Shown: positions 1 through 64,000 of the stretch, one piece after another
How the letters are laid out: every line of letters starts with the position of its first letter
Position numbering within the stretch: the first letter of the stretch is position 1
Source: Faunimonas pinastri
Lineage (GTDB): Bacteria; Pseudomonadota; Alphaproteobacteria; Rhizobiales; Afifellaceae
Direction: 5' to 3'
Length of the DNA: 64,000 nt
Assembly (NCBI RefSeq): GCF_900110915.1
Contig: NZ_FOFG01000005.1
Span: 124,001-188,000 of the forward strand
Program-made: the position numbers and the translations under genes
Notes under the pieces: model-generated
What the model saw: the letters and a program-made list of their open reading frames with translations, nothing else
Told to the model about the DNA's origin: nothing
Database searches by the model: none

Positions 1-151
1 CCGCATCCAGCGCCGCCTCGCTTACAGCTCCGCTGCCATTCTGCGGCTCCGCTGCGGGCGCGAACCACGCTTGCAGCAGGTCGTCCGGAACATAGGTTCC
101 GATCCGCAGCGGAAGATTGCGAAGCACCTCGTTCATCGGGTCCGGCGGCAT
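1..151 (-). CDS. Partial hypothetical protein, runs off left edge
   Basis: An open reading frame on the minus strand starts with ATG at 151 and stays open to the window edge, giving about 50 residues (MPPDPMNEVLRNLPLRIGTY...). A GGAG ribosome-binding-like motif lies about 8 bases before the ATG. A second in-frame ATG, 5 codons in, could also serve. I do not recognise the family from this fragment. It is divergent from the flavoprotein gene at 343, which fits a real gene start, but the fragment is too short to be sure. Confidence 0.45.
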   Translation of the reverse strand, partial: MPPDPMNEVLRNLPLRIGTYVPDDLLQAWFAPAAEPQNGSGAVSEAALDA

Positions 152-342
152 GGGCGTTCTCCGTATCCATTCGAAACAACACAGAGGCCGGCCGGAGGTT
201 TCCGCCAAGGGTTTCTTGGGGTTCAGCCGAGATTCAGCAGCGGCCCGGCAGATCCCGCGCAATGCCGCCGCGCAAAGCTTCTCCGCCGAACGAACCAACT
301 TTCGCTTCCGGCGTTCTGCCCCGACATACGAAGGACTGTTCC

Positions 343-1689
343 ATGACATTCGATCTGGTCGTGCTCGGAAGCGGCTCTGCCGCCACCAGAATCGCCGAGA
401 CCTGCCGGAAGGCCGGCTGGAGCGTCGCCGTGGTCGAGGAGCGGGAGTTCGGCGGCACCTGCGCGCTGCGGGGCTGCGAGCCCAAGAAGGTGATCTGGAC
501 GATTACCGAGGCGGTGGATCGCGCGCGGCGGCTGGGCGAGCATGGGGTCGCCGATGGAAAAGACGCGCGGGTCGATTGGCCGGCGCTGATGGCCTTCAAG
601 CGCAGCTTCACCGATCCCGTGCCTGCAAACCGGGCGGAAGAGTTGCGGAAGGCCGGCATCGAGGCGGTCCAGGGCACGGCCCGCTTCGTCGGCCCCAACA
701 CGATCGCGGTGGGCGACCGGGAGCTGGACGCGCGCCACATCGTCATCGCCACCGGCGCGACGCCCGTCCGGCTGCCGGTGAAGGGCTTCGAGCACCTGCT
801 CACTTCCGACGACTTTCTCGCCTTCGGGGAACTGCCGCGCCGGATCGTGCTGGTGGGCGGCGGCTATATCTCATTCGAGTTTGCCCACATGGCGGTGCGC
901 GCCGGGGCGGAGGTGACGCTGCTCCACAAGAACCAGAAGCCGCTCGGTCATTTCGACGGTGATCTGGTGAAGCGGCTGGTGGAGCATTCGCGCCGCCTCG
1001 GCATCCGGGTCGAACTCGACGCGGAGGTGAGCGAGATCGAGAAGCGCGGCGATGGCTTCCGCGTCAGCGTCAAGGACGGGCGCGCCTTCGATGCGGATGT
1101 CGCGATCCACGGGCTCGGCCGCGTGCCGAACCTCGACAGCCTCGATCTGGAAGCGGGCGACGTCGCCTGCGAGAAGGGACGCCTCAAGCTCGACAGGCAC
1201 CTTCGCAGCACCTCGAACCCGGCGGTCTTTGCCGCCGGCGACGCGGCATCTAACGGTGCCGCCCTGACCCCGATCGCCACGGAAGACGCGGAATGCGTGG
1301 CGCAGAACCTCTTGCAAGACTGCACGCACGAACCCGATTACAACGGCTTCGCCAGTGTCGTCTTCACCATTCCCCCGCTCGCCATGACCGGCCTCACCGA
1401 GGAAAAGGCGCGGGAGAACGGTCGCGAGATCGACGTGCATACCGGTTCCATGGACAGCTTCCAGTCCGTTCGCCGCGACGGACACGAGGATGCCGGGACC
1501 GCCTACAAGGTGATCGTCGACCGGCAAACCGGCTGCATCGTCGGCGCGCATCTGTTCGTCCCGGACGCGCAGGAGGTGATCAACCTTTTCGCGCTTTCCG
1601 TGCGGCTGGACGTGAAGGCGAGCGAACTGGACAAGCTCCTCTCCGCCTATCCGTCCGGCGCTTCCAATATCACGAGCATGCTGGGCTGA
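343..1689 (+). CDS. FAD/NAD(P)-dependent disulfide oxidoreductase-like flavoprotein
   Basis: A 448-residue member of the glutathione reductase / mercuric reductase / dihydrolipoamide dehydrogenase superfamily. The N-terminus has the FAD dinucleotide-binding motif (GSGSAA, residues 9-14) and the redox-active disulfide pair C40 and C45 in GGTCALRGCEPKK. A second nucleotide-binding motif (VGGGYISFEF) follows mid-protein, and a C-terminal dimerisation domain ends in AYPSGASNI. The usual catalytic His-Pro of that last motif reads Tyr-Pro here, so classical glutathione reduction is uncertain and the substrate is unknown. The ATG at 343 is chosen because the FAD motif begins right after it; longer in-frame starts add unlike sequence. 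It appears monocistronic. Confidence 0.85.
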   Translation: MTFDLVVLGSGSAATRIAETCRKAGWSVAVVEEREFGGTCALRGCEPKKVIWTITEAVDRARRLGEHGVADGKDARVDWPALMAFKRSFTDPVPANRAEELRKAGIEAVQGTARFVGPNTIAVGDRELDARHIVIATGATPVRLPVKGFEHLLTSDDFLAFGELPRRIVLVGGGYISFEFAHMAVRAGAEVTLLHKNQKPLGHFDGDLVKRLVEHSRRLGIRVELDAEVSEIEKRGDGFRVSVKDGRAFDADVAIHGLGRVPNLDSLDLEAGDVACEKGRLKLDRHLRSTSNPAVFAAGDAASNGAALTPIATEDAECVAQNLLQDCTHEPDYNGFASVVFTIPPLAMTGLTEEKARENGREIDVHTGSMDSFQSVRRDGHEDAGTAYKVIVDRQTGCIVGAHLFVPDAQEVINLFALSVRLDVKASELDKLLSAYPSGASNITSMLG

Positions 1690-1780
1690 TCGCTGTCCCA
1701 CTGCGAAATCGGGAACAAAGCCGTGCAAGGTTTCTGTGCAGCATGCTAGTTTCGTAATCCTCAGTTGAGGAGCAGACTGG

Positions 1781-2758
1781 ATGGCGCCCAGCAAAGCTTT
1801 GGAACGGTGGCCGGAACTTCCCTTTCTCCAGTGGCGCGACACGGCGCTTACCCTGCAGCTCTGGACGCAGATCGTCGGCAAGGTCCGGCTGGCGCTCACG
1901 CCCTGGGTCAATCATAGCTGGCACGTTCCGCTCTATGTGACCGCGCGCGGTCTCGGCACGACGCCGATCCCCGCCGGCGACGTCTTCCTGGAGATGGAAT
2001 TCGACTTCATCGACCATCGCCTCGTTTGCCGCACCAGCGCGGGCGAAACGCGCTTTCTGGAACTCCGGCCCCGCTCCGTCGCCGATTTCCATGCCGAGCT
2101 CATGCAGGTGCTGGCCGGTCTCGGTATCGCCGTCGCGATCGGCGGCACCCCGAGCGAGATGCCGGATCCGGTGCCCTTCGCCGAGGATCGGGCCCATGCG
2201 AGCTACGACGCGGATGCCGCCCGGCGCTTCTGGCACGTTCTGCTCCGCGCCGATGCCGTTCTGAAACACTTCCGCACGGGGTTTCTCGGCAAGGTAAGCC
2301 CCGTGCATTTCTTCTGGGGCAGCTTCGATCTGGCCGTGACCCGCTTTTCCGGTCGGCGGGCGCCGTTGCATCCCGGCGGCGTGCCCGGCCTGCCCGACCC
2401 CGTCACCCGCGAAGCCTATTCGCACGAGGTGAGCAGCGCCGGTTTCTGGCCGGGCAGCGACGCCTTTCCGGAAGCGGCCTTCTACGCCTATTCATGGCCA
2501 GAACCCGGCGGCTTTCGCGACTGGCCGATGCCGGAGGGCGCGCGCTTCGACGAGAAGCTCGGCGAGTTCATCCTGCCCTACGACACCGTCCGTAGTGCCG
2601 CCGATCCGGACGCCCTGCTCCTCCGATTCCTGACCGCCACCTATGAGGCCGCCGCGGAAAATGCGGGCTGGGACCGGCGCGGCCTGGAATGTTCGCTGGG
2701 CGAAGCTGGCCGGCCGCGACACGTGGAGGATACGGCGCCGGCCATTTCCCGGACGTAG
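1781..2758 (+). CDS. DUF5996 family protein
   Basis: A 325-residue soluble protein resembling the DUF5996 family: the start WPELPFLQWRDTALTLQLWTQ and the segment SPVHFFWGSFDLAVTRFSGR are typical. No signal peptide or membrane segment is visible. Function is unknown. It begins 91 bases after the flavoprotein gene with a TTGAGGAG ribosome-binding region upstream, so the two could share a transcript. The DUF763 gene follows in another frame 52 bases later. Confidence 0.85.
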   Translation: MAPSKALERWPELPFLQWRDTALTLQLWTQIVGKVRLALTPWVNHSWHVPLYVTARGLGTTPIPAGDVFLEMEFDFIDHRLVCRTSAGETRFLELRPRSVADFHAELMQVLAGLGIAVAIGGTPSEMPDPVPFAEDRAHASYDADAARRFWHVLLRADAVLKHFRTGFLGKVSPVHFFWGSFDLAVTRFSGRRAPLHPGGVPGLPDPVTREAYSHEVSSAGFWPGSDAFPEAAFYAYSWPEPGGFRDWPMPEGARFDEKLGEFILPYDTVRSAADPDALLLRFLTATYEAAAENAGWDRRGLECSLGEAGRPRHVEDTAPAISRT

Positions 2759-2810
2759 AAGTGCGGGTGCGGGCATGCTAGAATGTTCGCAATTCGTTCC
2801 GGAGTATGTC

Positions 2811-4094
2811 GTGGCTCGACGCGCGGGCAGCGCCGATCTTCCCCTGCATGGCGGGCGCGTGCCCGCCTGGCTCGGCCAGCGCATGACGCGGCTGGGCGCG
2901 GTGATCACGCAGGCGATCGTCCATCATTACGGGCGCGACGAGTTCCTGCGTCGCCTGGCCCACCCTTTCTGGTTCCAGTCCTTCGGCGCCGTAATGGGCA
3001 TGGACTGGCATTCCTCCGGCATCACCACCAGCGTCATCCGCTCGCTGAAACGCGGCCTCACGCCCCTCTCGGGCGAACTCGGCATTCATGTCTGCGGCGG
3101 TCGCGGGCGACATTCGCGGGAGACACCGGCGGAACTCGCCGCGATCAGCCACCGCGTCGGCTTCGACGGGACGGCGCTGGCAAAGGCGAGCCGCCTCGTC
3201 GCCAAGGTGGACAGCGCCGCCGTGCAGGACGGCTTCGACCTCTACCTCCACGGTTTCATCGTCACCGATGACGGAAAGTGGGTGGTGGTGCAGCAGGGCA
3301 TGAACGGCGACAGCCGGCTGGCCCGCCGCTATCACTGGCTTTCGGAAGACCTGAAGAGCTTCGTCGACACGCCCCACGCGGCGATCGACGGCCGCAACCA
3401 GGGCAATATCGTCAACCTGACCGACAGGCGCGCAAAGGCGTCCCGGCTCGGCCAGATCGACCTTCTGCGCGATCTCGGCCCCGACCGCATCGCCTCGGAA
3501 GTGGCGGAGATGGAAGGCCGGACCGATCCGCCAACGCCTCCGACGGACCAGTTCATGCTGCCGCATCTCATCATGCCGGCGCATCACGATGTCAGGCCGA
3601 AGGACGTGATCATCCGCCGCCTGCATGGCGCGCTGGCCGCTGCCGCGGAAGCCGGTCCGACCGATTTCGCCGATCTCCTGCTGGTGCCCGGTGTCGGCGC
3701 GCGCACGGTGCGCTCGCTGGCGATGGTGGCGGAAGTGGTGCATGGCGCGCCCTGCCGTTTCGACGATCCGGCCCGCTTCTCCCTCGCCCATGGCGGCAAG
3801 GACCGGCACCCCTATCCCGTGCCCACGATCGTCTTCGACAAGACCATCGAGGTGCTGAAATCGGCGGTGACGCAGGCGAAGCTCGGCAACGACGAAAAGC
3901 TCGACGCGATCCGCCGGCTCGACGAGCAGACGCGCCGGCTGGAGCGCACCGCCACCGGCCCCTCCCTGCCGGAGTTCATCCGCGAGGAACGGGAGCGCTC
4001 GCACGATTATGGCGGCCGCAGCGTCTTCGGCTGGGAGCCCGCGCCGGAAGCCGAAGCCGCGTCCGGCCACGCAAAAACCCGCAACGCTTCCTAG
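2811..4094 (+). CDS. DUF763 domain-containing protein
   Basis: A 427-residue protein of the DUF763 family, recognised by the opening ARRAGSADLPLHGGRVPAWL, the block FGAVMGMDWHSSGITT and the later LPHLIMPAHHDVRPKDV. The C-terminal half contains a helix-hairpin-helix-like stretch (LLLVPGVGARTVRSLAMV), which suggests nucleic acid binding; this is inference. A GTG at 2811 is preferred over the ATG at 2775 because it gives the conserved family start and has GGAG at 2801-2804 with good spacing. Family function is not established. Confidence 0.85.
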   Translation: MARRAGSADLPLHGGRVPAWLGQRMTRLGAVITQAIVHHYGRDEFLRRLAHPFWFQSFGAVMGMDWHSSGITTSVIRSLKRGLTPLSGELGIHVCGGRGRHSRETPAELAAISHRVGFDGTALAKASRLVAKVDSAAVQDGFDLYLHGFIVTDDGKWVVVQQGMNGDSRLARRYHWLSEDLKSFVDTPHAAIDGRNQGNIVNLTDRRAKASRLGQIDLLRDLGPDRIASEVAEMEGRTDPPTPPTDQFMLPHLIMPAHHDVRPKDVIIRRLHGALAAAAEAGPTDFADLLLVPGVGARTVRSLAMVAEVVHGAPCRFDDPARFSLAHGGKDRHPYPVPTIVFDKTIEVLKSAVTQAKLGNDEKLDAIRRLDEQTRRLERTATGPSLPEFIREERERSHDYGGRSVFGWEPAPEAEAASGHAKTRNAS

Positions 4095-4259
4095 TTTACC
4101 CCCGCACCGGCTCCGACACGCGCTCCCGGGCGCCTGTCGAAATCACCGGCGGGTGCTCTATGTCGTTCTCGACATCAGACGTTCGCCACCAGCCGCCTCC
4201 GAGGTCGTGCCGGTCGGTGACGCATCGAAAGAGACCCCGAACGGGGCAAAGGAGAGACG

Positions 4260-5102
4260 ATGCCGACCATTGCCATCATCGCCCCCGGCAACATGGGAGC
4301 AGCCGTCGCCAGGAGGTTGACCCATGCGGGCGCCCGCGTGGTGACGTCGCTCGCCGGCCGCAGCCAGGCCAGCCGCGACCGCGCGCGGGATGCCGGCATG
4401 GAGGATGTGGGCGAGGAGGCGCTTGCCGCCGCCGACACGATTCTTTCCATCCTGCCGCCGGGCGATGCGGAAGCGCTGGCCCGGCGGCTCGCCCCGATCC
4501 TCGCCCGGGCAGACACCCGGCCGCTTTACGCCGATTGCAACGCCGTTTCGCCGGAAACCGTCGGGCGTATCGGCGGGATCGTCGCTTCCGCCGGTTGCCC
4601 CTTCGTGGATGTCGGCATCATCGGTGGACCGCCGAAGGACAATTCCTCCGGCCCTGCCTTCTATGCCTCCGGCGAGGCGGCGCGACGGCTGGAGGCGCTG
4701 CGCGATCTCGGCATCGATATCCGGGTCCTCCCCAAGCCGGTCGGCGCCGCCTCGGCGCTGAAGATGTCCTATTCCGGCATCACCAAGGGCCTGACGGCGC
4801 TGGGCGCCGCGATGATGCTGGCGGCCCACGAAGCGGGCGTGGCGGAAGACCTGACAAGCGAACTCGACGAGAGCCAGCCCGTTCTCGCCGACTGGCTGAA
4901 GCGGCAGGTGCCCCGGATGTACGGGAAGGCCTATCGCTGGGACGGCGAAATGGAGGAGATCGCCTCCTTCGCCGGCCGTGAACGCGGGTCCGGCATTATC
5001 TATACCGGTGCGGCGCGGCTCTATCGCGAGATCGCCGAGGATCTGCGAGGCGAGCGCGAGCAGATCGCGGCGCTGGACGAGGTGATTTCGCGGATCGCCT
5101 GA
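4260..5102 (+). CDS. NAD(P)-dependent oxidoreductase, 6PGDH-like with DUF1932 C-terminus
   Basis: A 280-residue protein with an N-terminal Rossmann fold (IAIIAPGNMGAAVARRL, residues 4-20) of the 6-phosphogluconate / beta-hydroxyacid dehydrogenase type. The C-terminal helical domain resembles DUF1932. The segment VGAASALKMSYSGITKG contains the conserved lysine region expected for catalysis in this superfamily. A strong ribosome-binding site (AAAGGAGAGACG) precedes the ATG. The exact substrate is unknown. The DUF3830 gene follows 135 bases downstream on the same strand, which suggests a shared catabolic role but does not prove one. Confidence 0.8.
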   Translation: MPTIAIIAPGNMGAAVARRLTHAGARVVTSLAGRSQASRDRARDAGMEDVGEEALAAADTILSILPPGDAEALARRLAPILARADTRPLYADCNAVSPETVGRIGGIVASAGCPFVDVGIIGGPPKDNSSGPAFYASGEAARRLEALRDLGIDIRVLPKPVGAASALKMSYSGITKGLTALGAAMMLAAHEAGVAEDLTSELDESQPVLADWLKRQVPRMYGKAYRWDGEMEEIASFAGRERGSGIIYTGAARLYREIAEDLRGEREQIAALDEVISRIA

Positions 5103-5237
5103 GCGGCTCAGCCGCCGCAACGAACGTGTTGACCGCCACGTCACCCCGGCTACCGCGCCGCAAGGTTCCGTGCCACGCTGGATCACGCGCGGGGGCACGT
5201 CCCCCGCCCTTTGCTCTCGACAAGGACCTTTTCCCGA

Positions 5238-5651
5238 ATGACCGACCTCGTCATCGAAATCGACGGCCACAGCTTCCCCGCCCGCTTCGAAGAAACCGCC
5301 GCGCCGAAGACCGTGGCAGCCTTCCGCGCCGTGCTGCCCTATTCGGAACGCATCATCCATGTCCGCTGGAGCGGCGAGGCCTGCTGGATCCCGCTCGGCG
5401 ACGCGGATTTCGGCCTCGGCTACGAGAACGCCACCAGTCATCCCGCGCCCGGCCAGATCATCCTGTATCCCGGCGGCGTCAGCGAAACCGAAATCCTGCT
5501 GGGCTATGGCGCCGTCGCCTTCGCCTCCAAGGCCGGGCCGCTGGCGGGCAACCACTTCATCACCATCACCGACAATCTCGACAAGCTCGCCGAACTCGGC
5601 CGCGAAACGCTGCAGACCGGCGCCAAGAAAATCGTCTTCAGGGCTGCTTGA
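5238..5651 (+). CDS. DUF3830 family protein
   Basis: A 137-residue protein resembling DUF3830, a small beta-rich cyclophilin-like fold: AAPKTVAAFRAVLPYSERIIHVRWSGEACW in the N-terminal half, and GDADFGLGYENATSHPAPGQ plus YPGGVSETEILLGYG in the middle. The ATG at 5238 starts the conserved MTDLVIEIDG; AAGGA lies 11 bases upstream. Molecular function is unknown. A hairpin repeat array begins within a few bases of the stop codon. Confidence 0.75.
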   Translation: MTDLVIEIDGHSFPARFEETAAPKTVAAFRAVLPYSERIIHVRWSGEACWIPLGDADFGLGYENATSHPAPGQIILYPGGVSETEILLGYGAVAFASKAGPLAGNHFITITDNLDKLAELGRETLQTGAKKIVFRAA

Positions 5652-5655
5652 TCCC

Positions 5656-5870
5656 CGGGCGAGCCGGAACGGCTCGTCCCGTCTTCCATCCCACCCGGGC
5701 GAGCCGGAACGGCTCGTCCCGTCTTCCATCCCACCCGGGCGAGCCGGAACGGCTCGTCCCGCCTTCCATCTACCCGGGCGAGCCGCACGGCTCGTCCCGT
5801 CTTCCATCCCACCAGGGCGGCCGGAACGGCCGTCCCGTCGGACCGGTAACGGCCATCCCGCTAGCCCATC
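5656..5870. repeat. Tandem ~40-bp repeat array, one compact hairpin per unit
   Basis: Four well-conserved units begin at about 5661, 5701, 5741 and 5780 (40, 40, 39 and 39 bp), followed by at least two degenerate units to about 5870. Each unit has an inverted repeat CGAGCCG-GAA-CGGCTCG, then TCCCGTCTTCCATCCCACCCGGG. The hairpins lie at 5660-5676, 5700-5716, 5740-5756, 5779-5794 and 5818-5832. In the fifth the left arm has lost an A and the right arm the matching T, giving CGGCCG-GAA-CGGCCG, so pairing is preserved. The array fills the gap between the DUF3830 gene and the promoter of the next regulator. Period 40 is not a multiple of three, so it is unlikely to encode protein. Confidence 0.9.
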
Positions 5871-5951
5871 CTGGTCGCCCGGCCCGTTAGCCCGGCCCCG
5901 GAATACTCCCGCTTCGGTTCATTCGTCCCCGCCCCTCCGCATGACAGTCGC

Positions 5952-5980
5952 TTGACAAGAACGCTGCCTTCGCGAACCAT
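5952..5980 (+). promoter_or_regulatory. Putative sigma-70-type promoter of the FadR-like regulator operon
   Basis: A perfect TTGACA box lies at 5952-5957. With a 17-base spacer the -10 region would be AACCAT (5975-5980), which is weak. The palindromic operator begins at the next base, so a bound repressor would cover the start of transcription. The -10 assignment is inference. Confidence 0.5.
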
Positions 5981-5999
5981 GAATTGGTCAGACCAATTC
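5981..5999. promoter_or_regulatory. FadR/PdhR-type operator palindrome
   Basis: A perfect 19-bp inverted repeat, GAATTGGTC-A-GACCAATTC. It contains AATTGGTNNNACCAATT, the known binding pattern of PdhR-like members of the GntR/FadR family. It sits 29 bases before the start codon of a regulator of exactly this family and directly after a TTGACA promoter box, so autoregulation is the simplest reading. Confidence 0.8.
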
Positions 6000-6028
6000 G
6001 AGTGGAAGCGGTCGGGCGGGGGAGAGGC

Positions 6029-6739
6029 ATGGTTCCGGCGGACTGGACCGAGGAAAAATCCGAGATCGCGTCGGCCAGAACGGGCGACGCGATGCAGGCC
6101 ATGGCCGCCTTCATCGCCGCGTCCGATCTCCGCCCGGGCGACCGCCTGCCGCCCGAGCGCCGCCTCGTTGACGAACTCTCCGTCGGCCGCTCCACCATTC
6201 GCGAGGTGATCCGCCACTGGCAGGCGCTGGGCGTGGTGGAAAGCCGGCAGGGAAGCGGCACCTATCTCCTGCGCCGCATCACCCCGGAAACCATGCACGT
6301 GCCGCTGGCCATCGAGGCGCGGCGAAGCGGCCTTCTGCAGATGCTGGAAGTCCGGCGCGGGCTGGAAGTGGAAGCGAGCGCGCTTGCGGCGTCCCGCTGC
6401 CAAGCCGGCGCCCTCCGCATCATCGAGGACCGGTTGGACGCCATGGAAGCGGTGCATCTGGAGAAGGGCTGCGCCGGCCCCGAGGACCTCGCCTTCCACC
6501 TCTCCATCTACGAGGCCTGCGGCAACCCGCTCTTCGGACAGCTTCTCTCGCAGATGCGCGAGAGCGTGTCGGCGCTGTTCGCCCTCTCCGATCTCCGGGT
6601 GGACTTCGCCGCCCGCTCCTTTCCGTTCCATCGCACGCTCTTCAACGCCATCGCCATCGGCAATGCGGAAGCCGCGCGCGTCGAGACGCTGAAGATCCTC
6701 GCCATCGTCGAGGAAGACATCAAGGACATGCTGAGATGA
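6029..6739 (+). CDS. GntR family regulator, FadR subfamily (FCD domain)
   Basis: A 236-residue transcription factor. The N-terminal winged helix-turn-helix (about residues 15-85) shows the GntR signature LRPGDRLPPERRLVDELSVGRSTIREVI...GVVESRQGSGTYL. The C-terminal helical FCD ligand domain (about 95-230) carries LEVRRGLEVEASALAA, FHLSIYEACGNPLF and FHRTLFNAI, whose Asp/His residues usually hold a metal and an organic-acid ligand. ATG 6029 has GGGGGAGAGG just upstream; a longer TTG start at 5984 would overlap the operator and is unlikely. The gene overlaps the next by ATGA, so it is translationally coupled to the PLP enzyme. The effector is unknown. Confidence 0.88.
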   Translation: MVPADWTEEKSEIASARTGDAMQAMAAFIAASDLRPGDRLPPERRLVDELSVGRSTIREVIRHWQALGVVESRQGSGTYLLRRITPETMHVPLAIEARRSGLLQMLEVRRGLEVEASALAASRCQAGALRIIEDRLDAMEAVHLEKGCAGPEDLAFHLSIYEACGNPLFGQLLSQMRESVSALFALSDLRVDFAARSFPFHRTLFNAIAIGNAEAARVETLKILAIVEEDIKDMLR

Positions 6740-7923
6740 ACGCCCCCGGTCGTGCAACTATCGCCGATCCCGTTGCCCGCGCGATGCAGATCCTCGCCCA
6801 TGACGAGACGCACGCTTACGAGGCCGTGGTCCCGCCGATCGCGCAGACCTCGCTCTTCACCTTCGCCTCCTACGCCGAGATGGAGGAGACCTATCGCGGG
6901 CTGAAGACACGGCCGGTGTATACGCGCGGGCTGAACCCGACCGTCCGCCTCTTCGAGGAAAAGATGGCGGCGCTGGAAGGCGGCGAGGACGCGCTCGGTT
7001 TCGCCAGCGGCATGGCGGCGATATCCTCCGCCATCCTGGCCTTCGTCCAGCCGGGCGATCGCGTGGTCTGCGTCGAGCACGTCTATCCCGATGCCTACCG
7101 CCTCTTCGAAACCTATCTGAAGAGCATGAAGGTCAGCGTCGATTACGTCGACGGCCGCGACGTGGAAGCCGTCCGCCGCGCTTTGCCGGGCGCGCGGCTC
7201 TTCTACATGGAAAGCCCGACCAGCTGGCTGATGCACACGCACGACGTCGCGACGCTCGCCGGTATCGCGCGCGAGCATGGCGTGCTTTCGGTCATCGACA
7301 ACAGCTGGGCCAGTCCGATCTTCCAGCAGCCACTGGCGCTCGGCGTCGACCTCGTCGTGCATTCCGCCTCCAAATATATCGGCGGCCACAGCGACGTGGT
7401 AGCGGGCATCGTGATCGGCTCCCGCGAGCTCGTCGGCACCGTGCGCTCGCGCATCTATCCCTATCTCGGCGGCAAGCTTTCGCCCTTCGACGCGTGGCTG
7501 TTGCTCCGCGGCCTGCGCACCCTGCCGATCCGCATGAAGGCGCATGAGGCGTCGGCCTTGCATGTGGCCCGCCAGCTCGCCCTCCATCCGGCGGTGACGG
7601 AGGTCTACCATCCCGGCCTCGGCAACACGCTGCCGGAAGGCCTCTCCGGCACGTCGGGCCTCTTCGCCTTCGCCTTCGACGACAGCATCGACATCGCCCG
7701 CTTCGCCGATGCGCTGACCTTCTTCAAGCTTGGCGTCAGCTGGGGCGGGCACGAAAGCCTCGTCGTGCCGGCACAGGTCGTCCGCGTGCAGGCGGCCGGG
7801 CCGAACTCCGCCATCGATTTCGGCGTTTCGGAGCGCGTCGTGCGCCTGCATGTCGGGCTGGAAGGACAGGACGCGCTCTGGAGCGACCTCGCCCGCGCCA
7901 TCGAGGAGGCGCGGAGGGACTGA
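6736..7923 (+). CDS. Cys/Met metabolism PLP-dependent enzyme (cystathionine beta-lyase-like)
   Basis: A 395-residue fold-type I PLP enzyme of the cystathionine gamma-synthase / beta-lyase family. PVYTRGLNPTVRLFEEKMAALEG is the conserved N-terminal region and FASGMAAISSAI the phosphate-binding region. The PLP-binding lysine is K213 in SASKYIGGHSD, and LSPFDAWLLLRGLRTLPIRM is a family hallmark. It resembles MetC-type lyases, but the substrate cannot be fixed from sequence. The start overlaps the regulator stop (ATGA). A sugar-type ABC transporter follows, so the enzyme may act on the imported compound rather than in methionine synthesis. Confidence 0.85.
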   Translation: MNAPGRATIADPVARAMQILAHDETHAYEAVVPPIAQTSLFTFASYAEMEETYRGLKTRPVYTRGLNPTVRLFEEKMAALEGGEDALGFASGMAAISSAILAFVQPGDRVVCVEHVYPDAYRLFETYLKSMKVSVDYVDGRDVEAVRRALPGARLFYMESPTSWLMHTHDVATLAGIAREHGVLSVIDNSWASPIFQQPLALGVDLVVHSASKYIGGHSDVVAGIVIGSRELVGTVRSRIYPYLGGKLSPFDAWLLLRGLRTLPIRMKAHEASALHVARQLALHPAVTEVYHPGLGNTLPEGLSGTSGLFAFAFDDSIDIARFADALTFFKLGVSWGGHESLVVPAQVVRVQAAGPNSAIDFGVSERVVRLHVGLEGQDALWSDLARAIEEARRD

Positions 7924-8013
7924 AAGCCGGCCTGGGGAGGGCCGGCACGGGAGGAGGCGGGCGCCCGGGGGAACGGCGTCCGCTGAGAGACCAAGCAACT
8001 GGAGGGGAAAACA

Positions 8014-9279
8014 ATGATCAGACGCTTGCTGCTTGCCACGGCGGTCACCGCCGCCATGCTGGGCTCGGCTCATGCCGACACCACGCTGAAATTGACGGAA
8101 GTCATCACCAGCCCGGAGCGGACGGAAACGCTGAAAGGCATCGTGAAGGGCTTCGAGGACGCCAATCCCGGCGTGCACGTGGAGATCACGTCGCTGCCCT
8201 GGGGGCAGGCCTTCGAGAAGTTCGCCACCATGGTTTCGGCCGGCGACACGCCCGACGTGGTGGAAATGCCCGATCGCTGGCTGTCGCTCTACGCCAATAA
8301 CGGGGCGCTGGAGAGCCTGGAGCCCTATCTCAAGACCTGGGACAACACGGCCGGCCTCAACGACCGCGCGCTGGAAGTCGGCCGCTACGTCAAGAACACC
8401 GCCTACATGCTGCCCTACGGCTTCTATCTCCGGGCGATGTTCTACAACAAGAAGCTCTTCCAGCAGGCCGGCGTGACGGAACCGCCGAAGACGCTGGACG
8501 AGTTCCGTGAGGCGGCCAAGAAGGTCTCCGCCATTCCCGGGAAATCGGGCTACTGCCTGCGCGGCGGCCCCGGCGGCCTCAACGGCTGGATCATGTTCGG
8601 CGCGACGACCGCCGGCAACAACACCTTCTTCAAGCCGGACGGCACCTCCACCATCGCCGATCCGGACTGGGTGAAGGGCCTCGCCTTCCTCGTCGACCTC
8701 TACAAGAACGGCTACGCGCCCAAGGACAGCGTGAACTGGGGCTTCAACGAGATCGTCGCCGGCTTCTATTCCGGCACCTGCGCGATGCTCGACCAGGACC
8801 CGGATGCGCTGATCGCCATCGCCGAACGGATGAAGCCGGACGAGTTCGGCGTCGCGCCCATGCCCAAGGGTCCCTCGGGCAAGGCCTTCCCGACGCTCGG
8901 CTACGCCGGCTGGTCGATGTTCGCCAACAGCAAGAACAAGGACCTCGCCTGGAAGCTGATCTCCACGCTGGACGGGCCCGACGGCAACATCGCCTGGAAC
9001 AAGCGCACCGGCGCGCTGCCGATCTACAAGGCGGCGGAGAAGGACCCCTTCTATGCCGGCGACCAGTTCAGGGGCTGGTTCGCGGAGCTTTCCGACAAGG
9101 ACGTCGTGCCGACGATTATGCCGACCTACCTGAAGGAATTCGCCTTCTTCGCCGATTCCCTGGCGGTGAAGACGACCCAGCAGGCGCTGCTCGGCTCGCT
9201 CGCCCCCGATGCCATGGCCAAGCAGTGGGCGGCCTATCTCACCAAGGCGAAGAAGAAGCAACTCGCCGAAACCAAGTGA
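8014..9279 (+). CDS. ABC transporter extracellular solute-binding protein (family 1, sugar type)
   Basis: A 421-residue periplasmic binding protein. It begins with a Sec signal peptide (MIRRLLLATAVTAAMLGSAHA, cleavage near residue 22) and then shows the MalE/UgpB-like fold: TLKLTEVITSPERTETLKGIVKGFEDANPGV, PDVVEMPDRW and YGFYLRAMFYNKKLF. A strong GGAGGGG ribosome-binding site precedes the ATG. It lies 90 bases after the PLP enzyme and before two MalF/MalG-type permeases. The ligand is probably a carbohydrate or polyol, by family resemblance only. Confidence 0.9.
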   Translation: MIRRLLLATAVTAAMLGSAHADTTLKLTEVITSPERTETLKGIVKGFEDANPGVHVEITSLPWGQAFEKFATMVSAGDTPDVVEMPDRWLSLYANNGALESLEPYLKTWDNTAGLNDRALEVGRYVKNTAYMLPYGFYLRAMFYNKKLFQQAGVTEPPKTLDEFREAAKKVSAIPGKSGYCLRGGPGGLNGWIMFGATTAGNNTFFKPDGTSTIADPDWVKGLAFLVDLYKNGYAPKDSVNWGFNEIVAGFYSGTCAMLDQDPDALIAIAERMKPDEFGVAPMPKGPSGKAFPTLGYAGWSMFANSKNKDLAWKLISTLDGPDGNIAWNKRTGALPIYKAAEKDPFYAGDQFRGWFAELSDKDVVPTIMPTYLKEFAFFADSLAVKTTQQALLGSLAPDAMAKQWAAYLTKAKKKQLAETK

Positions 9280-9285
9280 GACCCG

Positions 9286-9312
9286 GGCCGGCGGGTCAGC
9301 CCGCCGGCCTTT
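9286..9312 (+). terminator. Strong intra-operon hairpin between binding protein and permease
   Basis: A perfect 10-bp stem GGCCGGCGGG / CCCGCCGGCC with a 4-base loop (9286-9309) is followed by TTT. It begins 7 bases after the binding-protein stop codon. In ABC operons such hairpins commonly cause partial termination or protect the upstream mRNA, so that the binding protein exceeds the permeases. Confidence 0.6.
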
Positions 9313-9343
9313 CCCGACCTTCCGTTTTCAAGGAATGCAGCCG

Positions 9344-10282
9344 ATGACCACGACGTCCTGGAACAGGGATGCCGTCCGCCGTTCGGCAACCCCGATGCGC
9401 CGCCGGCTGGCGCGCGTCGCGGAGCCCTATCTCTATATCGCCCCGACGGTGATCCTGATCGTCCTGATCATGCTGGTGCCGCTGGTGATCGGCCTTTCCT
9501 ATGCCTTTCGCGATATCCAGCTGCTCGATCCGTTCAGCGGCGGCTTCATCGGCCTGGACCATTTCCGGACGCTTTGGACGGACGAATCCTTCTGGCAGGC
9601 GATGAAGAACACGGTGCTGTGGACCTTCGCGTCCGTCGCGCTGCAATTCCTGTTCGGCCTGATCCTGGCCCAGCTCCTGAACCGCCCGTTTCCCGGCCGG
9701 CCGGTGATCCAGGCTCTGGTGTTCCTGCCTTGGGCGGTGCCGAGCTTCCTCTCCGGCCTCGACTGGGCGTGGATGTTCAACCCCGTCGTCGGCCCGCTGC
9801 CGCACTGGCTGGCGGCGGTCGGCATCCTCTCCTCGCCGGAGAACATCCTGTCGGATCCCGATCTCGCGATGTGGGGCCCGATCTGCGCCAATGTCTGGTG
9901 GGGCATTCCGTTTTTCGCGATCACCTTGCTGGCCGCCTTGCAGTCGATCCCGTCGGACATGTACGAGGCGGCCGCCATCGACGGCGCGGGTCCGTGGCAG
10001 CGCTTCACGCGCATCACCCTGCCGTTCCTGGCGCCCACGATCGCCATCACCGTGCTGCTGCGCACCGTCTGGGTCGCAAACTTCGCCGACCTGATCGTGG
10101 TGATGACCAATGGCGGCCCGGCAGACCGGACGCAGATCATCTCCAGCTACATCTTCACCCAGGCCTTCCGGCAGCTCGATTTCGGCTACGCCTCGGCCAT
10201 TGCCGTGGTGCTGCTGGTGCTGCTGCTCCTTTACTCCTTCGCGATCCTGGTGCTGCGCCAGGCGATGAGGATCCCGTCATGA
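9344..10282 (+). CDS. ABC transporter permease, MalF-like
   Basis: A 312-residue inner-membrane permease with six predicted membrane helices, the first being LYIAPTVILIVLIMLVPLVIGLSYAF. The cytoplasmic EAA loop (MYEAAAIDGAGPWQRFTRITLP) contacts the ATPase. ATG 9344 is preferred over ATG 9335 because AAGGA at 9330-9334 is 9 bases from 9344 and immediately abuts 9335. It overlaps the next permease by ATGA, so the two are coupled and probably form a heterodimer. Confidence 0.9.
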   Translation: MTTTSWNRDAVRRSATPMRRRLARVAEPYLYIAPTVILIVLIMLVPLVIGLSYAFRDIQLLDPFSGGFIGLDHFRTLWTDESFWQAMKNTVLWTFASVALQFLFGLILAQLLNRPFPGRPVIQALVFLPWAVPSFLSGLDWAWMFNPVVGPLPHWLAAVGILSSPENILSDPDLAMWGPICANVWWGIPFFAITLLAALQSIPSDMYEAAAIDGAGPWQRFTRITLPFLAPTIAITVLLRTVWVANFADLIVVMTNGGPADRTQIISSYIFTQAFRQLDFGYASAIAVVLLVLLLLYSFAILVLRQAMRIPS

Positions 10283-11121
10283 TGGCCCCCGCCCTTCGCC
10301 GCGGCTCCTACTGGACGCTGCATTACGGCCTGCTCGCCATCTATCTCTTCGTGGCACTCTTCCCGCTGTTCTGGCTCCTGAAGGTGTCGGTCACGCCGAA
10401 CGACCTCCTCTACAGCGAGGGCATCCGGCTCTGGCCCTCGCGGGCGACGCTGGAGCATTTCCGCTTCGTGCTGGCCCATAGCGACTTTCCGCTGTTCTTC
10501 CGCAACAGCGTCATCGTCTCCGCCGGAACCGCCATAGCGGTCGCGATCATCGCCTCGCTCTCCGGCTACGCGATGTCGCGCTTCCAGTTTCGGGGCAAGT
10601 TCTGGTTCATCGGCCTGATGCTCATCACCCAGATGTTTCCTCTGGTGATGCTGGTCGCGCCGATCTTCAAGATGTTCTCGCCGCTGGGCCTCACCAACAG
10701 CCTCACCGGCCTGATCATCGTCTACACCGCCTTCAACGTGCCCTTCGCGACCTTCCTGATGCAGTCCTTCTTCGACGGCATCCCGAAGGAACTGGAGGAA
10801 GCGGCCAGCATCGACGGCGCCTCCCGCTTCCGCGCCTTCCGGCAGATCATCCTGCCGCTGACGCTGCCGGGCATCGCGGCCACGCTGGGCTTCGTCTTCA
10901 CCGCCGCCTGGAGCGAATTGCTCTTCGCCCTGATGCTGATTTCCAAGACGGATGCCAGCACCTTCCCGGTCGGGCTCCTGAGCTTCGTCTCCAAGTTCTC
11001 GGTGGATTTCGGGCAGATGATGGCGGCAGGCGTGCTTGCCTTGATCCCGGCCTGCCTCTCCTTCCTGCTGATCCAGCGCTATCTCGTGCAGGGCCTCACC
11101 GCCGGCGCGGTCAAGGGCTGA
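10279..11121 (+). CDS. ABC transporter permease, MalG-like
   Basis: A 280-residue permease with six predicted helices and a well-conserved EAA loop (ELEEAASIDGASRFRAFRQIILP). The start overlaps the MalF-like stop codon. No ATP-binding subunit follows: the next genes are on the opposite strand. The system must therefore borrow an ATPase encoded elsewhere, as known for MsiK-type shared ATPases, or its own ATPase gene has been lost. Confidence 0.9.
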   Translation: MMAPALRRGSYWTLHYGLLAIYLFVALFPLFWLLKVSVTPNDLLYSEGIRLWPSRATLEHFRFVLAHSDFPLFFRNSVIVSAGTAIAVAIIASLSGYAMSRFQFRGKFWFIGLMLITQMFPLVMLVAPIFKMFSPLGLTNSLTGLIIVYTAFNVPFATFLMQSFFDGIPKELEEAASIDGASRFRAFRQIILPLTLPGIAATLGFVFTAAWSELLFALMLISKTDASTFPVGLLSFVSKFSVDFGQMMAAGVLALIPACLSFLLIQRYLVQGLTAGAVKG

Positions 11122-11145
11122 CATGGCCGAGGGCTGACGTGCGGA

Positions 11146-11859
11146 TCACGGCTTTCGCGTCGTGATCCACCCGCCCCAGAACAGGCTTGAGAAGAAGAGG
11201 AGCGGCGGCGCGAACCCCGCTTCGTCCAGGAGGTGCGCCACCTCCTCCTCGGAGGCGGGCGGATCCGCGCCCTGCAGGATGCGGCCGAGCTTCGCCTTCA
11301 CGGCCTCCTCGTCCGCGCCGTGCATGCGCCAGCGCTCGCCCCAAGCCGCCAGAAGCAGCGGCCGCGAGGCGTAGGCACCGCGATTTCCGGCCAGGATCAG
11401 CGGCGCACCGGCCGGCAGTCGCGCGGCGAGCGCCTTGAGGATCTCCAGTTTCGCCGCCCGGCCCGGCAGATGGTGGAGTACGCCGATCAGCGTCGCGGCA
11501 TCGAAACGCTCCGCCGCACCCAGATCTTCGATCCGGCCCGCGTGAAACGTCACGCGCTCGTCGAGCCCCGCCTCCCCGACCGCCTCACGCGCGAGGCCGA
11601 GCATGGCCGGGGCAGGGTCGACGGCGGTGAAGCGCCAGCCCTGTTGCTGCGGCGCGGCGGTCAGGATCTCCTGCGCGGTCCCGCCGGCGCCGCCGATGAG
11701 GATGCGTGCCTCGCCGCCTCGCCCCAGCGCTGCGGCGAGAATGCAGGCGGCCAGTTCGTGACAGGCATCGTAGCCGGCCAGCGCGATACGGCTCTGCACG
11801 GCATATTCGGCCGCGCGTCCCGTATCGAACTTAGCCGCGGACGCGTCCGCCATGCTCAC
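11146..11859 (-). CDS. Class I SAM-dependent methyltransferase
   Basis: A 237-residue Rossmann-fold methyltransferase. Motif I reads ARILIGGAGGTAQEIL, motif II FTAVDPAPAMLGLARE, and motif IV FDAATLIGVLHHL. The substrate is unknown. The first possible start is GTG at 11859, overlapping the stop codon of the upstream methyltransferase gene (GTGA); ATG 11853 is two codons in. The overlap implies translational coupling to a second methyltransferase that appears frameshifted. Confidence 0.8.
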   Translation of the reverse strand: MSMADASAAKFDTGRAAEYAVQSRIALAGYDACHELAACILAAALGRGGEARILIGGAGGTAQEILTAAPQQQGWRFTAVDPAPAMLGLAREAVGEAGLDERVTFHAGRIEDLGAAERFDAATLIGVLHHLPGRAAKLEILKALAARLPAGAPLILAGNRGAYASRPLLLAAWGERWRMHGADEEAVKAKLGRILQGADPPASEEEVAHLLDEAGFAPPLLFFSSLFWGGWITTRKP

Positions 11860-12618
11860 GCCGCCACCGCCTCGATCATGACGACGTCGAGCATGAAGGA
11901 ACCGTCCTCCTCAATGGCGAAATGCGCGCGGACCTCCGCCGACGCGGCCGCCTGCAGGGCACGGATGGCGGCGACATGCAGTTCCGGCGTCCGGATGCGG
12001 GCGACCCAGACAGGGAAATCCATGCGCACCTGCCAGGTCCGGCAGGTCCGCACCTCGAAGCCGCAGCGACCGAGCGCCGCCTGCCATTCCGCCGCCGAAT
12101 AATCGCGGGCATGCGAGGTATCCCGCAGCAGTTCCACCGCCTGCAGATACGTGTCGAGAAGCGGCGGCCGGAGCGCAGGCATCGATAAAGACGGCGGGCG
12201 CTCCCGGCCCCAGCACGCGGCGAGCCTGCCGCAGTCCTCCCTCGAAATCGCGCCAGTGATGGGCGGAATAGCGGCAGGCGAGGAAGTCGAACGCGCCGTC
12301 GCCGAAGGGCAATCTCTCGGCCGGAGCCTCCGCGGTGCGGAGATTGGTCAGTCCGCGCTCCGCCGCCGTGTCCGCGACGGCCGCCAGCATGTCGGGCGAA
12401 AGGTCGGCTGCCGTCACCTCTCGCGCATGCCGCGCCAGGAGGTAGGCGACATGGCCGCCGCCGGTGCCCAGGTCGAGCGCCCGCGCCGGAGCCGCCCTCT
12501 CGACGATCGCCGCCAGCGCGTCGAGATCCGCGCCGCCGGCATGGACCGCGCTCTCCACATAGGCCCGCGCCTGCGGCCCGAATTGTTCCTGCACCAGGGT
12601 GCGATGTTGTCTGGACAA
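11856..12618 (-). pseudogene. Frameshifted class I SAM-dependent methyltransferase
   Basis: The first part (12618 to about 12170) encodes a UbiE-like methyltransferase: LVQEQFGPQARAYVESAVH, motif I ALDLGTGGGHVAYLLA, FDFLACRYSAHHW and LRQARRVLGPGAPAVFIDACAP. The reading then shifts. The conserved continuation (PPLLDTYLQAVELLRDTSHARDYSAAEWQ) is found in another frame from about 12175 down to 11856. One extra base, or two missing, in the GC-rich run near 12160-12172 restores a protein of normal length. This may be a true pseudogene or a sequencing error. TTG 12618 has GGAGG upstream and gives the usual family start. Confidence 0.75.
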
Positions 12619-12712
12619 AGCTGTTTCCTCCACGTCTCAGCGGAGAATGCCCGACCCGAAGCCCCTTACAAGATGCGCATTTATGCTGGTATAACCGACA
12701 CCCGGCTGCCGC

Positions 12713-13516
12713 TTACCCCTCCTTTCGCGAGGGCGACACCAGCATGGTCAGCCGGAAGTCCTCGTGGCCGGCGAGTTCGAACGTCACCTGCTCGAAGCGG
12801 AGAAAACCATCGACCGGATGACGGAACGTGCGTGCGCCGCCTTCGCGGGCGAGCACGCCGTGCTCGGCCCAGAACTGCGCGAATTCCGGGCTTTCCCGAT
12901 GCAGCGCCTCGATCTGCGCCCGCAATGCCCGGTCATCGGGATGCAGACCGCAGGCGGCGCGAAACTCCGCCGTGATGCGCCGCGCCCGCCGCTCCCAGTC
13001 GTCGATCAGCGACCGTGCGGTGGGCTCCAGGAACAGGAAGCGCAGGAGGTTCGGCTGCTCCGGCCGGTCCAGCCAGCCGGGAAAGAGACGCCCCGCTCCC
13101 GCATTCCAGGCCCGCGCATTCCACTCGCGGTCGAGAATATAGGCCGGGCACGATATGGCATGGACGGCAGCCGCCGCCGCTTCCGGCAGCGGCTCGCCGG
13201 GCTGACCGTCGTGATCCGGGTCGCGCCTGCCCGCAATCTCGAAGAGATAGGCGCGTTCGGCCCGGCTGAGGCGAAGCGCCCGCGCCAGCCGCGCCAGGGC
13301 GGGGGCTGAAGCGGCAACATCGCGCCCCTGCTCGATCCATGTGTACCACGTGACGCTGAGGCCGCAGAGCTGCGCCGCCTCCTCCCGCCGCAGGCCCGGC
13401 GTGCGCCGTCGTCCGCCCGGAGCGATGCCCACCATCTCGGGCGCGCACTTCTCCCGCTGCGCCCGGACGAACTCCCCCAACTCGCGCCGCTGCCGGGGCG
13501 TCAGAACTCCCGTCAT
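12713..13516 (-). CDS. XRE-family regulator with MmyB-like ligand-binding domain
   Basis: A 267-residue regulator. The N-terminal helix-turn-helix (RRRTPGLRREEAAQLCGLSVTWYTWIEQGRDV) is followed by the MmyB-like sensor domain (about residues 100-255) with DREWNARAWNAGAGRLF and NLLRFLFLEPTARSLIDDWERRARR. Such proteins often control neighbouring oxidoreductase or methyltransferase genes. Here it lies upstream of, and on the same strand as, the two methyltransferases. The inducer is unknown. Confidence 0.88.
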   Translation of the reverse strand: MTGVLTPRQRRELGEFVRAQREKCAPEMVGIAPGGRRRTPGLRREEAAQLCGLSVTWYTWIEQGRDVAASAPALARLARALRLSRAERAYLFEIAGRRDPDHDGQPGEPLPEAAAAAVHAISCPAYILDREWNARAWNAGAGRLFPGWLDRPEQPNLLRFLFLEPTARSLIDDWERRARRITAEFRAACGLHPDDRALRAQIEALHRESPEFAQFWAEHGVLAREGGARTFRHPVDGFLRFEQVTFELAGHEDFRLTMLVSPSRKEG

Positions 13517-13704
13517 GCCGCCCTCCGCATCTCGGCTGCCCGGAACTTCCTACTCCCGGAACCCGGGCGGGAGAAGCGTCCGGAGAAACATGGACGATGG
13601 AGCCATCCGCATCACGCGGTTACGCGCAGGCGGGACTTATACGCTCGCTGAATGGAAGAAGGGCCGCACCGGCCCGGATCGAAATAACAAAGCCCGAAAA
13701 CGAC

Positions 13705-13726
13705 AAAAGCCGCGGTGAACCGCGGC
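13705..13726 (-). terminator. Rho-independent terminator of tRNA-Gly
   Basis: On the minus strand a 7-bp stem GCCGCGG / CCGCGGC with loop TTCA is followed by TTTTG. It starts 17 bases after the tRNA 3' end. Confidence 0.75.
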
Positions 13727-13742
13727 CTTTGTGGAAGTAAAC

Positions 13743-13817
13743 TGGAGCGGGCGAAGGGATTCGAACCCTCGACCCCAACCTTGGCAAGGTTGTGCTCTAC
13801 CCCTGAGCTACACCCGC
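13743..13817 (-). tRNA. tRNA-Gly (anticodon GCC)
   Basis: A 75-base tRNA with CCA encoded (13743-13745). The acceptor stem GCGGGTG / CGCCCGC, D arm TAGCTCAGGGGTAGAGCA, anticodon loop TTGCCAA (GCC) and T arm GAGGGTTCGAATCCCTTC are all present. It is divergent from the prolyl-tRNA editing gene. Confidence 0.96.
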
Positions 13818-13946
13818 TCGAACCAGCCTCTCGGCCAGCGCGGCTGTATATGACGCAAGCCGGACGGGATTGCAACAGGGTTGTTGAGCCCTGATTGTGG
13901 ATTTTTTCACGAGGGCGATTTTCGCCCGCGCCGCCAAGGAGACCGC

Positions 13947-14486
13947 ATGACAGACACCCTCACGACCGGCGCGCCGACCTCTCCGGCCCTTGCGACAAGA
14001 GCCGGCCTCTTCGCCTTTCTCGATCGCCTCGGGATTTCGACCAGCACGATCGAGCATCCGCCGCTCCACACCGTGGCCGAATCGCAGGCGCTTCGCGGCA
14101 CGATCTCCGGCGGTCATTCCAAGAACCTGTTTCTCAAGGACGCCAAGGGCGAACTCTTTCTGCTGGTCGCGGAGGAGGACCGGCCGATCGACATGAAGAC
14201 GCTGCACAAGCGCATCGGTTCGGCGCGGCTTTCCTTCGGCAAGCCGGAGCTGATGGCGGAAGTGCTGGGCGTGCAGCCGGGGTCCGTGACGCCCTTCGCG
14301 GCGCTCTGCGACACGGAAAAGCGCGTCACGATCTTTCTGGAAGCGGGCCTCATGGCGCATGAGGTCATGAACTTCCACCCGCTGGAGAACACCGCGACCA
14401 CCACCATCCGCCGCGACGATCTCCTGGCGTTCCTGCGGGCGACGGGCCACGAGCCCCACATCGTCGACGTCTCCACCGAGATCTGA
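13947..14486 (+). CDS. Prolyl-tRNA editing protein, ProX/YbaK-like
   Basis: A 179-residue YbaK/aminoacyl-tRNA-synthetase-associated domain protein. Free-standing members hydrolyse mischarged tRNAs such as Ala-tRNA(Pro). The conserved features are HPPLHTVAESQALRG, GGHSKNLFLKDAKGELFLLVAEEDRPIDMK and the glycine-containing GVQPGSVTPFAAL. AAGGAG lies 6 bases before ATG 13947. It stands alone, divergent from tRNA-Gly. The amino-acid specificity is inferred from closest family resemblance. Confidence 0.88.
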   Translation: MTDTLTTGAPTSPALATRAGLFAFLDRLGISTSTIEHPPLHTVAESQALRGTISGGHSKNLFLKDAKGELFLLVAEEDRPIDMKTLHKRIGSARLSFGKPELMAEVLGVQPGSVTPFAALCDTEKRVTIFLEAGLMAHEVMNFHPLENTATTTIRRDDLLAFLRATGHEPHIVDVSTEI

Positions 14487-14574
14487 ACGGTTCAACCGCC
14501 CCGGGCGGACGGAAAGGGTTTGCTTTGCCGGCAAGGCACGCCAAATAAGGGTCACAGGATTTCAGGGGACCGCG

Positions 14575-15579
14575 ATGGGCGTCGACGATTTGATCTTCGG
14601 GCAGAACAGGAAGCCGGGCGGAGCGACCGCTTCCGCCCCCGCCGGCTTCGGTGCGCGGCCGGGGCAAACCGGCGCTGCCGCTCCCGCCGGCGGTGCGGGT
14701 GGCGATCTCATCCGCGAAACCACCACGCAGAGCTTCCGCGCCGACGTGCTGGAGCCGTCGATGAGCGTGCCGGTGCTTGTCGATTTCTGGGCGCCCTGGT
14801 GCGGACCTTGCCGGCAGCTCACGCCGGTCATCGAAAAGGCCGTGAAGGCCGCTGGGGGCCGCGTGCGGCTGGTTAAGATGAACATCGACGATCACCCGGA
14901 AATCGCCGGGCAGCTCGGCATCCAGTCGATTCCCGCCGTCATCGCCTTCAAGGACGGGCAGCCGCTCGACGGCTTCATGGGCGCCCTGCCGGAAAGCCAG
15001 GTCAGCGCCTTCATCGACCGCATTTCCGGGCCCGGCGAAGCCGACGGGTCGGCCGATATCGAGGCGGCGCTGCAGCAGGCGTCCGATCTCCTGGCCGCCA
15101 AGGACTACCCGAATGCCGCCGGCCTCTTCGGAGGCATCCTGCAGGCCGATCCGGAAAACACCGGGGCGCTGGCCGGCCTCGTCCGCTGCTTCATCGCGCT
15201 GGGCGAACTGGAACAGGCAAGCGCGCTGCTTTCGCAGGCCCCGGAGGGGTCCGACAAGGATCCTTCGCTGATCGCCGCCCGCACCGCGCTGGAACTGGCG
15301 GAGGGCGCGGCCCATCTCGGCCTGCCCGCCGATCTCCAGCGCCGGCTCGAGGCCGATCCCGACGACCACCAGACCCGCTACGATCTCGCCCTCGCCCTGA
15401 ACGCCCACGGCAACCGGACGGAAGCGGCCGACCAGCTGCTCACCATCATCCGTCGCGACCGCGCCTGGAACGACGAGGCCGCCCGCAAGCAGCTCGTCAC
15501 CCTGTTCGAGGCGTGGGGCCCGAAGGATCCCGCAACCCTGAAGGGGCGCCAGCGCCTGTCGTCCCTGCTGTTTGCCTGA
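14575..15579 (+). CDS. Thioredoxin/TPR co-chaperone, YbbN-like
   Basis: A 334-residue protein with a Gly/Ala/Pro-rich N-terminus (residues 12-45) and a thioredoxin domain (about 48-150) that retains an intact WCGPC active site (C76, C79). The helical C-terminal half contains tetratricopeptide-like repeats (about 165-330). In YbbN/CnoX relatives the thioredoxin-plus-TPR layout serves a holdase function linked to GroEL; many of those lack the full CxxC, but here it is complete. The LON-domain and Trm112 genes follow closely on the same strand. Confidence 0.88.
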   Translation: MGVDDLIFGQNRKPGGATASAPAGFGARPGQTGAAAPAGGAGGDLIRETTTQSFRADVLEPSMSVPVLVDFWAPWCGPCRQLTPVIEKAVKAAGGRVRLVKMNIDDHPEIAGQLGIQSIPAVIAFKDGQPLDGFMGALPESQVSAFIDRISGPGEADGSADIEAALQQASDLLAAKDYPNAAGLFGGILQADPENTGALAGLVRCFIALGELEQASALLSQAPEGSDKDPSLIAARTALELAEGAAHLGLPADLQRRLEADPDDHQTRYDLALALNAHGNRTEAADQLLTIIRRDRAWNDEAARKQLVTLFEAWGPKDPATLKGRQRLSSLLFA

Positions 15580-15594
15580 GGATCTCCAGCAGCC

Positions 15595-16278
15595 ATGACG
15601 GTGATGGCCGGCAACAAGCGCTACGAGCACCCCACGGACCTTCCGGCCGAGGTGCCCGTCTTTCCCCTGTCCGGAGCCTTGCTGCTGCCGAACGGGCAGA
15701 TGCCGCTGAACGTCTTCGAGCCGCGCTATGTCGAGATGATCGACACGGTGATGGCGGGCGAACGGCTGATCGGCATGGTGCAGCCCCGGCTCGGGCGCGC
15801 TCCCGCCGGAGGCGGGGGCGTTGCGGGTGAGCTCTGCGAGATCGGCTGTCTCGGCCGCATCACGCAACTGGCGGAAAGCGGCGACGGCCGCTATCTCGTG
15901 ACGCTTTCCGGCGTCACCCGCTTCCGGCTTCGCGGCGAGGTCGCCTCGGGCCGGCCTTTCCGCTGCTTCAAGGTATCCACGGACGGGTTCCGCGACCTGG
16001 AAGAGCCGCGCGAGGGCGAGGACAAGGTGAACCGGCCGCTGCTGCTGGCCACGTTCCGCGCCTATCTCGATTCCGAAGGCCTCGAGGCGGATTGGGAAAG
16101 CGTCGACCGCGCATCCAATGCCGGCCTGGTCACCGCGCTTTCCATGATGAGTCCGTGGGGCCCGGCGGACAAGCAGGTGCTTCTGGAGGCGCCCGATCAT
16201 GCCGCCCGGGCGAACGCCTTGATCGCGATGACGCAGTTCGCGCTGGCCGGCGGGGAAGAGGGCGCGGCGCTTCAGTGA
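15595..16278 (+). CDS. LON peptidase substrate-binding domain protein
   Basis: A 227-residue stand-alone LON N-terminal (PUA-like) domain with no ATPase or protease part. Typical motifs are [64 protein letters not shown] and [21 protein letters not shown]. The start may be ATG 15595 or 15604; neither has a strong ribosome-binding site. It begins 15 bases after the thioredoxin-like gene, so it is probably cotranscribed. Confidence 0.88.
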
Positions 16279-16336
16279 GCGCCATCGCGCTCGCGTGCGA
16301 CCGCGGCGGCCCCAATCGCAAACCCATGAGGAACCC

Positions 16337-16597
16337 ATGAGCGATCACACCCCGGACGCCGCCCCTTCCGAAGCTTCCGGGCCGGAGAGTGCCGCGCCCG
16401 CCAGTTTCGGGCGACAGAATCGTCAGGTCGATCCCAAGCTTCTGGAGATCCTGGTCTGTCCGCTGACCAAGACCACGCTGGAATACGACCGCGAGGCGCA
16501 GGAGCTGATCAGTCGCGCGGCCAAGCTTGCTTTCCCCATCCGCGACGGCATCCCGATCCTCCTGGAGGAAGAGGCTCGCCCGCTGGCGGAAGACTGA
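16337..16597 (+). CDS. Trm112 family protein
   Basis: An 86-residue protein. Its C-terminal 55 residues form the Trm112 / YcaR-like domain ([21 protein letters not shown], then [25 protein letters not shown]). Only one cysteine of the usual zinc set is visible (VCPLT). A disordered Ala/Pro/Ser-rich N-terminus precedes it. ATG 16337 has GAGGA upstream. It closes a likely three-gene transcript starting at 14575. Confidence 0.88.
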
Positions 16598-16687
16598 CGC
16601 AACGCTGCCGTGACGCCGCCGGGGGACTCCTTCGGGAACTTCGGACGGTTTCGACCGTTCGGCACCGGTTGAACATGGGAGCATGTC

Positions 16688-17986
16688 TTGGCGGACGAGG
16701 ATCTGGACCGGCACGGCATCCCGGAGCGGGATGAGCGCGAAAAGCTCGAGCGCCCGACCCAATCAGAGCCGGAACCGGCTGGCCAGACCCTCCGAACGTC
16801 CTATCACCCCTCTCCCGACGCCCAGCGCGAACAGGACATCTGGCGCGACGGGTACGAGCGCGGCCGCTCCGCCTCGGATGACGACGGCGAGGACGAAGGC
16901 TCGAACGACGACGACAAGGATGAGGGCGAAGGCGAGGACGAGGGCGGCGCCCGCGAAAAGGTGGGCGGGATCGTCCGGCGCCATCCCATCATCGTCGCCG
17001 CGGTCGTCATCCTCGTCATCGCGCTGATCGTCGGCGCGGTCCTCTGGTGGCTGCACGCGCGCAACTATGAGAACACCGACGACGCCTTCATCGATACGCG
17101 CTCGGTGACGATCAGCGCGCAGGTCGCGGGCGCGGTCACGGCCGTTCTCGTCAACGACAACCAGCAGGTGAAGAAGGGCGACGTTCTCGCCAAGATCGAT
17201 CCGCGCGATTACCAGTCGTCGCTGGCGCAGGCCGATGCGCAGATCGACCAGGCGAACGCTTCGATCACCAACCTGCAGGCGCAGATCGAGGCGCAGCAGG
17301 CCAGTATCGATCAGGCGCAGAAGCAGGTGACGGAATCGCAGGCGGCTCTCACCTTTTCCCAGCAGGAAAATTCGCGTTACCAGGAGCTGGTGAAGACCGG
17401 CGCCGGCTCGGCCCAGCGGGCCCAGCAGGCGGTGTCCGACCTGACGCAGAAGCAGGCTGCCCTTGCCAGTTCGCAAGCCGCCGTCGTCGCGCAGCAGAAG
17501 CAGGTCCAGGTGCTGCAGGCCCAGAAGAAGAGCTCGCAGGCCCAGCTTGAAAGCGCCCAGGCGCAGAAGGCACAGGCCGAAGCGAACCTTTCCCGCGCCA
17601 TTCTCACCTCTCCGGTCGACGGGCGCGTCGCCAATCTCTCCGGCGCGATCGGCGCCTATGCCGCCGGCGGCACGGCGCTGATGACGATCGTGCCGAACAC
17701 GGTCTGGGTCACGGCCAATTTCAAGGAAACGCAGCTCGACCTGATGCGTCCGGGCCAGCCGGTGACGATCAAGATCGATGCCTACCCCGCTCGCCACTTC
17801 AACGGTCATGTGGACAGCATCCAGGCCGGCAGCGGCACGGCCTTCAGCCTGCTCCCTGCCGAGAACGCCACGGGCAATTACGTGAAGATCGTGCAGCGCG
17901 TGCCGGTGAAGATCGTCTTCGACGAGGCGCCCGATGTCGAGCTCGGCCCCGGCATGTCGGTCGTGCCGACCGTGACCGTCCGGTAG
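16688..17986 (+). CDS. HlyD/EmrA-family efflux adaptor (membrane fusion protein)
   Basis: A 432-residue membrane fusion protein. It starts at TTG 16688 with GGAG at 16678-16681 and 6-base spacing. The cytoplasmic N-terminus contains a very acidic tract (about residues 64-90, 16 Asp/Glu in 27). One membrane helix follows (about 100-121), then a biotinyl-lipoyl-like domain (TRSVTISAQVAGAVTAVLVNDNQQVKKGDVLAKID). A long Gln/Ala-rich coiled coil (about 180-300) precedes the beta-barrel region ending PVKIVFDEAPDVELGPGMSV. It bridges the inner-membrane MFS pump encoded 4 bases downstream to an outer-membrane channel not present here. Confidence 0.9.
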   Translation: MADEDLDRHGIPERDEREKLERPTQSEPEPAGQTLRTSYHPSPDAQREQDIWRDGYERGRSASDDDGEDEGSNDDDKDEGEGEDEGGAREKVGGIVRRHPIIVAAVVILVIALIVGAVLWWLHARNYENTDDAFIDTRSVTISAQVAGAVTAVLVNDNQQVKKGDVLAKIDPRDYQSSLAQADAQIDQANASITNLQAQIEAQQASIDQAQKQVTESQAALTFSQQENSRYQELVKTGAGSAQRAQQAVSDLTQKQAALASSQAAVVAQQKQVQVLQAQKKSSQAQLESAQAQKAQAEANLSRAILTSPVDGRVANLSGAIGAYAAGGTALMTIVPNTVWVTANFKETQLDLMRPGQPVTIKIDAYPARHFNGHVDSIQAGSGTAFSLLPAENATGNYVKIVQRVPVKIVFDEAPDVELGPGMSVVPTVTVR

Positions 17987-17990
17987 CGGC

Positions 17991-19694
17991 ATGGCGAACG
18001 GCGCTGCGGCCACTGCAGGCGGGGGCAAGGCGAAGCCCCGCAAGACGCCAGCCCAGGCGTCCGGCAAGTCATCCGGCAGGGGCAAGCGCAAGGGTAACGA
18101 CAAAGGAGCCGCCGGCGGCATGGAGCGCTCCGCCGCGGGCGGCCGCAATCCCTGGATCATCGCGGTGGTCATCTCCATCGCCACCTTCATGGAGGTGCTG
18201 GACACCTCCATCGCCAATGTCGCTTTGCGCCACATCGCCGGCGGTCTGGCCGCCAGCCAGGACGAGAGCAGCTGGGTTCTCACCAGCTATCTCGTCTCCA
18301 ACGCGGTCATCCTGCCGGTCAGCGGCTGGCTTTCCAGCGTGATCGGCCGCAAGCGCTTCTACATGATGTCGGTGGCGCTCTTCACGGTCAGCTCGCTCGG
18401 CTGCGCGCTTTCCACGAGCCTCGGCATGCTGATCGGCTTCCGCGTGCTGCAGGGCCTCGGCGGCGGCGGGCTGGCGCCCAGCGAGCAATCCATGCTGGCC
18501 GACAGCTTCCCGCCCGCCAAGCGCGGACTGGCTTTTGCCGTCTACGGCGTCGCGGTGATCGTGGCCCCGACCATCGGGCCGACGCTGGGCGGCTGGATCA
18601 CCGACCATTCCAGCTGGCACTGGATCTTCCTCATCAACATTCCTGTCGGCATCGCCTCGCTCCTGCTGGTGCAGTGGCTGGTGCATGAGCCGGCCGTTCT
18701 GGAAAAGGAACGCAAGGCGCTCGTCCGCAACGGCATCAAGGTGGACTACATCGGCTTCGCGCTGGTGGCGCTTTGGCTCGGTTGCCTGGAGGTCGTGCTC
18801 GACCGGGGCCAGATCGACGACTGGTTCAGTTCCCCCTTCATCGTGGTGTTCTCCATCCTCTCGGCGCTCGCGCTGATCCTGCTGATCCCGTGGGAACTCT
18901 TGCGGAAGGACCCGATCTTCGATGTCGGGCTGATCTTCCGTCGCCAGTTCGGCACCTCATGCTTCGTGATGCTGGCCGTCGGCATGATCCTGTTCGGCTC
19001 CACCCAGTTCATCCCGCAGCTCCTGCAGGAGAATTACGGCTACAACGCCACGTGGTCCGGCCTCGCGCTGATGCCGGGAGGCGTCGTGATGCTGTTCCTG
19101 GTCATGCTGGCAGGGCGGCTGACCAGCGTCATCCAGCCGAAATACCTGATCACCTTCGGCATGGCGGTAATCGCTCTGTCGCTCTACCACATGGCGCATC
19201 TGACGCCGGAGGCGAACTATTCCACCTTCGCCTGGGCGCGGATCTACCAGACGATTGGCCTGCCCTTCATCTTCATCCCGATCACCGCGGCTTCCTATGA
19301 CGGCCTGCCGCCGGAAAAGACCGGGCAGGCGGCCTCGCTTATCAATGTTGCGCGTAATCTCGGCGGCAGCATCGGCATCTCCATGGCCACGACCGTGCTG
19401 GACCGGCGCGAGCAGTTCCACCAGTCGCGCCTGTCGGAGCATATCGCCAGTACGTCCCTCACCTACCAGAACACGCTGAACGCGATGACGAGCTACTTCA
19501 ATCACCAGCCCGGGGGCGCCGGGGATGCCAACAGCCGCGCCATCGCGCTGATCGGGCAGACGGTCCAGACGCAGGCGTCGCTGCTGTCCTATTTCGATGT
19601 GTTCATGATGCTGGGCGTGATCGCCGCCATCGCTTCGGTGCTGACGCTGATCGTCATGCGCCACGTGGACATGAACAAGTCGCACGCGGGCTGA
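17991..19694 (+). CDS. EmrB/QacA-type MFS multidrug efflux transporter (DHA2)
   Basis: A 567-residue drug:H+ antiporter with 14 predicted membrane helices. Motifs are ATFMEVLDTSIANVALRHIAG in helix 1, motif A GWLSSVIGRKRFY, motif C GPTLGGWITDH, and WHWIFLINIPVG. An unusual 50-residue cytoplasmic N-terminal extension is rich in Lys/Arg (10 basic, 1 acidic between residues 13 and 38). The start is 4 bases after the EmrA-like stop, so the two form one operon and presumably one pump. The substrate is unknown. Confidence 0.9.
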   Translation: MANGAAATAGGGKAKPRKTPAQASGKSSGRGKRKGNDKGAAGGMERSAAGGRNPWIIAVVISIATFMEVLDTSIANVALRHIAGGLAASQDESSWVLTSYLVSNAVILPVSGWLSSVIGRKRFYMMSVALFTVSSLGCALSTSLGMLIGFRVLQGLGGGGLAPSEQSMLADSFPPAKRGLAFAVYGVAVIVAPTIGPTLGGWITDHSSWHWIFLINIPVGIASLLLVQWLVHEPAVLEKERKALVRNGIKVDYIGFALVALWLGCLEVVLDRGQIDDWFSSPFIVVFSILSALALILLIPWELLRKDPIFDVGLIFRRQFGTSCFVMLAVGMILFGSTQFIPQLLQENYGYNATWSGLALMPGGVVMLFLVMLAGRLTSVIQPKYLITFGMAVIALSLYHMAHLTPEANYSTFAWARIYQTIGLPFIFIPITAASYDGLPPEKTGQAASLINVARNLGGSIGISMATTVLDRREQFHQSRLSEHIASTSLTYQNTLNAMTSYFNHQPGGAGDANSRAIALIGQTVQTQASLLSYFDVFMMLGVIAAIASVLTLIVMRHVDMNKSHAG

Positions 19695-19748
19695 GCCCGC
19701 TCCGGCGGAAACGGAAGCGGCGGCAGACGCCGCTTCCCGGACTAAGTT

Positions 19749-20515
19749 CTAGGCCACCGACTCATTATGTCGCAGCCAGATGCGGATGCTGGCGAGTTGG
19801 ACTGAGGCGAGGAAGTTGTCATCGCGCTTGTCGTATCGGGTGGCGACGGCACGGAACTGCTTGAGTTTGTTGAAGAAGCGCTCGACGAGGTTGCGGTAGC
19901 GATAGAGGAAGGTGCTGAAGAGCGGTCGACGCTTGCGGTTCGGCATGGGCTTGATGTTGGCCCAAGCGCCGCGTGCCGCCATCTCGATCCTGAGCGCGTC
20001 GCTGTCGTAGGCGCGGTCGGCGAGGAGCACGTCGCCATCGCCGAGAGTGGTGAGCATGTCGGCGGCACTGCGGCCATCGTGTGCCTGACCCGCGGTGAGC
20101 TTGAGCGCGATCGGCAATCCGTTGGCATCCACCAGAGCGTGGATCTTGGTGGTCAGGCCGCCGCGCGAGCGACCCATGCAACCGGGTCCCCCTTTTTACT
20201 GCCGTTGGCGGCGTGCTGGTGAACCCGGATCGATGAGGAGTCGATCATCTGGACATCGCCCTCGTAAGCTGCTGACACCGCTTCCAATATTCTTTGCCAG
20301 TGCCCCGCCCGCCGCCAGCGGTTGAAGCGGTTCACGCACGTCGTATGCGGACCATAGCGCGCCGGGATGTCCGCCCAGGGAGCGCCCGTCCGCAGCCGCC
20401 AGAAGATGCCGTTCAGCACCCGCCGGTCATCCACCCGTTTCACCCCACGTACCTTCGTCGGCAGCAGCGGCTCGATCACCGACCACTCGAAATCCGTGAG
20501 ATCAAACCGCGCCAT
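19749..20515 (-). CDS. IS5-family transposase, probable -1 programmed frameshift
   Basis: Two overlapping frames encode one DDE transposase. The first (from ATG 20515) has MARFDLTDFEWSVIEPLLP, VDDRRVLNGIFWRLRTGAPW and MIDSSSIRVHQHAANGSKKG. The second, in the -1 frame, continues with GRSRGGLTTKIHALVDANGLP and ends RNLVERFFNKLKQFRAVATRYDK...HNESVA. The switch site is AAAAAGGGGG near 20190, a run typical of -1 slippage in IS5-family elements. The stop codon TAG belongs to the CTAG at the element boundary. Catalytic residues (D in MIDSSS, D in LADRAYD, E in VERFF) are present, so it looks functional. Confidence 0.85.
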
Positions 20516-20589
20516 GCTCGTCTCCTTGCAGGAGAACTGATTCACGCATCAGCGGGTTTGGAAACCCTGTTTATGGGTCTGCGGCCTAG
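19749..20589 (-). mobile_element. IS5-family insertion sequence (IS427-like), complete
   Basis: CTAG occurs at both outer ends (19749-19752 and 20586-20589). Just inside are imperfect inverted repeats: left GCCACCGACTCAT, right (reverse complement) GCCGCAGACCCAT. The element proper is about 833 bp. It holds one transposase split over two frames. Outside it lie near-identical flanks, ACTAAGTT on the left and ACTAACTT on the right. It sits just after the ubiH-like stop codon and damages no gene. Confidence 0.88.
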
Positions 20590-20597
20590 ACTAACTT

Positions 20598-21851
20598 CTA
20601 GATCGCTTCGCCCTGCAACAGGCGCGGCAGGTCACCGGAGGCGCCGAGGCCGGCGGCCTCCCCGATGAACATGCGCTTCATGCGGGGCAGGCGATCGACG
20701 ACCGAAAGACCGAAGTCGCGCACCGCCCGCACAGGGGCGGAATCGTTGGAGAACAGGCGGTTCAGCACGTCCGTGGTGACGCCCATCTGGAAGGTGTCGA
20801 AACGGCGCCACCGCTCGTAGCGCTTCAGCACGTCGAGCGAGCCGAGGTCCAGTCCAAGCCGATGCGCTTCCACCAGCGTCTCCGCCAGTGCCGCCACGTC
20901 GCGAAGACCGAGATTGAGACCCTGGCCGGCGATCGGATGAATTCCGTGCGCCGCGTCGCCCAGCAGCGCGAAGCGCGGGCGAACGAAATCGCGGGCGATC
21001 GTCAGGCCGAGCGGGAAGCCCTGGCGCGGACCTTCCACCTCGATGGCGCCGAGGCGATGGCCGAAGCGCCGCTCCAGTTCGATCTGGAAGACGAACTCGT
21101 CGCCTTCGATCAGGCGGCGGGCTTCCTCGGCCCGTTCGCTCCACACCAGCGAGGAGCGATTGCCGGTGAGCGGCAGGATGGCGAAGGGACCGGAGGGCAG
21201 GAAATGCTCGATCGCCACGCCATTGTGCGGCCGCTCGTGCCGCACGGTGCAGACGATGGCGGTCTGGCCGTATTGCCAGGAGACAGTCTTGATGCCGGCC
21301 AGCGTGCGAAGCCGCGAGCGCACGCCGTCGGCGGCGATCAGGAGCCTCGGCCGCCGCGTCTCGCCGGAAGCAAGCTTCACCTCCACCCGTCCGGGCCCGC
21401 TGGTGAAGGAAGAAACGCGGTCCGGCGCGGTGAAGACGACACCCGCCGCTTCGGCGCGCGACTGCAGCGCCCGCGCCATGACTCCGTTCGGCACCATATG
21501 GCCGAAGGGCTCGCCCTCGGTGACTTCGCCGCCGAAGGTAAGGAACACCGGGCGCGCCACGTCGCTGGTGCGGCTGTCGGTGACTTCCATGGAGAGGATC
21601 GGCTGCGAATGCGGCTCGATTTCGTTCCAGGCACCGAGCTGCTGCAGCATGCGCCGCGCGGCGGCGGCGATGGCGGAAGCGCGTTCGTCCTTCGCGCCGC
21701 GCTCGGAAAGAGAAACCGGCGGCGCCGCATCGACGATCTGGACGCGCAGATCCGGCGCGGCGGAAGCGATGGCGAGAGCCGCCCCGACCCCGTTGCTGCC
21801 GCCTCCGGCGATCAGGATATCCGGTTCTGCTGCTTCGGATCTTGCGTTCAC
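20598..21851 (-). CDS. FAD-dependent monooxygenase, UbiH/UbiF/COQ6 family
   Basis: A 417-residue flavin hydroxylase of the ubiquinone-biosynthesis family, which hydroxylates the quinone ring. It has the FAD fold ILIAGGGSNGVGAALAIA near the N-terminus, the mid motif ADGVRSRLR, and the C-terminal FAD motif FALLGDAAHGIHPIAGQGLNLGLRDVAAL. GTG 21851 has GAGGCGAG upstream and leads directly into the FAD motif. Which ring position it hydroxylates (UbiH, UbiF or UbiI role) cannot be told. It is divergent from tesB. An insertion sequence lies 8 bases beyond its stop. Confidence 0.88.
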   Translation of the reverse strand: MNARSEAAEPDILIAGGGSNGVGAALAIASAAPDLRVQIVDAAPPVSLSERGAKDERASAIAAAARRMLQQLGAWNEIEPHSQPILSMEVTDSRTSDVARPVFLTFGGEVTEGEPFGHMVPNGVMARALQSRAEAAGVVFTAPDRVSSFTSGPGRVEVKLASGETRRPRLLIAADGVRSRLRTLAGIKTVSWQYGQTAIVCTVRHERPHNGVAIEHFLPSGPFAILPLTGNRSSLVWSERAEEARRLIEGDEFVFQIELERRFGHRLGAIEVEGPRQGFPLGLTIARDFVRPRFALLGDAAHGIHPIAGQGLNLGLRDVAALAETLVEAHRLGLDLGSLDVLKRYERWRRFDTFQMGVTTDVLNRLFSNDSAPVRAVRDFGLSVVDRLPRMKRMFIGEAAGLGASGDLPRLLQGEAI

Positions 21852-21941
21852 GAACTCGCCTCGCTTGACTTGGGAGCGCGCTCTGTCGACGTTCCCGCGT
21901 CGCGCGATCATATTGGGATCGGCGTGCGAAAGCGAGTGAGC

Positions 21942-22841
21942 ATGACGACTGCCATGGAAAACCTCCTGCAACTTCTGGATCTTGAGCAGATCGAGGCCGA
22001 TCTCTTTCGGGGCCGGAGCCCACAGGATGGCTGGCAGCGCGTCTTCGGCGGCCAGGTGGTGGCGCAGTCCCTGGCGGCCGCTTGCCGCACCGTGGCGGAA
22101 GAGCGGAGCCCGCACTCGCTGCATGCCTATTTCATGCTGATGGGCGATCCGACGGTTCCCATCGTCTACGAGGTGGACCGGCTGCGCGACGGGCGAAGCT
22201 TCAGCACCCGGCGCGTCACCGCGATCCAGCACGGCAAGGCGATCTTCGCGGCTTCCGCCTCGTTCCAGGTGGAGGAGCCGGGCCTCGATTTCGCGGCAAC
22301 GATGCCGGACGTGCCGGCGCCCGAAACGCTGCCGACGCAGGATGATCTGAAGCGCGTCATGCTGGAGGAAGCGAGCCCGCTGCTCCGCGCCTTCTGGAGC
22401 CGCGAGCGGCCGATCGAGATCCGGCCCGTCGACATGGACCTTTATCTCCGGCGAGAGGGGCGCGAGATGCGGCAGCATGTCTGGTTCCGTGCCACCGGCC
22501 CGGTTCCGGCCCCGTCCGAAACGCCGATCGCGGGGGGCGGAATTTCGCCGCGCTTCGCCAGCCAGTGCGTGCTGGCCTATGCCTCCGATCTGACGCTGCT
22601 CGACACGGCGCTCTTCCCGCACGGCAAGGCGCTCTTCGATCCCGCCATGCAGGTGGCGAGCCTCGACCACGCCATCTGGTTCCACCGCCCCTGCCCTCTC
22701 GACGGTTGGCTCCTCTATGCGATGGAAACGCCGTCCTCCTCCGGAGCACGCGGCTTCAGCCGGGGCGAGATCTTCACGGCCGACGGGGTGCTCGTCGCCT
22801 CCGTCGCACAGGAAGGATTGATCCGCGTCACCTCAAAATGA
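21942..22841 (+). CDS. tesB: Acyl-CoA thioesterase II
   Basis: A 299-residue double-hotdog thioesterase that hydrolyses acyl-CoA to free acid and CoA. Conserved features are LEQIEADLFRGRSPQDGWQRVFGGQVVAQSLAAA, HSLHAYFMLMGDPTVPIVYEVDRLRDGRSFSTRRVTAIQHGKAIF, and the second-half SLDHAIWFHRP with GRGF-like GARGFSRGEIF. Length and motifs match TesB. ATG 21942 is used; ATG 21954 is also possible. It is divergent from the ubiH-like gene, with 90 bases between start codons. Confidence 0.92.
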   Translation: MTTAMENLLQLLDLEQIEADLFRGRSPQDGWQRVFGGQVVAQSLAAACRTVAEERSPHSLHAYFMLMGDPTVPIVYEVDRLRDGRSFSTRRVTAIQHGKAIFAASASFQVEEPGLDFAATMPDVPAPETLPTQDDLKRVMLEEASPLLRAFWSRERPIEIRPVDMDLYLRREGREMRQHVWFRATGPVPAPSETPIAGGGISPRFASQCVLAYASDLTLLDTALFPHGKALFDPAMQVASLDHAIWFHRPCPLDGWLLYAMETPSSSGARGFSRGEIFTADGVLVASVAQEGLIRVTSK

Positions 22842-22921
22842 TGCCCGATCAGGCAGTATGATTATTTAATAGGCGGCCCATCAGGCAGCTTTGTGGCGCC
22901 TGCGCAGCGAATCCTCAGGAT

Positions 22922-22936
22922 GCCCGTTAAACGGGC
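22922..22936. promoter_or_regulatory. Perfect 7-1-7 palindrome upstream of glnK
   Basis: GCCCGTT-A-AACGGGC is a perfect inverted repeat 22 bases upstream of the sigma-54-like promoter. It has no T-run on either side, so it looks more like a protein-binding site than a terminator. The factor is unknown. Confidence 0.45.
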
Positions 22937-22957
22937 TGCTTCCTCTTATCCGACACT

Positions 22958-22973
22958 TGGCACGAATTTTGGA
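22958..22973 (+). promoter_or_regulatory. Sigma-54 (RpoN)-type promoter of glnK-amtB
   Basis: TGGCACG-AATT-TTGGA matches the sigma-54 consensus TGGCACG-N4-TTGCW at all positions except G for C at -12. It lies about 75 bases before glnK. Nitrogen-regulated sigma-54 control of glnK-amtB is established in many proteobacteria. Confidence 0.75.
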
Positions 22974-22983
22974 GATCAGGTGA

Positions 22984-23385
<402 letters not shown>

Positions 23386-23417
23386 GCGCCGTCACACTTA
23401 TTTCCAGGAGACAACCG

Positions 23418-24770
23418 ATGCGCTGGTCCGCAGGTAAGTTATTGACCGCCGCCGCCACCATGGCGGCCTTTTCCGCTCCGGCTTTCGCGCAGGACGCCAC
23501 CACGGCCGCTCCCGCCGCAGCTGCCGCTCCGGCCGCCGCCGCAACCGCGGCATCCGCCATCAGCACCGGCGACACCGCCTGGATGCTGACGTCGGTCTGC
23601 CTCGTCCTGATGATGACGATTCCCGGTCTCGCGCTCTTCTACGGCGGCATGGTCCGTCGCAAGAACGTGCTGGCGACCACCATGCAGAGCTTCGCGATCA
23701 CCTGCCTCATGACGGTGATCTGGTTCGTGGTCGGCTATTCCATGGCCTTCACCAACAACGATCCGGCGGCTCCCGGCGCCTATATCGGCAGCTTCTCGCA
23801 CATGTTCCTGCGCGGCATCGGCGTCGGGTCCATCAGCCCGCTGGCGGGCACGATTCCGGAATATGTGTTCATCATGTTCCAGATGACCTTCGCGATCATC
23901 ACCCCGGCCCTGATCACCGGCGCCTTCGCTGAACGCATGAAGTTCTCGGCGATGCTGCTGTTCATGACGTTGTGGTCGATCCTCGTCTATTGCCCGATCG
24001 CCCACTGGGTGTGGGGCGGCGGCTTCCTCGGCAGCTGGGGCGTTCTCGACTTCGCGGGCGGCACGGTGGTCCACATCAATGCCGGCGTCGCGGGCCTCGT
24101 CTGCTGCCTCGTTCTGGGCAAGCGCCTCGGCTACGGCCAGGTCAACATGGCCCCGCACAACCTCATCCTGACGCTGATCGGCGCCTCGCTCCTGTGGGTC
24201 GGCTGGTTCGGCTTCAACGCGGGTTCGGCCGTGGGCTCCAACGCCCTCGCGGGCGCCGCCATGATCAACACCCAGATCGCCACCGCAGCCGCGGCGCTCG
24301 CCTGGATGTTCATCGAGTGGATGGTCATCAAGAAGCCCAGCGTGCTCGGCATCCTGTCCGGTGCCGTCGCCGGCCTCGTCGCGGTCACCCCGGCCGCCGG
24401 CTTCGTCAACCCGATGGGCGCTTTCTTCCTGGGCATCATCGCCGGACTGGTCTGCTACTTCGCCGCCGTCCACCTGAAGAAGGCCCTCGGCTATGACGAT
24501 TCGCTGGACGCCTTCGGCGTGCACGGCATCGGCGGCATCGTGGGCGCCCTCCTGACCGGCGTCTTCGCCGATGCCGGCATCAACCCGGCCGGCGCCAATG
24601 CCAGCCTCCTGGCCCAGGTCGAGGGCGTGGTCGTCACCATCGTCTATACCGGTGTCATGACCTTCATCATCCTGATGATCTGCCGCGTGGTGACGGGCCT
24701 GCGCGTCACGCCGGCGGAAGAGGAAGAAGGCCTCGACATCAACCAGCACGGCGAATTGCTGCACGTCTGA
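23418..24770 (+). CDS. amtB: Ammonium transporter
   Basis: A 450-residue Amt/Rh channel. A signal peptide (first 24 residues, ...AAFSAPAFA) is followed by an Ala-rich linker and 11 predicted membrane helices. Family features are TAWMLTSVCLVLMMTIPGLALFYGGMVRRKN, the pore histidine region GGTVVHINAGVAGLV and the second histidine region FGVHGIGGIVGALLTG. It conducts NH3/NH4+ across the inner membrane and is gated by GlnK, encoded 32 bases upstream. CAGGAG lies 7 bases before ATG 23418. A strong terminator follows. Confidence 0.95.
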   Translation: MRWSAGKLLTAAATMAAFSAPAFAQDATTAAPAAAAAPAAAATAASAISTGDTAWMLTSVCLVLMMTIPGLALFYGGMVRRKNVLATTMQSFAITCLMTVIWFVVGYSMAFTNNDPAAPGAYIGSFSHMFLRGIGVGSISPLAGTIPEYVFIMFQMTFAIITPALITGAFAERMKFSAMLLFMTLWSILVYCPIAHWVWGGGFLGSWGVLDFAGGTVVHINAGVAGLVCCLVLGKRLGYGQVNMAPHNLILTLIGASLLWVGWFGFNAGSAVGSNALAGAAMINTQIATAAAALAWMFIEWMVIKKPSVLGILSGAVAGLVAVTPAAGFVNPMGAFFLGIIAGLVCYFAAVHLKKALGYDDSLDAFGVHGIGGIVGALLTGVFADAGINPAGANASLLAQVEGVVVTIVYTGVMTFIILMICRVVTGLRVTPAEEEEGLDINQHGELLHV

Positions 24771-24794
24771 CCGCGTCAGCCTCGCTGAAATCCG

Positions 24795-24827
24795 GGCCCG
24801 GCCGCCATGCGGCCGGGCCTTTCTTTT
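24795..24827 (+). terminator. Rho-independent terminator after amtB
   Basis: An 11-bp perfect stem GGCCCGGCCGC / GCGGCCGGGCC with loop CAT is followed by TTTCTTTT. Confidence 0.92.
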
Positions 24828-24941
24828 GCCTGAACGGTCAACGGAGCCGTTAACTCGCCGGTGTGGTTAGTAGCGTCTTAACTTCCCCGCCCTAACTTCG
24901 TCCCGAGATGGACGTTTGACACTTGCGAGACGATTGCGAGC

Positions 24942-27911
24942 ATGGCCTACACCGCGACGGAATCCTATCACGGCTCCGAAAATCCGATCCGCAGCTTCGT
25001 GACCCGCCATGCGGCCGGTGCAGGCGGTCTGGCCATGATCGCGCTCGCCGGCGCCATGGTGCTGAGCCTCGTCACCTGGCATGTGGACGACCCGAGCCTC
25101 AGCTATTCGTCTGAGCGGGCCGCGCACAACCTGCTCGGTCACCCCGGCGCGGTCTTCGCGGATCTTGCCATGCAGGGGCTGGGACTGGCCGTCGTCGGTC
25201 TCGTACTGCCGCTGCTCGTCGTCGGCTGGAACATGTTCCGCCTGCGCCTGCCGCGCCAACCCGGCTTTCAGGTCCTGTTCTGGCTGGGCGGCACCATCCT
25301 GCTTGCCGCGGCGCTGGCCTGCCTTCCCCGCTTCGGCAACTGGCCGCTGGAAAGCGATCTCGGCGGCGCCACGGGCGACCTCATCCTGCGCCTGCCGCGC
25401 AGCTTCACTCGCACCGGCGAGCTTTCCGACGGCTTCTATGCCGCCTTCTTCGTGATCTCGGCCGGTTTCGCCCTCGGTCTCCTGATCGCGTCGTGCCTGC
25501 GCGCCCGTGTCGTTCCCGAAGCCGCCACGGTCGATCCGGAAAGCTTCTACGAGGACGAGGCGGAGATCGAGGAAGAGGAAAAAGGCAGCCGCTTCGGCGT
25601 GCTTGCCGGCCTTGCCGCCCATTGGGGCCTCACCGCCCGCTCCATGCTGAAGCGGCGGATCCGCAAGCTGCCGACGCCGGCGCTCCGGGCCGGCACGTCT
25701 CGCCCGGCGCTGCGTGAGCCGGGAATGAGCCGCCGCTCCGGCCGGGTTGCCGACCTGCCCGCCAATCCCGCCGCGGCCATCCGCGAAGTGCCCGCTCCGC
25801 GCCGTCGCGAGCCTGTCTTCGGCGCGCAGCAGGGTCGTGCGGAACCCGCCTTCGAGCCGGAATATGCGGAAGCGGAATACGAGCAGCCGGAATACGAGGA
25901 CGATTTCGCCGAGGACCACCAGCCCGCTTACGCCCAGGCGCATGGGGCCGAGGATGATGATTTCGACGACGGGTTCGACGACGACCGGCAGTCCGGGTTC
26001 TCCGGCCCGATCGGCATCGCTGCCCCCGTTCAGTCCCGCGAGCAGGGCCAGTCCCGCGAAACAGCCCAGTCTCGGGAACAGGGTCCGTCCCGCCCGGCGA
26101 TCCAGCCCCGCGAACCCGCCCGGACGCCGTCCTTCACGCCCCGCCTGCTGCTCCGCCGCCTCGCCCAGAACGCTCCGGCGAAGGCTGCTGCCGCCGCCGC
26201 TGCGCGGGCTGAAGCCGCCGCCTCCGAGCCGGAGATGACCGACTTCCAGATGCCCACGCGGGGAATCGTCCAGCGCGCCGAACGTCCAATGCCGGAGCGG
26301 CGCGCTCCCGAGCGCGCCGCCCCGACCGTCGAGGCGCCGGCGATCAGCCCCAAGGCTGCCGCCCGTCCGGCCCCGCCGCATGTGCGCCGCCCGCAGTCTG
26401 CCGGCGAGTTCGAACTGCCCCCGGTGGAGCTTCTCCGCGAGCCGGGCGTGCGCCGCCGCGATCCCTCCGTGGACAAGGCCGCGCTTGAGCACAATGCGCG
26501 GCTCCTGGAAGGCGTGCTGGACGATTTCGGCGTGCGCGGCGAGATCATCAACGTTCGCCCCGGCCCCGTGGTCACGCTTTATGAGCTGGAGCCCGCGCCC
26601 GGCATCAAGTCCTCCCGCGTCATCGGTCTCGCCGACGACATCGCCCGCTCCATGAGCGCCATCGCCGCGCGTGTCGCCGTGGTGCCCGGCCGCAACGTCA
26701 TCGGCATCGAGCTGCCGAATGCTCAGCGCGAAACCGTGTTCCTGCGCGAAATGATCGGCTCGGAGGACTTCGAGACCAGCAAGGCGCGCCTGGCGCTGAC
26801 GCTTGGCAAGACGATCGGCGGCGAGCCCGTCATCGCCGACCTCGCCAAGATGCCCCACCTGCTGGTGGCCGGCACCACCGGTTCGGGCAAGTCGGTGTCG
26901 ATCAACACCATGATCCTGTCGCTGATCTACCGGCTGACGCCGCAGCAGTGCCGGCTGATCATGATCGACCCGAAGATGCTGGAACTCTCCATCTACGACG
27001 GCATCCCGCACCTGCTGACCCCCGTCGTGACGGACCCCAAGAAGGCCGTCGTCGCGCTGAAGTGGACGGTCCGCGAGATGGAGGACCGCTACAAGAAGAT
27101 GTCGAAGGTCGGCGTCCGCAACATCGACGGCTACAACCAGCGCATCGGCCAGGCCGCCAAAAAGGGCGAGATGATCACCCGCACGGTGCAGGTGGGCTTC
27201 AACCAGCACACCGGCGAACCGATCTTCGAAACCGAGGAACTCGACCTGGAGCCGATGCCCTACATCGTCGTCATCATCGACGAGATGGCCGACCTGATGA
27301 TGGTCGCGGGCAAGGAGATCGAAGGCGCGGTGCAGCGTCTGGCGCAGATGGCGCGCGCCGCCGGCATCCATGTCGTGATGGCGACGCAGCGTCCGTCCGT
27401 CGACGTCATCACCGGCACGATCAAGGCCAACTTCCCCACCCGCATCTCCTTCCAGGTGACGTCGAAGATCGACAGCCGCACCATCCTGGGCGAGCAGGGC
27501 GCCGAGCAGCTGCTGGGCCAGGGCGACATGCTCTACATGGCCGGCGGCGGCCGCATCCAGCGCGTGCACGGGCCCTTCGTCTCCGACGAGGAGGTCGAGG
27601 AGATCGTGGCGCACCTGAAGAGCCAGGGCATGCCGGACTACCTGGACGCGATCACCGACGAGGAGATGGATGGCGGCAACGTGGAGGCCGTGGCCGACAC
27701 GCTGGACGAGTCCAACGACCTCTACGACAAGGCCGTTGCCGTGGTGCTGCGCGACCGCAAGGTTTCCACCAGCTACATCCAGCGCCGCCTGTCGATCGGC
27801 TACAATCGCGCCGCCTCGCTGATCGAGCGCATGGAGAAGGAAGGGCTGATCAGCCCCGCCAACCATGCCGGCAAGCGCGAGATCCTGGTGGGCGAGGACA
27901 GCGCCGCCTGA
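24942..27911 (+). CDS. ftsK: DNA translocase FtsK
   Basis: An 989-residue septal DNA pump. The N-terminal membrane domain (about residues 20-190) has four predicted helices. A long, low-complexity acidic and Pro/Ala-rich linker (about 200-480) includes three copies of QSRE-(Q/T)-(G/A). The motor domain (about 500-850) has Walker A GTTGSGKS near residue 644 and Walker [15 protein letters not shown]. The C-terminal winged-helix gamma domain ([30 protein letters not shown]) reads polar DNA signals. It coordinates chromosome-terminus segregation with division. Confidence 0.96.
26031..26084 (+). repeat. Three 18-bp tandem repeats in the ftsK linker
   Basis: Copies at 26031-26048, 26049-26066 and 26067-26084 encode [12 protein letters not shown] and QSREQG. 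They are in frame and lie in the flexible linker, where length variation is expected to be tolerated. Confidence 0.8.
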
Positions 27912-27943
27912 GCCGCAGCCTTCCCGCCATGCGCCCCTTCCCT

Positions 27944-27977
27944 TCGGCTTCACGCCCTTGTTTGGACGTGAAGCCGA
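27944..27977. other. Stem-loop between ftsK and lolA
   Basis: A perfect 11-bp stem TCGGCTTCACG / CGTGAAGCCGA with a 12-base loop, 32 bases after the ftsK stop. No U-run follows, so it may stabilise or process mRNA, or be a weak Rho-independent terminator. Confidence 0.5.
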
Positions 27978-28007
27978 CTTAACTGGGGAGGGACGAAAGG
28001 ATCAGAG

Positions 28008-28664
28008 ATGACGTCCAGAGTACCCAAGAAGCCGACCTCGCTTGCCCGGCGCCTGATGATGGCCGCGGGCGTCGCCCTGGTCATGCTCCCGAGCGCCGGC
28101 TTTGCCTTCACCGCCCAGCAGGTGCAGGCGCTGCAGCTCGTCTCGCGCAAGTTCACCGCCTACACCACCATGTCCGGCGATTTCGTGCAGTACGGGCCGG
28201 ACGGCTCAAAGACGCAGGGCCGGTTCTATATCTCCCGGCCGGGCCGGATCCGTTTCGACTATGCCGCGCCGTCGACGCTGGACGTCGTCTCCGACGGCAA
28301 GTCGGTGCTGGTCCATGACCGTCGCCTCGTCACTTACGATCTCTGGCCGCTGTCGCAGACGCCGCTGAAATTCCTGCTGGATTCGCAGCTCGACCTGTCC
28401 AGCTCCAGCAAGGTGACCGGCGTGGAAATCGAACCGGACCTCATCCAGGTCGTCATTTCCGACGATCGCCGCTTCGGCGGCGGCAAGCTCAGCCTCGTCT
28501 TCGACAAGCAGACGGACGAGCTCCGCCACTGGACCGTGACGGATCAGCAGGGGCTCGATACGTCGGTCGATCTCTTCAACATCAAGTATGGCATGCCGAT
28601 CCCGGACCAGACCTTCAAGATCAGCTACACCTCCGTCACGAACGCGGCGCGGGAACGCAAGTAG
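28008..28664 (+). CDS. lolA: Outer-membrane lipoprotein carrier protein LolA-like
   Basis: A 218-residue periplasmic protein with a signal peptide (first about 35 residues: basic MTSRVPKKPTSLARRLMMAAG, then hydrophobic LVMLPSAGFA). The LolA/YbaB-type fold shows MSGDFVQYGPDGSKTQGRFYISRPGRIRFDYAAPSTLDVVSDGKSVLVHDRRL. It is expected to shuttle lipoproteins from the LolCDE complex across the periplasm. It lies 96 bases after ftsK, the usual ftsK-lolA order in alphaproteobacteria. GGGGAGGGA precedes the ATG. Confidence 0.9.
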   Translation: MTSRVPKKPTSLARRLMMAAGVALVMLPSAGFAFTAQQVQALQLVSRKFTAYTTMSGDFVQYGPDGSKTQGRFYISRPGRIRFDYAAPSTLDVVSDGKSVLVHDRRLVTYDLWPLSQTPLKFLLDSQLDLSSSSKVTGVEIEPDLIQVVISDDRRFGGGKLSLVFDKQTDELRHWTVTDQQGLDTSVDLFNIKYGMPIPDQTFKISYTSVTNAARERK

Positions 28665-28787
28665 GACGCTTGAAACGGGTCGGGGACGCCCCATCTTAAC
28701 GGTGCGGAACGCGACAGGTCCGACCGAAACATGCCCCCCGTCTCGCTCCGGATCTCGTTGCGCCGAGACGATCGGCAGCTTCCGCAA

Positions 28788-28826
28788 GAGACGTCCAGTC
28801 TGCCCGGACTGGACGTCTCGCCTTTT
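28788..28826 (+). terminator. Rho-independent terminator after lolA
   Basis: A 13-bp perfect stem GAGACGTCCAGTC / GACTGGACGTCTC with a 6-base loop (28788-28819), followed by GCCTTTTC. Confidence 0.85.
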
Positions 28827-28918
28827 CAGGCCCGTCTCTCCCCCTCTTCATTCCATCCGTCGGAGCAATCCCGTCAGGCAAGGCTCGACATCGGTCGCGC
28901 TTCGTCCTTAAAGACGCC

Positions 28919-29716
28919 ATGCCTCTGACCATCGCCACCTGGAACATCAATTCCGTTCGCCTCCGCATCGACCTCGTCGCCCGGCTTCTCGCCGAGCATG
29001 CGCCGGACGTCATCTGCCTGCAGGAAACGAAGTGCCCCGACGCGAACTTTCCGTCGGGCGCCTTCCGCGATGCCGGCTACACCCACATCGCCATGCACGG
29101 GCAGAAGGGCTATCACGGCGTCGCCATCGCCTCGCGCCTGCCCCTGAGCGACACGGACAAGCGCCTGTTCTGCGGCCGCGAAGACGCCCGGCACATCTCG
29201 GTGAAGGTGGATTACGAGGATCGCCCGGTGACGATCCACAACGTCTACATTCCCGCCGGTGGCGACGAGCCGGACCCGGAAGCGAACTGGAAATTCGCCC
29301 ACAAGCTGTCCTTCCTGGAAGAGATGGAGGCTTGCGCGGCGGGACTCGCCGGCCCGCGTTCCGTGCTGGTGGGCGACCTCAACGTCGCGCCGCTGGAAAC
29401 CGACGTCTGGTCGCACAAGCAGCTTCTGAAGGTCGTCAGCCACACCCCGCCGGAAACGGAGCGCTTCGAGCGGATGCGCGTCGCCGGTCCCTGGGTGGAC
29501 GTGATGCGCAACTTCGTGCCGCCGGAGGAAAAGCTCTTCACCTGGTGGAGCTATCGTTCGCCGAACTGGGAAACCAACGATCGCGGTCGCCGGCTGGACC
29601 ATGTCTGGGCGACGCCGGATCTGGCGGCGGAGGCTCAGGAGATGACAGTGCTGCGGGAAGCCCGGAACTGGCCGCGCCCGTCGGACCATGTGCCTGTGCT
29701 CGTCAGGTTCGCCTGA
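28919..29716 (+). CDS. xthA: Exodeoxyribonuclease III
   Basis: A 265-residue AP endonuclease / 3'-exonuclease of the EEP superfamily acting in base excision repair. Motifs in order: TWNINSVRLRIDLV, CLQETKCPD (metal-binding Glu), YHGVAIASR, LVGDLNVAPLETDVW, YRSPNWETNDRGRRLDHVWAT and SDHVPVLV (catalytic His). Length and motifs are complete. It is convergent with the cyclic-nucleotide-binding gene. Confidence 0.93.
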   Translation: MPLTIATWNINSVRLRIDLVARLLAEHAPDVICLQETKCPDANFPSGAFRDAGYTHIAMHGQKGYHGVAIASRLPLSDTDKRLFCGREDARHISVKVDYEDRPVTIHNVYIPAGGDEPDPEANWKFAHKLSFLEEMEACAAGLAGPRSVLVGDLNVAPLETDVWSHKQLLKVVSHTPPETERFERMRVAGPWVDVMRNFVPPEEKLFTWWSYRSPNWETNDRGRRLDHVWATPDLAAEAQEMTVLREARNWPRPSDHVPVLVRFA

Positions 29717-29758
29717 GCAGCATCGCGAGGCGCTGTAAGGGCAAGCGGGAGCTCGCGC

Positions 29759-30217
29759 TCAGTCTTCCAGCATCATGGAGGATGCGCCGGCGGTGTACTG
29801 CCCCAGTGCCGTCTGCAGCGTGGCCGTGAATTTCGCACGGAGATCGCGGGCGAGCTCCGGATACTCTTCCAGGAGACGGCGGAAGACCGCGCGCTGCAGC
29901 TGCATCGCACGTACCTCGGTTTCCGCCTCGATCGTCTCGGTGGCGCGGCTTTCCACCAGCAGCGCCGTTTCGCCGATCAGGTTGCCGGCGCCGATCTGGC
30001 GACGGGTGGCGAATTGCCCGCGCCCGAGAATGGCGACGAGATTGCCGGACGTGATGGCATAGGTGCTGCCGATCAGCGATCCCGCCTGATAGATCCGCTG
30101 GCCCGCACGAAAAGTCCGAGGCTCGGCCGCCAGCGCGATGAAGCGAAGATGCTCGTCCGGAAATCCCTCGAAGAACGCCGTCTGCCGGAGGCTGTCGATA
30201 TCCGAGGCAAGTGACAA
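29759..30217 (-). CDS. Cyclic nucleotide-binding domain protein without DNA-binding domain
   Basis: A 152-residue protein made of one cNMP-binding beta-barrel (FFEGFPDEHLRFIALAAEPRTFRAGQRIYQAGSLIGSTYAITSGNLVAI, then the phosphate-binding-cassette region GNLIGETALLVESRATETIEAETEV) and a short C-terminal helix. No helix-turn-helix follows, unlike Crp/Fnr. It begins 12 bases after the stop codon of the response regulator, so the two are cotranscribed. A similar pairing is recalled for the Brucella OtpR/CenR locus. Confidence 0.85.
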   Translation of the reverse strand: MSLASDIDSLRQTAFFEGFPDEHLRFIALAAEPRTFRAGQRIYQAGSLIGSTYAITSGNLVAILGRGQFATRRQIGAGNLIGETALLVESRATETIEAETEVRAMQLQRAVFRRLLEEYPELARDLRAKFTATLQTALGQYTAGASSMMLED

Positions 30218-30229
30218 GGGCGACTCCGC

Positions 30230-30913
30230 TCAGTGGACGAGTTTGTAGCCCCCGCCGTCGGTCACCAGGATCTCCGCATTGGAGGGGTCCCGCTCGATCT
30301 TCTGACGGAGGCGGTAGATGTGTGTTTCCAGCGTATGCGTGGTCACGCCGGAATTGTAGCCCCAAACCTCGGAAAGAAGAACGTCCCGCGTCACGATTCG
30401 ATCGGTCGCACGATAGAGGAACTTCAGGATCGCGGTTTCCTTCTCGGTCAGCCGGATCTTGGTGGCGTCGTTCATCAGCATCTTCGAGGAGGGCTTGAAG
30501 ACGTAGGGACCGATATTGAAGGTCGCGTCCTCGCTTTGCTCGTGCTGGCGAAGATGGGCGCGGATGCGGGCGACGAGGACGGCGAAGCGGAAAGGCTTCA
30601 CGACATAATCGTTGGCGCCGGCCTCCAGCCCCAGAACGGCGTCGGAATCCGAATCATGCCCGGTCAGCATGAGGATGGGCACGTTGACGCCGGACTTGCG
30701 GAGATGCTTCACGGCCTCGCGGCCGTCGAGATCGGGCAGGCCGACATCCATGATGATGAGGTCGGGCTTGATTTCCTGCGCGGTCTTGATGCCTGCCGCC
30801 GCCGTTCCGGCATGGGCAAGCTCGAACTCGTTGTAGAGCTTGAGCTGTTCGCTCAGGATCTCCACGAGATCGGCATCGTCATCGACAAGCAGGATGGTAC
30901 GGGAAGCGGCCAT
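30230..30913 (-). CDS. OmpR-family response regulator (CenR/OtpR-like)
   Basis: A 227-residue two-component regulator. The receiver domain (about residues 5-120) has ILLVDDDADL, the phospho-acceptor Asp in LIIMDVGLPDLDG, LMLTGHD and the Lys in YVVKPF. The winged-helix output domain (about 130-225) has IRLTEKETAILKFLYR and TLETHIYRLRQKIE. ATG 30913 is chosen because the receiver starts right after it; a longer TTG start at 30961 is less likely. No histidine kinase is adjacent. The CenR/OtpR assignment rests on resemblance and on the cNMP-binding partner. Confidence 0.85.
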   Translation of the reverse strand: MAASRTILLVDDDADLVEILSEQLKLYNEFELAHAGTAAAGIKTAQEIKPDLIIMDVGLPDLDGREAVKHLRKSGVNVPILMLTGHDSDSDAVLGLEAGANDYVVKPFRFAVLVARIRAHLRQHEQSEDATFNIGPYVFKPSSKMLMNDATKIRLTEKETAILKFLYRATDRIVTRDVLLSEVWGYNSGVTTHTLETHIYRLRQKIERDPSNAEILVTDGGGYKLVH

Positions 30914-31043
30914 GAATTGTCGTCGTTTCAACAGGTTGAGGACATCGGTGCCCGCGCCCAAGCATCAAATGTCGCGGTTAGGGAGTGGCGGTATGAATAC
31001 GGCAGGGGTGAGGCATCGGGAACGGAAGCGTACTATTTACTCG

Positions 31044-31604
31044 ATGCTGGTTAACGTCCGAAGCCGCCCGGGCCGCCGCGGCACCGGACAGCTCTGTTGC
31101 GGGAATCTGGTGTTCGATTGCGCGCTCGGCAAGGGCGGGGTGACGCGGATCAAGCGCGAAGGCGACGGGGCGACCCCGTCAGGTCGATTTCGTTTGCTGC
31201 AATTGCGGGTGCGCGGTGACCGCATCGTGGGACCGGCGACCCGGATTCCGCAGCAAACGCTGCGCCCGGGAGACGTCTGGTGCGACGACCCGCTGGACGG
31301 GCGGTATAATAGGCCGCTGCGCCGGGCCCCCGCTTCCTCGCACGAGCGCATGTGGCGGGAGGACGGCCTCTACGACCTGGTCGGCATCCTGAACTACAAT
31401 CTCCGCCCGCGCATACGGCGGGCCGGGAGCGCCATCTTCCTTCACATCAGGCGACCCGAGGGAAAGCCGACGGAGGGCTGCGTCGCTCTGGAGCGGCGTG
31501 CCCTGCTGCGGCTGCTGGCTGTACTCGGGCCGAACCCGGAGTTCGCCATCGACGCCGCGCCACGAAAGCGCCGTGCGCGCTCGGACCTCAGGCGATCGGC
31601 TTAG
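31044..31604 (+). CDS. L,D-transpeptidase (YkuD) family protein
   Basis: A 186-residue YkuD-fold protein. The active-site region HIRRPEGKPTEGCVAL holds the catalytic Cys146 and the upstream His. The N-terminal half shows GKGGVTRIKREGDGATPSGRF, typical of the DpaA/YafK-like or L,D-transpeptidase catalytic family. No clear signal peptide is visible from ATG 31044, so export is uncertain. Substrate would be peptidoglycan cross-links or attached lipoprotein. Its 3' end overlaps that of the convergent yggS gene by 17 bases. Confidence 0.82.
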   Translation: MLVNVRSRPGRRGTGQLCCGNLVFDCALGKGGVTRIKREGDGATPSGRFRLLQLRVRGDRIVGPATRIPQQTLRPGDVWCDDPLDGRYNRPLRRAPASSHERMWREDGLYDLVGILNYNLRPRIRRAGSAIFLHIRRPEGKPTEGCVALERRALLRLLAVLGPNPEFAIDAAPRKRRARSDLRRSA

Positions 31605-32274
31605 GCCGGCCGCCGAAGATCGCGCTCCCCACCCGCACCAGCGTCGCACCCGCCTCGACCGCCGCCTCGAAGTCTCCGCTCATCCCCATGGAGAGCTCCG
31701 GGAGACCGAACCGAACCGCCAGGGCGGACAGGGAATCGAAGTGCGGGCGCGGATCCTCGTCCGCCGGCGGGATGCACATAAGTCCGCGGATCGCGAGCCC
31801 GTGCACGGAGCGGCAGCGCTCCACGAAGGCCTCCGCCTCCTCTGGATCGATTCCGGCCTTCTGCGGCTCGCGACCGGTGTTCACCTGCACCAGGAGTTCC
31901 GGTCGCCGCTCCTGCCGGCTGAATTCGCGCGCCAGCTCGGCGGCGAGCTTCTCCCGGTCGAGCGTGTGGATGACATCGAAAAGCGCGACCGCTTCGCGAA
32001 CCTTGTTGGTCTGCAAGGGACCGATCAGGTGCAGGCGCACACCGTCGAAATCCCCCTTGAGTTCCGGCCATTTCGCCTGCGCTTCCTGTACCCGGTTCTC
32101 GCCGAACTCGCGCTGCCCGGCCTGAAGCACCGGGAGAACGTCTTCCGCGACAAAGGTCTTGGATACCGCCACCAGCCTCGCGCGCCCGGCACGCCCGCTT
32201 GCCTGTTGCCGGGCATGTTCGTTCGCGGCCGAGATGCGTTGCAGGATTTCGTTCAGCCGGGTTTCCGCGTTCAT
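31588..32274 (-). CDS. yggS: YggS family PLP homeostasis protein
   Basis: A 228-residue single-domain fold-type III PLP-binding protein. Conserved motifs are LVAVSKTFVAEDVLPVLQAGQREFGENRVQEAQAKW (PLP lysine in VSKT), LHLIGPLQTNKVREAV, LLVQVNTGREPQKAGIDPEEAEAF, RGLMCIPP and LSMGMSGDFEAAVEAGATLVRVGSAIFG. Family members buffer intracellular PLP and affect amino-acid balance. It is divergent from leuS. Confidence 0.93.
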   Translation of the reverse strand: MNAETRLNEILQRISAANEHARQQASGRAGRARLVAVSKTFVAEDVLPVLQAGQREFGENRVQEAQAKWPELKGDFDGVRLHLIGPLQTNKVREAVALFDVIHTLDREKLAAELAREFSRQERRPELLVQVNTGREPQKAGIDPEEAEAFVERCRSVHGLAIRGLMCIPPADEDPRPHFDSLSALAVRFGLPELSMGMSGDFEAAVEAGATLVRVGSAIFGGRPKPIA

Positions 32275-32372
32275 GCCGTCCGTTCTGATTCGCCGGGTTC
32301 GTGATGGTTGACCCTACCGGTCAATCATGATGAAGGTCTGTCCACATCCCCCATAAGAACAGTCTGCATTCC

Positions 32373-34976
32373 ATGTCGACCGAAAGATACGATCCTCGCC
32401 CCGTCGAGGCGCACTGGCAATCCGTCTGGGCCGAGAAGCGCCTGTTCGAGGCCCGCGACGAGGATCCCCGCCCGAAATACTACGTGCTGGAGATGTTCCC
32501 GTATCCGTCGGGCCGCATCCATATGGGCCACGTCCGCAACTACGCGATGGGTGACGTGATCGCCCGCTACAAGCGCGCCAAGGGCTTCAGCGTGCTGCAT
32601 CCGATGGGGTGGGACGCTTTCGGCATGCCGGCGGAAAACGCGGCGATGCAGAACAAGGTGCATCCGAAGGCCTGGACCTACGAGAACATCGCCGCGATGC
32701 GGGCGCAGCTGAAGTCCATGGGCCTTTCGCTGGACTGGTCGCGGGAATTCGCCACCTGCGACGTCGACTATTACGCCCGGCAGCAGAAGCTCTTCCTGGA
32801 TTTCCTGAAGGCGGGTTTCGTCCGCCGGAAGACCGCCAAGGTGAACTGGGATCCGGTGGACCAGACGGTGCTGGCCAACGAGCAGGTGATCGACGGCCGC
32901 GGCTGGCGCTCCGGCGCGCCTGTCGAGCAGCGCGAACTGACGCAGTGGTTCTTCACGATCACCGATTTCGCGCAGGACCTGCTGGACGGACTGGAGACGC
33001 TGGATCGCTGGCCGGAAAAAGTGCGCCTGATGCAGCGCAACTGGATCGGCCGCTCGGAAGGACTGCGCGTGCATTTCGAGCTGGAGGCGAACGCGGCCGG
33101 CCAGGACACGCTGGAGATCTTCACCACCCGCCCGGACACGTTGTTCGGCGCGGCCTTCCTGGCAGTGGCACCGGACCATCCGCTCGCCGCCGCGGCCGCA
33201 GCGGGCAATGCCGGGCTCTCGGCCTTCATCGAGGAGTGCCGCCGCATGGGCACCGCCACGGCGGACCTGGAGACGGCGGAGAAGCGCGGCTACGATACCG
33301 GTATCCGCGCCCGTCATCCCTTCGACGAGAGCCGTACGCTGCCGGTCTATGTCGCGAACTTCATCCTGATGGACTACGGCACCGGCGCGATCTTCGGCTG
33401 CCCGGCCCATGACCAGCGCGATCTCGACTTCGCGCGGGCCTACGACCTGCCAGTCCTCCCCGTGGTGATGCCGGAAGGCGAGAACCCGGAGACGTTCGGC
33501 GTCGGTGCGGAGGCCTATACCGGCGACGGCGTTCACATCCATTCCGCCTTCCTGGACGGGATGGGCGTTGACGAAGCCAAGGACGAAGTCGCCAGGCGCC
33601 TCGAAGGTCGCACCGTGGACGGCAAGCCGATGGCCGAGCGCGAGGTGAACTTCCGCCTCCGCGACTGGGGTATCTCCCGGCAGCGCTACTGGGGCTGCCC
33701 GATCCCGATAATCCATTGCGAGACGTGCGGTGCCCAGCCGGTGCCGGACGCCGACCTGCCGGTCGTGCTGCCCGACGACATCGAGTTCGACCGTCCGGGC
33801 AATCCCCTGGACCGGCACCCGACCTGGCGGCACGTGGCCTGCCCTTCCTGCGGTGCCCCGGCGCGGCGCGAGACGGACACGATGGACACCTTCGTGGATT
33901 CCTCGTGGTACTTCATCCGCTTCACCGCCCCGCATGCCGACGAGCCGACGGTGCCGGAAGCTCTGTCGCGCTGGATGGCCGTCGACCAGTATATCGGCGG
34001 CGTCGAGCACGCGATCCTGCACCTTCTGTATTCCCGCTTCTTCACCCGCGCGCTGCACCGGATCGGCAAGTCCAACGTCGACGAGCCTTTCGCCGGTCTG
34101 TTCACGCAGGGCATGGTGGTGCACGAGACCTATCGCGCCGAGGATGGCCGCTGGATCGCGCCGCACGAGATCCGCTTCGTGGTCGATGAGGAAAAGCGCA
34201 CCGCCTTTCTGATCGAGAACGGCGAGGAAGTGACGATCGGCTCCATCGAAAAGATGTCGAAGTCGAAGCGCAACACCGTCGATCCCAGCGAGATCATCGG
34301 CACCTACGGGGCCGACACCGCCCGCTGGTTCATGCTTTCCGACTCGCCGCCCGATCGCGACGTGATCTGGACGGAAGCGGGCGTGGAAGGCGCGCATCGC
34401 TTCGTCCAGCGCCTGTGGCGGCTGATCGGCCGCATCGCCGAGACCGTGCCCGCGAACGTCACCCGTCCGGCGGAGTTCGGAACCGACGCTCTGGACCTTC
34501 GCCGCAAGACGCACCGGACGCTCGATGCCGTCATCTCCGATATCGAGCGCCTCCGCTTCAACCGTGCCGTGGCCCAGCTCTACGAACTCACCAACGCGAT
34601 CAGCGCGGCAACGGGTTCAGAGGACGGAAGCGCCGCGTGGGCGCGTCGCGAGGCAGCCGATTTCCTGGTGCTGATGATCGCCCCCATGATGCCGCATCTG
34701 GCGGAAGAGCTCTGGCGTGTTCTGGGCCACGAGCAGCTTGTCGGCGAAACCGCGTGGCCGGACGTGCAGCAGGATCTGCTCGCCCGGGACACGGTGCTGC
34801 TGCCGGTCCAGGTCAACGGCAAGAAGCGAGGTGAATTGACAATCGCCGCCGACGCCTCCAACGCTGAGATCGAAACGGAAGCGCTCGCTCTGGAATCCGT
34901 TCAGCGGTTCCTCGAAGGGCGTGTCCCGCGCAAGGTAATCATCGTGCCGAATAGGATCGTCAATGTCGTGGCGTAA
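32373..34976 (+). CDS. leuS: Leucyl-tRNA synthetase
   Basis: An 867-residue class I synthetase charging tRNA-Leu. The signature HMGH is at residues 50-53 in [14 protein letters not shown]. The CP1 editing domain lies mid-protein ([22 protein letters not shown]), and KMSKS lies near residue 628 in [14 protein letters not shown]. The C-terminal anticodon-binding domain ends [14 protein letters not shown]. Length is normal. The 3' end overlaps lptE by 14 bases. Confidence 0.97.
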
Positions 34977-35484
34977 CGCGAAATGGGCGGTTCCCGCCCT
35001 ATGTTTGATGGTTGCTCTCGGCGGATGCCAGGTCCGGCCGCTCTATGCGGCGGGCCCGGACGGCAAGTCGGGTGCGGCCGCCAACATGCCGGCGATCCAG
35101 GTCGACGCGCCGGGCAACCGGGTCGAGCAGGTGTTCCGCAACACCTTGCTCTTCGGCATTCGTGGCGGCGCCGAGGCGCCTGAGACACGCTACCACATGA
35201 CCTATCAGCTGAACCTGCACGAGCAGGACGCGGCCGTCGCCCCCGTGACCGGCACCGCCTCGGTAGTCCTGATCATCGGCGAGCTCTCCTTCCTCGTGGA
35301 GGACAAGCAGACGAACAAGGCCCTGATCGCCGACCATGTGACGACGCAGACCTCCTACAACCACTCCTCGCAGAGCTTCGCGAACGCGCGCGCCGACAAG
35401 GACGCGCAGGAACGCGCGGCAGCGGCGCTCGCGAGCCTCGCCCAGGTCCGCATCGCCGCCTACTTCGCGACGCACGGAGGATGA
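34963..35484 (+). CDS. lptE: LPS-assembly lipoprotein LptE-like
   Basis: A 173-residue lipoprotein with signal sequence [15 protein letters not shown]; the lipobox cysteine is about residue 22. The region VRPLYAAG right after the cysteine and the later [43 protein letters not shown] match the alphaproteobacterial LptE family, which plugs the LptD barrel during LPS export. The order leuS-lptE-holA is conserved. It overlaps leuS at its start and holA at its stop (ATGA), so all three are coupled. Confidence 0.88.
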
Positions 35485-36524
35485 CCACGGTCGACGCGGC
35501 GGGGGCGGATCGCTATGTGGCGTCGCCCCCGCCCGGCATCCGTATCTTTCTGCTCTACGGTCCGGACGCCGGAGCCGTGACCGAGAGGGCACGCGTGCTG
35601 GAGGCCGTCGCGCGCTTGCGCGATCCGGCCGGTGGGTCGGTCGTACGGATCGGGACCGACGAGATCTCCGGCAATCCCGGTCGCCTGGCCGATGAAATCT
35701 TCGCGGTGTCGCTGTTCGGCGGCGAGCCAATCGTCACGGTGCGGCTCTCGGATGGCCGCGTGAACCTGCAGCCCGCCGTCGAACCACTCCTGAAGCAGCC
35801 GCTGGAGCAGGGCTACGTCATCATCGAGGCCGGCGATCTCAAGAACACCAGCCCCTTGCGCAAGGGCGTGGAAGGTTCGGGACACGCCGCCGCCATTCCC
35901 TGCTACGAGAGCGACGCCCGCGGCGTCACCCAGCAGGTCCAGCAACAGATCGCGGAGGCCGGACAGACGATCGAGCCGGATGCGCTGGAACTCGTTGCCG
36001 GCAGCCTCGGCGGCGATCGGCTGGTGACGCGCTCGGAGGTAGCCAAGCTCCTGACCTATGCCGGCGAGGAAAGCCCGATCCGCCTGGAACACGTCGAAGC
36101 CGTGATCCGCGACAGCCTGGAATCGCGGACCGACCAGATCATCGACGCCGCCATGCTAGGGCGCGCGGAGGTTCTGGAAGCCTCGCTGGAGCGGCTCAGG
36201 CTGGACGGTTCATCGCCGTCCGCGCTGGCGGCGCAGGCGCTCCGTCATCTCCTGACGCTGCACGGCCTGCGGACGGAGATGGAAACGGGGGCGAGGGCCC
36301 GTGACGTCGTTTCCCGCGCCCGTCCCCCAATCTTCTTCAAGCGCCGCGGCGCGGTGGAGGAAACGCTCTCACGCTGGTCTCTGCCGGATCTCCGGCGCGC
36401 CCGCTCCATCGTCGGCGAGGCCGTTTCCACGGCGCGCCGCCAGCCTGCGCTGGAAATGCCCGCGGTCTCGGACGCGCTCTACAGGATCGCCGGGTTCGCC
36501 CGCCGCGCGGGCCGGGGCCGCTAG
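35481..36524 (+). CDS. holA: DNA polymerase III delta subunit
   Basis: A 347-residue clamp-loader subunit that opens the beta clamp. The N-terminal fold shows IRIFLLYGPDAGAVTERAR and the degenerate ATPase region with FGGEPIVTVRL; later come LVAGSLGGDRLVTRSEVAKLLTYAGEES and QALRHLLTLHGLRTEME. Length is family-typical. The ATG overlaps the lptE stop codon and has GGAGG just upstream. It is convergent with parB, but two decayed insertion sequences now lie between. Confidence 0.92.
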   Translation: MTTVDAAGADRYVASPPPGIRIFLLYGPDAGAVTERARVLEAVARLRDPAGGSVVRIGTDEISGNPGRLADEIFAVSLFGGEPIVTVRLSDGRVNLQPAVEPLLKQPLEQGYVIIEAGDLKNTSPLRKGVEGSGHAAAIPCYESDARGVTQQVQQQIAEAGQTIEPDALELVAGSLGGDRLVTRSEVAKLLTYAGEESPIRLEHVEAVIRDSLESRTDQIIDAAMLGRAEVLEASLERLRLDGSSPSALAAQALRHLLTLHGLRTEMETGARARDVVSRARPPIFFKRRGAVEETLSRWSLPDLRRARSIVGEAVSTARRQPALEMPAVSDALYRIAGFARRAGRGR

Positions 36525-36553
36525 GCGCGGATCGACTTCCAGGATTCCGAAAC

Positions 36554-37289
36554 GGGTTGAGTGCTGATTCACAGGGTTCCTGTGCGGGAGCGCGGAGCGG
36601 ATTATGACGAGCAAGCGGTGGGGCAGATCACAGGAAGTGGGCACGGATCGCACCGTTGCCGCCGGGGAAGGCTGGGATCCGGGTCGGACTACCTTGTTCG
36701 TGAGTGGATGTTTGTGGGTGCTGCGCTCAGGCACGCATTGATGTGACGCCGGAACATCTACGGCAAGCGGAAGATGGCGCATCGCCGCCTCGGGCCGTTG
36801 TGGCCATGCCGGGTGTGGGAGCCGGTCTTCGAGGCACTGACGGCCGATCGCGACAACCAATACCTCAGGATCGACAGCACCATCCTTCGCCCGCTCCAGC
36901 AGGCAGCGAGTACAAAAGGGGGCTGGGGCGTTCCCGAGTCGGACTGACCACCAAGATCCACATGCTGACCGACACGATAAGTCGGCCACTGCGGTTCATC
37001 ATCACCGCAAGCCAGACCGACGACATCACCAAGCCTATGACAGCAATGCCTTACGCGCCAGCATCGTCAGCATGAACGCCCAAGCGGTGGTCCCCTCCAA
37101 TTGCTGCCGCAAGACTTCCAACCCCGCGATGCCATCGCCTACAAGCACCGGGATCTCATCGAGGGGTTCTTCCGCAAACTCAAGCACTTCGCGGCTTTGC
37201 CGCCCCTACGATCACCGCACTATCCACTTTACCGGCTTCGTCTATCTCGCCGCCATCATGATCTGGCTACGCTGAATGCCGATCTGCCC
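36554..37289 (+). mobile_element. Decayed IS5-family element (remnant A)
   Basis: A degraded element bounded by an imperfect inverted repeat: left GGGTTGAGTGCTGATTCA (36554-36571), right as reverse complement GGGCAGATCGGCATTCA (37273-37289). It contains recognisable but broken transposase segments on the plus strand. Its right end abuts the CTAG of remnant B. Confidence 0.7.
36604..37275 (+). pseudogene. IS5-family transposase pseudogene (remnant A)
   Basis: Fragments of a DDE transposase appear in several frames: RNIYGKRKMAHRRLGPLW and VWEPVFEALTADRDNQYLRIDSTI (catalytic Asp), then LTTKIHMLTDTISRPLRFIIT, then YKHRDLIEGFFRKLKHF (catalytic Glu) and finally YDHRTIHFTGFVYLAAIMIWLR. Stop codons and frameshifts separate them, and a piece is missing after the second Asp region. 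Not functional. Confidence 0.8.
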
Positions 37290-38052
37290 CTAGGGCGTGG
37301 ACTCAAGAGGGCGCAGCCAGATGCGCGCTGAGGCGAGGGCGACGGCCGGGAGGGAGTTCCGGGCGAGCTTCTCGAAGCGGGTGGCGACTCGGCGAAACTG
37401 TTGAGGTTGCAGAACTAGCGCTCGACGAGGTTGCGCCGTCGATAGAGGCGGGGCTCGACTGGAGCGCCGAACTTGACTTCACGTCGGGTCGAGGTTTGCG
37501 CCGTTCCGCCTCGCGCGGCGACCAGTTCGATCAGGGCGCGGCTGTCGTAGCCCGATCGGCGACGTCGACCGTGGCTTGCGGCAGTCCGGCGAGCAGTTCC
37601 GGGAACGCCGCCTTGTCCGAGGCTTGGCCCGGCGTGATCAGCAGCCGAACCGGCAAGCCGTCCTGGTCCACGACAGCGTGGATCTTGGTGCGCAGTCCGC
37701 CACGAGAACGGCCAATTGCGCGATCAGGAGCCCTTTTTACCGCCCGTGGCGCGCTGGTGCGCTCGGACGATCGAGCTGTCGACCAACTGCAGGCTCTGCG
37801 GCGAACGCTCCCTCAAGACCTTGAACACGGCCAGCCACACGCCCTTTTTCGTCCACCCGTTCGAACCGGTTATAACCAATCGTGTACGGGCCGTAGCGCT
37901 CCGGCAGGTCCCGCAGGGCTAACCGGTCCGTAGAACGTAGAAGATGCCATTCACGACATGTCGGTCGTTTCCCGGAGCTTACCTTTGCCAACTGGCGAAA
38001 GCAGCAGCTCAGCAATCCGCCACTCCGCTTCGCTCAGATCGTAGCGCGCCAT
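37290..38052 (-). pseudogene. IS5-family transposase pseudogene (remnant B)
   Basis: From ATG 38052 the frame reads MARYDLSEAEWRIAELLL and then stops early. Further segments in other frames include RDLPERYGPYTIGYNRFERV, a DDE region resembling RSRGGLRTKIHAVVDQDGLP, and a C-terminus ending LESTP. An in-frame TAG interrupts RNLVER near 37410. As in the other copies, the last sense codon is followed by the TAG of the boundary CTAG. Not functional. Confidence 0.75.
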
Positions 38053-38125
38053 GCTCAAGCTTCTTTCGGAAGTCTGAAATCAGCCTTCGCTCACCTCCTC
38101 AAGTGTTAGCAAGTACGCACCCTAG
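37290..38125 (-). mobile_element. Decayed IS5-family element (remnant B, IS1031/IS427-like)
   Basis: CTAG words at 37290-37293 and 38122-38125 bound an 828-bp element. Just inside, the left end reads GGCGTGGACTC and the right end (reverse complement) GGTGCGTACTT. The right-hand CTAG is also the parB stop codon context. It inserted next to remnant A in the holA-parB convergent gap. Confidence 0.75.
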
Positions 38126-39000
38126 GCGCGAAGCTTGCGGCAGAGCGCCTCGAGTTGCTCCAGGTTGCTGTAGCTGATCCGAATCTCGCCCTTGCCGGCC
38201 GCCCTGTGGCGGAGATCGACGCTTAGTCCGAGATGCTCCGACAGCTCCTGCTCGACGGCGCGAGTATCGGCGTCCTTCTCCGCTGGGGCGCGGGACCTGA
38301 CGGCCGGCAGGGTTTCGGGCGCGGTCTGCGCCAGCTTCTCCGTCTCACGCACGGAAAGTCCCTTGTCGACGACCACGCGGGCGAGCTTTTCCGGGTCCGG
38401 CGCCGTGATCAGCGCGCGACCATGGCCGGCGGACAGTTCGCCCGATTCCAGCCGCGAGAGCACGGCGCGGGGCAGCTTCAGGAGCCGCAGCGTATTCGTG
38501 ACGTGGACGCGGCTCTTGCCGATCGTCGCGCCCAGATCGGCCTGCGTATAGCCGAACTCGCTCATCAGCGCCTGGTAACCCATCGCCTCTTCGACCGGGT
38601 TGAGGTCGCTGCGCTGGACGTTTTCGACGATCGCAAGTTCGAGCGCTTCGCGGTCCGACACTTCGATGATGTGGACCGGCACTTCGTGCAGGCTTGCCAG
38701 CTGCGAGGCGCGCCAGCGCCGTTCGCCGGCGATAATCTCGTAACCTTCGCGCGGACCGGCCATCGGGCGCACGACGATCGGCTGCACGATGCCGTGGGCG
38801 CGAATGGAGGCTGCCAGATCCTCCAGATCCCGCTCCAGAAACTCGCGGCGAGGATTACGCGGATTGGGATGAATGGACCCGACCGGCACGGTTCGCCGGC
38901 TGGCGTCCGGCAGCGGCGCCGCTTCGACGGCAGCGATGGGATAGTCACCGAGGAGAGCGTCGAGGCCGCGTCCGAGGCGTTTGCGGGTTTCCAGTGCCAT
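38122..39000 (-). CDS. parB: Chromosome-partitioning protein ParB
   Basis: A 292-residue CTP-dependent DNA clamp that loads at parS. The N-terminus has RKRLGRGLDALLG, the ParA-stimulating tail. The CTPase domain (about residues 35-125) includes NPRNPRR and GERRWRAS. The helix-turn-helix (about 150-190) has QADLGATIGKSRVHVTNTLRLLKLP, and the C-terminal dimerisation domain ends EQLEALCRKLRA. The stop codon coincides with the CTAG at the end of an insertion-sequence remnant. It lies 25 bases after parA. Confidence 0.96.
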   Translation of the reverse strand: MALETRKRLGRGLDALLGDYPIAAVEAAPLPDASRRTVPVGSIHPNPRNPRREFLERDLEDLAASIRAHGIVQPIVVRPMAGPREGYEIIAGERRWRASQLASLHEVPVHIIEVSDREALELAIVENVQRSDLNPVEEAMGYQALMSEFGYTQADLGATIGKSRVHVTNTLRLLKLPRAVLSRLESGELSAGHGRALITAPDPEKLARVVVDKGLSVRETEKLAQTAPETLPAVRSRAPAEKDADTRAVEQELSEHLGLSVDLRHRAAGKGEIRISYSNLEQLEALCRKLRA

Positions 39001-39025
39001 TGTGCTTGTTCCGGACGGTTCGAGT

Positions 39026-39850
39026 TCAGGCGGCGCGCAGCGCGCGCTCGCGCTGGATCACTTCGCTGGCGAGCTTCAGGTAGGCTTGGCTTCCAGCGCA
39101 TTTCAGATCGTACAGAAGCGCCGGCTTGCCGTGCGACGGCGCCTCGGAAATGCGGACGTTGCGGGGGATGATGGTCTTGTAGACCTTGTCGCCCAGATGC
39201 GCTCGGACATCGTCGACGACCTGCCCCGCCAGCTTGTTGCGCCCGTCGAACATGGTGAGCACAATGCCGTGGATGGAAAGCTGCGGGTTCAGCCCCGTGC
39301 GGACACGCTCCACGGTGCTCAGAAGCTGGCTCAAGCCCTCCAGGGCGAAGAACTCGCACTGCAAAGGCACCAGTACGGCGTGGCTCGCGCTCATCGCGTT
39401 CACCGTGAGTAGGTTCAGCGAAGGCGGGCAATCCACCAGAACGTAGGTGAAGGCCGGAGCCTCGGCATCGTCGGCGAGTTCGGAGAGAGCCGAACGGAGC
39501 CGGTAAGTCCGGTCCTTCATCGCGGCGATCTCAAGCTCTACGCCGAGCAGGTCCAGCGTCGATGGCGCGACGAAAAGGCGTGGCACAGCAGTGGGTTGCG
39601 TGACGCCGGCGAGCGTCTCGTCGCCGACCAGCACGTCGTAAGTCGACGTGCTGCGGCTGTGGCGGTCGATGCCGAGGCCGGTCGAGGCGTTGCCCTGCGG
39701 GTCCAGGTCTATGATGAGGACGGTTTCCCCGATGGCCGCCAGCGCAGTGCCGAGGTTGATTGCAGTTGTCGTCTTCCCCACCCCGCCTTTCTGGTTAGCG
39801 ACGGCAAGAACTCGAGGACGGATGGGCAGGCCGGGCACGGGAATGGTCAT
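39026..39850 (-). CDS. parA: Chromosome-partitioning ATPase ParA
   Basis: A 274-residue MinD/ParA-family ATPase that drives origin segregation with ParB-parS. The deviant Walker A motif KGGVGKTT is at residues 21-28, and LIIDLDPQGNASTGLGI and VLVDCPPSLNLLTVNAM are the A' and B motifs. ATG 39850 overlaps the rsmG stop codon (ATGA), so parA is coupled to the mnmE-mnmG-rsmG transcript. Confidence 0.96.
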   Translation of the reverse strand: MTIPVPGLPIRPRVLAVANQKGGVGKTTTAINLGTALAAIGETVLIIDLDPQGNASTGLGIDRHSRSTSTYDVLVGDETLAGVTQPTAVPRLFVAPSTLDLLGVELEIAAMKDRTYRLRSALSELADDAEAPAFTYVLVDCPPSLNLLTVNAMSASHAVLVPLQCEFFALEGLSQLLSTVERVRTGLNPQLSIHGIVLTMFDGRNKLAGQVVDDVRAHLGDKVYKTIIPRNVRISEAPSHGKPALLYDLKCAGSQAYLKLASEVIQRERALRAA

Positions 39851-40503
39851 GACGGTGATGTCCTGGCTTGCAGATGACGGAGGGTGGCGACGCAGCCGGC
39901 GGGATCGATGAGGCTTGGCCGGGTGGCCAGATCGTAAGTCCAATTCCTGGCCGCCTCCGCCTCCTCGGCCGCGAAGTCCTGCCCCTTCATCGCCAGTAGC
40001 GCGCCTTTCGGTGTCAGCAACGGTTTGGTGAGACGGCAGAGATCGTCGAGCGGCGCCAGAGCGCGAGCGGAAACCACGTCGGCGCGGCCTCCGAACCGCT
40101 CGGCCTGATCCTCGATCCGGCCGAGCACGATCTCGGCCCGTGCACCGGTTTCTCGTGCGACCGTGCGGAGAAAGGCGCACTTCTTGCCGTTGGATTCCAC
40201 CAGCACGAACCGGAGATCCGGCTTATCGGCAGCGACTACCGCAAGGACCAGCCCCGGAAAACCGCCGCCGCTGCCGACATCCATCCACAGGCCCCGCTCC
40301 GGAAGGTCGGAGACAAGTTGCAGGCTGTCGGCGACATGCCGGGTCCAGACTTCCGGAAGCGTCGAGTGCGAAACCAGATTATGCGTCGCCTGCCACTTCC
40401 GTAGCAGCTCCACATAGACGCTCAGGCGCTCTCCGGCGGCCGGTTCGATTTCGAATCGGGAGAGAACGTTGCGTGCATCGCCGGGCAAGATGTCAACCGG
40501 CAT
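39847..40503 (-). CDS. rsmG: 16S rRNA (guanine-N7) methyltransferase RsmG
   Basis: A 218-residue GidB-family methyltransferase that modifies G527 of 16S rRNA. Motifs are [42 protein letters not shown] (SAM binding) and [21 protein letters not shown]. It overlaps mnmG by 11 bases at its start and parA by 4 at its end. Confidence 0.95.
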
Positions 40504-42373
40504 CGGCGAACCTGACGTGCTGTCCGCGCTTGACGTGGGAGAGCAGCCGGGTGAGCGCCGCTGGCGTCATGCCTTCCATGGCCGCCGCCTGGGCGAGCGT
40601 GGCTGGACGTACGGTGCTGAGCTTCTGCCGAATTTCGTTCGAGAGCCCGCCGATGCCGGAGTAATCAAGTTCGGCCGGCAGCGTGAGCTGCTCGTCGCGG
40701 CGCAGAGCTTCGATATCGGCCTGCTGTCGGTCGAGGTAAACGGCGTACTGCGCATCCGTTTCCACCTGGCCGGCAATGTCCGCGGGAATATCGCCAAGTT
40801 CGGGCCAGACGCTCGCGAGCTTCGCGATCGTCATGTCGGTGAGCGCAAGCAGGTCATAGGCGCTTCGGCGTACACCATCCTGGTTGACGGCGAGACCATT
40901 TCGCCGCGCTTCACTAGGGGTTAGGCTGAGCTCGCGCAGATGCGCGCTCGTTGCCTTGAGCGCGTCCGTTCGCACCTCGAACACCCGCTGACGCTCTTCG
41001 CCGACGATGCCGGCGGCCAGCCCAAGGGGCGTCAGACGCTGATCGGCGTTGTCGGCGCGAAGCGACAGCCGATACTCGGCGCGGGACGTGAACATCCGAT
41101 AAGGCTCGCTAACGCCGCGCGTTACGAGGTCATCGACCATGACCCCCATATAGGCGTCGGCGCGCGAGAGGATCAGCGGATCGGTATCTCCGGCACGGCG
41201 TGCGGCGTTGAGGCCGGCGAGCAAGCCCTGCGCTGCCGCTTCCTCATAGCCGGTCGTGCCGTTGATCTGACCGGCGAGGTAGAGACCAGGCAGTTTCAGG
41301 CAACCCAGATCGGGTCCGAGTTCGCGCGGATCGACATGGTCGTATTCGATGGCATAACCCCAGCGCAGGACTTCGACGCGCTCCAGTCCCGGCATACTGC
41401 GCACGATCCGAAGTTGGACGTCTTCGGGCAGAGAGGTCGAGATGCCATTGGGATATATCGTGGGATCGTCGAGGCCTTCCGGCTCCAGGAAGATCTGATG
41501 GCTTTCGCGATCTGCAAAGCGGACGATCTTGTCCTCGATCGACGGGCAGTAACGCGGCCCCCGGCCTTCAATCCGACCGGAATACATGGCGGAGCGGTGC
41601 AGGTTTTCCTGGATGACCCGATGCGTTTCAGCGGTCGTCCGGGTGACGAAACAATCGACCTGAGGCGTGTCGATGCTTTTCGTCAGTGCCGAGAAGGGCT
41701 CGGGCGGATCGTCTCCCCGCTGACGTTCAAGGCTCGGGAAATCGATGGTACGTCCGTCAAGCCGGGGTGGCGTGCCCGTCTTCAGCCGTCCGAGACGCAA
41801 ACCGGCTCGCGCAAGCGTATCGGAGAGACCAAGCGCGGGCGCTTCGCCGAAGCGACCGGCGGGTGTCGTCTTCTCACCGAGATGGATCAGACCGCGAAGA
41901 AATGTGCCCGTCGTGAGCACGACGGCGGCACAGACTATTTCCCGTCCATCCGCCAGATGCACCCCGGCAACCTTGCCCTCAACCGTCAGCAGGTCGGCGG
42001 CCTCGCCTTCGACGACCGTCAGGTTCTCCTGTTCCGTGATGGCGGCTTGCATCGCTTCCCGGTAGAGGCGGCGATCGGCTTGAGCACGAGGTCCGCGCAC
42101 GGCGGGACCTTTGCGGCGGTTCAGCACGCGAAACTGAATACCTGCCACATCGGCAACCCGACCCATCAAGCCGTCCAGCGCGTCGATCTCGCGGACAAGA
42201 TGACCTTTGCCAAGCCCGCCGATCGCGGGGTTGCAGGACATTTCACCTACTGTCGCGAAGCGATGGGTCAGCAGGATCGTCTTGGCGCCGAATCGTGCGG
42301 AAGCGGCAGCGGCTTCACAGCCAGCATGTCCACCACCAACCACCACCACGTCTGCATTCAGGGTTTCAGTCAT
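40493..42373 (-). CDS. mnmG: tRNA uridine-5-carboxymethylaminomethyl modification protein MnmG
   Basis: A 626-residue FAD enzyme that, with MnmE, modifies wobble uridine 34. It has N-terminal FAD motif [16 protein letters not shown], the conserved [35 protein letters not shown] and RYCPSIEDK, plus the C-terminal MnmE/tRNA-binding helical domain. Length is normal. Its 33-base upstream gap to mnmE is largely taken up by a perfect parS site. Confidence 0.96.
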
Positions 42374-42382
42374 GCTGATCCA

Positions 42383-42398
42383 TGTTTCACGTGAAACA
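42383..42398. promoter_or_regulatory. Perfect parS centromere site
   Basis: TGTTTCACGTGAAACA is an exact match to the consensus 16-bp ParB-binding palindrome. It lies in the mnmE-mnmG gap, ending 9 bases before the mnmG ATG, about 3.4 kb from parB and 6.3 kb from the candidate origin. Confidence 0.95.
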
Positions 42399-42406
42399 TC
42401 GACGAA

Positions 42407-43711
42407 TCACTTGCCGATGCAGAATTCCATAAACAGCCGGTCGAGGACAGCCTCGACGTCCACGCGGCCGGTAAGCCGTCCGATACAATCCGTGGCTTGC
42501 CGGAGCAAGTGCGCGAGCACCTCATCGGAACGCTGACTGCCGGCAACGCATAGCTGGAGAGTTTCCGAGAGATCTGCAAGAACTCTCCGCTGGCGCTCCC
42601 TCACGAAGACGGCCTCATTTGTGGGAGGGCTCACGGACCTGGCGAACTCCTCGATCCGGTCAAGAAGCTCCGACATCCCCTGCCCGCTCGCGGCAGAAAT
42701 CGAGATATCCGACGGAGCAGTCTTAGCCTTCAGATCTCCCTTTGTCTGCAAACGCCAGCACGGCACCTCGCCCAGTTCCGGAGCCGGATCGTCGTCATCT
42801 CCGTCCACCAGCCAAAGCACCAGATCGGAGTTCGCCGCCACTCGGCGACCCCGCGCAATTCCCTCCTGCTCGACAGCGGATGAGGTCTCCCGAATGCCGG
42901 CCGTGTCGAAGACGATCACCGGATAGCCGCGCAGATCGAGCGGAACCTCGATGACGTCCCGCGTCGTCCCGGCTTCCTCAGAGACGATCGCAACGTCGCG
43001 CGCAGCGAGCGCGTTCAGCAGGGTCGATTTGCCGACGTTAGGCCTGCCCAGCAAAGCAACTCGGACGCCATTGCGGATTCGCTCGGCGGTAGATCCTGCC
43101 GCCAGCGCTCTTTTCACTTCGTCGGTCAAACGGCGGAGTTCGTCCACGAAACCGAGCGGCAGTGTCTCTCCCCCCACATCGTCCTCGTCGGAGAAATCCA
43201 GCCGCGCCTCGACTTCCGCACGTAAGCCGATCAACCGCTCGCGCCAGGCGAGGCAAAGGCGGCTGAGTGCGCCTGACGCTTGCTGCGCAGCCTGCCTTCT
43301 CTGCATCTCGGTTTCGGCGGCGAGAAGGTCGGCCAACCCCTCGACCTCGGTCAAATCGAGCTTTCCGTTGGCAAACGCACGGCGTGTGAACTCGCCCGCC
43401 TCCGCCGGACGACAACCGGCTCCAGACAGCGACGCGAAAAGAGCCTGCACAACGGCGCGACTTCCATGCACATGCAGTTCGCCGCAATCCTCGCCGGTAA
43501 AGCTTGCCGGACCGGGAAACCAGAGGCAGAGACCGCGATCGAGTTCCTCCCCGTTCCCAAGATTGCGGAACGGAACCAGCGCGGCATGGCGGGGTTCCGC
43601 TAGAGAACCACAGGTGGCGGTCAGGATCTCGCGGGTGCGCGGGCCGGAAATCCGGATGATCGCGACTCCGGAAGGAAGTCCGCCGCTCGACAGTGCATAG
43701 ATGGTATCCAT
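42407..43711 (-). CDS. mnmE: tRNA modification GTPase MnmE
   Basis: A 434-residue potassium-activated GTPase, partner of MnmG. It has an N-terminal formyl-THF-binding domain (DTIYALSSGGLPSGVAIIRISG) and a helical domain, with an inserted G domain: GRPNVGKSTLLNAL, EEAGTTRDVIEVPLDLRGYPVIVFDTAGIRET. The essential C-terminal CIGK ends the protein. ATG 43711 opens the conserved start. The start codon is only 17 bases from that of the divergent YyaL-like gene. Confidence 0.95.
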   Translation of the reverse strand: MDTIYALSSGGLPSGVAIIRISGPRTREILTATCGSLAEPRHAALVPFRNLGNGEELDRGLCLWFPGPASFTGEDCGELHVHGSRAVVQALFASLSGAGCRPAEAGEFTRRAFANGKLDLTEVEGLADLLAAETEMQRRQAAQQASGALSRLCLAWRERLIGLRAEVEARLDFSDEDDVGGETLPLGFVDELRRLTDEVKRALAAGSTAERIRNGVRVALLGRPNVGKSTLLNALAARDVAIVSEEAGTTRDVIEVPLDLRGYPVIVFDTAGIRETSSAVEQEGIARGRRVAANSDLVLWLVDGDDDDPAPELGEVPCWRLQTKGDLKAKTAPSDISISAASGQGMSELLDRIEEFARSVSPPTNEAVFVRERQRRVLADLSETLQLCVAGSQRSDEVLAHLLRQATDCIGRLTGRVDVEAVLDRLFMEFCIGK

Positions 43712-43728
43712 TCCGATAGAGGCCGCCC

Positions 43729-45753
43729 TTGAACAGACTTGAGAATGCGACGAGCCCCTATCTGCGACAGCATGCGGACAATCCCGTCGATTGGTGGGAG
43801 TGGTCCGACGAGGCTCTTGCCGAGGCGCGGGCACGAAATGTGCCGATCCATCTTTCGATCGGCTATTCAGCCTGCCACTGGTGCCATGTCCTGGCCCGCG
43901 AAAGCTTCAGCGACCGCGAGACTGCTTCCGTCCTGAACGACCATTTTGTCAACATCAAAGTCGACCGCGAGGAACGGCCGGATATCGACCAGGTCTACAT
44001 GTCGGCTCTGCATGCGCTTGGCCAGCAAGGCGGATGGCCGCTTACCATGTTCCTGAAGCCGGACGGCAAGCCCTTCTGGGGCGGAACGTACTTTCCGCCG
44101 AGGCCCATGCACGGCATGCCGAGCTTCCGGCAGGTTCTGGAAGGCGTTTCCGATGCCTGGAAGCGGCAGGACGAGGCTGTGCTGCAGAACAGCCAAGCCT
44201 TGACCGACCATCTCAACCGAAGCGCGCGTTCCGGCAACGCCGTACCGGGTGCCGAGACGCTTGCGCAATCGACCCGCCGAACCCTCGAAATCTGGGACCG
44301 CGAGCACGGCTCCTTCCAGGGCGGCCCGAAGTTCCCGAATGCTCCCGTTCTGGAAGCGCTTTGGCGGGCCTCGATCCGCGACGACGACGACGACGCCCGG
44401 CAGGCGGTCCTCACGACGTTGCGTCATCTCTGTCAGGGCGGCATCTACGATCATGTCGGCGGCGGTTGGGCGCGCTATGCGGTCGACGCGCAATGGCGGG
44501 TGCCGCATTTCGAGAAAATGCTCTACGACAATGCGCAGTTGCTGGCCCTCATGTCCTGGGCCGAAGCGACGGCACCATCCGGGTTGTTCCGGGCCCGCAT
44601 CGCGGAAACGATTGACTGGCTCGTCCGCGAGATGCAACTGCCCGGCGGAGGTTTCGCTTCCGGGCTCGACGCCGATACAGAGCACGAGGAAGGCCTGACA
44701 TATGTCTGGAGCCTCGGCGAGATACAGTCGTTGCTCCCGGCGGAGGATGCCCAGCTCTTCGCTGAAGTCTACGACGCCTCTGCGGGAGGCAATTGGGAAG
44801 GCACCAACGTTCTCAATCGGTTGCAACCATCGTCCTTCGGAGAGATGGACGCCGAAACCGAGGACCGGCTTCGGCGCGCGCGCGCGATCCTGCTGGAGGC
44901 GCGCGACCGGCGTCCTCAGCCGGGCCGCGACGACAAGATTCTGGCCGACTGGAACGGCATGACCATTCGCGGCCTCGCAGCGGCCGCCCTCGCCTGCTCC
45001 CGACCGGATTGGATCGAACTTGCGCGGCACTGCTACCGGTTTGTCCGGACGGAAATGACCGATGGCGACCGCCTCCTTCATTCATGGCGCGAAGGCACGC
45101 GCCTCCCCGTCGGCATGGCGACAGATTACGCCCAGATGATCGCGGCGGCCCTGGCGCTTTACGGGGTGGAGGCCGATCCCGTCTATCTCGCCGATGCGGA
45201 GCGATGGTTCACGGCCGCCGACGGCTTTCACTTCGATGCGGAGAAAGGCGCCTATTCACTGCCCGCCCGTGACGCTGCGGCGCTCTTCGCCACCGCCCTT
45301 TCCAATCGCGACGAGGCCACCCCTTCGGCCAGCGGCATCATGCTGCAGAACGCGGCGCGGCTCTTCAACATCACGGCCAAGGATCTCTACCGCGACCGGG
45401 CCGAGGCCATTCTGAAAGCCGCCACAGCACAGATCGCGGCGGATCCGATCAGCACCGCGAGCCTGCAATCCGGGTTCGACGAACTCCTGCGCGGGCGCCT
45501 TGCCGTAGCAATCCGCGCGGATGCGGAAACCTTTGCGAGACTGGTCGGAGAAGGCGATCCGGCGCTGCTTGCCATTGCCGTGGGCGACCCTGACGATCTT
45601 CCCGCGGGTGATCCGCTGCTATCCAAGGTTTCATACGCGAAAGGCGCCGCGACTTTCGTCTGCGACGCCTTCCGATGCCTGCCGCCGGCGACGGACGCCG
45701 GGAGCCTTGATGAGGTGCTGAGGCAAACCCGCCGGGGATTTGCCTCAGCCTGA
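43729..45753 (+). CDS. YyaL-like thioredoxin-domain protein (DUF255 / spermatogenesis-associated protein 20 family)
   Basis: A 674-residue protein starting at TTG 43729 ([24 protein letters not shown] is the conserved opening). The N-terminal thioredoxin-like domain carries CHWCH at residues 49-53. The rest is an (alpha/alpha)6-barrel-like region resembling N-acylglucosamine epimerases and glycosidases ([66 protein letters not shown]). Function is not established. It lies between mnmE and rho, convergent with rho. Confidence 0.9.
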
Positions 45754-45758
45754 CAAAG

Positions 45759-47024
45759 TCAGGTGTTCATGCTGTCGAAGAAGTCGCTGTTGCTCTTCGT
45801 CTGCTTCAGCTTGTCCAGAAGGAACTCGATCGCATCGACGACGCCCATCGAGGACAGGATACGGCGAAGCACGAAGACCTTCTGAAGATCGGAACGCTGG
45901 ACGAGCAGTTCTTCCTTGCGGGTGCCGGACTTGAGGATGTCCATGGACGGGAACACGCGCTTGTCCGCAACCTTGCGGTCGAGCACGAGCTCGGAATTGC
46001 CGGTGCCCTTGAACTCTTCGAAGATCACTTCGTCCATGCGGCTGCCGGTATCGATCAGCGCGGTCGCGATGATGGACAGCGAGCCGCCTTCCTCGATGTT
46101 ACGCGCCGCGCCGAAGAAGCGCTTGGGACGCTGCAGGGCGTTGGCATCGACACCGCCGGTCAGCACCTTGCCGGACGACGGAACGACGGTGTTGTAGGCG
46201 CGGCCGAGGCGGGTGATGGAATCCAGGAGGATCACCACGTCGCGGCCATGCTCTACCAGGCGCTTGGCCTTTTCGATTACCATTTCGGCGACCTGAACGT
46301 GGCGCTGCGCCGGCTCGTCGAAGGTGGAGGAAATCACCTCGCCGCGCACGGTGCGCTGCATGTCCGTCACTTCTTCCGGGCGCTCGTCGATCAAGAGAAC
46401 GATCAGATAGCACTCGGGGTGATTGGTGGTGATCGACCGCGCGATGTTCTGGAGAAGCACGGTCTTGCCGGTACGCGGCGGCGCCACGATCAGCGCGCGC
46501 TGGCCCTTGCCGAGCGGCGCGACCAGATCGATCACGCGACCGGAATGATCCTTGATGGTCGGATCCTGTACTTCCATCTGGAAGCGCGAATTCGGGTAGA
46601 GCGGCGTGAGGTTGTCGAAGTGGACCTTGTGACGGGTCTTCTCCGGATCCTCGAAATTGATCGTGTTGACCTTCAGAAGCGCGAAATAGCGTTCGCCTTC
46701 CTTGGGGCTGCGGATCTCGCCCTCGACCGTGTCGCCGGTGCGCAGCGAGAAGCGGCGGATCTGAGAGGGAGAGACGTAGATGTCGTCGGGACCCGGCAGG
46801 TAGTTCGCGTCGGGCGAGCGCAGGAAGCCGAAGCCGTCCTGCAGCACTTCGACCACGCCCTGCCCGATGATCTCGATATCCTGCTCGGCGAGCCGCTTCA
46901 GGATTGCGAACATCAGCTCCTGCTTGCGGAGCGTGCTCGCATTCTCGACCTCGTGCTCCTCCGCAAAGCTCAGGAGTTCGGTCGGGGACTTTTCTTTCAA
47001 GTCCTGAAGTTTGATTTCATTCAT
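45759..47024 (-). CDS. rho: Transcription termination factor Rho
   Basis: A 421-residue hexameric RNA helicase. The N-terminal Rho domain opens [38 protein letters not shown], followed by the RNA-binding cold-shock-like domain ([29 protein letters not shown]). The motor domain carries Walker [13 protein letters not shown] (about residue 183), [12 protein letters not shown], and [14 protein letters not shown] 47024 gives the usual alphaproteobacterial length. The 3' end is 5 bases from that of the YyaL-like gene. Confidence 0.97.
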
Positions 47025-47174
47025 CGATCGTTCCCGGTCGGGAAAAGAGGTCTGGGGGAGGAAACCGGAATTCCGCAAAGAAACCCTGGGAGGGCCTCGC
47101 TGAGAGAGGAGCGCGCCGGGCGGCGCGGCGATCCAGTTGTGACCTAGATAAGCCTCTCCCGAGGAATTCTCAAG

Positions 47175-47224
47175 CCCCCACGTCCTCAGGGGTCCCTGAT
47201 CGGAGCCGATCCGGGGCGTGGGGG
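47175..47224. other. Multibranched inverted-repeat structure between hemJ and rho
   Basis: An outer 8-bp stem CCCCCACG / CGTGGGGG (47175-47182 with 47217-47224) encloses two overlapping, mutually exclusive hairpins: TCAGGG-GT-CCCTGA (47186-47199) and GATCGG-AG-CCGATC (47198-47211). It lies just after the hemJ stop and about 150 bases before rho. It could terminate hemE-hemJ transcripts or act as an attenuator for rho. Confidence 0.5.
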
Positions 47225-47237
47225 AATGAAAATCCGC

Positions 47238-47657
47238 TCAGAACGGCTTCAGGACGACCAGGAACACGATGATCACCAGAAGCAGCGTCGGGATCTCGTT
47301 GACGATCCGGTAGAACCGCGCCGAATGCGGGTTCCGGTCCGCCCCGAAGAGCCGCACCCAGCGGGCCAGGCCCATGTGGACGGCGGAGAGGATGACGACG
47401 CAGAGAAGCTTGGCGTGCAGCCAGTGCTCCGGCCAGGCATGCTCCATCGTGGCGAGCGTGATGCCGAAGATCCAGGTGGCGATCATCGCGGGATTGGCGA
47501 TCGCCTTGAGGAGCCGGCGCTCCATCACCTTGAAGGTCTCCGATTGCGGCGAACCCGGGGGCACGTCGGCGTGGTAGACCATCAGGCGGGGCAGATAGAA
47601 CAGGGCCGCCATCCAGGCGACCAGCGAGATGATGTGAAGGGCCTTGACGGTCAGCAT
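47238..47657 (-). CDS. hemJ: Protoporphyrinogen IX oxidase HemJ
   Basis: A 139-residue membrane protein with four predicted helices. The conserved histidine near the start (KALHIISLVAWMAALFYLPRLMVYH) and the pattern MERRLLKAIANPAMIATWIFG...HWLHAKLL match HemJ (UPF0093). It oxidises protoporphyrinogen IX to protoporphyrin IX in heme synthesis. Its ATG shares one base with the hemE stop codon (TGATG), so the two heme genes are coupled. Confidence 0.92.
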   Translation of the reverse strand: MLTVKALHIISLVAWMAALFYLPRLMVYHADVPPGSPQSETFKVMERRLLKAIANPAMIATWIFGITLATMEHAWPEHWLHAKLLCVVILSAVHMGLARWVRLFGADRNPHSARFYRIVNEIPTLLLVIIVFLVVLKPF

Positions 47658-48688
47658 CAGGTTTTCCGGATCCGGCGGATCAGTTGTTCGACGTGGGAAA
47701 TCGGCGTGTCCGGCGTGATGCCATGGCCGAGGTTGAAGATGTGTGGACGGCCGCGCATGGCGAGGAGGACGTCGTCGACGCCCCTATCGAGTGCCGTGCC
47801 GCCCGCGATCAGCCGGAGCGGATCGAGGTTTCCCTGCACCGCCTGCTTCGGCCCGACCACGGAAGCCGCGATCTGCGGCGGCACGGTCCAGTCGACGCCT
47901 ATGCCTTCCGCCCCGGTTTCGCGTGCATAATCGCCAAGACGCGCGCCGGCCCCACGGGCGAAGGCGATCACCGGCGCACCGGGCACGGCCTCGCGAACCC
48001 GGGCGATGATCCGCCTTGCCGGCTCCACCGACCACTTCCGGAACTGGTCGTCGTCGAGAACGCCCGCCCAGCTGTCGAAGATCTGCACGCAATCGGCGCC
48101 GGCGCGAAGCTGCGCGATCAGGTAAGCGGCGGAAGCGTCGACCAGAATGTCGATCAGGCGGGAGAAGCCTGCCTCGTCGCGATAGGCGGCCAGTCGCGCC
48201 GGAGCCTGGTCCGGCGTGCCATGACCGGCGATCATATAGGTCGCCACCGTCCAGGGAGCCCCGCAGAAGCCGATCAGCGGCTTCTCGTCGGGAAGCACCC
48301 CACGGATACGGTCGACCGCCTCCAGCACCCGCTCCAGCTTCGCCACGGTCCGATCGGCGTCTTCGAAGCGGATCTTCGCGAGATCCACGGTTTCGACCTG
48401 CGGTCCCTTGCCCTCGATGAACTCGACCGAATAGCCAAGCGCCTGGGGAATGACGAGGATGTCGGAGAACAGGATGGCCGCATCCAGATCGAACCGGCTG
48501 ATCGGCTGCAGGGTCACTTCCGTGGCAAGCTTCGGGGAGTAGCAAAGATCCAGGAACGAACCGGCTCGCTTGCGCGTTTCACGGTACTCGGGGAGATACC
48601 GGCCCGCCTGTCGCATGATCCAGATCGGCGGCACCTCGAAGGCTTCGCCCTTCAGGGCTCTGAGGAGTTTCGCGTCGGCTCTCGGCAA
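47657..48688 (-). CDS. hemE: Uroporphyrinogen decarboxylase
   Basis: A 343-residue enzyme that decarboxylates uroporphyrinogen III to coproporphyrinogen III. Signature features are [67 protein letters not shown] and [12 protein letters not shown]. The start is TTG 48688, with AGGAGA 9 bases upstream; the nearest ATG is out of frame. It is divergent from ppsR across the candidate origin. Confidence 0.95.
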
Positions 48689-48709
48689 TCCCCATATCTC
48701 CTAAAAGAG

Positions 48710-48728
48710 AGACTCTTAGAGAGAGTCT
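48710..48728. terminator. Bidirectional terminator-like hairpin between hemE and the origin
   Basis: A 7-bp stem AGACTCT / AGAGTCT with a 5-base loop. On the plus strand it is followed by GTTTCTTTTGTTTG. On the minus strand it is followed by CTCTTTTAGGAG, which contains the hemE ribosome-binding site. It could insulate the origin or attenuate hemE. Confidence 0.5.
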
Positions 48729-48819
48729 GTTTCTTTTGTTTGGGGGTGAATTGCTGGAATTAGCCGTCGTCCCCAATTAGCCCACACCCTTATCCTGTGA
48801 TCCCGGGCCGCGCCAGCGT

Positions 48820-48828
48820 TGTGGATAT
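48820..48828 (-). promoter_or_regulatory. DnaA-box-like site
   Basis: TGTGGATAT, reverse complement ATATCCACA, matches the DnaA box TTATCCACA at 8 of 9 positions and lies in the candidate origin. Confidence 0.55.
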
Positions 48829-48911
48829 GTCGGCGGCCTGTCGGGAAGAAAGCCTGGAAACGCGAACCGGAATCGGCGGACCAAGCGGGCAAGCTCCGAT
48901 TTGGCGAACTG

Positions 48912-48926
48912 TTAACAGAGTATTAA
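48912..48926. promoter_or_regulatory. CtrA-type binding site in the candidate origin
   Basis: TTAACAGAGTATTAA is a perfect TTAA-N7-TTAA, the known CtrA recognition pattern, placed in the AT-rich core of the hemE-ppsR interval. In Caulobacter, CtrA binds such sites to repress origin firing. Confidence 0.7.
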
Positions 48927-49130
48927 TAGCTTCCGGGTTATTCGACCGTCGCGAGAGACGCCGGAAAGTTGTCCCGGGGCAGCGAGGCTGTTGATCGTTT
49001 TGGACGGAAGCGGGACGGGCAATGGGCAGAGCGGCCGACAACTCCGATCCGGGGCGTTTTATCCCCGCAGATCCCGGACTTTCCCCAGGCTGCCTTCAGG
49101 CGCGTTCCAGCCCGCGAACGCCCTGATCCG

Positions 49131-49973
49131 ATGCCCCAGTCGAACGCCAGTCCGCGCTACTTCCATCTGCACCTGATCTCCGATTCCACCGGCGAGACGC
49201 TGATCAATGTCGGCCGGGCAGCCGCGGTCCAGTACAAGCAGACCCACGCGATCGAGCACATCCATTCCCTGCTCCGCACGCCGGCGCAGGTGGATCGCTG
49301 CCTGCGCGATGTCGAGCAGGCGCCGGGCATCGTGCTTTATACGATCGTGGACGCGGAACTCGCCCGTAAGCTCCAGGCCGGCTGCGAGGAACTGGGCATT
49401 CCCTGCGTGTCCGTTCTGGACCCCGTGCTGAACGCCTTCCAGTCCTACCTCGGAACGCGCTCCTCGGGCCGCGTCGGCGCGCAGCACGTGCTGGACGCCG
49501 ATTATTTCCGCCGCATCGACGCCTTGAATTTCACGCTCGCCCATGATGACGGGCAGCTGCCGGACGACGTGGAGGACGCGGAGGTCATCCTCGTCGGCGT
49601 CAGCCGCACCTCCAAGACGCCGACCTCGATCTATCTCGCCAATCGGGGCGTGCGGACCGCAAACGTGCCGCTGATCCCCGCGACCCCCCTTTCCGAAGCG
49701 CTCCTGAAGGCGAAGAAGCCGCTGGTCGTCGGTCTGATCGCCAGCCCGGACCGCATCGTGCAGATCCGGCAGCACCGGCTGATGATGCTGAGCACGGACG
49801 AAACCATGGAATCCTATGTCGACCGGGCGACGGTCACCGAGGAAATCGCCTGGAGCCGCAAGCTCTGTGCCCGGCAGGGCTGGCCGCTGATCGACGTCAG
49901 CCGCCGCTCCATCGAGGAAACGGCAGCGGCCGTCGTGGCGCTTCTGAGCGCACATCGCGAGCGCCTGACGTGA
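49131..49973 (+). CDS. ppsR: Pyruvate, phosphate dikinase regulatory protein (kinase/pyrophosphorylase)
   Basis: A 280-residue DUF299 protein that phosphorylates and dephosphorylates pyruvate phosphate dikinase or PEP synthetase. It starts [14 protein letters not shown] and has the P-loop-like [18 protein letters not shown]. Known as RP001 in origin studies. ATG 49131 opens the conserved domain. The stop overlaps the maf start (GTGA), and the gene heads a compact operon ppsR-maf-aroE-coaE-dnaQ. Confidence 0.93.
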
Positions 49974-50560
49974 AGCTGATCCTCGCCTCCGGCAGTGCCG
50001 CCCGGCAGCGCATGCTCCGCAATGCCGGCCTCGACTTCGCAGTGCATCCGGCCGACATCGACGAGCGCGCCGCGGAAGCGCCGCTGGCCGAAGCCGGAGC
50101 CGCGCCGGAAGATCTGGCGGCACTCCTGGCCGCGGTGAAGGCCGGCGACGTGAGCGCCCGCTTTCCCGAGGATCTCGTGATTGGCTCCGACCAGGTGCTC
50201 GACCTCGACGGCGAACACTTTTCCAAGCCGGAGGACATGGAGGCGGCGCGCCGCCAGCTTCTCGCCCTCTCCGGTCGCACCCATCAGCTTCATTCCGCCG
50301 TCGCGGTCACGATAGGCGAAGAGATCGTCTGGCAGCATGTCGCGACGGCGTCGCTGACCATGCGCGATCTGCCGCCCGCCTTTGTCGGGCACTATCTCTC
50401 CGCAGCCGGGCCGGAGATTCTTGGCAGCGTCGGCGCCTATCATGTGGAAGGGCGCGGCATTCAGCTCTTCGACCGGATCGAGGGAGACTTCTTCACCATC
50501 CAGGGGCTGCCATTGCTGCCGCTCCTTCAATTCCTGCGTGCCTACGGGGTCCTTTCTTGA
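49970..50560 (+). CDS. maf: Maf family nucleotide pyrophosphatase
   Basis: A 196-residue Maf/Ham1-fold protein that hydrolyses nucleoside triphosphates, including modified ones. It starts [22 protein letters not shown] and has [12 protein letters not shown] and [33 protein letters not shown]. It begins with GTG overlapping the ppsR stop, and its own stop overlaps the aroE TTG (TTGA). Confidence 0.92.
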
Positions 50561-51393
50561 CCGCATCGCCCAAGGCCTTCGTCATCGGCTGGCCGATCAA
50601 CCATTCGCGGTCGCCGATCATCCATCGCTATTGGCTCGCCCGTGCCGGTCTTGCCGGCAGCTATGACGCCGTGCCCGTGCCGGTGGAGGAGTTCGAAGTC
50701 TTTCTGCGCACCTTCAAGGACCGGGATTTCGTCGGCGGCAACGTTACGCTGCCTCACAAGGAGAGCGCGTTCCGGGCCTGCGCGCGGAAGACGGACGTCG
50801 CGGCCCGTCTCGGCGCGGTCAACACGCTCTGGCTGGAAGACGGCGAACTCTGCGGCGACAACACGGACGCGCACGGCTTTTCCGCCAATCTCGACGATCA
50901 GCTTGCGGGCTGGCGCGATGCGCGCAGCGCTCTCGTGCTGGGTGCCGGCGGCGCGGCGCGCGCCGTGATCCACTCCTTGCTGGAAGCGGGTGTCGAGCGG
51001 ATCGCCCTGCTGAACCGCACCGTCGAACGGGCGGCCGATCTCGCTCGCCATTTCGGTCCGCGTGTCGTGGCCGGAGCGCTCGCCGATGTCGCGGGTCTGG
51101 CGCCCTCGACCGAGCTTTTCGTCAACACGATTTCCGCCGGTCTTTCCGGCGAGCAGCCGGTATCGGTGGACTGGAGCCGTGCGCCGAAGGGCGCCATGGT
51201 CGCCGATATCGTCTACGTCCCGCTGCTCACGCCCTTCCTGCAGGGCGCGAAAGACGCGGGGTTTCGCGTTTCGGACGGTCTCGGCATGCTGCTGCACCAG
51301 GCGGCGCCCGGGTTCGAGCGTTGGTTCGGCGGGCGGCCGGAGGTGACCGATGAGCTCCGCCGTCTCGTCCTCGCCGACATCGAGCGCCGCTGA
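50557..51393 (+). CDS. aroE: Shikimate dehydrogenase
   Basis: A 278-residue NADP-dependent enzyme reducing 3-dehydroshikimate. The substrate domain has [20 protein letters not shown] and NVTLPHKES (catalytic Lys), followed by NTDAHGF. The Rossmann domain has [19 protein letters not shown]. It starts at TTG overlapping the maf stop; such coupling tolerates the weak codon. The 3' end overlaps coaE by 44 bases. Confidence 0.95.
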
Positions 51394-51994
51394 CGCGCCC
51401 GCGATGATCGTCCTCGGGCTCACCGGATCGATCGGCATGGGCAAGTCGACCACCGCCGGCATGTTTCGCGCCCGAGGCGTCCCGGTGCATGACGCCGACG
51501 CCTTCGTCCATGCGCTTTACGGGGGCGCCGCCGTTCCGCTGGTCGAGGCCGCCTTTCCCGGCACGACGCGGGAGGGTGCGGTGGACCGGCGATTGCTGGG
51601 CCAGCGTGTGCTCGGCAACGCGCCTGCGCTGAAACAGCTTGAAGAAATCGTCCATCCGCTGGTGCGCGCCGGCGAAGCCGCTTTTCTCGAACGGGCGCGA
51701 GCGGAGGGCGCACCCATCGTGGTGCTCGATATTCCGCTGCTCTTCGAAACCGGCGCCGAGGCGCGCGTCGACAGGATCGCCGTGGTGACGACCGATCCGG
51801 CGGTGCAGCGTGCCCGCGTGCTGGCGCGACCGGGAATGACGGAGGAAAAGTTCGCGCAGATCCTGGCGCGACAGATGCCGGACGTGGAAAAACGCCGCCG
51901 CGCCGACTACCTCATCGACACCGGGCACGGCCTCGAGGCGGCACGGGCGGGGGTCGACGAAATCCTCGCCGATCTTGTCCGTGCAGGGGATTAG
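51350..51994 (+). CDS. coaE: Dephospho-CoA kinase
   Basis: A 214-residue kinase for the last step of coenzyme A synthesis. It has P-loop [22 protein letters not shown], and [15 protein letters not shown] 51350 has GGAGGT at good distance and is chosen, although it adds an 18-residue Ser/Ala-rich leader before [14 protein letters not shown] 51404 would give the usual family start but lacks a ribosome-binding site. Confidence 0.93.
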
Positions 51995-52042
51995 CGTCCG
52001 CGGTATCTTGCGTCGGACGCGGTTTGGAGCGAATCAGAGACC

Positions 52043-52756
52043 ATGCGCGAGATCGTCTTCGACACCGAAACCACCGGCCTGGATTGCCTCAACGGCGATC
52101 GGCTGATCGAAATCGGCTGCGTGGAGATCCTGAACAGGATCCCGACCGGGCGGACCCACCACATCTACATCAATCCGAAGCGGACCGTGCACCCGGAAGC
52201 CGTGCAGGTCCACGGCATCACCGACGAGTTCCTCAGCGACAAGCCGTGCTTCGAGCACATCGTCGACGAGTTCATGGAATTCGTTGGCGACAGTCCGCTC
52301 GTCGCGCATAATTCTTCCTTCGACCGCGGCTTCATCAACATGGAGCTGAAGCTCTGCGGCCGGCTGATCATCGAGGATCACCGCTTCGTCGATACGCTGA
52401 TGCTGGCCCGGCGCCGCCATCCGAACGGCCCGAACAGCCTCGACGCGCTTTGTTCGCGCTATGGGATCGACAACAGCAACCGTACCAAGCACGGCGCGCT
52501 TCTCGACGCGATGATCCTGTCGGAAGTCTACATCGAGCTGCTGGGCGGCCGGCAGGCAACCTTCGAACTGGGCTCGGCCGGGCATTCGAGCGCCTCGCGC
52601 CGCGAGGCCCGGATGGTCCGCCAGCGCCCGAAGCCGCTCGCGCCGCGCCTGACGCCCGAGGAACTGGCCGCGCATGGGGCTTTCCTCGCGGGCATGGGCG
52701 GGACACCGCTCTGGGCGCGCTACAACGAAGAAGCGGCGGCCGAAGCCGCCGCCTGA
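52043..52756 (+). CDS. dnaQ: DNA polymerase III epsilon subunit (proofreading exonuclease)
   Basis: A 237-residue DEDDh 3'-5' exonuclease. ExoI motif VFDTETTGLD (D7, E9), ExoII VAHNSSFDRGFINMEL and ExoIII KHGALLDAMI are all present. The C-terminal tail binds the alpha subunit. It closes the ppsR-dnaQ operon and is convergent with secB. Confidence 0.95.
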   Translation: MREIVFDTETTGLDCLNGDRLIEIGCVEILNRIPTGRTHHIYINPKRTVHPEAVQVHGITDEFLSDKPCFEHIVDEFMEFVGDSPLVAHNSSFDRGFINMELKLCGRLIIEDHRFVDTLMLARRRHPNGPNSLDALCSRYGIDNSNRTKHGALLDAMILSEVYIELLGGRQATFELGSAGHSSASRREARMVRQRPKPLAPRLTPEELAAHGAFLAGMGGTPLWARYNEEAAAEAAA

Positions 52757-52781
52757 TCTTTCTCGGGAGAACCGGCCGATC

Positions 52782-53276
52782 TTACATCGGCTGGTTGGCA
52801 GCCTGGCGCTGCACGTCGATTTCCGACATGCGCTGGCGGTAAAGCTGCGCGAAATCGACCGGATCGATCAGCAGCGGCGGGAAACCGCCCTGTCGGGTCG
52901 CATCCGCGAGGATCTGCCGGGCGAAGGGGAAAAGCAGCCGGGGGCACTCGATCAGCACGAACGGATGCAGGTGCTCCTGCGGCACGTTCTGGATCTGGAA
53001 CAGCCCGGCATAGGTGACTTCCGCGACGAAAAGTGGCTCGCCGCCCCGGCGGGCGTTGGCATCCAGCTTCAGCTCGATCTCGAACTCCGTCTCGGAGATC
53101 GGCCGGGCATTGACGTTCACGTTGACTTCGAGGTCCGGCGCCTTTTCGCTCGGCCGCAACGAAGCAGGCGTGTTCGGGTTTTCGAAGGACAGGTCCTTCA
53201 CATACTGGCCGAGAACGTGGATTCCCGGCTGTGCCTGCTCGTCGGACTGGGCGTCCGCTTGTCCGTTGATGCTCAT
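52782..53276 (-). CDS. secB: Protein-export chaperone SecB
   Basis: A 164-residue tetrameric chaperone delivering preproteins to SecA. The conserved [26 protein letters not shown] and [39 protein letters not shown] are present. Convergent with dnaQ; fxsA lies upstream on the same strand. Confidence 0.96.
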
Positions 53277-53387
53277 GACCTACCGGCTCTCAAGAGTTGC
53301 TAAGCCCGCCTAGCACGGAGATGAATCCGCCACAACGAGCATGGTTGGGGAGGCGGCGGGCGAGATCGGACGCCGCCGCCGGGTGAA

Positions 53388-53900
53388 TCAGCGCCGCTCG
53401 TCGGGAGAACGCCAGGGGGTGCCGGAACCCCGGGAATCCGGGCCGGGGCGCTTCACGCGGAAATCCGTCTCGTCGAGGTCCAGCGTTTGCTGGCCGCCCG
53501 GGCGGAAAGGATCGGGAGCCCTGCCGCGCGGCCGCATCGCGCCGGCCGTACGAACGCGGATGCGGCTCGCGACGGCGCGGAACACCAGCGCGCGGGTGAA
53601 GGGGATCAGGATTGCGATCCCGAGAACGTCGGTGATGAAACCGGGGACCAGCAGCAGAACGCCGGCCAGCGCGCTGGTCATGCCGTCAAGAAGGGACGGG
53701 CCCGGAATGCGCCCGCCCGCGAGGTCGCTCCGCATGCGGCGGACGGTCATCAGGCCGTTATTGCGCAGGAGGATCGAACCGGCGAGCGCGGAGAGCACCA
53801 CTAGAAGCAGCGTCGCGGCGATCCCGATATGGCGGCCGACGGCGATGAACACGGCGATCTCGGCCACGGGAAGAAACAGGATTGCAAGAGCGACAGGCAT
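53388..53900 (-). CDS. fxsA: FxsA family membrane protein
   Basis: A 170-residue inner-membrane protein. The first 100 residues hold the FxsA domain with predicted helices (LAILFLPVAEIAVFIAVGRHIG, AATLLLVVLSALAGSILL, LAGVLLLVPGFITDVLGIAILI). The C-terminus is hydrophilic and disordered. E. coli FxsA affects phage exclusion; the alphaproteobacterial role is unknown. It sits divergently next to the Tim44-like gene. Confidence 0.88.
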   Translation of the reverse strand: MPVALAILFLPVAEIAVFIAVGRHIGIAATLLLVVLSALAGSILLRNNGLMTVRRMRSDLAGGRIPGPSLLDGMTSALAGVLLLVPGFITDVLGIAILIPFTRALVFRAVASRIRVRTAGAMRPRGRAPDPFRPGGQQTLDLDETDFRVKRPGPDSRGSGTPWRSPDERR

Positions 53901-54028
53901 GTTAACGAGTGTTCGATCCCTGTAAGGTCATCCGGGGCGTGACTCTCTCCCGTTGGAACGGGTGGAGCGTATGCCTACATCTTCATGATATGGGTGCCCC
54001 GGGCGCAGGCGAAAGGTCCAGAGCGGGA

Positions 54029-54760
54029 ATGAGCGGCTTCTTCGATGTCTACTCCATTATCTTTCTGGTGATCGCTGTCGTCATCTTTGTCCGGCTGGGC
54101 AGCGTGCTCGGCCGCCGTACAGGGAACGAGCCCGCGCCACGGCAGGACCAGAACTTCCGCCGAATGCCGGAATCGGGCCCGAATGCCCGGCCCGGCATGC
54201 GCAACGAACCGCGTAATGACAATGTCGTGATGCTGCCGACCGGGCGCAAGGACGTTGCGCCGGCCGACACGCTCGATCTGGCTGCGCTGGATCGCTTCGG
54301 ACCGGGCTCCGCCGTCCACGAGGGGCTGGTCGCGGTCGCGCGCGCCTCCGGCCGCTTCGATGTGGACGAGTTCCTCGTCGGAGCCAGGAAGGCCTACGAG
54401 ATGATCGTGATGGCCTTCGCGTCAGGTGATCGCGACACGTTGAAGGGCTTGCTGGCCGCCGACGTGTTCCAGGGCTTTTCCGCCGCGATCAACGAGCGGG
54501 AGAAGCAGGGGCACCACACCGAGCTCAGCCTGATCGGCGTCGACCAGCCGGAGATCAAGGCCGCGTCCCTGGAGGGCCGCGACACACGCATTTCGCTGCT
54601 CTTGACCAGCCATCTCGTCAGCGTGACGCGCGACGCACAGGGCGCCGTGATCGAGGGCGATCCCGACGACGTGCAGATCGTCCGAGATCTCTGGACCTTC
54701 TCGCGCGATATTCGCAGCCGCGATCCCAACTGGGCTCTTTCGGCTACCGAGAGCGCCTGA
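54029..54760 (+). CDS. Tim44/TimA-like domain protein
   Basis: A 243-residue protein with one N-terminal membrane helix (VYSIIFLVIAVVIFVRLGSVLG) and a low-complexity linker, then a Tim44-like domain (FDVDEFLVGARKAYEMIVMAFASGDRDTLKGLLAADVFQGFSAAINERE...LWTFSRDIRSRDPNWAL). Related to the mitochondrial Tim44 import component; bacterial function is unclear. ATG 54029 starts directly at the helix. mltA follows within 23 bases. Confidence 0.9.
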   Translation: MSGFFDVYSIIFLVIAVVIFVRLGSVLGRRTGNEPAPRQDQNFRRMPESGPNARPGMRNEPRNDNVVMLPTGRKDVAPADTLDLAALDRFGPGSAVHEGLVAVARASGRFDVDEFLVGARKAYEMIVMAFASGDRDTLKGLLAADVFQGFSAAINEREKQGHHTELSLIGVDQPEIKAASLEGRDTRISLLLTSHLVSVTRDAQGAVIEGDPDDVQIVRDLWTFSRDIRSRDPNWALSATESA

Positions 54761-54783
54761 GTGCGGTCCAGCGTCTCGCGGCG

Positions 54784-55908
54784 ATGATCTCTGCCAGGCC
54801 GGAAAAGACTGTTTCGCCGGGCGCGGACCTCCTGCGGCCGGTTCGGTTCGACACGCTTCCGGGTTGGGCGGAGGACGACCACGCCGCCGCCTACAGGGCT
54901 TTTCACCGGAGCGCCGAACGCGCGGTTATCGATCCGCCCAGCACAAAGGGGCTCGGCGTCGACGGCACGGATCTTGTCGCCATTGCTCGCCGCGCCCTGC
55001 AAACCGGTCCGACCCTTCTGGCGGAACAGGCTAGAGCCTTCTTCGAGCGCTGGTTCGCGCCGTTTTCGGTCGCCGAGCCGGGTTTCGTCACCGGCTATTA
55101 CGAGCCGGAGGTCGATGCATCGGCCATCCGGACGCCGAATTTCCCCGTGCCGCTCTATTGCCGGCCGCCGGATCTGGTGAACGTTACCGACACCGATCGC
55201 CCGGCCGGTTGGGACCGGGAGATCCGCTTCGCCCGGCAGACGACGAACGGGCTGGAGATGTTCTCCGACCGGCGTGCGATCGAGGAAGGCGCTCTTGCCG
55301 GTCTCGACCTGGAGATTGCCTGGCTGCGCGATCCGGTGGATGCCTATTTCGTCCACATCCAGGGTTCCGCCCGCTTGTCCCTGCAGGATGGCCGGTTGCT
55401 GCGCGTCAGCTTCGCCGGCAAATCGGGCCACGCCTATACATCGATCGGCAAGCTGGCGATCGCACGCGGTCTGCTGCTGGAGGACAAGGCCGACAAGTCG
55501 GGGCTCGAAGCGTGGCTTCGGACCTATCCGGACCGGGCGCGCGACCTTATGCGCGAGAACCGGTCCTTCATCTTCTTCGCGGTCAACGACGGTCTTGCCC
55601 CCTCCGATGGTCCGCTCGGTGCTGCCGGCGTGTCGCTGACGCCCGGTCGGAGCTTGGCCGTGGACCGGATGCTCGGAACCTTCCATACCCCTGTCTTTGT
55701 CACCGTGTCCGGCGTCGCCGATCCGGAGCGGACGGAGAAGCCGTTCCGCCGGCTGATGATCGCACAGGATACGGGATCCGCCATCGTCGGCCCCTCGCGC
55801 GGGGATCTGTTCTTCGGCTCCGGTGACGCGGCCGGTCGGCAGGCAGGCCGCGTCCGCCATGCTGCGGAAATGGTTCTGCTCGTGCCCCGTCCGGGACCGG
55901 CCACATGA
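54784..55908 (+). CDS. mltA: Membrane-bound lytic murein transglycosylase A (MltA)
   Basis: A 374-residue peptidoglycan lytic transglycosylase. The MltA domain has FVTGYYEPEVDAS, YFVHIQGSARLSLQDG and the 3D domain end IAQDTGSAIVGPSRGDLFFGSGDAAG with catalytic-type aspartates. No signal peptide or lipobox is visible from ATG 54784, and no earlier in-frame start provides one, which is odd for an envelope enzyme. Overlaps the smr gene by ATGA. Confidence 0.9.
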   Translation: MISARPEKTVSPGADLLRPVRFDTLPGWAEDDHAAAYRAFHRSAERAVIDPPSTKGLGVDGTDLVAIARRALQTGPTLLAEQARAFFERWFAPFSVAEPGFVTGYYEPEVDASAIRTPNFPVPLYCRPPDLVNVTDTDRPAGWDREIRFARQTTNGLEMFSDRRAIEEGALAGLDLEIAWLRDPVDAYFVHIQGSARLSLQDGRLLRVSFAGKSGHAYTSIGKLAIARGLLLEDKADKSGLEAWLRTYPDRARDLMRENRSFIFFAVNDGLAPSDGPLGAAGVSLTPGRSLAVDRMLGTFHTPVFVTVSGVADPERTEKPFRRLMIAQDTGSAIVGPSRGDLFFGSGDAAGRQAGRVRHAAEMVLLVPRPGPAT

Positions 55909-56474
55909 AGCGCCGGCTGTCGAACGAGGAGCGGGAACTCTGGGACCGCGTGCGCCAGAGCGCCAAACCCCTTCTCCGGTCCGGCACCCGACGCCTGAAG
56001 CCGGCGTTGGCTGCCCCGGTGGCAGAGGTTGTTCCGGAAGCCGTCGCTGCCCGCTCCGAGAAGGTGGAAGCGGCAGCCAAACCGCCGCAAAGGCCGGTGG
56101 GAAGCAGGCCCAAGGCCTATTCGCCGCCGCTGCCCTCCATGGCGGCGTTGGAAACAAAGGCGCGCCGCCGGCTTGCACGCGGCCAGACCGGCGTCGACCG
56201 CCGCATCGACCTCCATGGCATGACGCAGGCGCAGGCTCATTCCGCGCTGATCGGTTTCCTGCATCTCGCGCGCGGCAACGGGGATCGGCTTGTGCTGGTG
56301 ATTACCGGCAAGGGCCGGGAGGACGACGCGGATCGCGGCGTGCTTCGCCGGAGCGTTCCGCATTGGCTTTCGCAGCCGGAACTGCGCAGGCTGGTGCTGG
56401 GCTTCGAGGAAGCGTCCCGGCGCCATGGCGGCGCGGGGGCGCTTTACGTTCGTTTGCGCCGGCGGAGCGACTAG
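55905..56474 (+). CDS. Smr (small MutS-related) domain protein
   Basis: A 189-residue protein with a disordered N-terminal half and a C-terminal Smr domain: RRIDLHGMTQAQAHSALIGFL and VLVITGKGRED, the LDXH-type and TGXG motifs linked to DNA or RNA nicking. Translationally coupled to mltA. Its TAG stop and that of the convergent acyltransferase gene share one CTAG. Confidence 0.9.
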   Translation: MKRRLSNEERELWDRVRQSAKPLLRSGTRRLKPALAAPVAEVVPEAVAARSEKVEAAAKPPQRPVGSRPKAYSPPLPSMAALETKARRRLARGQTGVDRRIDLHGMTQAQAHSALIGFLHLARGNGDRLVLVITGKGREDDADRGVLRRSVPHWLSQPELRRLVLGFEEASRRHGGAGALYVRLRRRSD

Positions 56475-57421
56475 CTGGCGTAGCGCCCGTTGCCGCCGCC
56501 GTAATAATTGACGTAACGGGCATTCATCGCGGAAACCGGCATGATGATCATGACGTCGGTCGTGCCGAACTGGTGATCCACGACGGCGCCATCGCCGATA
56601 TAGGCGCCGATGCGGAGATAACCCTTGATCAGCGGCGGCAACGCTCGCATCGCCTGCTTCATGTCGATCGCCTCGGCCGGCATGCGGTTCATATCGACAT
56701 AAAGGTGGTCGTGGGCACGAACGTCCCAGGCCTCCGGCGGCCGGGCATTGTGATGCAGGAAGCTCAGGGGCAAGGCGAGCTTGTCCGGATCGGTGCCTTC
56801 CAGGCTGGCGCAGCCGATCATCACGTCCACGCCGTGCATCAGCACGTAAGCCCAGATGCCGTGCCACAGGAGTTCCACCGTCCGCTTGTCGCGGTACGGC
56901 TTCAACACGCAGGAGCGGCCGAGTTCCAGGAAGTTCAGGTGGTCGTGACGCTCCAGAAGCGGGCTGATGTCGTATTCACCGGCGGTGTAGAAGCCGCCAT
57001 TCGCCTCCGCGATCTCCTGACGCAACATGCGGTACGTGCCGACGATGCCGGCTTTGTTGCGCATGAAAGGTCGCTTCGGGGCGGATTGGTCGACCACCAG
57101 CAGATGATCGCAGATGAGGTCGAAGGGATCGACGTCACGGCGAATCAGTTCCGCCTCGGGGGAGGCGATCGCGGACATTTCCTCGTAAAAGACATTGTAG
57201 CGCAGCGCCTGCGACCGCCGGACTTCGGCGGCGGTACGGGCCAGCCGAACTTCGAGATCGCCAATATGGCCGAGCGCGGCGAGATGCTGGTTGGCACGCC
57301 ACGGCGCGCGATTTCCGCGCCTGAAAGGCCGAATGCCGAAACCGGGCCTGTCGATCATGCCCGGCGTAAAGCGCCGGACCAGATGTCGGGGAGACAGGCG
57401 GGCAAGTTCCATCTTAGTCAT
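56471..57421 (-). CDS. olsB: GNAT-fold acyltransferase, OlsB/hemolysin-like
   Basis: A 316-residue protein of the hemolysin-like acyltransferase family that includes OlsB, which makes lyso-ornithine lipid from ornithine and 3-hydroxyacyl-ACP. Features: LEVRLARTAAEVRRSQALRYNVFYEEMSA, DPFDLICDHLLVVD, GTYRMLRQE, FLELGRSCVLKPYRDKRTVELLWHGIWAYV and GCASLEGTDPDKLALPLSFLH. The name is tentative; no olsA lies next to it. Confidence 0.7.
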   Translation of the reverse strand: MTKMELARLSPRHLVRRFTPGMIDRPGFGIRPFRRGNRAPWRANQHLAALGHIGDLEVRLARTAAEVRRSQALRYNVFYEEMSAIASPEAELIRRDVDPFDLICDHLLVVDQSAPKRPFMRNKAGIVGTYRMLRQEIAEANGGFYTAGEYDISPLLERHDHLNFLELGRSCVLKPYRDKRTVELLWHGIWAYVLMHGVDVMIGCASLEGTDPDKLALPLSFLHHNARPPEAWDVRAHDHLYVDMNRMPAEAIDMKQAMRALPPLIKGYLRIGAYIGDGAVVDHQFGTTDVMIIMPVSAMNARYVNYYGGGNGRYAS

Positions 57422-57500
57422 CTCCGGACGATTTCCCTCCGTCGGATGGGAACTCCTTTACATCATCCGCGTTTGCAAACCTAGCATGACAAAGGAGGCG

Positions 57501-59033
57501 CTACGCGAGCGCCCTTTCGGCTGACGTCATGCGGTATCCCAGAGCCTCCGCGATATGCACCCGTCCGACCGATGGAAGCCCGTCGAGATCGGCGAGCGTG
57601 CGCGCGACCTTCAGAATGCGATGATAACCCCGGGCCGATAGCTTCATGCTTTCGGCGGCATCCGCCAGCAGGCGTCCGCCGGCCGCGTCCGGTTGCGCGA
57701 CCTTCTCGATCAGATCCGGCGTCGCCTGCGCATTGCAGCGGATATCCGGCATGTCGAGCGCGGCGTATCGGGCGGTCTGGACCGCGCGCGCGACGGCCAC
57801 TCGCTCCGCCACTTCCGCGCTGGTTTCGCCGATGGACGGACGGATCAGGTCTACCGCCGTGACCGCCGGCACCTCGATACGGATATCGATGCGGTCGAGG
57901 AACGGACCGGAAATCCGCCCCTGGTAATCGGAAGCGCAGCGCGCCCCCCGGGCGCAGCTGTGGCCCGGCTCGCCGGCGCGACCGCACTTGCAGGGGTTCA
58001 TCGCGGCGATCAGCTGGAACTTGGCGGGATACGACACGCGATGATTCGCCCGCGCGATGACGGCCTCGCCAGTTTCCAGCGGCTGGCGCAGCGAATCCAG
58101 AACCGCCGGCGCGAACTCCGGCAATTCGTCCAAAAAGAGCACGCCGTGATGGGCGAGCGACACTTCGCCCGGGCGCGCCCGAAGCCCACCACCCACCAGC
58201 GCCGCCATGGAGGCGGAATGGTGGGGCGCGCGGAACGGACGCCGGTCGGACAACCGCCCCTCCGACAGGGCACCGGCAATGGAAGCCACCATGGAAACTT
58301 CGAGCAGCTCGCGCGGCACGAGCGGCGGAAGGATGGAGGGCAGGCGGCTCGCCAGCATGGATTTGCCGGCGCCCGGCGGCCCCATCATCAGCATGTTATG
58401 GCCGCCGGCGGCCGCGATCTCCAGCGCCCGCTTGGCGCTTTCCTGTCCCTTGATGTCGCGCATGTCGGGCAGGCCGGAGGCCGGTTCGCGGAGCGCCGGA
58501 GCCGGACGGGACAGCAGCTGCGTGCCGCGGAAATGATTGGCGAGGCCTATAAGGTTCTCGGGCGCGAGGATCGACATGTCGCCGCTGGCCCAGGCCGCTT
58601 CCGCGCCGCAGGCGGCCGGGCAGATCAGCCCCTTGCCCAGTCCGTTGGCGCCGATCGCCGCTGGCAGGACGCCGGCGACCTCGGTGATCCGGCCATCAAG
58701 CGCCAGTTCGCCCAGCACCACCTGATCGGCAACCGCATCGGCCCCGACCGCACCCATCGCGACCATGACGCCCAGCGCGATCGGCAGGTCGTAATGGCTG
58801 CCTTCCTTGGGCAGGTCCGCCGGGGCGAGATTCACGGTGATGCGCTTGGGGGGCAGGGCCAGCCCGGAGGCATGCAGCGCCGCATGGACGCGCTCCCGGC
58901 TTTCCGCCACGGCCTTGTCGGCCAGACCCACGATGTTGAAGACCGGCTTGCCCGGCGCGATCAGCACCTGCACGTCCACCGGGATAGCCTCGATGCCCTG
59001 AAAGGCGACCGTCGTAACTCTCGCGACCATCAC
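57501..59033 (-). CDS. comM: YifB/ComM family Mg-chelatase-like AAA ATPase
   Basis: A 510-residue protein. The N-terminal Lon-protease-like domain (about residues 1-170) is followed by the AAA core with Walker A GPPGAGKSM and sensor regions (RPFRAPHHSASMAALVGGG, HHGVLFLDELPEF, LIAAMNPCKCG). The C-terminal Mg-chelatase lid ends RGYHRILKVARTLADL. ComM acts as a branch-migration helicase in transformation in other bacteria. It lies alone between olsB-like and gshB on the same strand. Confidence 0.92.
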   Translation of the reverse strand: MMVARVTTVAFQGIEAIPVDVQVLIAPGKPVFNIVGLADKAVAESRERVHAALHASGLALPPKRITVNLAPADLPKEGSHYDLPIALGVMVAMGAVGADAVADQVVLGELALDGRITEVAGVLPAAIGANGLGKGLICPAACGAEAAWASGDMSILAPENLIGLANHFRGTQLLSRPAPALREPASGLPDMRDIKGQESAKRALEIAAAGGHNMLMMGPPGAGKSMLASRLPSILPPLVPRELLEVSMVASIAGALSEGRLSDRRPFRAPHHSASMAALVGGGLRARPGEVSLAHHGVLFLDELPEFAPAVLDSLRQPLETGEAVIARANHRVSYPAKFQLIAAMNPCKCGRAGEPGHSCARGARCASDYQGRISGPFLDRIDIRIEVPAVTAVDLIRPSIGETSAEVAERVAVARAVQTARYAALDMPDIRCNAQATPDLIEKVAQPDAAGGRLLADAAESMKLSARGYHRILKVARTLADLDGLPSVGRVHIAEALGYRMTSAERALA

Positions 59034-59112
59034 GCCCCCGCGCGGTCTCCCCTGATGAAGGAGAACGTAGAGGGAACTCTCGCAACAGGCAAGAACAGAA
59101 AGGAAACGCGGT

Positions 59113-60057
59113 TCAGATCCCGCGCTTCTCCTCGATCACGTCCCAGAGCATGGCCGAAATATCCGGCCCGCCGAAGCGGCGCACCTCGCGCACGCCCGTG
59201 GGGGAGGTCACGTTGATCTCCGTCATCACGCCGCCGATGATGTCGATGCCGACCAGCAGGAAGCCGCGCTTCTTCAGCTCCGGCCCGATGCGCTCGCAGA
59301 TCTCGCGATCGCGGTCCGTCAGCTCCGAGGCGACCGCCTGGCCCCCGGCATGCATGTTGGAGCGGGCGTCGCCCTCGGCCGGCACGCGGTTGATGGCGGC
59401 GACGCCTTCGCCGTTGACGAGGATCACGCGCTTGTCGCCCTGGCGCACGGCCGGGAGATAGCGCTGCACGACAAGCGGCTCGCGCGAGTGGAGCGTGAAC
59501 ATTTCCAGCAGCGAGGACATGTTCTCGTCGCCTTCCCGGATGCGGAAGACGCCGGCGCCACCATTGCCGTAGAGCGGCTTCAGGATGATGTCGCCGAACT
59601 CGGCGCGGAATTCGCGGATCGTCTGAGGATCGGCGGTGATCAGCGTTTCCGGCATCAGATCGGGGAAGAGGGTGACGAAGATCTTCTCCGGGGCGTTCCG
59701 CACTTCGGCCGGGTCGTTGACCACCAGCGTCTTCGGGTGGATGCGCTCCAGCATGTGGGTGGCGGAAATGTAGCCCATGTCGAAGGGCGGATCCTGCCGC
59801 ATCAGCACCACGTCGGCCTCCGACAGGTCCATGGAGTGCATCGGGCCGAGTTCGAAGTGCCTGCCGACCTCGTCGGTGACCACGACCGGCTCGACGCGGG
59901 CGGAAACGACGCCGTTGCGCATGGCCAGCGTGTTGGTCGTGTAATGCAGCAGTTCGTGGCCGCGCAGCTGGGCTTCCAGCATCAGCGCGAAGGTCGTATC
60001 GCCGCGAATGCTGATGCCGGAAATATGGTCCATCTGGACCGCAACCTTGAGTGCCAT
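59113..60057 (-). CDS. gshB: Glutathione synthetase
   Basis: A 314-residue ATP-grasp ligase joining gamma-glutamylcysteine and glycine. It opens [27 protein letters not shown] and has [36 protein letters not shown] and [25 protein letters not shown] 60057 matches the usual start; longer in-frame sequence upstream is unlike the family. Confidence 0.95.
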
Positions 60058-60238
60058 GCCTGCCTCGTCCGAACCTGCGGGAACGACCGGAGCGCTGCGG
60101 CCCGGCCTTCGTGTCGCGGAAGGGTTAAACGCACCGCTCCGGCTAGGCAATCACCCCGAGCCAATCGCCCTCCAGGCATAGCCCCGAAGCCTTCGCCCCA
60201 AGCTGTCCCCCCAAGCCGTCTCCGAAGAGCAATAGGCG

Positions 60239-60607
60239 TCAGGCGAAAGCGTTGCGGAGGTGGACGGGCAGGCGCCAGGGCACGATGAGCACCATGTCGA
60301 AGCGAAGCGACAGGTTGGCTGCGCGAGGATGGCGCGCCAGCCAGAGGTCGGCGGCCGCGCCGATGCGTCGTTCGGCCGTCCGGTCCACCGCCTCCAGGGC
60401 TTGCGTCACCGTGGGACGCGCCTTCACCTCGACGAAGACGATCGTCCGGCCGCGGCGGGCCACGAGATCGATCTCGCCGGAGGGTGTGCGATAGCGCCGG
60501 GCGAGAAGCTTGTACCCCTTGGCCGCAAGAAAGACGGCGGCGATCAGCTCGGCGGCGTGTCCCTTGCGGTAGGCGGCGCCGCGTCTCGTTCGGCCCGGAT
60601 CAGGCAT
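60239..60607 (-). CDS. yraN: YraN/UPF0102 family endonuclease-like protein
   Basis: A 122-residue Holliday-junction-resolvase-like protein: GHAAELIAAVFLAAKGYKLLARRYRTPSGEIDLVARRGRTIVFVEVKAR holds the conserved E-D-ExK nuclease residues. Function unproven. Its ATG overlaps the rsmI stop by 8 bases, so the two are coupled. gshB follows 181 bases downstream. Confidence 0.92.
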   Translation of the reverse strand: MPDPGRTRRGAAYRKGHAAELIAAVFLAAKGYKLLARRYRTPSGEIDLVARRGRTIVFVEVKARPTVTQALEAVDRTAERRIGAAADLWLARHPRAANLSLRFDMVLIVPWRLPVHLRNAFA

Positions 60608-61529
60608 CGCCGGACGACTTCAGGGCGAGGGCACGCTGGTAGAGATCGCGGCGCGATAGGCCCGTCTTCTCCGCGACCTTATCGGCGGCGTCGCGAACCC
60701 GCATGGTCGCGAGCGCTTCACGCAGCATTGCGTCCATGTCGTCCCCGGCGATCTCGGCCCGCTCGGAGGAAGGCGGCGCGATGAGCACGACGATCTCGCC
60801 TCTCGCGGGCCCGTCGGCATAACGTTCGGCGAGGACGGACAGCGTGCCGCGATCGAAAGTCTCGTGCAGCTTGGTCATTTCGCGGCACACCACGGCCTCG
60901 CGGTCCGGCCCGAGCTCGGCCACGGCATCGGCGAGCAACGCGCCGACGCGGTTCGGCGATTCCAGCAGCACCAGCGTGGCGGGCACCTTGCCCAGTTCGG
61001 CGAGGCGGCTTCGGCGCGCCTTCTCCTTGTTGGGCAGGAAACCGGCGAAGAGAAAAGCGTCGGTCGGCAAGCCGCCGGCGGAGAGCGCCGTCAGCACGGA
61101 AGAGGCGCCTGGAATGGGGACCACCTTGTGCCCGGCGGCCAGGACCTCCTTCACCAGCGGATAACCGGGGTCGGAAACCAGCGGGGTGCCGGCGTCGGAG
61201 ACAAGCGCGACGGCCTTGCCCTGGCCGAGGCGCTCGACGATGCGCTCCGCCACGCGCGGGCCGCTATGGTCGTGAAAGGCGGTGGTTTCCGCCTGGATGC
61301 CGTAGCGCTGCAGGAGCTTGCGGGTGACGCGCGTATCCTCGCAGGCGACGAGATCGGCTCCGGCGAGCGTATCCAGCGCGCGGATCGTGATATCGGCGAG
61401 GTGACCCACGGGCGTCGCCACGATGTAAAGCGCGGGCTCCAGCGACGGGGCCGAGAGCGCCTGGCCCCGGATGAAATAATCGCGCCCGCTCCGCTCGTGC
61501 GCTTCGGGCATCTCGTTTTCGGTTTTCAT
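60600..61529 (-). CDS. rsmI: 16S rRNA (cytidine-2'-O) methyltransferase RsmI
   Basis: A 309-residue tetrapyrrole-methylase-fold enzyme modifying C1402 of 16S rRNA. Motifs are LYIVATPVGHLADITIRALDTL, DLVACEDTRVTRKLLQRYGI, VALVSDAGTPLVSDPGYPLV and VPIPGASSVLTALSAGGLPTDAFLFAGFLP. Divergent from the LpoA-like lipoprotein gene, the common rsmI-lpoA-yraN arrangement. Confidence 0.95.
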   Translation of the reverse strand: MKTENEMPEAHERSGRDYFIRGQALSAPSLEPALYIVATPVGHLADITIRALDTLAGADLVACEDTRVTRKLLQRYGIQAETTAFHDHSGPRVAERIVERLGQGKAVALVSDAGTPLVSDPGYPLVKEVLAAGHKVVPIPGASSVLTALSAGGLPTDAFLFAGFLPNKEKARRSRLAELGKVPATLVLLESPNRVGALLADAVAELGPDREAVVCREMTKLHETFDRGTLSVLAERYADGPARGEIVVLIAPPSSERAEIAGDDMDAMLREALATMRVRDAADKVAEKTGLSRRDLYQRALALKSSGDA

Positions 61530-61624
61530 CCCGGCACCATGCTCCGGCTTGCCGCTCCGGGCAATTCTCCATAGGTTTTGTCGAGGCGCGAATATGCCTG
61601 CTCGAATGAATCCGGGAGAGCGAA

Positions 61625-62845
61625 TTGAGCATCAGGGCAGTCCAGCAGGCCGGACGCAAGCGAGGCGGCGCATTCTTGACGCTGGCGGCTGCCTTGCTGC
61701 TTGCCGCCTGCACGCAGAGCCGGCCGACGCCTCCGCCCGTGGCGGCGTTGCCGACAACCGTGGCACCCACGGCTTCCGCAGGGGCGGATGTTGCACGTGA
61801 AACACTGGGCTCCGGCGATGTGCACGTCGCCATGCTCCTGCCGAAGAGGGGCAGCGGCAATGCGGCCGCAACCGGCACGGCATTCCGCAACGCCGCCGAT
61901 CTCGCGATGCGGGATTTCCCGAACAGCGGCATCCAGCTCACCATCTACGACGATGGCGGAACGGCGCTGGGCGCCTCCGCCGCCATGGATGCGGCGCTGG
62001 CGGATCACTCCGGCATCGTGCTGGGACCGGTCTTCGGGGCGTCCGTGCCGACGGTGGCGGCCAAGGCGCGCACGGCCGGAGTGCCGGTCGTTGCCTTTTC
62101 TTCCGACGCCAGCGTGGCGGGGCAGGGCGTTTATCTGCTGAGCTTCCTGCCGTCGGAGGACATCCGCCGAATCGTCACCTACGCCGCCAGCCAGGGAAAG
62201 AAATCCTTCGCCGCGCTGCTGCCGAGCTCCGCCTATGGTTCGGTCGTGGAAGCGGCGCTGCGGCAGACGGCCGGCAATGTCGGCGCCCGCGTGATCGCCA
62301 TCGACCATTACAGCCCCGATGGGTCCGACCTGCAGGCCAAGGCGCAGGCGATGGCCGCCCAGGCCTCGCAATACGACGCGCTGCTGATCCCGGACAGCGG
62401 CGACTTCGCCCCCCGGATCGCGAGCGTGCTGGCAAATGCGGGCGTGCGGCCGGGGCAGGTTCAGCTTCTCGGCAGCGGCCAGTGGGACGATCCGCGCGTC
62501 CTCAGCAACGCGGCGCTCGCGGGTGCGTGGTATCCCGCGCCCACCAAGCAGGGCTTCGAGACCTTCGCCTCGAAATACCAGGCCGCCTTCGGCTCCCAGC
62601 CGCCGCGTAACGCGACGCTCGCTTATGACGGGACGGTGCTTGCCGCCGGTCTCGTCCGCCGCTTCGGCCCGGATCATTTCGACAGCACGACGCTCACCAA
62701 TCCCAACGGCTTCGTCGGAGTGGATGGCGTGTTCCGCTTCGTGAACGGTGGCACGACGGAGCGGGCGCTGGCGATCTATCAGGTGACGGGCACGGGATCG
62801 CAGGTGGTCTCGCCCGCGGCACGAGGCTTCGGCGGCAATAGCTGA
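61625..62845 (+). CDS. Penicillin-binding protein activator, LpoA-like lipoprotein
   Basis: A 406-residue lipoprotein starting at TTG 61625 with GGGAGAG upstream. The signal sequence GAFLTLAAALLLAAC has its lipobox Cys near residue 29, followed by a Pro/Ala linker and a periplasmic-binding-protein type I fold (VHVAMLLPKRGSGNAAATGTAFRNAADLAM, ALADHSGIVLGPVFGASV, YDALLIPDSGDF). Comparable to LpoA C-terminal domains that stimulate PBP1; the E. coli TPR domain is absent. A near-consensus parS lies within it at 61789-61804. Confidence 0.85.
   Translation: MSIRAVQQAGRKRGGAFLTLAAALLLAACTQSRPTPPPVAALPTTVAPTASAGADVARETLGSGDVHVAMLLPKRGSGNAAATGTAFRNAADLAMRDFPNSGIQLTIYDDGGTALGASAAMDAALADHSGIVLGPVFGASVPTVAAKARTAGVPVVAFSSDASVAGQGVYLLSFLPSEDIRRIVTYAASQGKKSFAALLPSSAYGSVVEAALRQTAGNVGARVIAIDHYSPDGSDLQAKAQAMAAQASQYDALLIPDSGDFAPRIASVLANAGVRPGQVQLLGSGQWDDPRVLSNAALAGAWYPAPTKQGFETFASKYQAAFGSQPPRNATLAYDGTVLAAGLVRRFGPDHFDSTTLTNPNGFVGVDGVFRFVNGGTTERALAIYQVTGTGSQVVSPAARGFGGNS
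61789..61804. promoter_or_regulatory. parS-like site, one mismatch, inside the lpoA-like gene
   Basis: TGTTGCACGTGAAACA differs from the parS consensus TGTTTCACGTGAAACA at one position. It lies about 12.7 kb from the candidate origin on the side opposite the perfect parS. Confidence 0.7.
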
Positions 62846-62864
62846 GCGGCCCCTGCCGGGCCGC
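62846..62864 (+). terminator. Hairpin after the lpoA-like gene
   Basis: A perfect 7-bp stem GCGGCCC / GGGCCGC with loop CTGCC starts one base after the stop codon. No T-run follows, because the insertion sequence starts 4 bases later and may have displaced it. Confidence 0.5.
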
Positions 62865-62867
62865 CAC

Positions 62868-63586
62868 CTAGGCTGTAGACTCATAAGCGCGGAGCCATAG
62901 TCGCATTGAGGCGAGCTGGACCATAGCGAGGAAGTTGGCGGCGAGCTTGTCGTAGCGGGTTGCGACACGGCGGAAGTGCTTCAGCTTGGAGAAGAACCGC
63001 TCGATCAGGTTGCGTTCGCGGTATAGCCGCTTGCTGAAGCACGGCTTCCAGCGCCGATTGCTTTTGGGCGGGATGTTGGGCGTGGCACCCTGGTCTTGGA
63101 TCAGCTCGCGGATGCGGTCGGCGTCGTAAGCCTTGTCCGCAAGCACGATGGTGCGCGGGCCAAGGTGATCGAGCAGGCTGTCTACGATCTGACCGTCGTG
63201 CGTCTGCCCTGCGGGGAGGGCGAGCCGGACCGGGAGGCCCTGCGCATCGACGACGACGTGGATCTTGGTCGTGAGCCCGCCTCGGCTTCGACCGAGACAA
63301 TGATCTGGACCCCCCTTTTTGCCGTCGCAGCCTGCTGGTGCGCGCGGATAGCGTTCATCAGCCGGTCCCACACGCCCGCCTTCCGCCATCGCACGAAGCG
63401 GTTATAGCAGGTGGTGCGGGGGCCGTAGCGATCAGGCAGGTCGCGCCACGGCGCACCTGATCGCAGCACCCAGAAGATGCCATTCAGCACTCGGCGATCA
63501 TCGACGCGCGGCACGCCCCGCGGTTTGTTGGGCAAGAGCGGCGCGATCACGCGCCATTCGAAGTCGGTCAGATCATATCGGCTCAT
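62868..63586 (-). CDS. IS5-family transposase, probable -1 programmed frameshift
   Basis: The first frame (ATG 63586) has MSRYDLTDFEWRVIAPLLPN, VDDRRVLNGIFWVLRSGAPWRDLPDRYGPRTTCYNRFVRW. The shift occurs at AAAAAGGGGGG near 63315. The -1 frame continues GRSRGGLTTKIHVVVDAQGLP, VLADKAYDADRI and RNLIERFFSKLKHFRRVATRYDK, ending YESTA before the TAG of the boundary CTAG. The Asp residue normally preceding the shift (MIDST-type motif) is not seen: the N-terminal part runs from RLMNAIRAHQQAATAKRG, so this copy seems to have a deletion there and may be inactive. Confidence 0.75.
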
Positions 63587-63610
63587 GCCGACGCTGAATC
63601 ACGTCTGGGC
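62868..63610 (-). mobile_element. IS5-family insertion sequence, right end diverged
   Basis: The left end reads CTAG-GCTGTAGACTCAT, as in the other copies. The right end is probably ATCACGTCTGGGC (to about 63610), whose reverse complement GCCCAGACGTGAT pairs poorly with the left end. No CTAG follows it, so the right boundary is uncertain, or the end has been altered. It carries a transposase split over two frames. Confidence 0.75.
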
Positions 63611-64000
63611 AGGTAGCGAAAGTCCGCCCGCTCGATCTACGATCGAAAACGAAGGACTGCCGCCGCTCAACATGTCCATACACGTATCGCCGGTGACAAA
63701 CTGATAGTGAGCTACCGGTCCAAAGACGTACTTCCATGCCTCCGACTGATGGCGCGCAAATCGCGCTCCGTCCAACCGATAAGCGAAATGCTCGGGCACC
63801 AAGCCCTCCTTCGGTGTCTCGTCTTCTTCGGTGCTCAGCGGCAGCTCGTCCAGCAGGCGAACAATGCAGGGGCGATGGAACGAGACCCGAAGCAGATGTG
63901 CCTCATCATCAGCCATGCTGAAATCTGCGCTTATGCCATTGATCTGCCACTGAAAGGCGACAAGATCGCTGCCGCTTGCTTTGAGCGGAACGCCCGCATC
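63599..64000 (-). pseudogene. 3'-truncated hypothetical gene, runs off right edge
   Basis: A minus-strand frame is open from the window edge through ATG 63916 to a TGA at 63599-63601. Upstream of the ATG it still reads protein-like sequence (DAGVPLKASGSDLVAFQWQINGISADFS), so the true start is outside the window. The body (VSFHRPCIVRLLDELPLSTEEDETPKEGLVPEHFAYRLDG...FSIVDRAGG) is not recognised. The last residues and stop come from the insertion-sequence end, so the IS has cut off the natural 3' end. Confidence 0.6.

Follow-up and report, generated by a model that had tools for sequence, protein, structure and literature searches.

The DNA analyzed here (the window) is a 64-kb stretch of the genome of Faunimonas pinastri, whose nearest named relatives are uncultured Afifella; it corresponds to positions 124001 to 188000 of the 237-kb contig C29 in an assembly of 4.2 Mb in 43 contigs. 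The same genome encodes a RepC-type replication initiator (G000:C37:84792-85295) and probably has a repABC replicon besides the chromosome. Within the window, hemE (47657-48688, minus strand; Pfam URO-D, PF01208) and ppsR (also RP001, COG1806, or DUF299; 49131-49973, plus strand; Pfam Kinase-PPPase, PF03618) are divergently oriented and enclose a gene-free gap of 442 nt (48689-49130). A preliminary description had proposed this gap as the chromosomal origin, citing its flanking genes, an AT-rich core, DnaA-box-like words, and nearby partitioning elements. The Pfam domains bear out the identity of both divergent flanks. The AT-rich core is likewise upheld: the G+C content of the interval is 59% (A+T 41%) against about 66% (A+T about 34%) in the window, and the 40 nt of lowest stability in the entire 64 kb, by nearest-neighbour energy, lie within it at 48701-48740 and constitute a probable DNA-unwinding element. 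As for the claim that this is the longest gene-free stretch without insertion sequences, a spot check of the other long gaps (approximately 19.7-20.6 kb and 36.7-38.0 kb) found that they carry transposase-like fragments. At 19742-20545, two overlapping minus-strand frames resemble a frameshifted IS5-type transposase, and the stretch from a holA-like gene to parB (36704-38015) contains several transposase-like fragments that are apparent insertion-sequence remnants. The partitioning elements are also present as described, namely parB (38122-39000) and parA (39026-40180), both on the minus strand, an exact parS site at 42383-42398, 6.3 kb from the interval, and a second parS with one mismatch (15/16) at 61789-61804, with 0 expected by chance for either site.

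The arrangement of hemE and ppsR as adjacent, divergent genes is retained in nearly all relatives in which both are readable, with gaps mostly of 350-510 nt. One such region, in a record titled Bacillus subtilis SK6B4 (L078, JAHREI010000001.1), is close to that of Pseudochrobactrum and probably derives from a mislabelled or mixed assembly. Alignments place the most conserved part of the interval on its hemE side, at 48720-48783 (plus strand), where a T-rich tract is followed by GGTGGATTA, GGGATT and, in relatives, TCCACAA. The attention of the preliminary description had rested on other parts of the interval, and this block went unseen there, as did the stability minimum and the W-boxes, CtrA site, and GANTC pair considered below. 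A profile of 20 relatives, built with the F. pinastri genome excluded, recovers the block as its best nhmmer match on the 237-kb contig (E 8.8e-10); a 67-position model of 18 relatives, again excluding this genome, finds a single match in 4.2 Mb, at precisely 48720-48783 (E 2.4e-9). The second-best profile match, at 29203-29246 (E 0.0088), falls within a coding Exo_endo_phos gene, is absent from the whole-genome matches, and was rejected. Thus, the interval holds a conserved sequence that is unique in its genome, as is characteristic of origins of the hemE/COG1806 kind. In an order-wide scan, 31 of 101 genomes have a match, one each, and five held-out genomes (G034, G035, G040, G045, and G058) have theirs some 300-400 nt upstream of ppsR. 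The 70 genomes with no match to the profile include lineages with a diverged block, such as the Rhizobiaceae and Hyphomicrobium types.

Evidence that this position is where replication diverges comes from the GC skew of related genomes. In two members of the same family, the skew changes sign close to the interval. The change point of G008 is at 1390 kb and its interval at 1391 kb, an agreement within about 2 kb; for G002, the positions are 84 kb and 83.3 kb, respectively, an agreement within about 1 kb. Neither result was matched in any of 1000 permutations, which for G008 were block permutations. In G053, a member of the same order available as one closed contig, the skew is -0.072 in one 20-kb sample and +0.050 in the next, with the change at 1492 kb, which is the position of the interval. 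Of the remaining genomes, G049 agrees only to within one 240-kb sampling step, the sampled skew of G029 is noisy and uninformative, and that of G005 is uninformative as well, with a break at 44 kb for an interval at 81.6 kb (p 0.05). The contig of F. pinastri itself has a weak signal, with a skew of -0.021 over the left 80 kb and +0.009 over the right 63 kb, and its best single breakpoint is at 217 kb as against about 173 kb for the interval; this is indecisive and only compatible with an origin at the interval.

The DnaA-box-like words fare less well as evidence. The best of them, ATATCCACA (48820-48828, minus strand), is a real 8/9 match to the DnaA box, but the window has two words of this grade against 2.5 expected by chance, so that they carry no weight by themselves; two weaker words exist, at 48790-48798 (TTATCCTGT, 6/9) and 49059-49067 (TTATCCCCG, 7/9). 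Hence, of the earlier proposal, the place stands and this part of its justification does not. The chance-level frequency of such words, like the indecisive skew of the contig, would suit an interval that is plain spacer, AT-rich and supplied with box-like words by accident, with the origin elsewhere, for example near dnaA, which is on contig C19. Such an explanation would leave unaccounted for the genome-unique conserved block, and the skew of relatives points to the interval and not to dnaA (in G008, dnaA is at 1838 kb, far from the break); we accordingly assign it a negligible probability. Strict DnaA boxes (TTATNCACA), a cluster of which is indicative of an origin and not required, are absent from the interval. 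The origin interval of G002 (L006) has no box with one or fewer mismatches and yet the skew breaks there, indicating that origins of this clade can do without strict boxes. What the interval does have in excess is the hexamer TCCCCA, a weak DnaA site of Caulobacter termed the W-box (PMC4285127). It occurs three times against 0.10 expected (48689-48694, 48770-48775, and 49082-49087, all on the plus strand), with the second copy inside the conserved block, where relatives have TCCACA. The broader TCC[AC]CA class is found four times against 0.26 expected and is in 12-fold excess across such intervals. Alignments reveal one further conserved word, CTGTTGATCG (48988-48997, plus strand), as a possible weak DnaA site. 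No IHF consensus was found in the interval.

The T-rich tract of the conserved block displays a striking periodicity. Thymine occupies alignment columns 170, 173, 176, and 179 in 99, 96, 85, and 95% of sequences, with mixed bases between them, and the same phase is recovered separately in three genome groups. The recurrence of thymine at every third base was seen across 100 origins. The in-phase thymines are the middle adenines of minus-strand NAN triplets, which is the pattern of the DnaA-trios (PMC8287927). In F. pinastri, the tract reads AAA CAA AAG AAA CAG on the minus strand of 48727-48741, that is, five in-phase trios where the rule for the basal unwinding system (BUS) asks for at least three (PMC8287927). 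Within the window alone such a run is not significant (p 0.24), and its support comes from the alignment. In most Afifellaceae, the trios are adjoined by TAATCCACC, a word two mismatches from the DnaA box, and the BUS rule, which further specifies a box that has at most two mismatches and lies no more than 16 nt from the trios, holds in relatives. In F. pinastri, the equivalent position (48745-48753, minus strand) is occupied by the degenerate CAATTCACC, with four mismatches, and the best 9-mer has three mismatches and overlaps the spacer. With its trio-adjacent box degenerate, the element departs from the published rule, and we class it as one that would work like a BUS and not as a formal BUS. 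Two other genomes, G002 and G006 (L006 and L007), are also degenerate at this position despite a conserved DnaA domain IV. An altered DnaA specificity, considered as a reason for the degeneracy, is unsupported, as domain IV of the F. pinastri DnaA is near-identical to that of relatives.

A different kind of regulatory signal is provided by the CtrA consensus TTAA-N7-TTAA at 48912-48926, which is unique within the window (0.02 expected). This motif occurs 18 times in 102 origins against 0.3 expected, a 56-fold excess, with none in the Rhizobiaceae or Hyphomicrobium types. A ctrA homologue is encoded on contig C28, with 84% identity to a Caulobacter-type query. The site and the gene together are those of a Caulobacter-type gated origin, with binding and repression by CtrA as the prediction from sequence.

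GANTC, the target of the CcrM methylase, is strongly avoided across the window, where dinucleotide shuffles predict 346 sites and 79 are present. Such avoidance is reported for CcrM-bearing alphaproteobacteria. Against this background, the interval has one site at 48711-48715 and another at 48723-48727, on the edge of the trio tract, and the genome encodes a methylase with a RAMA domain, as in CcrM. The association extends over the order: 88 of 100 origins have at least one GANTC no more than 20 nt from the trio anchor, with 180 sites against 9 expected from the flanks, counts that come from related genomes and are not independent events. The excess persists on column shuffling (63 rows against 25, maximum 35, again among related genomes), and the remainder of the intervals shows no excess (144 against 139). 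Most origins in the order have predicted CcrM sites inside or beside their DNA-opening element, an unusual detail; a literature search of incomplete coverage returned no paper placing GANTC in DnaA-trios. It is conceivable, if rather unlikely, that the opening tract of the main origin in Hyphomicrobiales is itself a methylation target, with hemimethylation after firing altering DnaA capture or strand opening and so delaying re-initiation. If true, this would be a separately evolved counterpart of the Dam sites in the unwinding repeats of E. coli.

Alternatively, the conserved block could act chiefly as the promoter or leader of hemE, in which the GANTC sites would support transcription that depends on methylation; the true origin would then lie elsewhere in the vicinity. 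This block is situated upstream of hemE, at a distance of about 30-95 nt, and, in Caulobacter, CcrM acts through promoters and its loss from C. crescentus left a wild-type-like DNA content (PMC3973325), all of which would sit well with a promoter. A promoter accounts poorly for the excess of TCC[AC]CA and CtrA sites in the intervals, for skew that flips there in relatives, or for thymine at every third base in three clades, and we regard it as very improbable.

We conclude with high confidence that the hemE-ppsR interval is the DnaA-dependent chromosomal origin of Faunimonas pinastri, on the grounds of synteny, a genome-unique noncoding signature, the skew of relatives, the stability minimum, the CtrA site, and the nearby parS sites. 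It is an origin of the ordinary alphaproteobacterial type, with weak boxes. DnaA would collect on weak sites, comprising the 8/9 box at 48820, the TCCCCA W-boxes, and the TGTTGATC element, and from there would extend over the T-rich tract in the direction of hemE, following the trio-like triplets of the minus strand and opening the DNA where the region is least stable. Phosphorylated CtrA at its consensus site would probably block initiation, as in Caulobacter, and ParB bound to parS would segregate the new origins. In this manner, the origin of a little-studied lineage has been placed without reliance on DnaA boxes, and a short profile is now available for finding origins in the draft genomes of relatives. 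More generally, a three-base periodicity that runs through the order speaks for a DnaA-trio opening element in the origins of alphaproteobacteria, and the enrichment of GANTC within it makes a role for methylation at the main origin testable.

Among known systems, the closest parallel is Cori of Caulobacter crescentus, which shares the flanking hemE and COG1806/RP001 genes, a length of about 400 nt, weak sites of the W-box type, CtrA consensus and GANTC sites, and a composition AT-richer than the genome (PMC1914354, PMC4285127, PMC3973325). The two differ in that F. pinastri has one CtrA consensus site as opposed to five in Cori, lacks the G-box TGATCCACA and the IHF consensus, and has a CtrA site that overlaps no recognisable DnaA box. 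The origins predicted beside hemE in Rickettsia and Wolbachia follow the same rule of position and likewise have few recognisable boxes (PMC1914354); they belong to very AT-rich genomes and, in several strains, have more CtrA sites. With the BUS of Bacillus subtilis, in which a DnaA-box and a spacer precede the DnaA-trios, the likeness lies in the five in-phase NAN triplets that come after a spacer and in the strict three-base periodicity across relatives (PMC8287927); the difference lies in the conserved box position, whose 9-mer has four mismatches where the rule allows two. Finally, the chromosomal origin of Sinorhizobium meliloti, a member of the same order, is reported to have neither CtrA motifs nor CtrA binding (PMC4433202), whereas that of F. 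pinastri retains a consensus CtrA site.
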